Made by a program: the position numbers and the translations under genes. DNA of 21,661 nt from SAR202 cluster bacterium. GTDB lineage: Bacteria > Chloroflexota > Dehalococcoidia > SAR202 > GCA-002694895. Numbering within the stretch: the first letter of the stretch is position 1; every line of letters starts with the position of its first letter. The notes beneath the pieces were generated by a model. It ran no database searches. It was not told where the DNA came from and saw only the letters and a list, made by a program, of their open reading frames with translations. The DNA is taken from positions 1 to 21,661 of the forward strand of contig VFGQ01000056.1 of assembly GCA_009391605.1 (NCBI GenBank), given 5' to 3'. Below are positions 1-21,661 of this stretch, piece after piece.

Positions 1-1457
1 AATTTTCTACTTTGGAACAATTCGAAAAATTTGTTAAAGTCAGTTTTTTTAGTTTTTACAGCATCAATTTCATTTTCTGAATTTTTATCTTCAAGAGGAA
101 AATGAATTTCCTCTTGTGTTTTTATTTTTTTTGAAAAATCATTATATAAATCTTCTCTCATATTATTAAAATAAATACTCTCGGAATCAAAGTGAAAATT
201 AAAGCTGCCAAATTCAAGTCTTCCAACCTGATGACTTGAAATAACTTTAAACCATTTATAATTTGTAATTTTATTATTATATCTATTTATTATTTCAGGA
301 ACGTAGATAGATTTTCCTTCAGTAGTAGGATTCATAGTTGAAGACCAACCTATATTTTTATCCACTAATTCAGAAGAAGGGAGAATTTCAAGATCAACAC
401 CAGCCAAAGCTGAACAATATAATTGTAATAAATCTTTAACAGAATCATATTCAACAGATGAACTTATACGACTCAGTGATGTTTCGCTAGTTAATGATTC
501 AAGTTTAAAATATGCTACTCCGGCATCCCTATTTAGATTAAGTAGCTTAATTCCTTCATCAAACCATTCTTTCATTTGGTTAATATCAATTTTATTCAAA
601 ATTTCCGGAACTTTTGTAAGAAAACCAATTATCACCTGTGGCTGTACTTGCTCCAGTTCTTTACATAATTCTAAAATTTCATCATAACTACTTCTATGAA
701 TCATTGTAAAAGGAGTAGCAACATCATCCATTATAGTACTTGAAGAATAACCACCAGCGCCAATAATCGATAATATCAATTCCATCAAAGTTACTCTTTG
801 ATTTTCATCAAATTTAATTAAAAATTTTGGGGATGTTTCTAAGATATTTTTTAAATCTCTACTAGATTTACTTTTCAAATTGCTCAAAAATTCTATTCCT
901 GTATGTTTGGAATGAAATTTTGTTAAAAAATTATAGCTATAATCTAAACATTCTACAGCCATATCATATGACTGAGTTGTAATTTCATTTAGAAAATATA
1001 TTATTTTTTCAAATTCAGCAAAAGTTAAAACTTTTAAAAATTTTGGTGAATGATCAAAAACTTTGGAAGCAAAATTCCCGGATTTCCAACTTCCATCATA
1101 TATATTTTCTGCCATAACACTCATGGAATCTATATGTCTTCCCTTAGTAATACTAAGGAATTTGTCAGAGTTTTGAATATATGAAGATGCTAAAACAGGT
1201 GATAAATTAACTAAATTGCTTATCATCTTAGCCCATTGTATTAATTCAGCTCCTTTTAATATCTCAGATAAATCTACAGATTTTTTTAATAATGCAGTAG
1301 TAATTTCCCATGAACGTACCCCAGAATCAGTAATACTTTTAATTAAATCTTTCCATTCATTTCTTTGTTCATCAGAAAAGTTATCTTTTAATACTTTAAA
1401 TGAATTATCAAATTCAATATTTAAATTTTCAGGATACTTTTCAAAAATATTACTCAT
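1..1457 (-). CDS. NorD/CoxE-like large protein, N-terminal part (cut by window edge)
   Basis: An open frame of 485 codons starts at an ATG at 1457 and runs without a stop off the left edge, so only the N-terminal part is seen. The first ~330 residues are helical and repetitive, with recurring units of the type W-x-x-x-G-x-x-L followed by S-P-x-x-L. Then comes a segment around residues 365-420 reading TTEGKSIYVPEI and later HQVGRLEFG (H409, E415). This arrangement is typical of NorD-type proteins, which have a metallopeptidase-like middle and end in a von Willebrand A domain. The VWA domain and its MIDAS motif would lie outside the window, so they are inferred, not seen. The gene sits 8 bases behind the Nudix gene and two genes behind a NorQ-type ATPase. 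NorQ and NorD partners jointly activate metalloenzymes such as nitric oxide reductase or RuBisCO; the client here is unknown. Confidence 0.75.
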   Translation of the reverse strand, partial: MSNIFEKYPENLNIEFDNSFKVLKDNFSDEQRNEWKDLIKSITDSGVRSWEITTALLKKSVDLSEILKGAELIQWAKMISNLVNLSPVLASSYIQNSDKFLSITKGRHIDSMSVMAENIYDGSWKSGNFASKVFDHSPKFLKVLTFAEFEKIIYFLNEITTQSYDMAVECLDYSYNFLTKFHSKHTGIEFLSNLKSKSSRDLKNILETSPKFLIKFDENQRVTLMELILSIIGAGGYSSSTIMDDVATPFTMIHRSSYDEILELCKELEQVQPQVIIGFLTKVPEILNKIDINQMKEWFDEGIKLLNLNRDAGVAYFKLESLTSETSLSRISSSVEYDSVKDLLQLYCSALAGVDLEILPSSELVDKNIGWSSTMNPTTEGKSIYVPEIINRYNNKITNYKWFKVISSHQVGRLEFGSFNFHFDSESIYFNNMREDLYNDFSKKIKTQEEIHFPLEDKNSENEIDAVKTKKTDFNKFFELFQSRK

Positions 1458-1465
1458 TATTAATA

Positions 1466-2032
1466 CTACTTTTTATATAAATCAATGATATTAAAAAAAT
1501 TATTTAGAATTTTAGCAGTCGCTCCAAAAATAATATTACCATCATAGTAAAAGGTTTTTAATTTTATAAGACATTTTTCATGAATAATGTAATCATTTCT
1601 CCAATTAATGGGATTGTTTAAATCTGAAACAGGAACATTTATAACCATTTTGACCTCTGAAGATAACGTGTAATCACCTGAGTCTTTAACTATTCCTACA
1701 TAAGGTTTTATCAAAAATCTGGTTGAAGTTATAACATCATCTAATTTACCAATGATTTCTATCTCATTCTGATTCAAACCAATTTCTTCTTTTGTTTCTC
1801 TGTAAACCGTCTGTACAAAATCTGAATCAAAGTTTTCTTTAGCCCCTCCTGGAAAACCAATTTCACCTGGATGATGGTTCAGGTTTTCACTTCTAATTTG
1901 TAGCAGAATACATAATTGATTTGAATCAATTACTAAAGGTAATAATACTGCTGAAGAAATATACTGAATATCATTAATCTCCAATGTATCTCTATCAGTT
2001 TTAAACCTATCAATAACTAAATTTAAATCCAT
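1466..2032 (-). CDS. Nudix hydrolase, CoA diphosphatase (NudL-like)
   Basis: A 188-residue cytosolic protein, the usual size for NudL-type coenzyme A diphosphatases, which cleave CoA to 4'-phosphopantetheine and adenosine 3',5'-bisphosphate. Two signatures are visible. The family-specific CoA motif at about residues 43-69 includes LLQIRSENLNHHPGEIGFPGG. The Nudix box follows directly, with G63 and then RETKEEIGL at 78-86; it has the one-residue longer spacing seen in NudL and lacks the first glutamate, also as in NudL. Catalytic E82/E83 are present. The gene lies between the NorQ-like ATPase (9 bases upstream) and the NorD-like gene (8 bases downstream), so it is probably co-transcribed. No good Shine-Dalgarno is visible. 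A functional link with the chaperone pair is not established; it may be a streamlined-operon passenger. Confidence 0.88.
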   Translation of the reverse strand: MDLNLVIDRFKTDRDTLEINDIQYISSAVLLPLVIDSNQLCILLQIRSENLNHHPGEIGFPGGAKENFDSDFVQTVYRETKEEIGLNQNEIEIIGKLDDVITSTRFLIKPYVGIVKDSGDYTLSSEVKMVINVPVSDLNNPINWRNDYIIHEKCLIKLKTFYYDGNIIFGATAKILNNFFNIIDLYKK

Positions 2033-2041
2033 TAATTTAGA

Positions 2042-2923
2042 TTACTCAGGAAATATTGATGTAATTACTTCCTGCATACCCTGATGTAAAAGGGGGTCAT
2101 CAGTTACTGCCCAATTCACAGCAACCTGACAAGCTCTAATGGGTTTTATACCCTGGGAAATCATTTTTGCGGCATAAATTAAAAGTCTAGTACTTGCTCC
2201 TTCTGGTAGTCCATGTTCCTTTAAGTTCCTGATTTTTTCTCCTAGTATAGCGAGTTTATTTGAATTACCTTCATCAAGACCAGATTCGTGAGCAATAATT
2301 TCTGTTTCTTTTTCAACAGAAGGATAATCAAATTCTATGGCTACAAATCTTTGGCGAGTACTATGTTTTAAATCCTTAAGAGCACTCTGATAACCCGGGT
2401 TATAAGATAAAACTAATAAAAATCCATCAGCTGCTTCTAATAATTCACCTTTCTTTTCAACAGGTAAAATTCTTCTATGATCTGTTAGAGGATGAATTAT
2501 TACTGTTGTATCTTTTCTAGCTTCTACTACTTCATCCAAATAACAAATACCTCCTGCTTTCACAGCTCTTGTCAATGGACCATCCAGCCATACTGTTGAA
2601 TCTCCTTCCAATAAATAACGGCCAACCAAATCACTGGCAGTTAAATCTTCATGACATGCAATAGTTACTAACGGGATATTTATTTGAGTGTTGCTATCTT
2701 TTTTGGAAGATTTCATTTCCTGTCCAATCTTATATGCCATATATTCAACAAATCTTGTTTTTCCGCAGCCAGTTGGACCTTTAAAAAGAACTGGGAGTTT
2801 TTGTTTATAAGCCGCTTCAAATAATTCTATTTCATCAGCAACTGAAACATAGTATGGTTTTTCTGTAGCAAAATATTCTTCAATTATATAACTTTTATAT
2901 AATGTTTGAGTTTTATTAGTCAT
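2042..2923 (-). CDS. MoxR-class AAA+ ATPase, CbbQ/NirQ/NorQ type
   Basis: A 293-residue AAA+ ATPase. Walker A is GPTGCGKT at residues 49-56, Walker B is ICYLDEV at 126-132, the sensor-1 asparagine is N175 in SYNPG, and arginine-finger candidates lie in STRQRF at 189-194. The length and the short C-terminal helical region match the CbbQ/NirQ/NorQ branch of MoxR proteins, which remodel or load metal into partner enzymes together with a VWA protein. The expected partner, a NorD-like protein, follows two genes later. The ATG has an AGGAAAG ribosome site about 6 bases upstream. A TATAAT -10 element on the minus strand (2968-2973) gives a short leader; no convincing -35 was found. No RuBisCO, nitric oxide reductase or CO dehydrogenase gene is in the window, so the client cannot be named. 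Confidence 0.88.
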
Positions 2924-2957
2924 TTGTTCTTTCCTAAAAAATGATCATTTATATTTA

Positions 2958-2986
2958 TTGATATGTAATTATAAATTCCTTATCTA
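2958..2986 (+). promoter_or_regulatory. Candidate sigma-70 promoter for the ABC operon
   Basis: TTGATA (2958-2963) and TATCTA (2981-2986) are separated by 17 bases in the divergent gap between the NorQ-like gene and the ABC operon. The predicted leader would be about 90 bases to the ATG at 3087. In such A+T-rich sequence chance matches are common, so this is tentative. Confidence 0.35.
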
Positions 2987-3086
2987 CAAATATCTACTCG
3001 TGAATTAATTATTTATCTATAAAAAAATTATAGGTTTGTGGAATTTCTGATAAAATATGATTAAATTATATTTAATAAAGCATATC

Positions 3087-4043
3087 ATGGAAAAAAATAA
3101 CGCCAAAATTATAGTAGAAAATGTCACGAAAACATTTGGTGCCAGAGTAGCTGTAAATTCAATAAATTTTTCTATTAACAAAGGAGAAGTTGTTGGATTT
3201 TTAGGTCCAAATGGGGCTGGAAAAAGTACAACGATGAGACTTTTAACCTCTTATTACACACAAAACTCAGGGGAAATTTTTATTGATTCTATAAATACAA
3301 AAGACTCTGATATTGAAACAAGAAAAAAAATAGGTTACCTTCCTGAAAATAATCCTTTATATGGCGAAATGATTGTTAAAGATTATTTGAAATTAATTAG
3401 TGATTTGAGAAATTTGTCAGAAAAAGATTATAAAACAAATTTAACAAATGCCGTAGATGAAACAGGAATTCACGAATATTACTATAGCCCTATTAATCAA
3501 TTATCCAAAGGATATAGGCAAAGAGTAGGATTAGCTCAGGCAATATTACATCAACCTGAAATACTGATTTTAGATGAACCAACTGAGGGATTAGATCCCA
3601 ATCAAAGAGTAAGTATGAGGAATCTTATTAAATCTTTAGGGAAACAACGTACTATTATGTTATCAACTCATGTATTACAAGAAGTAGAAACAACATGTTC
3701 TAGAATAATTCTAATCAATAAAGGCAAAATCATTACTGAAGGTACTATTAAAGAAATTTTAAATAGCCAGAATAAAAATCAAACTATTCAATTGGAAATT
3801 ATAGGAAAAAATATTCATACAAAACTAAATTCAATTAATGGTATTGAAGATATACAAATAATAGAAAATGAAGATGAAATAAAAAAATTTATTATATCAA
3901 TAGAAGAAAATTCTGATCCAAGAAAAGATATATTTAAAAAGGCAGTACAAGAAAATTGGACTTTACTTACAATGAGCAAAACCAGCCCAAAACTTGAAGA
4001 TGTATTTAAATTTTTAACAATTGGAGAAGAAGAAGAAAAATAA
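3087..4043 (+). CDS. ABC transporter ATP-binding protein, GldA/NatA-like
   Basis: An ABC ATPase of 318 residues from the ATG at 3087. An in-frame ATG at 3057 would add ten residues of poor family character (MIKLYLIKHI) and was not preferred. Counting from 3057, Walker A is GPNGAGKST at 50-58, the signature is LSKGY at 149-153, Walker B is ILILDEPT at 169-176, and the switch histidine is in STHVLQEVE. The ~100-residue C-terminal extension after the NBD is usual for ABC-2 exporter ATPases of the GldA/CcmA/NatA group. The stop codon overlaps the ATG of the permease gene (TAATG), so the two are translationally coupled. It should energise the fused permease that follows; the substrate is unknown. 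Gliding itself should not be assumed, because this three-gene set is widespread in non-gliding bacteria. Confidence 0.92.
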   Translation: MEKNNAKIIVENVTKTFGARVAVNSINFSINKGEVVGFLGPNGAGKSTTMRLLTSYYTQNSGEIFIDSINTKDSDIETRKKIGYLPENNPLYGEMIVKDYLKLISDLRNLSEKDYKTNLTNAVDETGIHEYYYSPINQLSKGYRQRVGLAQAILHQPEILILDEPTEGLDPNQRVSMRNLIKSLGKQRTIMLSTHVLQEVETTCSRIILINKGKIITEGTIKEILNSQNKNQTIQLEIIGKNIHTKLNSINGIEDIQIIENEDEIKKFIISIEENSDPRKDIFKKAVQENWTLLTMSKTSPKLEDVFKFLTIGEEEEK

Positions 4044-6277
4044 TGCGATCATTATTAACAATATTAAATAAAGACTTTAAGTCATATTTTGACCAACCCA
4101 CAGGTTATATATTAAACATAATATTTGTAATTGCTATTTCATTTATGTTTTTTAGAACCATAGAAACTACAAATGAAGCTTCTTTAAGACCAATGTTTTC
4201 TATGCTCCCATGGATTCTATCTATATACATACCAGCTGCAACAATGAGGTTATTTGCAGAAGAACAAAGAGACGGAACTCTAGAAATATTATTTACTCAA
4301 CCGGTTAGAGGTGTAATAGTAATCTTATCTAAATTCTTTGCTGGCTTATTATTTGTAGTTGTAGGAATTTTAGGGACTTTGATAATTCCTATCAGTCTTG
4401 TATTTGCCGGAGATTTAGATTTTGGAGCATTATTCGCTCAATACTTAGGCGCTATATTTTTATCCTCATCATTGGTAAGTATAGGAATATTTAGTTCAAG
4501 TCTAACAAAAAATCAAATTGTAGCTTTTATGATTGCACTAAGTATAAGTATATTATCAATTGTTATTGGTTTAGATTTTATAAATATAACTTTACCATCT
4601 GCATTATCAATACTCTTACAAGATCTTAGCCCTATCACACACTTTTCTTCTATAACCAGAGGGTTAATAGACCTTAGGGATGTACTGTATTTTATTTCCA
4701 TTGATATAGCTTTTCTAAGTATAACTTACCTAAATACTAGAGGAAAAAGCTTGAATACCAATTCAATGCAATACAGAAATTTACGAATAGGAGTGGGCAG
4801 TTTAGTAATATTATGTTTAGTATTTGCATGGTTTGGTAACTCTATACAAGGGAGAATAGATTTAACTGAAGATAAAATTTACTCTTTAGCTCCTTCGACC
4901 AAAAATATATTTGATAATTTAGATGATTATGTAACAATTACTTTATTTGAATCAAAAGATCATCCCATTAATACTGCTCTGACAGCCAGAGATGTTAATG
5001 ACTTCTTATCTGATTTAAATGCAAGATCTAAATTTGTAAAAATTAAACATAGGTATCCAGACGCTAATGAAAAAGATGCTGAAGAATCTGAAATATTAGG
5101 TATACCTCCTGTACAATTTAATATCCAAAGACAAGGGGAATTCCAGGTTAAAACTGGGTATTTAGGTATGACCATTGCCTATGCAAATAACAAAGAAGTT
5201 ATACCATTTATAGAATCACTTGATGGATTGGAATATAAAATTGCATCTTTAACATTTAAGATGTTAAATGACACACAAAAAACCATAACTTTTATCAATC
5301 TCCCTTCATCTAAAAATGATCAATATGGTATGAGTTCATTTATATCTTTATTATCTCAACAATATAATGTAAATGTAGTGTCTCCTGATGAACTGCAAGG
5401 AATTCAAAAAATCCCTGATGTTTTTATTATGGCTGGCGGAAGTTATGAAAATATGAATATTAATTCAATTCAAACAATTCAAAACTATATTAATCAAGGA
5501 ATAAGTTTCTTAATACTGATTGATACTGTAAATATTGATACCAACAGAATGATTGCTTATCAAAACGAATTTAGTGGATCTAAATATTGGGAAAATTATG
5601 GAATAATTGTAAAAAACAATATTCTATTTGATCTGAATTCATATGAAACATTACCATTTACTACACAATCAGGAGAAGTATTGTTACCTTATCCTTATTG
5701 GTTACGCACTCCGCCATTGGATTCTAAATCTACAGGGAAAGTAAATTCAATTTTATTTCCTTGGACTAGTTCAATAGAATTAATCAAACCATTAATTAAT
5801 AATATTACTGTAGAACCATTAATCACCACATCTCCTACAGCTTCAATACAATATGACTATCAAGATTTAAGTCCGGGTGCAAATTTTGAAGCAAATCGAG
5901 ATAATACAGGTGTTCAGGTAATTGGAGTAAAAATACAAAATAATAACAAATCAAATAACATCCCTATCAGAACAATTCTAATAGCAGACTCAGATTGGCT
6001 TTCAGACTATATAGCAAGTTCAAACCAATCAAATTTCGCTCTAGGAATGAACATGGTAGACTGGCTAGCACAAGAAGACAAATTAGCAGACATAAGATCA
6101 AAAGTAATTAGAGAAAGGAAACTTGACTGGAGTTCAAAAGGTGAATTCTTCAGCCATCAAACGCTTACAAAAAATCTAAATTATGTACTAACTCCAATTA
6201 TATTTATTATGATTGGGTTTTTTAGATATTTAAAAAAAAAATCAATTCAAAAGAAAACTTTTAGCGATGAAAAATAA
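4043..6277 (+). CDS. Fused ABC-2 permease and GldG-like auxiliary protein
   Basis: A 744-residue protein joining two units that are separate genes (gldF and gldG) in Bacteroidota. Residues 1-~240 form an ABC-2 permease with about six hydrophobic helices and the ATPase-contact motif EEQRDGTLEILFTQPV. A seventh helix at about 247-265 leads into a GldG start (RIDLTEDKIYSLAPSTKNIF), followed by a large extracytoplasmic ABC_transp_aux domain to about residue 700. A final helix near 710-730 and a basic KKKS tail end it. The product should sit in the cytoplasmic membrane and pair with the upstream ATPase. The 5' end overlaps the ATPase stop, and the 3' end overlaps the DUF4340 gene by 11 bases. Family assignment is firm; the transported substrate is unknown. 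Confidence 0.9.
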   Translation: MRSLLTILNKDFKSYFDQPTGYILNIIFVIAISFMFFRTIETTNEASLRPMFSMLPWILSIYIPAATMRLFAEEQRDGTLEILFTQPVRGVIVILSKFFAGLLFVVVGILGTLIIPISLVFAGDLDFGALFAQYLGAIFLSSSLVSIGIFSSSLTKNQIVAFMIALSISILSIVIGLDFINITLPSALSILLQDLSPITHFSSITRGLIDLRDVLYFISIDIAFLSITYLNTRGKSLNTNSMQYRNLRIGVGSLVILCLVFAWFGNSIQGRIDLTEDKIYSLAPSTKNIFDNLDDYVTITLFESKDHPINTALTARDVNDFLSDLNARSKFVKIKHRYPDANEKDAEESEILGIPPVQFNIQRQGEFQVKTGYLGMTIAYANNKEVIPFIESLDGLEYKIASLTFKMLNDTQKTITFINLPSSKNDQYGMSSFISLLSQQYNVNVVSPDELQGIQKIPDVFIMAGGSYENMNINSIQTIQNYINQGISFLILIDTVNIDTNRMIAYQNEFSGSKYWENYGIIVKNNILFDLNSYETLPFTTQSGEVLLPYPYWLRTPPLDSKSTGKVNSILFPWTSSIELIKPLINNITVEPLITTSPTASIQYDYQDLSPGANFEANRDNTGVQVIGVKIQNNNKSNNIPIRTILIADSDWLSDYIASSNQSNFALGMNMVDWLAQEDKLADIRSKVIRERKLDWSSKGEFFSHQTLTKNLNYVLTPIIFIMIGFFRYLKKKSIQKKTFSDEK

Positions 6278-7190
6278 ACCAACATTTATATTATTATCTT
6301 TATTTATTATACTAAGTATAGTTATTGCTGGCGTAAAAATATTAGTATCAAATACAAATAATCTTTACGATGATTCGGGCATAATTTTTATTGATCAAGA
6401 AATAATTGATAGGATCACAATCAGTAACAAATCTCAATCTTCACAATTATATAAAGTAAATAATTCATGGCGAATTGGAAAACAGGGAGTTTTTGAACCA
6501 AAGCTTGCATTATTTTGGAATGCTGTAAACAATATACAAAAATCAGAATTAGTATCAGTAAACCCCAAAAATTTCAATAGGATAGGATTAAATGAAAATG
6601 AAAGTACTTTGGTGCAATTCTTCTTACAATCAACTCTACAAGAAGAATTCTTAGTTGGAAAATGGAAACCAGAAACAAAAACATGTTTCATTAAAAAAAT
6701 TAACCTTGATCAGGTTTTTGGATTTACCTGTCCATATCCAGATATATTTGCATCAAATCCAGATATGTGGAGAAATCCGATTATCTCAAATTTTCCAGCT
6801 GATGAATTAGCTGCCATCAGATTTTCTTATCCAAGTGAACAATTTGAATTAAATTTAACTGAAAAAGGATGGAAATTAGACAATCAGGATAATATAAATA
6901 TTGATTCATATAAAATTGTAAGATTTGCAAATATAACACAATTACTTTTAGCTGATGGTTTTTTAAATGATTCAGAATCAAAAGATATAGATTTCAATCA
7001 GTCTGATGCATTAATTACTTTAGTCCCAAAACCCAAGGCATCATCAAGAATAACACGGCTAAGATTAAAACAAATAGATGAGAAAAAAGTCGCTGTTAAA
7101 AATGGGAATATACCAATAATTTATTATATTTCCATTTCTAAAGCTCGAGAAATATTGTTAGGGAAAAAAGATTTTATTTTACAAGAATAA
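6267..7190 (+). CDS. DUF4340-type membrane-anchored protein of the Gld-like ABC operon
   Basis: A 307-residue protein with one N-terminal helix (about residues 7-27, LLSLFIILSIVIAGVKILV) and an otherwise soluble, beta-rich extracytoplasmic region. The start of the mature part (IDRITISNKSQSSQLYKVNNSWRI) has the DUF4340 style of repeated lipid- or peptidoglycan-side beta units. Proteins of this type are regularly the third gene after GldA-like and GldFG-like genes, and here the ATG overlaps the preceding gene by 11 bases. Its role in the transporter is not known; a periplasmic accessory or scaffold is the usual guess. It ends only two bases before the convergent NHL gene, with no hairpin terminator visible. 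Confidence 0.75.
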   Translation: MKNKPTFILLSLFIILSIVIAGVKILVSNTNNLYDDSGIIFIDQEIIDRITISNKSQSSQLYKVNNSWRIGKQGVFEPKLALFWNAVNNIQKSELVSVNPKNFNRIGLNENESTLVQFFLQSTLQEEFLVGKWKPETKTCFIKKINLDQVFGFTCPYPDIFASNPDMWRNPIISNFPADELAAIRFSYPSEQFELNLTEKGWKLDNQDNINIDSYKIVRFANITQLLLADGFLNDSESKDIDFNQSDALITLVPKPKASSRITRLRLKQIDEKKVAVKNGNIPIIYYISISKAREILLGKKDFILQE

Positions 7191-7192
7191 TC

Positions 7193-8128
7193 CTAATTTA
7201 CTTTTTCCAATTTTCTTAAGCCATTATAAACTGCTCCATTATACTGCGGAATTTTCAACCCTAAACTACCCAAAACTGCGACACAAACTTCACCAAGATA
7301 AATATTATTATCATTATCAACTGTAAGTCCATGAGGAGCCATTAATTGCTTTTCACCGTATCCAAATCCTTCCCCCCATCTATCTATTAATTCTCCACCT
7401 AAAGAATACAAACTAATTCTTGGCCCTATATTAGGAACATCTTTGTTAACAGGTAAACCATAACCCAATTCACCAACATATAATTTATTGTCATAAATTG
7501 TGACTGTGCAAGGCCTATGCATATTAACAATTTGATTAATAAATTTACCGTCCTGGTCGAAAATTTGTACTCGATGATTTTCTCTGTCAGCAACATATAG
7601 CAACCCTGAATCATCCATAGTTATATTATGTACAATATTAAAATGACCAGGATCAGTTCCGGGAGATCCCCATGAAGTAATAAGCTCACCATCTAAATTA
7701 TATTTATGTACAGAAGAATTCCCGTAACCATCACTAATAAATAGGGCTCCATTTTTATAATCAACTGCAATATCAGTGCAACGATTAAACGGAATTCCTG
7801 AATGAAGTTCAGATGGCTTATTCGGAACACCTATAGTAAGTAATCTTTTACCTTTGGAATTATATTTACTAACTGTATGATTTCCATCATCTACAAACCA
7901 ATAAAAATTTTCAGAATCAACTCTTACTGAATGGGCTCGATTAGTAAATTCACCTTTACCAAAACTATCTATATATTCACCAGCAGTGCTTAGGATAATA
8001 ACAGGTGTTTCTCCTCTTACAAATACAATCACTCTATTTTCATGATCTATTGAAATTCCTGCCACTTCACCCCAAACAAGTTCATCTGGTACCTTATACC
8101 AATCAATTTTTGAAATATAATTTAACAT
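7193..8128 (-). CDS. NHL beta-propeller, peptidyl-alpha-hydroxyglycine amidating lyase (PAL)-like
   Basis: A 311-residue six-bladed NHL propeller with no signal peptide or membrane segment, so apparently cytosolic. It can be aligned by eye with the lyase domain of animal peptidylglycine amidating monooxygenase. The three zinc histidines appear to be kept: H66 (RAHSVRVD), H167 (NIVHNIT) and H266 (APHGLTVD). The catalytic tyrosine is Y135 in SDGYGNS, and R38 in RGE is a candidate for the catalytic arginine. The blade motif VADRENHRVQIF is nearly identical in pattern to the animal enzyme. PAL cleaves peptidyl-hydroxyglycine to an amidated peptide and glyoxylate, but no hydroxylating partner is nearby, so the true substrate is unknown. 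A non-enzymatic NHL scaffold is the alternative. It lies 10 bases behind the small barrel gene and is probably co-transcribed with it. Confidence 0.8.
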   Translation of the reverse strand: MLNYISKIDWYKVPDELVWGEVAGISIDHENRVIVFVRGETPVIILSTAGEYIDSFGKGEFTNRAHSVRVDSENFYWFVDDGNHTVSKYNSKGKRLLTIGVPNKPSELHSGIPFNRCTDIAVDYKNGALFISDGYGNSSVHKYNLDGELITSWGSPGTDPGHFNIVHNITMDDSGLLYVADRENHRVQIFDQDGKFINQIVNMHRPCTVTIYDNKLYVGELGYGLPVNKDVPNIGPRISLYSLGGELIDRWGEGFGYGEKQLMAPHGLTVDNDNNIYLGEVCVAVLGSLGLKIPQYNGAVYNGLRKLEKVN

Positions 8129-8138
8129 TTATTTACCG

Positions 8139-8420
8139 TTATGAATGATTCAGTTCGACTGTTCCAATTTTCATATCTACTGAAACAATATTATCTTTAT
8201 TAGAATCCAAGCTTTTTGATCTAGCAGCTGAAGCTCTCTCCATTGCTTCATTATTTTCATACAATGATATGGCAATAATAGTTGTATCATCTGCTCGTAT
8301 TTGTAAAAGCTGTTCTGCTTCAGGAAAAGTGCTTGAAGCAGTTGAATTATAGGCTTGTACCTGTTTATCAGCTCCTTCTTTTGATTTTAAAGTAAGTGTA
8401 GTAATTCTTGCAACTGACAT
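8139..8420 (-). CDS. Small ABM-like dimeric alpha-beta barrel protein
   Basis: A 93-residue protein that looks like an antibiotic-biosynthesis-monooxygenase (ABM) or stress-response dimeric alpha-beta barrel fold: a strand (ARITTLTLK), a helix, a second strand-rich part (TTIIAISLYENNEAMERA) and a last strand (VDMKIGTVEL). No catalytic residues can be named. It has a strong GGAGGA ribosome site (8424-8429) four bases before the ATG. A minus-strand TATAAT (8443-8448) gives it a leader of roughly 20 bases. The NHL/PAL-like gene follows 10 bases downstream. Small proteins of this fold often act on quinone-like or polyketide substrates or bind heme; no such claim can be made here. Confidence 0.7.
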   Translation of the reverse strand: MSVARITTLTLKSKEGADKQVQAYNSTASSTFPEAEQLLQIRADDTTIIAISLYENNEAMERASAARSKSLDSNKDNIVSVDMKIGTVELNHS

Positions 8421-8442
8421 AAATCCTCCAAATTAAAAAAAT

Positions 8443-8448
8443 ATTATA
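8443..8448 (-). promoter_or_regulatory. -10 element for the ABM-like/NHL transcript
   Basis: Consensus TATAAT read on the minus strand, about 23 bases before the ATG at 8420 and ahead of a strong GGAGGA ribosome site. No good -35 hexamer is visible at the usual distance. Confidence 0.45.
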
Positions 8449-8474
8449 GGGTATTATGACACGAAATTAATCTC

Positions 8475-8504
8475 TTAACAATTAATTATAAAAAGTATTA
8501 TAAT
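8475..8504 (+). promoter_or_regulatory. Sigma-70 promoter for the ridA-like operon
   Basis: TTAACA (8475-8480) and a perfect TATAAT (8499-8504) are 18 bases apart. Transcription should start near 8511, giving a leader of about 27 bases to the ATG at 8538. Confidence 0.65.
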
Positions 8505-8537
8505 GTATTAAAAACATATACATTAATGGAGAATAAA

Positions 8538-8993
8538 ATGGGAAAAATTGAAGATAAACTTAATGAAATGGGAATTGAATTACCGGTAGAACCTCAACCT
8601 ATTGCTAATTATGTACCAGGAGTTCGAACAGGAAACTTATTATACCTTTCAGGATTAGGTCCAAGTGATTCAAGTATGATTGGTAAAGTAGGTAAAGATT
8701 TAACAAAAGATGAAGGTTATGAAGCTGCAAAATCAACAGGAATTGGATGTATTGCAAGGTTAAAAGGCCAAGTAGGCGATCTTGATAAAGTTAAAAGAAT
8801 AGTAAAATTATTAACCATGGTAAATTGCACACCTGATTTTGTCGATCAACCAGCAGTAGCAAATGGCTGCTCTGATCTTATGGTAGAAGTATTTGGCGAT
8901 AAAGGAAAACACGCAAGATCAGCAGTAGGGATGGGATCACTTCCAGGTAATATTCCTGTTGAAATAGAAATGATTGTAGAAATAGAAGATTAA
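8538..8993 (+). CDS. RidA/YjgF/UK114 family protein
   Basis: A member of the Rid family, trimeric cytosolic enamine/imine deaminases that remove reactive 2-aminoacrylate-type products of PLP enzymes. The ATG at 8538 is preferred over the in-frame ATG at 8526: a GGAGA ribosome site (8528-8532) lies five bases before 8538 and would be inside the longer reading. From 8538 the protein has 151 residues, slightly longer than the classical ~128. The family pattern GNLLYLSGLGP (32-42) and the final HARSAVGMGSLP...VEIEMIVEIE are clear. R127 matches the substrate carboxylate-binding arginine of RidA (R105 of the E. coli protein). The extended N-terminus and CSDLMVEVFG segment resemble the YjgF_like subgroup used in diverse catabolic contexts, so the substrate may differ from classical RidA. 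A second small gene follows 27 bases downstream. Confidence 0.9.
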   Translation: MGKIEDKLNEMGIELPVEPQPIANYVPGVRTGNLLYLSGLGPSDSSMIGKVGKDLTKDEGYEAAKSTGIGCIARLKGQVGDLDKVKRIVKLLTMVNCTPDFVDQPAVANGCSDLMVEVFGDKGKHARSAVGMGSLPGNIPVEIEMIVEIED

Positions 8994-9020
8994 TTATCAA
9001 TAATATTTCTAAAGGAAAAT

Positions 9021-9338
9021 ATGTTTTTAGTAAGAAGAGTATGTCGTACAGAAAGAGCAAATGCTTGGAAAGTAGCTGACGTACTTACCAAGATTTGTAA
9101 TGCATATGAAGAAAACGGAAGAGATAAAGCCACAATTTATATAGGTGGAGCAGGAACTCCTGCTGCAGAAATTACAGTTTGCGCAGAATGGACTCAAGAA
9201 ACAATTGATGCAAACAGAATGCCAAATGTACCTGCAGCTGTAAAAGAAAATGCTCCTAAACTTATGGAATTAATTCAATCATATGATATAGAATTTTTCG
9301 AAATTGCAACGAAAGATAAAATCAAAGAACGGACTTAA
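9021..9338 (+). CDS. Small conserved protein, probable dimeric alpha-beta barrel
   Basis: A 105-residue cytosolic protein that I cannot assign to a named function. It begins MFLVRRVCRTERANAWKVAD, has a second strand region at about residues 38-58 (KATIYIGGAGTPAAEITVCAEWTQ), and a final strand with IEFFEIATKD. The beta-alpha-beta-beta-alpha-beta rhythm suggests a ferredoxin-like dimeric barrel, similar in kind to the 93-residue protein at 8139-8420 but not obviously homologous. An AAAGGAA ribosome site lies five bases before the ATG. It is downstream of the RidA-like gene on the same strand and probably shares its promoter. It ends two bases before the convergent proline dehydrogenase gene. 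Confidence 0.72.
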   Translation: MFLVRRVCRTERANAWKVADVLTKICNAYEENGRDKATIYIGGAGTPAAEITVCAEWTQETIDANRMPNVPAAVKENAPKLMELIQSYDIEFFEIATKDKIKERT

Positions 9339-9340
9339 TT

Positions 9341-10258
9341 TTATTTTAGAAGTAAGAATAAATTTTTAGGGTTTTCTGCGAGTCTTCGCACGTACCAAGG
9401 AAACCATTCTTCACCATAACTAATTAAAATTTTTAAGTTCTGAGCCGATTTTAAAATTTCATCTTGTAAGTCTCTTCTAATACCATAAAGCATATTAAAT
9501 TCATAATGATATTTTTCAATTTCATCTGCATTTATTTTATTTATTAGGGAATAAATAATCTGATGATCATGAGTTGCAAAAGATGGTATCAAACCATTAT
9601 TAAGTATCTTTTTTCCAAGCATAATATTGGCTAATTTAAGATAATTATCATATATTTCATTCCTATTGTGCATTGATACACTTGAATCTTCAGCATAAGC
9701 ACCTTTAACTAATCTGATATAAGGAGCAATACCTAACAATGATTTAAGATCATCTTCAGAACGATATAAATAAGATTGTAAAGTAATACCAATATTATTA
9801 TGTTTTTGAATTAACTTTTTATAAATTTTCAATGTTAATTCCAAATATATATATTCTTCCATATCAATCCAAACAAAAGTATTTTTTAATTCAGCTATTT
9901 TTAGTAATTGTTTTAAATTATCAATACATAATCCTTCATCTATATCTAATCCAAGTTGAGTTAATTTAACTGAAATAACTGTTTTAAGGGAACGTGAATC
10001 TATATCTTCTAAAGCATCTTTATACTGTTTAACAGTATTTAGTGTCTGTGTTTTATTTAAGGAATTTTCTCCTAAATAAGTAATAATAGTTCCATAACCA
10101 ATATCTTCAAGTTCTGAGCTTTTACTCAAAGCATGCTCCAATGTTTCTCCTGGCATAAATCTTGAAACAGATTTCTGAACAAATTTATATTTGGGTAATT
10201 TATGTGAAATCCAATAATTTTTAGAAGACCACAAAAGTATATTTCTTATTAATGACAT
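9341..10258 (-). CDS. Proline dehydrogenase (monofunctional)
   Basis: A 305-residue FAD-dependent proline dehydrogenase, the usual size for monofunctional bacterial enzymes. It oxidises L-proline to pyrroline-5-carboxylate and delivers electrons to the quinone pool. The barrel motifs are all present: SVKLTQLG with K98, the WIDMEEY strand (130-136), Q161 in LQSYLYR, RLVKGAYAE (182-190), ATHD (228-231), YEFNMLYGIRRDLQ (252-265) and the proline-carboxylate-binding YVRRLAEN (289-296). No pyrroline-5-carboxylate dehydrogenase is in the window, so the second step must be encoded elsewhere. A minus-strand TATAAT at 10279-10284 lies about 21 bases before the ATG, in the divergent gap shared with the DtxR-family gene. 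Electrons from this enzyme could enter the same quinone pool drained by the complex III below. Confidence 0.93.
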   Translation of the reverse strand: MSLIRNILLWSSKNYWISHKLPKYKFVQKSVSRFMPGETLEHALSKSSELEDIGYGTIITYLGENSLNKTQTLNTVKQYKDALEDIDSRSLKTVISVKLTQLGLDIDEGLCIDNLKQLLKIAELKNTFVWIDMEEYIYLELTLKIYKKLIQKHNNIGITLQSYLYRSEDDLKSLLGIAPYIRLVKGAYAEDSSVSMHNRNEIYDNYLKLANIMLGKKILNNGLIPSFATHDHQIIYSLINKINADEIEKYHYEFNMLYGIRRDLQDEILKSAQNLKILISYGEEWFPWYVRRLAENPKNLFLLLK

Positions 10259-10278
10259 TTTAGAAAATTAAAAAATAA

Positions 10279-10284
10279 ATTATA
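10279..10284 (-). promoter_or_regulatory. -10 element for proline dehydrogenase in the divergent gap
   Basis: TATAAT on the minus strand, about 21 bases from the ATG at 10258. The rest of the 84-base gap is almost pure A+T, including a (TA)n run near 10299-10311. No operator palindrome was recognised, so cross-regulation by the divergent DtxR-family gene cannot be claimed. Confidence 0.4.
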
Positions 10285-10342
10285 CTGAGATAAATAATTA
10301 TATATATATATATTATATTATTAAAATAATAAAAGTTAAAAA

Positions 10343-11077
10343 ATGACTCAACAAAAACAAATTAGAAAATGGGAAAATATAAATTGTCCTGTACATAGAA
10401 AATTGTCTCATAATACCGAAAACTATTTATATGCAATGTATTTACTAGATGAAAAAAATGAAAAAATCACAGCAAGTACTTTATTAGAATACATCAAACA
10501 ATTACCTTCTTCCGAAAATTTAGGTACGAGCCTGCCAACTGTTACTGGAATGCTTAAGAGAATGGCAAGAGATCACTTAATAACAAAAGATAAAAATAAT
10601 GAAATATTTTTAACTGAATACGGCAAAATTTCAGCTAAAGAACAAACTAAAAGATTCAGACTTGCAAGTAAATTTTTGCACGAAATATTAAAAATTGAAC
10701 TTAAAGATGTTTTTCAAGAAGCTCATAGATTAGAACATGCAATGTCACAGGAAGTAGAAAATTCTATTGAAAAATTACTTAATTATCCAAGCAAAGATCC
10801 TTTTGGACAAACTATACCTGGGATAAATTTCAATGTAAATGAACAAAACTTCCCACTTACTAAATCAATTAAAAATGAATTCTATATTATTTCTAAAATT
10901 CCTCCGGAAAATTCAGAATTTGTAGAATTCCTTAATAAAAACAAAGTTCTTCCAGGTAATAAAATTTCAATAACAGAACTGTCAGTTACAAGAGGGATTA
11001 TTACTATTAAAATAAATAAAACTACCGTAGATCTTGGATTAAATATTGCAAAAACTATATGGGTGAAAAACATTTAA
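10343..11077 (+). CDS. DtxR/MntR-family metal-dependent transcriptional regulator
   Basis: A 244-residue DtxR-like repressor with three parts: a winged helix-turn-helix (about 20-95), a dimerisation/metal domain (about 96-160, ending in the family's DPFGQTIPG) and a C-terminal FeoA/SH3-like domain (about 178-243). The recognition region carries extra residues (LPSSENLGTSLPTVTGML). The metal sites are unusual. By alignment with DtxR, the ancillary-site ligands H79, E83 and H98 are F105, S109 and F124, while the primary site keeps E131 and H132 but has H128 for the usual Cys102 and N27 for Met10. It may therefore sense a different metal, or bind only one ion. Members usually repress iron or manganese uptake genes; no such target is visible nearby. 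It is divergent from proline dehydrogenase and lacks a clear ribosome site. Confidence 0.87.
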   Translation: MTQQKQIRKWENINCPVHRKLSHNTENYLYAMYLLDEKNEKITASTLLEYIKQLPSSENLGTSLPTVTGMLKRMARDHLITKDKNNEIFLTEYGKISAKEQTKRFRLASKFLHEILKIELKDVFQEAHRLEHAMSQEVENSIEKLLNYPSKDPFGQTIPGINFNVNEQNFPLTKSIKNEFYIISKIPPENSEFVEFLNKNKVLPGNKISITELSVTRGIITIKINKTTVDLGLNIAKTIWVKNI

Positions 11078-11078
11078 A

Positions 11079-12227
11079 TTAATTAAAATTATTCCATTTA
11101 AATGGATATTTCCTACCATTTAACAATATTCCTATATAGGTTGATCTAACAAAGAATTTATATGTTATTAGACATATAAATGTCGTTAAAATAATTGCCA
11201 AAAGAAATTTAAATTCTGTAAAAAACTCAAATTGAAACATGAAAAAAGTAATAAATGTAACAATTGGTAAATGAATTAAATACATCCAATATGCGCCATC
11301 TGAACAGAATCTTAAAATTGAATTATAAGATCCAAATTTATTTTCAGCCAAGCCAATAAATGAAAAGGAGAATAATATTGAATTACAAATTTTTATAAAT
11401 ATAAAAGGAATCCAAAAAACAGGGGATTGCTCAAAATCCATTGAAATGTATTCCTCTTCGATTAAAGTGTGAATCAAGAAAAATAATATGGCTGATAAAA
11501 AATAATATTTCCAATTATGAATAATATTATGAAATAATTCATTATTTTTATACAAACTATACCCAAAGGCAAAATACATACCTGTAGCAACCGGATTGCC
11601 AACTAATTCTGTCCCCATATCATTGAGACTACATATAGTTAAAATTATTATTAAAGTGATAGGGATTTGAAAATCAAATAAAATTTTTGCAATCAATGAT
11701 TTTATAGAATTAAAAAAAATTATTAATTTTGAAAGTTTTAATATACTCAATAATTTTAAAAAAATCAGAGAATAAAACTTATAAAATATAGTAAATAGAG
11801 TGATTATAATTAAATGCCACAAAAACCATAAATGATGTGGCTGATTATCATTAGAATAAAATAAGGATAATTTTTGCGTATATCCATATTTAAATATCCA
11901 TGGAATAGTTGCACTCATTATAAAAGTAAAAATAATTATAGGTAACAGTACACGTAAGAATCTGTTTTTCCACCAATAGGTCCAACCATATCTACTAACA
12001 AGTAGGCTAGCAAAAAATCCTGAAAGTATAAAAAAAACAGGCATGCGCCACAAATGTATAAATTGAAAAATGATAACAATTAATCTCGAATCATCATTAT
12101 CAGAGGGCCAAATCATACTTTCACCAAAACCCATATATGGTAATGCTGCATGTAAAACAATTCCAAGCAGCATGGCAAAACCTCTTAGAGCATCTAAACC
12201 ATGAAACCTCTGATTAATTGAAGGCAT
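11079..12227 (-). CDS. Acyltransferase family 3 membrane protein (OpgC/MdoC-like)
   Basis: A 382-residue integral membrane protein with about ten hydrophobic helices. The N-terminus has the acyltransferase-3 signature RFHGLDALRGFAML (7-20), with the family's catalytic histidine at H26 (VLHAAL). Further family segments are WRMPVFFILSGFFAS and PHHLWFLWHL. Such proteins move acyl groups (succinyl, acetyl or longer) onto glucans, lipids or cell-surface polysaccharides; the layout is closest to glucan-modifying MdoC-like members, but the substrate is not determinable. The gene starts 47 bases after the Cys-rich small gene of the complex III operon on the same strand. No ribosome site is evident, and no strong terminator separates them, so read-through is possible. 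The stop is one base from the end of the convergent DtxR-family gene. Confidence 0.87.
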   Translation of the reverse strand: MPSINQRFHGLDALRGFAMLLGIVLHAALPYMGFGESMIWPSDNDDSRLIVIIFQFIHLWRMPVFFILSGFFASLLVSRYGWTYWWKNRFLRVLLPIIIFTFIMSATIPWIFKYGYTQKLSLFYSNDNQPHHLWFLWHLIIITLFTIFYKFYSLIFLKLLSILKLSKLIIFFNSIKSLIAKILFDFQIPITLIIILTICSLNDMGTELVGNPVATGMYFAFGYSLYKNNELFHNIIHNWKYYFLSAILFFLIHTLIEEEYISMDFEQSPVFWIPFIFIKICNSILFSFSFIGLAENKFGSYNSILRFCSDGAYWMYLIHLPIVTFITFFMFQFEFFTEFKFLLAIILTTFICLITYKFFVRSTYIGILLNGRKYPFKWNNFN

Positions 12228-12274
12228 GATACTTTATAGGATGTTTTAAATAAAATAAGTTTTATGCTAGTTAT

Positions 12275-12346
12275 TTAACAATTGCAGGGATTGCAAGCGC
12301 AATTAACGCATTTGCAATTTGGATTGTCACATTTTTTTTCTGACAT
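12275..12346 (-). CDS. Tiny Cys-rich metallothionein-like peptide (23 aa)
   Basis: A 23-codon open frame begins at an ATG at 12346, one base after the actE stop, and ends with TAA at 12275-12277. The Shine-Dalgarno GGGAGG (12351-12356, minus strand) is the strongest class in the window, lies four bases before the ATG and is made of the last two codons of actE. The peptide starts MSEKK and then holds seven cysteines of 18 residues: C6-x4-C11-x-C13-x2-C16-x-C18-x2-C21-x-C23. Spacers are mostly Asn, Pro, Lys and Ala. Such dense CxC repeats are the hallmark of metallothioneins; enough thiolates exist for a small Zn, Cu or Cd cluster. No histidine is present and the peptide is shorter than known bacterial SmtA-type proteins (~56 residues). 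The metallothionein role is inferred. Translation coupled to actE is strongly suggested. Confidence 0.75.
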   Translation of the reverse strand: MSEKKCDNPNCKCVNCACNPCNC

Positions 12347-12347
12347 A

Positions 12348-13016
12348 TTACCTCCCTTGAATTTTACGAATATATGAAACTAAAGCCCATCTTTCTTTCT
12401 CAGTTAAAATTGAATCATATTGAAGCATACCAGAAGCAATAGGTAAATCATTAGAATATTGAGCCAAACCTGTTCTAGATCCCTTAGATATGAATGCAAA
12501 AATCTCACCATTAGTAGATTGTACTGTTTTATCAGATAATAAATTAGCAGGATACGCACCTTTATTGATGACTTTGCCGTCATCTAATTTTCTATTTACA
12601 TAATTCCTATATTTTCCATTGCCATCTAACTGTTCTCCATGGCAATACACACAATTCTCAGCATATAACAAAGCTCCTTGACCGGATAATTCGTCATCAT
12701 TATATTCAGAAGGAATAGTTAGAGATTTATATTCTTCAGGAGTTCGATTTATTTCTTTCCCATTCATAGGAACTGCTTCAGGATTTGGCATAATCCTTGG
12801 AATTTCCTGACTCTTATAAGATGGTTGATAATGCATTTCACTAAATATCATTATTGCATGACTTCCAGATTTAGGAACTGCAGGCATATCTAAAGTCGAA
12901 GTCTCTCCTAAAATGTTAAGTTCACCTGTTTTAATATTTCCAGTACATGCTGTTAAAAATAATATTGAAAATAAAAATAAAAGAAATGTATATCTCTTAC
13001 CTAAATAACTTATCAT
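12348..13016 (-). CDS. actE: Alternative complex III subunit ActE, monoheme cytochrome c lipoprotein
   Basis: A 222-residue lipoprotein cytochrome from the ATG at 13016. That ATG forms ATGA with the actD stop and has AGAGG six bases upstream; the in-frame ATG at 13022 sits directly on the ribosome site and is less likely. Counting from 13022, a lipoprotein signal ends at LTAC (C26), a linker follows, and one heme site CVYCH lies at 124-128. M199 in ASGML is a likely sixth ligand. ActE is the monoheme subunit on the outer face of alternative complex III and can pass electrons toward a terminal oxidase or soluble carrier. It is the last recognised subunit of the operon. The small Cys-rich gene uses its final codons as ribosome site. 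Confidence 0.9.
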   Translation of the reverse strand: MISYLGKRYTFLLFLFSILFLTACTGNIKTGELNILGETSTLDMPAVPKSGSHAIMIFSEMHYQPSYKSQEIPRIMPNPEAVPMNGKEINRTPEEYKSLTIPSEYNDDELSGQGALLYAENCVYCHGEQLDGNGKYRNYVNRKLDDGKVINKGAYPANLLSDKTVQSTNGEIFAFISKGSRTGLAQYSNDLPIASGMLQYDSILTEKERWALVSYIRKIQGR

Positions 13017-13528
13017 TCCCATCCTCTTTTAGTAGATTCAGCTCCTGATTTTTTTAAAGTATCTTCAGCTTTTTTAATTCTCGATTCACTGACAGTAACC
13101 ACTACGCCAATATAACCTTCAGTCATAATACGTTCATCATAAGCGCCCATAAAAATCTTTGGCAATCTTGATTCAAATAATGCTCCAAGAATAGTTACAA
13201 TAACTGAAAATAATAATGTCATTTCATAAAAGATAACAAGCATTGGAGGAATAGATAAAATTGGTTTCCCTCCTGTTACTAAAGGGTATGCTAATTGTGT
13301 TCCAGCAGTAATTACCAATGCTACTGTAAATCCTATTACAGCTCCAAATATTGGATATCTAAATAATTTATGATGTGGTTCTGCTTCACCAAATGTACCT
13401 TCAGGATATGGTGATCCGGTCATAACCTCTAATTCGTTATCTTTATAGCCTGATTTACGAAGAGAAGATAATGCATCTCCTACTACAGTCTCATCTACAA
13501 ACAATCCTAAAACACTTTTATTAGCCAT
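13013..13528 (-). CDS. actD: Alternative complex III subunit ActD (DUF3341)
   Basis: A 171-residue membrane protein with the DUF3341 layout of ActD. The soluble N-terminus (LGLFVDETVVGDALSSLRK) predicts an alpha-beta start. Two transmembrane helices follow at about residues 58-82 and 95-117, then a C-terminal soluble part containing GYIGVVVTV. ActD clasps the NrfD-like subunits in the complex and carries no cofactor. A GGGAG ribosome site formed by the last codons of the preceding actC-like gene lies about eight bases before the ATG. The 3' end overlaps the actE start as ATGA, showing tight coupling. Confidence 0.9.
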   Translation of the reverse strand: MANKSVLGLFVDETVVGDALSSLRKSGYKDNELEVMTGSPYPEGTFGEAEPHHKLFRYPIFGAVIGFTVALVITAGTQLAYPLVTGGKPILSIPPMLVIFYEMTLLFSVIVTILGALFESRLPKIFMGAYDERIMTEGYIGVVVTVSESRIKKAEDTLKKSGAESTKRGWE

Positions 13529-13531
13529 AAT

Positions 13532-14926
13532 TTACTCCCTTACTACTGCTGAAATATTTCTTTTACCAATTTTTATTATATGCCTGAATCTCATTCCTTC
13601 TTTGACATCAAAAGGAGGGATTATAGGAAAGATTCTTGCAAAAACCAATATACCGCAAATAACAAATGCAAATGTAAATGCAACCAAGCCCATCTCAACA
13701 AGACTAGGTGAATAAGCTCCCCAATTAAAGCTTAATTCTGTTCTTCTGGATAATCCAGGTATAATAATCAAAAAACGTTCTAACCACATACCAACATTAA
13801 CTAATATTGTTGTAAAGAACATCCACTTAGCACTTCTTCTTATATTTTTAAATAACCATGCACCTACCGGTATTATATAAGCTGTGAATAAAAACAAAAT
13901 AAATAAGTAATTCCACGGAGATTGAAAAACCTGCATATTTCTCAATGCGATTTCAGGATCTTCTAAAGGATACAAAGCAAAAATCCATTCTAAAAATAAT
14001 GAGAAAAGCCATATAGTTGCTACAATTACTAATAGTCTTCCTATAGCATCAAAGTGATCAGGTTTAATATATTTGTCCAATTTATATAGCCATAGCAATC
14101 CTGCCATTAAAGTAGCAACACCTGAAACACCCGAATGAATAGCTCCAATAATAAAGTAAGGAGCAAAAATAGTGGAATGCCAACCTTCAACTGCAATAGA
14201 AACTGCAAAGTCCCATGAAACTATACTATGTACAGAAACAAAAATAGGTAGTACTAGTGCAGATAATAAAATTGGAGCTGTGGCTTGGATTTTCCATTGT
14301 CTTGGTGTTCCTCGGAATCCTAAAGCAAGAACACTATATATAATTTTTGGAATTTTAGATTTAACTTTATCTCGAACTAGTGCTATATCAGGGAGTAGAC
14401 AAGTATAAATAAACAAAATAGTGCTGAAAAGATAAGTTCCAACTGCGACAGGATCCCAAACAAAAGGAGATCTGATATTAGGCCAAATCCCTCTTGCAAA
14501 ATCATATCCAATTACTACTGGAGGCAAAGGTGTTATCCAATATATTCTCCAGGGTCTCCCAACATGAAATAAAATATTACTAAGAGCAGCAATCAGAGAA
14601 AATAAAGTTAAAACTTCAGCGGCTCTGGTTATAGGTCTTCTCCATTCTGCCTGAGTTAATCTTAAAATGGCTGAAACCATAATTCCTGCATGACTAATAC
14701 CAATCCAAAAAACAAAATTAGTAATATATGCACCCCAATATACTGGTCTTTTTACATTAGTGACACCTAGTCCACTATATAATTCCCATACATATCCAGA
14801 TAAACCTAATATCATAATCAAACCAAGGGAACCTATTGTCATCCAAAACCATTTTGGCGATCTTATAACTGGAGATACTAAATCATCCGTTATTTGTTTA
14901 TCAGTTAACTGTGCATGTTCTTGCAT
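13532..14926 (-). CDS. actC: Alternative complex III NrfD-like quinol-binding subunit, ActC-like
   Basis: A 464-residue NrfD/PsrC-family membrane protein with about ten transmembrane helices. The segment at 61-81 (PVYWGAYITNFVFWIGIS, then H79) followed by SAILRLTQAEWRRPITRAAE is typical of ActC, the quinol-oxidising subunit next to the Fe-S subunit. A later WPNIRSPFVWDPVAVGTYL stretch supports the same. Its immediate downstream neighbour is actD, as is usual for actC. The ActC/ActF labels rest on remembered sequence character rather than a computed alignment, so the two NrfD paralogues could be named the other way. A GGAG about ten bases upstream serves as ribosome site. Confidence 0.82.
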   Translation of the reverse strand: MQEHAQLTDKQITDDLVSPVIRSPKWFWMTIGSLGLIMILGLSGYVWELYSGLGVTNVKRPVYWGAYITNFVFWIGISHAGIMVSAILRLTQAEWRRPITRAAEVLTLFSLIAALSNILFHVGRPWRIYWITPLPPVVIGYDFARGIWPNIRSPFVWDPVAVGTYLFSTILFIYTCLLPDIALVRDKVKSKIPKIIYSVLALGFRGTPRQWKIQATAPILLSALVLPIFVSVHSIVSWDFAVSIAVEGWHSTIFAPYFIIGAIHSGVSGVATLMAGLLWLYKLDKYIKPDHFDAIGRLLVIVATIWLFSLFLEWIFALYPLEDPEIALRNMQVFQSPWNYLFILFLFTAYIIPVGAWLFKNIRRSAKWMFFTTILVNVGMWLERFLIIIPGLSRRTELSFNWGAYSPSLVEMGLVAFTFAFVICGILVFARIFPIIPPFDVKEGMRFRHIIKIGKRNISAVVRE

Positions 14927-14943
14927 TTATATAATCTCCATAT

Positions 14944-16371
14944 TTAATAAGGCTTACCTTCTACCAAAACTTCAGTATGATGGTATTTTTCATGGCTCCC
15001 ATAAAGAATATATTCCCTATTTTCCCATAAGCTTATAATAGGAACATACTTAGATATGATTAAAATTAAAAATATTGGTAATGAAATTGCTCCTAAAAGA
15101 ACCATCATATCCACAATACTTGGAACAAAGATTTCGGGCAAATTCGCAAATCTATGTGTATTTTCATCTATTGTTCTATCTAAAGAATAAGCCGAAGAAT
15201 AATGTCTGAATCTATCTAAAAAATTCCCAATTAAAACGCTGATAGCAATAATAGGCGGACCATAAAAAGATTTTCTTACGTTATTCAATATTAATAATGT
15301 AAAAGGGATTATAAAAACAAAAAATATTGTACCTAAAAATACAGGAAGATATTTACCAAACATTAAAATTTGTAAAACATCTCGTTCATTAGGTTTTTTA
15401 CCATACCATAAAACCATCAAGCTAGATATAAAAAACCAAACCCACAATAATGAAATGCCAAACAATAATTTACCTAACCCCCAGAATTGATCCAAGCCTA
15501 TATATTCCTTATATCCACCCCACTTCCAAGCAATAAATACAGCAATAATTAATATAGCCACACCACCTTGAATTGCATTGTGAGCTTGAGTTGCAGGATA
15601 TAATGAATCAACCCAACCTGGAAGTAATGTCATCAAAAAATCTGAAGCCAAACAAAAATGAACAGTTATTAAAAGCATAAAATAAAAAATACCCAAAATA
15701 CTAACCCTTTGTCTTAACGAATTCCACTGTTTAGTTGAACCTACCCAACCCAAAGACAAAAATGAATATATTTTATTTTTTCCTTTTGAATTATCTCTTA
15801 AAATCGCAAAGTCAGGACGAGCATTAATCCATAAAAGTGCTAAGGCAGTTAGTATAAATGCGATCATTGCAATCGTAGTCCAAATATGTGGAGAATAAGC
15901 AGGAACTTTACCTGGATCATAAAACCATAATGTATTTCTTCCATCTTCAAGGCTTGGCAATACCCATAACATTGGTAAAAACATTAAGAGTCCTGCTATA
16001 CCTGAAATACAGAATATTTCAGACAATCTAGATACAGGACGTCTCCAGTTACCTCTTGCAACCTTTGTTGCCATGGATAACATAGGTGCTCCCATAAAGG
16101 TAGTAAATATAAAAACACAAGCAGTAACATATACCGACCAGTCACTTAAGTTATCAAATCCATTAATAATTTTTAGAATAACTCCTAATATACCTATAAC
16201 TGAAAAAATTGCAGTAATCATTAAAGAAATTCTAAACATACCCCCTCTTTTATGTAAATGTTTATCTATCAGATCTTTTGAAGGAGGAACCTTTCCAAGA
16301 GATCTTTCGATAACTTTCTCAGGATATATTAATTTCCCTTTTCTAGTTTTACTATCATATTCTGATTTCAT
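14944..16371 (-). CDS. actF: Alternative complex III second NrfD-like subunit, ActF-like
   Basis: A 475-residue NrfD-family membrane protein. A hydrophilic N-terminus of about 45 residues (with EKVIERSLGKVPPSKDLI) precedes roughly ten transmembrane helices. Family segments include NWRRPVSRLSEIF (near 108-120) and DFLMTLLPGWVDSLYPATQA, which corresponds to the region before the central helices in ActF. In alternative complex III the two NrfD subunits face each other; ActF does not contact the Fe-S subunit as ActC does and may help form a proton path. Here it precedes the ActC-like gene, opposite to the common A-B-C-D-E-F order. It starts six bases after actB2 with no clear ribosome site. Paralogue assignment is inferred. 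Confidence 0.78.
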   Translation of the reverse strand: MKSEYDSKTRKGKLIYPEKVIERSLGKVPPSKDLIDKHLHKRGGMFRISLMITAIFSVIGILGVILKIINGFDNLSDWSVYVTACVFIFTTFMGAPMLSMATKVARGNWRRPVSRLSEIFCISGIAGLLMFLPMLWVLPSLEDGRNTLWFYDPGKVPAYSPHIWTTIAMIAFILTALALLWINARPDFAILRDNSKGKNKIYSFLSLGWVGSTKQWNSLRQRVSILGIFYFMLLITVHFCLASDFLMTLLPGWVDSLYPATQAHNAIQGGVAILIIAVFIAWKWGGYKEYIGLDQFWGLGKLLFGISLLWVWFFISSLMVLWYGKKPNERDVLQILMFGKYLPVFLGTIFFVFIIPFTLLILNNVRKSFYGPPIIAISVLIGNFLDRFRHYSSAYSLDRTIDENTHRFANLPEIFVPSIVDMMVLLGAISLPIFLILIISKYVPIISLWENREYILYGSHEKYHHTEVLVEGKPY

Positions 16372-16377
16372 ATTTAT

Positions 16378-17109
16378 TTAATGTGAATGTGATTTATGTT
16401 TTTCTATTTTCTTTAAATATAGAACATTAGGTGACGTGCCATAATGTTCCATCAAGTGATATCCTCTCCCACTTTTTTTACTTTCTTTTTCTTTTATTTT
16501 AGAAACCTTACTATTAGGATCATTCATGTCTCCAAACACTAAAGCTTCTGTTGCGCAAGCATTGACACATGCCGGATTAATGGCTCTATTGCCATCCTCT
16601 ATTTCAAATCCATTTACTTTGGAATCTCTTTTTGTTCTTCTAATTCTCTGAATACAAAAAGTACATTTTTCCATAATACCTCTTGATCTAACTGTCACAT
16701 CAGGATTAAGCTGATTTTTCAAAGAATCGGGCCATTCAGCTTCCCAAAAATTAAAAAATCTAACCTGATAAGGACAATTGTTAGCACAAAATCTGGTTCC
16801 AATACATCTATTATAAACTTGTACATTTAAGCCTTCACTATTGTGGTAAGAAGCATAGACTGGACATACTGGTTCACAAGGAGCTTCATCACAATGCTGA
16901 CACATAATAGGGATAAATCTTGCTTTAACATCAGGGAAAGTTCCCTCCCAATACCTCTCTACTCTAATCCATTGTATTACCCTATTTTCATCATAATCTG
17001 ATTTTTCATTTGATGGTATATTGTTCTCAGATTGACATGCCACAACACATCCCTGACAGCCTGTACATTTATCTAAATCTACTACCATTCCCCATTTTGA
17101 TTGTTTCAT
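16378..17109 (-). CDS. actB2: Alternative complex III Fe-S subunit, ActB2 (separate gene)
   Basis: A 243-residue ferredoxin-type subunit with four cluster-binding groups: C15/18/21/25, C70/73/78/82, C102/108/112 with threonine (T105) where a fourth cysteine is expected, and C149/152/181/185. The Thr-substituted CIGTRFCANNCP motif is the known basis for a [3Fe-4S] cluster in alternative complex III, so three [4Fe-4S] and one [3Fe-4S] are predicted. In Rhodothermus, Chloroflexus and Flavobacterium this domain is the C-terminal part of a single ActB polypeptide; here it is an independent gene, 15 bases behind actB1. AGAGGGG stands about four bases before the ATG. It should relay electrons from the quinol site in ActC toward the hemes of ActA. 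Confidence 0.9.
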   Translation of the reverse strand: MKQSKWGMVVDLDKCTGCQGCVVACQSENNIPSNEKSDYDENRVIQWIRVERYWEGTFPDVKARFIPIMCQHCDEAPCEPVCPVYASYHNSEGLNVQVYNRCIGTRFCANNCPYQVRFFNFWEAEWPDSLKNQLNPDVTVRSRGIMEKCTFCIQRIRRTKRDSKVNGFEIEDGNRAINPACVNACATEALVFGDMNDPNSKVSKIKEKESKKSGRGYHLMEHYGTSPNVLYLKKIEKHKSHSH

Positions 17110-17124
17110 TTATCCCCTCTCTAT

Positions 17125-19353
17125 TTAATGATCAGAATCTGATGATTTTATTTTAATAACATGATTATGAGGATCCCGTTTTGTTTCCTCAAATCTACCC
17201 TCAAATTTAGGTATATTAATATTCTTCTTGGTTTTCTTTATATTAACTTTATTTGAAGACCACGCATGAGCACCAGTATTAGGATCATATGATGTATTCA
17301 TAATAGAATAAATATTTGTACCAAATCCTGATGTATATCTACCTGTCATCTGACCTCCTCCTACTGGCACTGATAAAACATTTGGTGGAGTAGCAGGGGT
17401 AGGATAAGCTACAGCTTTAATTTTACGTCCATTACCATTGTCAATCTCTAAAACATCGCCTTCTTTAATTTTTAATTTATCTGCTTCCTGCTCATTAATT
17501 TCAACCCACGTTTCCCAAGCAATAGTTGTCATTGGATCTGTTAAGCCTTGCAACCAAGGTAAATTTGCTAAGCTTCCATCAGAAACAGTGGTTTTAAAAG
17601 GGATTAAATGATAAGAAGATGTAGAACTTGAAAATTCTGGACTGTTAATTTTTGGCCATTTTTTCAATTTTGTTTTCCCTGATTTGGAGACTCTTGATTT
17701 TACATCCCACCATCCACCTCTAGATAATAAACCATTCCAAAAAGTTTTCAGATCATTTGCTCTTATAGAACCTCTGTTTAAATTCATAATACTTTTTGCA
17801 TCATCCATCAAAATATCTTTCATAGTTTTGCCTGAATATTTATTCTTAAAATCCATAATATTAGATAATTCCATAACAATCTCTTCAGCACTTTTAGTAC
17901 CGGATTGTCTTCCCTTATTAGAAAATTGACTTTTTACTATTGGCTGTTGAAATCCTACAACTTCGTATCCGGGACCGATTACAGGAACATCATTTCCCCA
18001 TGATTCAAACTGAGTATTTAAGGGGAGAATAATATCTGCATATTGTGAAGTATCATCAACAAATGAATTCATTGAAACTATAAGTCCTAATTTACTCAGA
18101 GATGATTTGAAATTTATATTACCAGACACTGAATAATTCAAATCTACCTGATTAATAAATAATGAATTAGTAGTACCTGAATCTATATCTCCAATAAGAG
18201 ATAAAATTTCCTGATAAGAACTAGTTGTTCTGGAAGAATGCAAATCTGCTAAAGGTGAATCGGGATTTAATATCAGTCCACCCTCTTTATTAATATTGCC
18301 CAAAAGTAAATTTAACGCATATATAGCTATCATATTTGATGAACCATTTGTATTACCAGAAGCAGTATCACCTCCAATAATTAAAGGATGTTTTGATTTA
18401 GCCAATTTATGAGCCAAGTCAACTATTTTATCTGATTTTACACCAGTTATTTTTGAAATTTTTTCAGGAGTAAATCCTGAAAGATCATTTAAATTAATCT
18501 TCTTGGCAAAATCTGTATTTACTAATTTTTCAGAAATTAAAACATATGCTATTGCAGAAGCAATCATACCTTCAGTTCCTAATTCACAAAATATCCATTC
18601 ATCAGAATTGGTAGCTGTTAAAGACAATCTAGGCTCAATATGATATAAATTACCTCTTGGTGAAGTTCTGAATTTTCCATACTCTCTTCCAAACATTGCT
18701 TGTGAATAAGAGGAATTCAAAAAATCCATTCCAAAATTGAGCACCATATCTGAATTACCAATATCCAATTTTGGCATATTATTTGAACCAGTAATTATAT
18801 TTAAAGCATTAATTAAGTTAGTATCATCAAAAGAAGAATAACTTAATAATTTATTCCCAAGTTCATCTGAAAAAGCACTAATAATAGAATTACTTCTTCC
18901 TCCAAGTGGTTTAGTTACAAATCGAGATTTATCATGTCCCAAAGTATTAAGTTGATCATTAATTCGCTGGTAAGCGTCATTCCATCCTATTTCAATCCAT
19001 TTACCACTTCCTCTATTTCCATCTCTTACTAAAGGAGACTCTAATCTTTCAGGATGATATAAAATTTGCAATTCGGCTTCATTGGAATAACTATGAGCAC
19101 CTGTATTACTAGGATAATCTGAATTACCTTCTACTTTTTTTGCTCTTCCTTCCATTATCCTGACTGCAAGGCCTTCGCCGTTAGATCCAAGTGTAGCGTA
19201 CCAATTATCTATGCCGGTAACCTGATCTTCAGGAAGCTTGTTAGGAGACTGGAAATATAATTCTTCATCAGGAACTCCGCAAGCACTAAAAACTATAGCC
19301 CCTGTTGCTCCTCCGCCAATTAATTTTATAAAATCTCTTCTAGTTAAATCCAT
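17125..19353 (-). CDS. actB1: Alternative complex III molybdopterin-fold subunit, ActB1
   Basis: A 742-residue protein of the molybdopterin oxidoreductase fold. The N-terminus is a twin-arginine signal (TRRDFIKLIGG) ending near C25 (FSAC), so export by Tat and possibly lipid anchoring are expected. After the signal there is no CxxCxxxC motif for the usual N-terminal Fe-S cluster, and no Mo-ligating Cys or SeCys is apparent. This agrees with the known alternative complex III B1 domain, which keeps the fold but lacks molybdenum. The C-terminal part (EINEQEADKLKIKEGDVLEI) is the molydopterin-dinucleotide-binding barrel remnant. The ribosome site GAGGAA overlaps the actA stop codon. The partner Fe-S domain, usually fused, is the next gene. 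Confidence 0.92.
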   Translation of the reverse strand: MDLTRRDFIKLIGGGATGAIVFSACGVPDEELYFQSPNKLPEDQVTGIDNWYATLGSNGEGLAVRIMEGRAKKVEGNSDYPSNTGAHSYSNEAELQILYHPERLESPLVRDGNRGSGKWIEIGWNDAYQRINDQLNTLGHDKSRFVTKPLGGRSNSIISAFSDELGNKLLSYSSFDDTNLINALNIITGSNNMPKLDIGNSDMVLNFGMDFLNSSYSQAMFGREYGKFRTSPRGNLYHIEPRLSLTATNSDEWIFCELGTEGMIASAIAYVLISEKLVNTDFAKKINLNDLSGFTPEKISKITGVKSDKIVDLAHKLAKSKHPLIIGGDTASGNTNGSSNMIAIYALNLLLGNINKEGGLILNPDSPLADLHSSRTTSSYQEILSLIGDIDSGTTNSLFINQVDLNYSVSGNINFKSSLSKLGLIVSMNSFVDDTSQYADIILPLNTQFESWGNDVPVIGPGYEVVGFQQPIVKSQFSNKGRQSGTKSAEEIVMELSNIMDFKNKYSGKTMKDILMDDAKSIMNLNRGSIRANDLKTFWNGLLSRGGWWDVKSRVSKSGKTKLKKWPKINSPEFSSSTSSYHLIPFKTTVSDGSLANLPWLQGLTDPMTTIAWETWVEINEQEADKLKIKEGDVLEIDNGNGRKIKAVAYPTPATPPNVLSVPVGGGQMTGRYTSGFGTNIYSIMNTSYDPNTGAHAWSSNKVNIKKTKKNINIPKFEGRFEETKRDPHNHVIKIKSSDSDH

Positions 19354-19365
19354 ATTCTATATTCC

Positions 19366-19962
19366 TCAATAATGACAAGTAGTACAATCAGTTGAAGCAC
19401 CATTTGCTCTATGGCAATCTACACACCACCCCATTTTCATAGGAGAAACTTGTTTTACTTTATTCATAGATGCCACATCTCCATGACAAGTAGAGCAAAC
19501 CTCACTTGCTTCTATATCATTTTTCTCAGATAATTTTTTTATATGTGGCGGATGATAAAATTTGGCATGATCAGGAAGTCTATGTACCCTTACCCAATCA
19601 ATCGGTTTGCCTCCGCTATATGCATCTCTGATTTTTTTGATTTCTTTATTATCATCACCAACAACTCTGTGGCAAGACATACAAAATTCAACAGGTGGTA
19701 TGGCTGCTACTGCTGCACCTTCTGTTCCAAAACGATGACAATAAGTACATTTCATACCAAGATCCTTTACATGGGGGGAATGTTTAAAAGCTATCGGTTG
19801 ATCAGGACCTTCATCAAAACCAAAAAGTGGTTGAGTCCACCATGCAGACCCAACGAATAAAACAGCAATTATTAATATTACTAAAGTTATTAAAGTCCCC
19901 AATCCAGAAATCAACAAGATCTTTTGACTTATTTTTGGAACTCTAAAATCACCAGGTATCAA
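19366..19962 (-). CDS. actA: Alternative complex III subunit ActA, pentaheme cytochrome c
   Basis: A 198-residue protein with one N-terminal transmembrane helix (about 15-38) and five heme c sites: CTYCH 72-76, CMSCH 94-98, CSTCH 156-160, CVDCH 180-184 and CTTCH 193-197. This is the membrane-anchored pentaheme subunit that receives electrons from the Fe-S subunit. The start is TTG at 19962, not ATG: an AGGGG ribosome site (19968-19972) sits exactly five bases before it, and the next in-frame ATG is at residue 70, inside the first heme region. The gene follows the 96-residue membrane protein by 18 bases and is directly ahead of actB1. Confidence 0.93.
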   Translation of the reverse strand: MIPGDFRVPKISQKILLISGLGTLITLVILIIAVLFVGSAWWTQPLFGFDEGPDQPIAFKHSPHVKDLGMKCTYCHRFGTEGAAVAAIPPVEFCMSCHRVVGDDNKEIKKIRDAYSGGKPIDWVRVHRLPDHAKFYHPPHIKKLSEKNDIEASEVCSTCHGDVASMNKVKQVSPMKMGWCVDCHRANGASTDCTTCHY

Positions 19963-19980
19963 TTTTTCCCCTTAATATAA

Positions 19981-20271
19981 TTAAATCCAAAAGTTTGGCC
20001 AGAATTTATTTAATACATCTCCCGCTATAACTGCCCATACAGCCAAACCAATGTATAGTGCCGCTGATCCAAAACCTCCCATATAAAATATAATTCTCAA
20101 AATTTTCCAATATTTGCTAACTGATCCTGATTCAACCAGAGAAGGTATAATAGCATGAGCCAGTAACATATTCCCTGAGAATGACAAAGCACAAACCAAC
20201 ATTAACCAAATGTTATTTACAATAAGATGTAGTTCTTTCCAATCTTGTTGTGTTAATGGAATTGGATCCAA
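19981..20271 (-). CDS. Small membrane protein heading the complex III operon
   Basis: A 96-residue protein I do not recognise by name. It has a polar N-terminus, a hydrophobic helix at about 20-45 (WLMLVCALSFSGNMLLAHA) and a long hydrophobic stretch at about 60-86 (MGGFGSAALYIGLAVWAVIAG), so it should cross the membrane two times, perhaps three. The start is TTG at 20271, four bases after GAGGT (20276-20280); no in-frame ATG exists nearby upstream. It is the first gene after the operon promoter and 18 bases before actA. It may be a small accessory subunit of the complex, comparable in position and kind to other lineage-specific extra subunits such as ActG, but homology to ActG was not established. 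Confidence 0.72.
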   Translation of the reverse strand: MDPIPLTQQDWKELHLIVNNIWLMLVCALSFSGNMLLAHAIIPSLVESGSVSKYWKILRIIFYMGGFGSAALYIGLAVWAVIAGDVLNKFWPNFWI

Positions 20272-20300
20272 TTTTACCTCACATAAAAACTCTAGTGAAA

Positions 20301-20330
20301 AGTATCACACAGCTAAATATCCACTGTCAA
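20301..20330 (-). promoter_or_regulatory. Sigma-70 promoter of the alternative complex III operon
   Basis: On the minus strand a perfect TTGACA (20325-20330) is followed after 18 bases by GATACT (20301-20306). The bases TGT directly before GATACT make an extended -10 (TGn). The predicted start near 20294 gives a leader of about 22 bases to the TTG start at 20271. It lies in the 76-base gap after threonine synthase and is the best promoter match in the window. Confidence 0.68.
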
Positions 20331-20347
20331 TAAAGTATAAGGATTTT

Positions 20348-21520
20348 TTACATTAATTCAAAGGATTTAAATGCTGAACCTGTATTCATTAATAAAATCT
20401 TTTCATCTTTATCTACTTTTCCTTCGCTTACTAGTTGGTTTAAACCAACATAAGTTGCAGCTCCTTCCGGTGCCGGAAGGATGCCTTGCTTACTTGCAAT
20501 TAACCTCATAGTATGAATCATATCTTCATCTTCTATCGCCGCTACACCACCACCACTTTCTCTTAGAGCTTCTAATATCAAATAATCTCCAACTGCAACA
20601 GGCACTCTCATCCCTGCTGCTTTTGTAGAAGCATTTTCCCATAATTCTGCATGCATTGTATTTTCTTCAAAAGCTTTTACTATTGGAGCACATCCAACTG
20701 CCTGAACAGCAAACATTTTTGGCCTTTTAGAACCAATCCAGCCCAACTCTTCCATTTCATTAAATGCTTTCCACATTCCTACAATTCCAGTGCCACCTCC
20801 AGTTGGATAAACGATCGTATCAGGCAAATTCCATTTAAACTGCTCTGCAATTTCATAACCCATTGTTTTCTTACCTTCTTGTCGATATGGTTCTTTTAAA
20901 GTTGATACATCAAATAAATTTTCTTTATCAGCAAATTCCTTTGAAATTCTGCCTGCATCATTAATTAAACCTTTTATTAAATTCAAAGAAGCACCAGCAA
21001 GTTCTGATTCTTTCTGATTCATAATCGGAGCATCATCGGGCATAAATACATGGGCTTCTAAATTCCCTGCCGCAGCATATGCTGCCATTGCCCCAGCAGC
21101 ATTCCCTGCTGAAGGCATTGTTACTTTTTTAACTCCAAGTTCTTTTGCTTTTGATAAAGCTGCAGATAAACCTCTCGCTTTGAAAGAGGCTGTAGGATTA
21201 AGGCCTTCATCTTTTATGTAAAGATTTGAATAGCCTTCAACCTGTCCTAAATTTTCTGCGTGAAATATTGGAGTAAATCCTTCACCTAGTGTAATAACAT
21301 TTTTGGGGTCTTTGACAGGCATCATCTCGAAATATCTCCACATGTTAGGATCCCTATGTATAAGGTCTTCTTTTGATATTGCTTTTTTTGCTGCATTAAT
21401 ATCATAACGTGCATACAACACTCTTCCACATTTTATACATAATTTATTTAATTCATCTACTGAATATTCTTCCCCGCAACCAGGATAAGTACATTCAAGA
21501 TTGACAACAAAACTTCTCAT
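20348..21520 (-). CDS. thrC: Threonine synthase with N-terminal zinc ribbon
   Basis: A 390-residue PLP enzyme that converts O-phospho-L-homoserine to L-threonine. An N-terminal zinc ribbon has C10, C15, C28 and C31. The catalytic lysine is K114 in NPTASFKARG. The substrate loop SAGNAAGA is at 137-144 and the PLP phosphate loop GGGTGIVG at 241-248. Length and zinc ribbon match the archaeal/Chloroflexota-type class of threonine synthases rather than the longer E. coli form. The ATG has only a weak GGGTTAA-like ribosome site. It is on the same strand as the complex III operon, 76 bases upstream, but the operon has its own strong promoter, so the two are likely separate units. Functional alternatives (other fold-II PLP lyases) are less likely because of the ribbon. 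Confidence 0.92.
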   Translation of the reverse strand: MRSFVVNLECTYPGCGEEYSVDELNKLCIKCGRVLYARYDINAAKKAISKEDLIHRDPNMWRYFEMMPVKDPKNVITLGEGFTPIFHAENLGQVEGYSNLYIKDEGLNPTASFKARGLSAALSKAKELGVKKVTMPSAGNAAGAMAAYAAAGNLEAHVFMPDDAPIMNQKESELAGASLNLIKGLINDAGRISKEFADKENLFDVSTLKEPYRQEGKKTMGYEIAEQFKWNLPDTIVYPTGGGTGIVGMWKAFNEMEELGWIGSKRPKMFAVQAVGCAPIVKAFEENTMHAELWENASTKAAGMRVPVAVGDYLILEALRESGGGVAAIEDEDMIHTMRLIASKQGILPAPEGAATYVGLNQLVSEGKVDKDEKILLMNTGSAFKSFELM

Positions 21521-21540
21521 AAAATTAACCCATAAATATT

Positions 21541-21578
21541 ATTTAATATAAAAGATTATAAAATATATTTAATATAAA
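21541..21578. repeat. Two copies of a 12-base direct repeat upstream of threonine synthase
   Basis: ATTTAATATAAA occurs at 21541-21552 and again at 21567-21578, a 26-base period. A minus-strand TATAAT (21555-21560) lies between them, about 35 bases before the ATG at 21520. Sequence is almost pure A+T, so the repeat may be chance. The rest of 21521-21661 shows nothing else recognisable. Confidence 0.3.
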
Positions 21579-21661
21579 TATTTACCATTTAAAACCTTAT
21601 AGTTACAAAATAATTAAAAGTCTTATATAATTCCTATTATTAATAAATAAGCAAATATAAT

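What the first reader, a model, noticed from the sequence alone, without database searches (positions are those of the whole stretch)
12275..12356. Minimal metallothionein-like peptide coupled to the alternative complex III operon
A 23-codon gene, easily missed by length cut-offs, begins one base after actE, with a strong GGGAGG ribosome site built from the last actE codons. Its seven cysteines fall in a regular CxC-x2-CxC-x2-CxC array. This looks like a thiolate metal-cluster peptide made in step with a metal-rich respiratory complex. A role in buffering copper, zinc or iron near cytochrome maturation or the downstream oxidase is conceivable. No established family this short is known to me. 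The coincidence of start, ribosome site and cysteine pattern makes chance coding unlikely.
Basis: partly seen in the sequence, partly recalled or inferred. Interest (0 to 1): 0.8.

Follow-up and report, generated by a model that had tools for sequence, protein, structure and literature searches.

The report
Minimal metallothionein shared with phages
A 23-amino-acid, cysteine-packed peptide gene tucked behind a respiratory-complex gene of a Chloroflexota bacterium is real and conserved, and belongs to an apparently undescribed family of tiny metal-binding peptides found in other bacteria and in phages, whose cysteine unit is also built into metal-type gene repressors.

Summary
Window 12275-12346 (-) encodes MSEKKCDNPNCKCVNCACNPCNC one base after the actE stop, with GGGAGG at 12351-12356. 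Its Cys array is expected about 5e-6 times per window. It follows actE in all 4 same-genus genomes with an actE match; pN/pS is 0.12-0.30 in the clean sequences.

The unit defines an unmodelled family: 62 distinct peptides of 19-53 residues in four families of the SAR202 order, Mycobacteriaceae, one Acidimicrobiia genome and 41 viral contigs. The actE link is genus-specific: 0 of 26 other actE loci examined. Elsewhere the peptide lies beside mycothione reductase or near phage iscU (10 of 80 iscU loci against 0 of 80 portal loci). The same unit opens 103 of 120 listed BlaI/MecI/CopY-type repressors.

Best reading: a cytosolic all-thiolate mini-metallothionein that ties up Cu(I)/Zn and so protects Fe-S and thiol-enzyme assembly, here made in step with complex III. 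Metal binding is inferred, not shown. "No family this short" overlooks seven-cysteine fungal Cu metallothioneins.

The parts
12275..12346 (-). mini-metallothionein gene, 23 codons, 7 Cys, no His, no signal peptide
   Evidence: conserved
12351..12356 (-). GGGAGG ribosome site inside the 3' end of actE, 4 bases before the ATG
   Evidence: purine-rich stretch at the same place in L001-L004
12348..13022 (-). actE: monohaem cytochrome c lipoprotein (lipobox LTAC, one CXXCH)
   Evidence: Pfam Cytochrom_C; motifs
13013..13528 (-). actD
   Evidence: Pfam ActD 8.3e-28
13532..14926 (-). NrfD-type membrane subunit (ActC-like)
   Evidence: Pfam NrfD 7.7e-25
14944..16371 (-). 475-aa protein of the operon, no Pfam match
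16378..17109 (-). 4Fe-4S subunit (ActB2-like)
   Evidence: Pfam Fer4 families
17125..19353 (-). molybdopterin-oxidoreductase-like subunit (ActB1-like) with twin-arginine signal RRDF
19366..19962 (-). pentahaem cytochrome (ActA-like, 5 CXXCH)
   Evidence: Pfam Cytochrome_C7; motifs
11079..12227 (-). acyltransferase-3 membrane protein, next gene on the same strand, 47 bases after the peptide
   Evidence: Pfam Acyl_transf_3

Best explanation
The peptide is a cytosolic, all-cysteine mini-metallothionein. Shown: it is a conserved gene under purifying selection, placed for co-translation with actE, and built of one seven-Cys unit that recurs as free peptides, as doubled peptides, in phages, and as the N-terminal part of BlaI/MecI/CopY-type repressors. 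Inferred: the seven thiolates wrap a small cluster of thiophilic ions (Cu(I) first, or Zn/Cd), as in the seven-Cys fungal Cu metallothioneins. Inferred: it acts as a sink that keeps Cu(I) and Zn off Fe-S scaffold proteins and reactive thiols while Fe-S proteins are loaded; in this genus the client would be the Tat-exported Fe-S part of complex III, so that sink and client are made in step.
For: Gene real. Family: (62 distinct peptides in fetched loci; the collecting pattern fixes the seven-Cys spacing, so Cys retention in that list is by construction). 48 of the 62 have no His. Metal sensing: a family hit in G1077 is the same unit fused to a Penicillinase_R repressor (Pfam 5.6e-16), next to the end of a P-type ATPase whose best NCBIfam match is the heavy-metal subfamily (E 2e-58, score below the curated cut-off, a fragment). 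Of the 120 listed of 406 homologues, 103 have exactly the free peptide's spacing and 106 have CxNPxCxC; these are the hits most like a query that has the unit. L057: free two-unit peptide with a heavy-metal P-type ATPase (cut-off passed for the heavy-metal, Cu and Cd subfamilies), PepSY_TM gene overlapping or abutting it and a Penicillinase_R repressor; L053: HMA domain at a contig end and PepSY_TM. Thiol link: mycothione reductase directly upstream in 12 of 14 strict-motif Mycobacteriaceae loci. Fe-S link in phages: 10 of 80 iscU loci carry a peptide, always on the iscU strand, against 0 of 80 T4-type portal loci and 0 of 400 Markov copies; 17 of 30 peptide-bearing viral contigs have iscU in the held flank (partly seeded from iscU neighbours, so biased). 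Pfam confirms NifU_N, Fe-S_biosyn and Glutaredoxin in L119. Precedent: Zn and Cu block Fe-S assembly in E. coli, Zn by binding IscU, IscA and ferredoxin and Cu by binding IscA (passages, one from the abstract, PMC6495748). Compartment: no signal peptide; Tat signal on the ActB1-like subunit.
Against: No metal-binding data. Contexts are heterogeneous: f28 and f15 members sit in varied neighbourhoods with no shared metal theme that I could see by eye. The ATPase near L051 is of a non-heavy-metal type. The ACIII link is confined to one genus and may be incidental. 70 of 80 phage iscU loci lack the peptide in the held flank. In L116-L118 the phage peptide sits among head genes, without iscU in the held flank of L116 and L118. 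Some neighbours (uptake ABC system in f23, iscU in phages, Fe-S rich ACIII) would also fit an iron role.
Confidence: 0.6

Rival explanations
1. General Cu/Zn detoxification or storage metallothionein whose place behind actE is incidental (a small gene that landed there in the genus ancestor and uses the operon's transcript).
For: The actE link is genus-specific; members elsewhere have unrelated neighbours; heavy-metal ATPase and CopY-type repressor company in Actinobacteria.
Against: Does not by itself predict the excess of the peptide next to phage iscU nor the repeated mycothione reductase link.
Confidence: 0.28
2. Iron or Fe-S carrier: the peptide holds Fe(II) or a small Fe-S cluster and hands it to scaffold proteins or to the ACIII Fe-S subunit.
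For: Beside IscU/IscA in phages, beside the Fe-S rich ACIII operon, beside a Peripla_BP_2 uptake protein in L104.
Against: CxC arrays are those of metallothioneins rather than of Fe-S proteins (general knowledge); the unit is built into CopY-type repressors.
Confidence: 0.08
3. Cysteine-responsive leader peptide: ribosome stalling on the Cys run controls the downstream acyltransferase gene.
For: Short ORF of 30% Cys just upstream of another gene.
Against: Cys spacing and the N-P residues recur in other lineages, in phages, before different genes, doubled, and inside a regulator protein; no attenuator was sought.
Confidence: 0.02
4. Chance open frame.
For: Only 23 codons; no protein library model.
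Against: Expected 5e-6 per window; conservation and pN/pS.
Confidence: 0.005

Closest known systems
Fungal family-I Cu metallothioneins (Neurospora crassa, Agaricus bisporus)
   Same: Short, seven Cys; those take up about six Cu ions (passage, PMC13107397).
   Different: Different Cys spacing (recalled); the family profile matched no solved chain at E up to 10; no metal data here.
BlaI/MecI/CopY-family repressors with an N-terminal Cys unit
   Same: The unit has the same spacing and CxNP start as the free peptide in 103 and 106 of 120 listed proteins.
   Different: There it is part of a ~150-aa DNA-binding protein; the window peptide is free-standing. CopY's own Cu site is C-terminal (recalled).
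MymT, mycobacterial Cu metallothionein
   Same: Small and Cys-rich; MymT is 4.9 kDa and predicted to bind up to six Cu(I) (passage, PMC7558416). One branch of the new family is also mycobacterial.
   Different: New members carry the CxNPNCxC unit; no sequence comparison with MymT was made.
SmtA/BmtA prokaryotic metallothioneins
   Same: Bacterial, with a CxC-x2-CxC stretch (recalled for SmtA).
   Different: SmtA has a zinc-finger fold (passage); the window peptide has no His and is much shorter (SmtA length recalled); no Pfam match at E up to 10.
Phage Fe-S assembly auxiliary genes (iscU, A-type carriers)
   Same: 17 of 30 peptide-bearing viral contigs tested have iscU in the held flank. These genes are described in marine viruses, with grx in one (passages, PMC5332604).
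   Different: The words metallothionein and cysteine-rich do not occur in that paper's main text.

Membership tests
Metallothionein (general kind) | Short, very Cys-rich, CxC / CxxC arrays | tested here: met
   7 Cys in 23 residues; same array in the family
Metallothionein (general kind) | Binds several Cu(I), Zn or Cd in thiolate clusters | not testable with these tools
   needs titration and mass spectrometry
SmtA/BmtA prokaryotic metallothionein | Profile match | tested here: not met
   no Pfam match at E up to 10 for the window peptide and 8 relatives; no NCBIfam match for the peptide at E up to 1 or for the 8 relatives at E up to 10
SmtA/BmtA prokaryotic metallothionein | Zinc-finger fold with His ligands (His recalled) | tested here: not met
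   no His in the window peptide; 48 of 62 family peptides have none
Fungal family-I Cu metallothionein | Seven Cys | tested here: met
   passage
Fungal family-I Cu metallothionein | Sequence homology to solved chains | tested here: inconclusive
   no PDB chain matched at E up to 10; short queries have little power
MymT | Sequence homology to MymT | not tested
   no comparison made
ACIII subunit | Present with actE across ACIII loci | tested here: not met
   4 of 30 actE loci examined, all in one genus; the actE places of 59 further genomes were not examined

The most novel reading that the evidence does not exclude
A previously unrecognised mobile seven-Cys module makes the smallest bacterial and phage metallothioneins (19-53 residues) and also serves as the sensor part of repressors; as a free peptide it is a dedicated guard or metal partner of Fe-S assembly: one bacterial genus couples it to an Fe-S rich respiratory complex, and phages carry it with their own IscU/IscA/glutaredoxin genes as an auxiliary gene.
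Probability: 0.3. Interest if true: 0.85.

Novelty: new variant of a known kind. Interest (0 to 1): 0.7.

Why it matters
Genes this short fall below annotation cut-offs: one protein search with a 51-residue free member found a single relative among 5.8 billion predicted proteins (only proteins of about 28-89 residues were candidates), no Pfam or NCBIfam model matched the nine peptides tried, and the one plasmid record with a member lists no gene there, though that gene table is incomplete. The repressors with the same unit are in the databases. If the reading holds, minimal metallothioneins are spread over bacteria and phages largely unseen, and some phages protect or feed Fe-S assembly with a peptide of about 35 residues. 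It is cheap to test because the peptide can be synthesised.

Tried and rejected
Pfam, NCBIfam and PDB sequence searches of the free peptides gave nothing. tblastn of the window peptide against plasmids and of the 37-residue phage peptide against named phages gave none. The first viral scan's only locus (L047) showed no family peptide. In one search two loose-pattern frames (L015, L016) were dropped as unlike the family. Weak genome hits without the unit were dropped: L039-L044 and L046; L079, L081, L084-L086 (L085 and L086 have a stop inside); L098, L100. L099, L076 and L083 have altered spacing and are not in the counts. L058 (the one phylum-sample hit) showed no such frame. (order of G494): 1 of 4, the query genome; the repressor matched in 18 of 247 genomes of the class, but only G1077 shows the Cys unit, and of the 18 loci only that one has the ATPase in the held flank. 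A cytochrome-biogenesis guess for the gene before the peptide in L055 was not confirmed by Pfam. Neighbours of L056 were not scanned. Ten paper searches gave listings in which I saw no description of this peptide; the word metallothionein was looked for inside four papers (PMC7029224, PMC7558416, PMC5332604, PMC8940887): none in the first, third and fourth, general passages in the second. No structure prediction was made: a metal-free model of such a peptide says little.

Full report
What is there. The minus strand of 12275-12346 encodes MSEKKCDNPNCKCVNCACNPCNC. Its ATG follows the actE stop by one base and GGGAGG lies in the last actE codons. The operon upstream is an alternative complex III: pentahaem cytochrome, molybdopterin-like subunit with a twin-arginine signal, 4Fe-4S subunit, a 475-aa protein without Pfam match, NrfD, ActD and the monohaem lipoprotein ActE. 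The next gene on the same strand is an acyltransferase. No oxidase was seen among the 19 window ORFs scanned (9, 10) of 28 listed.

Is it more than chance. The six-Cys array is expected 5.3e-6 times in such a window and appeared in 0 of 1500 simulations. An actE search matched 89 of 98 related genomes; loci were fetched for the best 30. The peptide follows actE in 4 of these 30, namely all four same-genus genomes with an actE match, and in 0 of the 26 others. Six pairs among the four clean genus sequences give pN/pS 0.12 to 0.30. The gene is real.

Where it comes from. The window's own assembly is not held.

The family. In the order, 18 of 250 genomes matched the profile at E up to 0.1. Fifteen show the seven-Cys unit on reading: four of the window's genus (one, G005, with N), four of family f23, six of f28, one of f15. 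In the phylum sample 1 of 400 matched, weakly and without the unit. The genome-collection scan confirmed 10 loci of 46 candidate stretches, among them three Mycobacterium MAGs, Mycobacteroides and one Acidimicrobiia MAG. In Mycobacteriaceae 22 of 201 genomes matched; of the 21 loci other than the query's own, 14 show the strict unit and two more a unit with wider spacing. In the class of the Acidimicrobiia genome 2 of 247 matched: the query genome and G1077. Viral scans gave 31 distinct contigs and the iscU scan 10 more (names), 41 in all, not all independent. Sixty-two distinct peptides were collected from fetched loci (the window's own not counted): 19 to 53 residues; 36 with 7 Cys, 22 with 9, one with 10, three with 14. 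The collecting pattern fixes the spacing of the first seven Cys. The three Mycobacterium MAG members carry the unit twice; many phage members add a CxC and end in a stretch such as QVAPV or QVAAI.

The unit inside repressors. G1077's hit is not a free peptide: the unit opens a 148-aa protein whose rest is a Penicillinase_R repressor, convergent with the end of a P-type ATPase best matched by the heavy-metal subfamily (fragment, below cut-off). A protein search with it found 406 proteins; of the 120 listed, 103 have exactly C-x4-CxC-x2-CxC-x2-CxC and 106 have CxNPxCxC. Four listed names read BlaI/MecI/CopY family transcriptional regulator of Acidimicrobiales MAGs. The list is of hits most like a query that has the unit, so it does not give the unit's frequency among such repressors: in a sample of 247 genomes the repressor matched 18 and only G1077 showed the unit. 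That the same unit serves a repressor of the CopY kind is the best hint that it binds a thiophilic metal.

Contexts of the free peptide. (a) Window genus: after actE. (b) f23: beside genes of an ABC uptake system; Peripla_BP_2 confirmed in L104 only, the others by eye. (c) f28 and f15: varied neighbourhoods by eye. (d) Mycobacteriaceae: mycothione reductase directly upstream in 12 of the 14 strict-motif loci, not in L066 and L075, and in the Tsukamurella record. L057: heavy-metal P-type ATPase about 2.3 kb away on the other strand, PepSY_TM gene overlapping or abutting the peptide, Penicillinase_R repressor downstream. L053: HMA domain at the contig end, PepSY_TM gene overlapping. L051: ECF sigma factor before it, and a P-type ATPase with a Cation_ATPase_N domain, not of the heavy-metal type, after it. 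(e) Phages: iscU, iscA-type genes, glutaredoxin and ribonucleotide reductase around the peptide in L119 and kin; in L116-L118 it lies between a T4-type portal region and the prohead protease, without iscU in the held flank of L116 and L118.

Test of the Fe-S link. With T4-type portal as bait, 0 of 80 do, over a similar amount of DNA; the query's own contigs, which have a peptide, were not among those 80. Fisher's p is 0.0014, but loci are related and the two baits sample different phages, so this is an indication and not a proof.

How it most likely works. Shown: a conserved gene, Cys spacing kept, no export signal, a unit shared with repressors. Inferred: the thiolates bind a small Cu(I) or Zn cluster. 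Zn and Cu stop Fe-S assembly in E. coli by occupying assembly proteins (passages, PMC6495748), so a cytosolic thiol sink next to Fe-S loading makes sense in phages and for the Fe-S part of complex III before Tat export. Heavy-metal ATPase and mycothione reductase neighbours fit the same sink. An iron or Fe-S carrier is not excluded, and the operon position in this genus may be incidental.

What is known. Seven-Cys fungal Cu metallothioneins (passage) are nearest in size and Cys number; SmtA and MymT (passages) are the bacterial ones considered, and no Pfam model matches. Phage iscU and A-type carriers are known (passages). No description of this peptide family was seen in the ten searches of an open-licence library, which lacks most subscription journals.

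Verdict. A genuine, overlooked mini-metallothionein family; new variant of a known kind; metal and client unproven.

Noticed in passing
L122 1150-1596 (-): The seven-Cys unit fused to the N-terminus of a BlaI/MecI/CopY-type repressor beside a heavy-metal-type ATPase fragment; 103 of 120 listed homologues carry the unit.
   Followed up: partly
L116 4004-4072, L117 4004-4072, L118 3693-3779: Viral contigs with a T4-type portal carry a 22- to 28-codon peptide of the family between the portal region and the prohead protease gene.
   Followed up: partly
L119 4004-4117, L144, L146-L152, L160, L161, L173 and others: Many phage peptides share a C-terminal tail such as QVAPV, QVAAV or VVAI; it could be a degradation signal that would release bound metal. 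Untested.
   Followed up: no
L130 (peptide start 2998): A 19-codon member, the shortest found, in a contig with a glutaredoxin-like and a ribonucleotide-reductase-like gene (by eye).
   Followed up: no
L054 / L034 (G075:C40, PAAV01000031.1): A contig in a Chloroflexi MAG looks like phage DNA (RNR, RuvC-like resolvase, phage families; near-identical stretch in IMG/VR L119): misbinned or an infecting phage.
   Followed up: partly
window 9021-9338 (+) and L105 4156-4485: A conserved ~105-aa protein without Pfam match near the peptide in the window's genus; a look-alike (by eye) lies beside a family peptide in an f28 genome. May be coincidence.
   Followed up: no
window 10343-11077 (+): DtxR/MntR-type regulator with FeoA domain, convergent with the acyltransferase; look-alikes at the same place in L048-L050 (by eye).
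   Followed up: no
L059 5980-6081: Tsukamurella record: family peptide right after mycothione reductase with no gene listed there.
   Followed up: partly
L076 and L083: Mycobacteriaceae peptides with a related unit of wider spacing (CDNPDCTCGPDCxCGENCTCG); not counted in the family.
   Followed up: no
G005:C14 (L004): Many N in the relative's assembly around actE and the peptide; first Cys spacing appears one residue shorter there.
   Followed up: no
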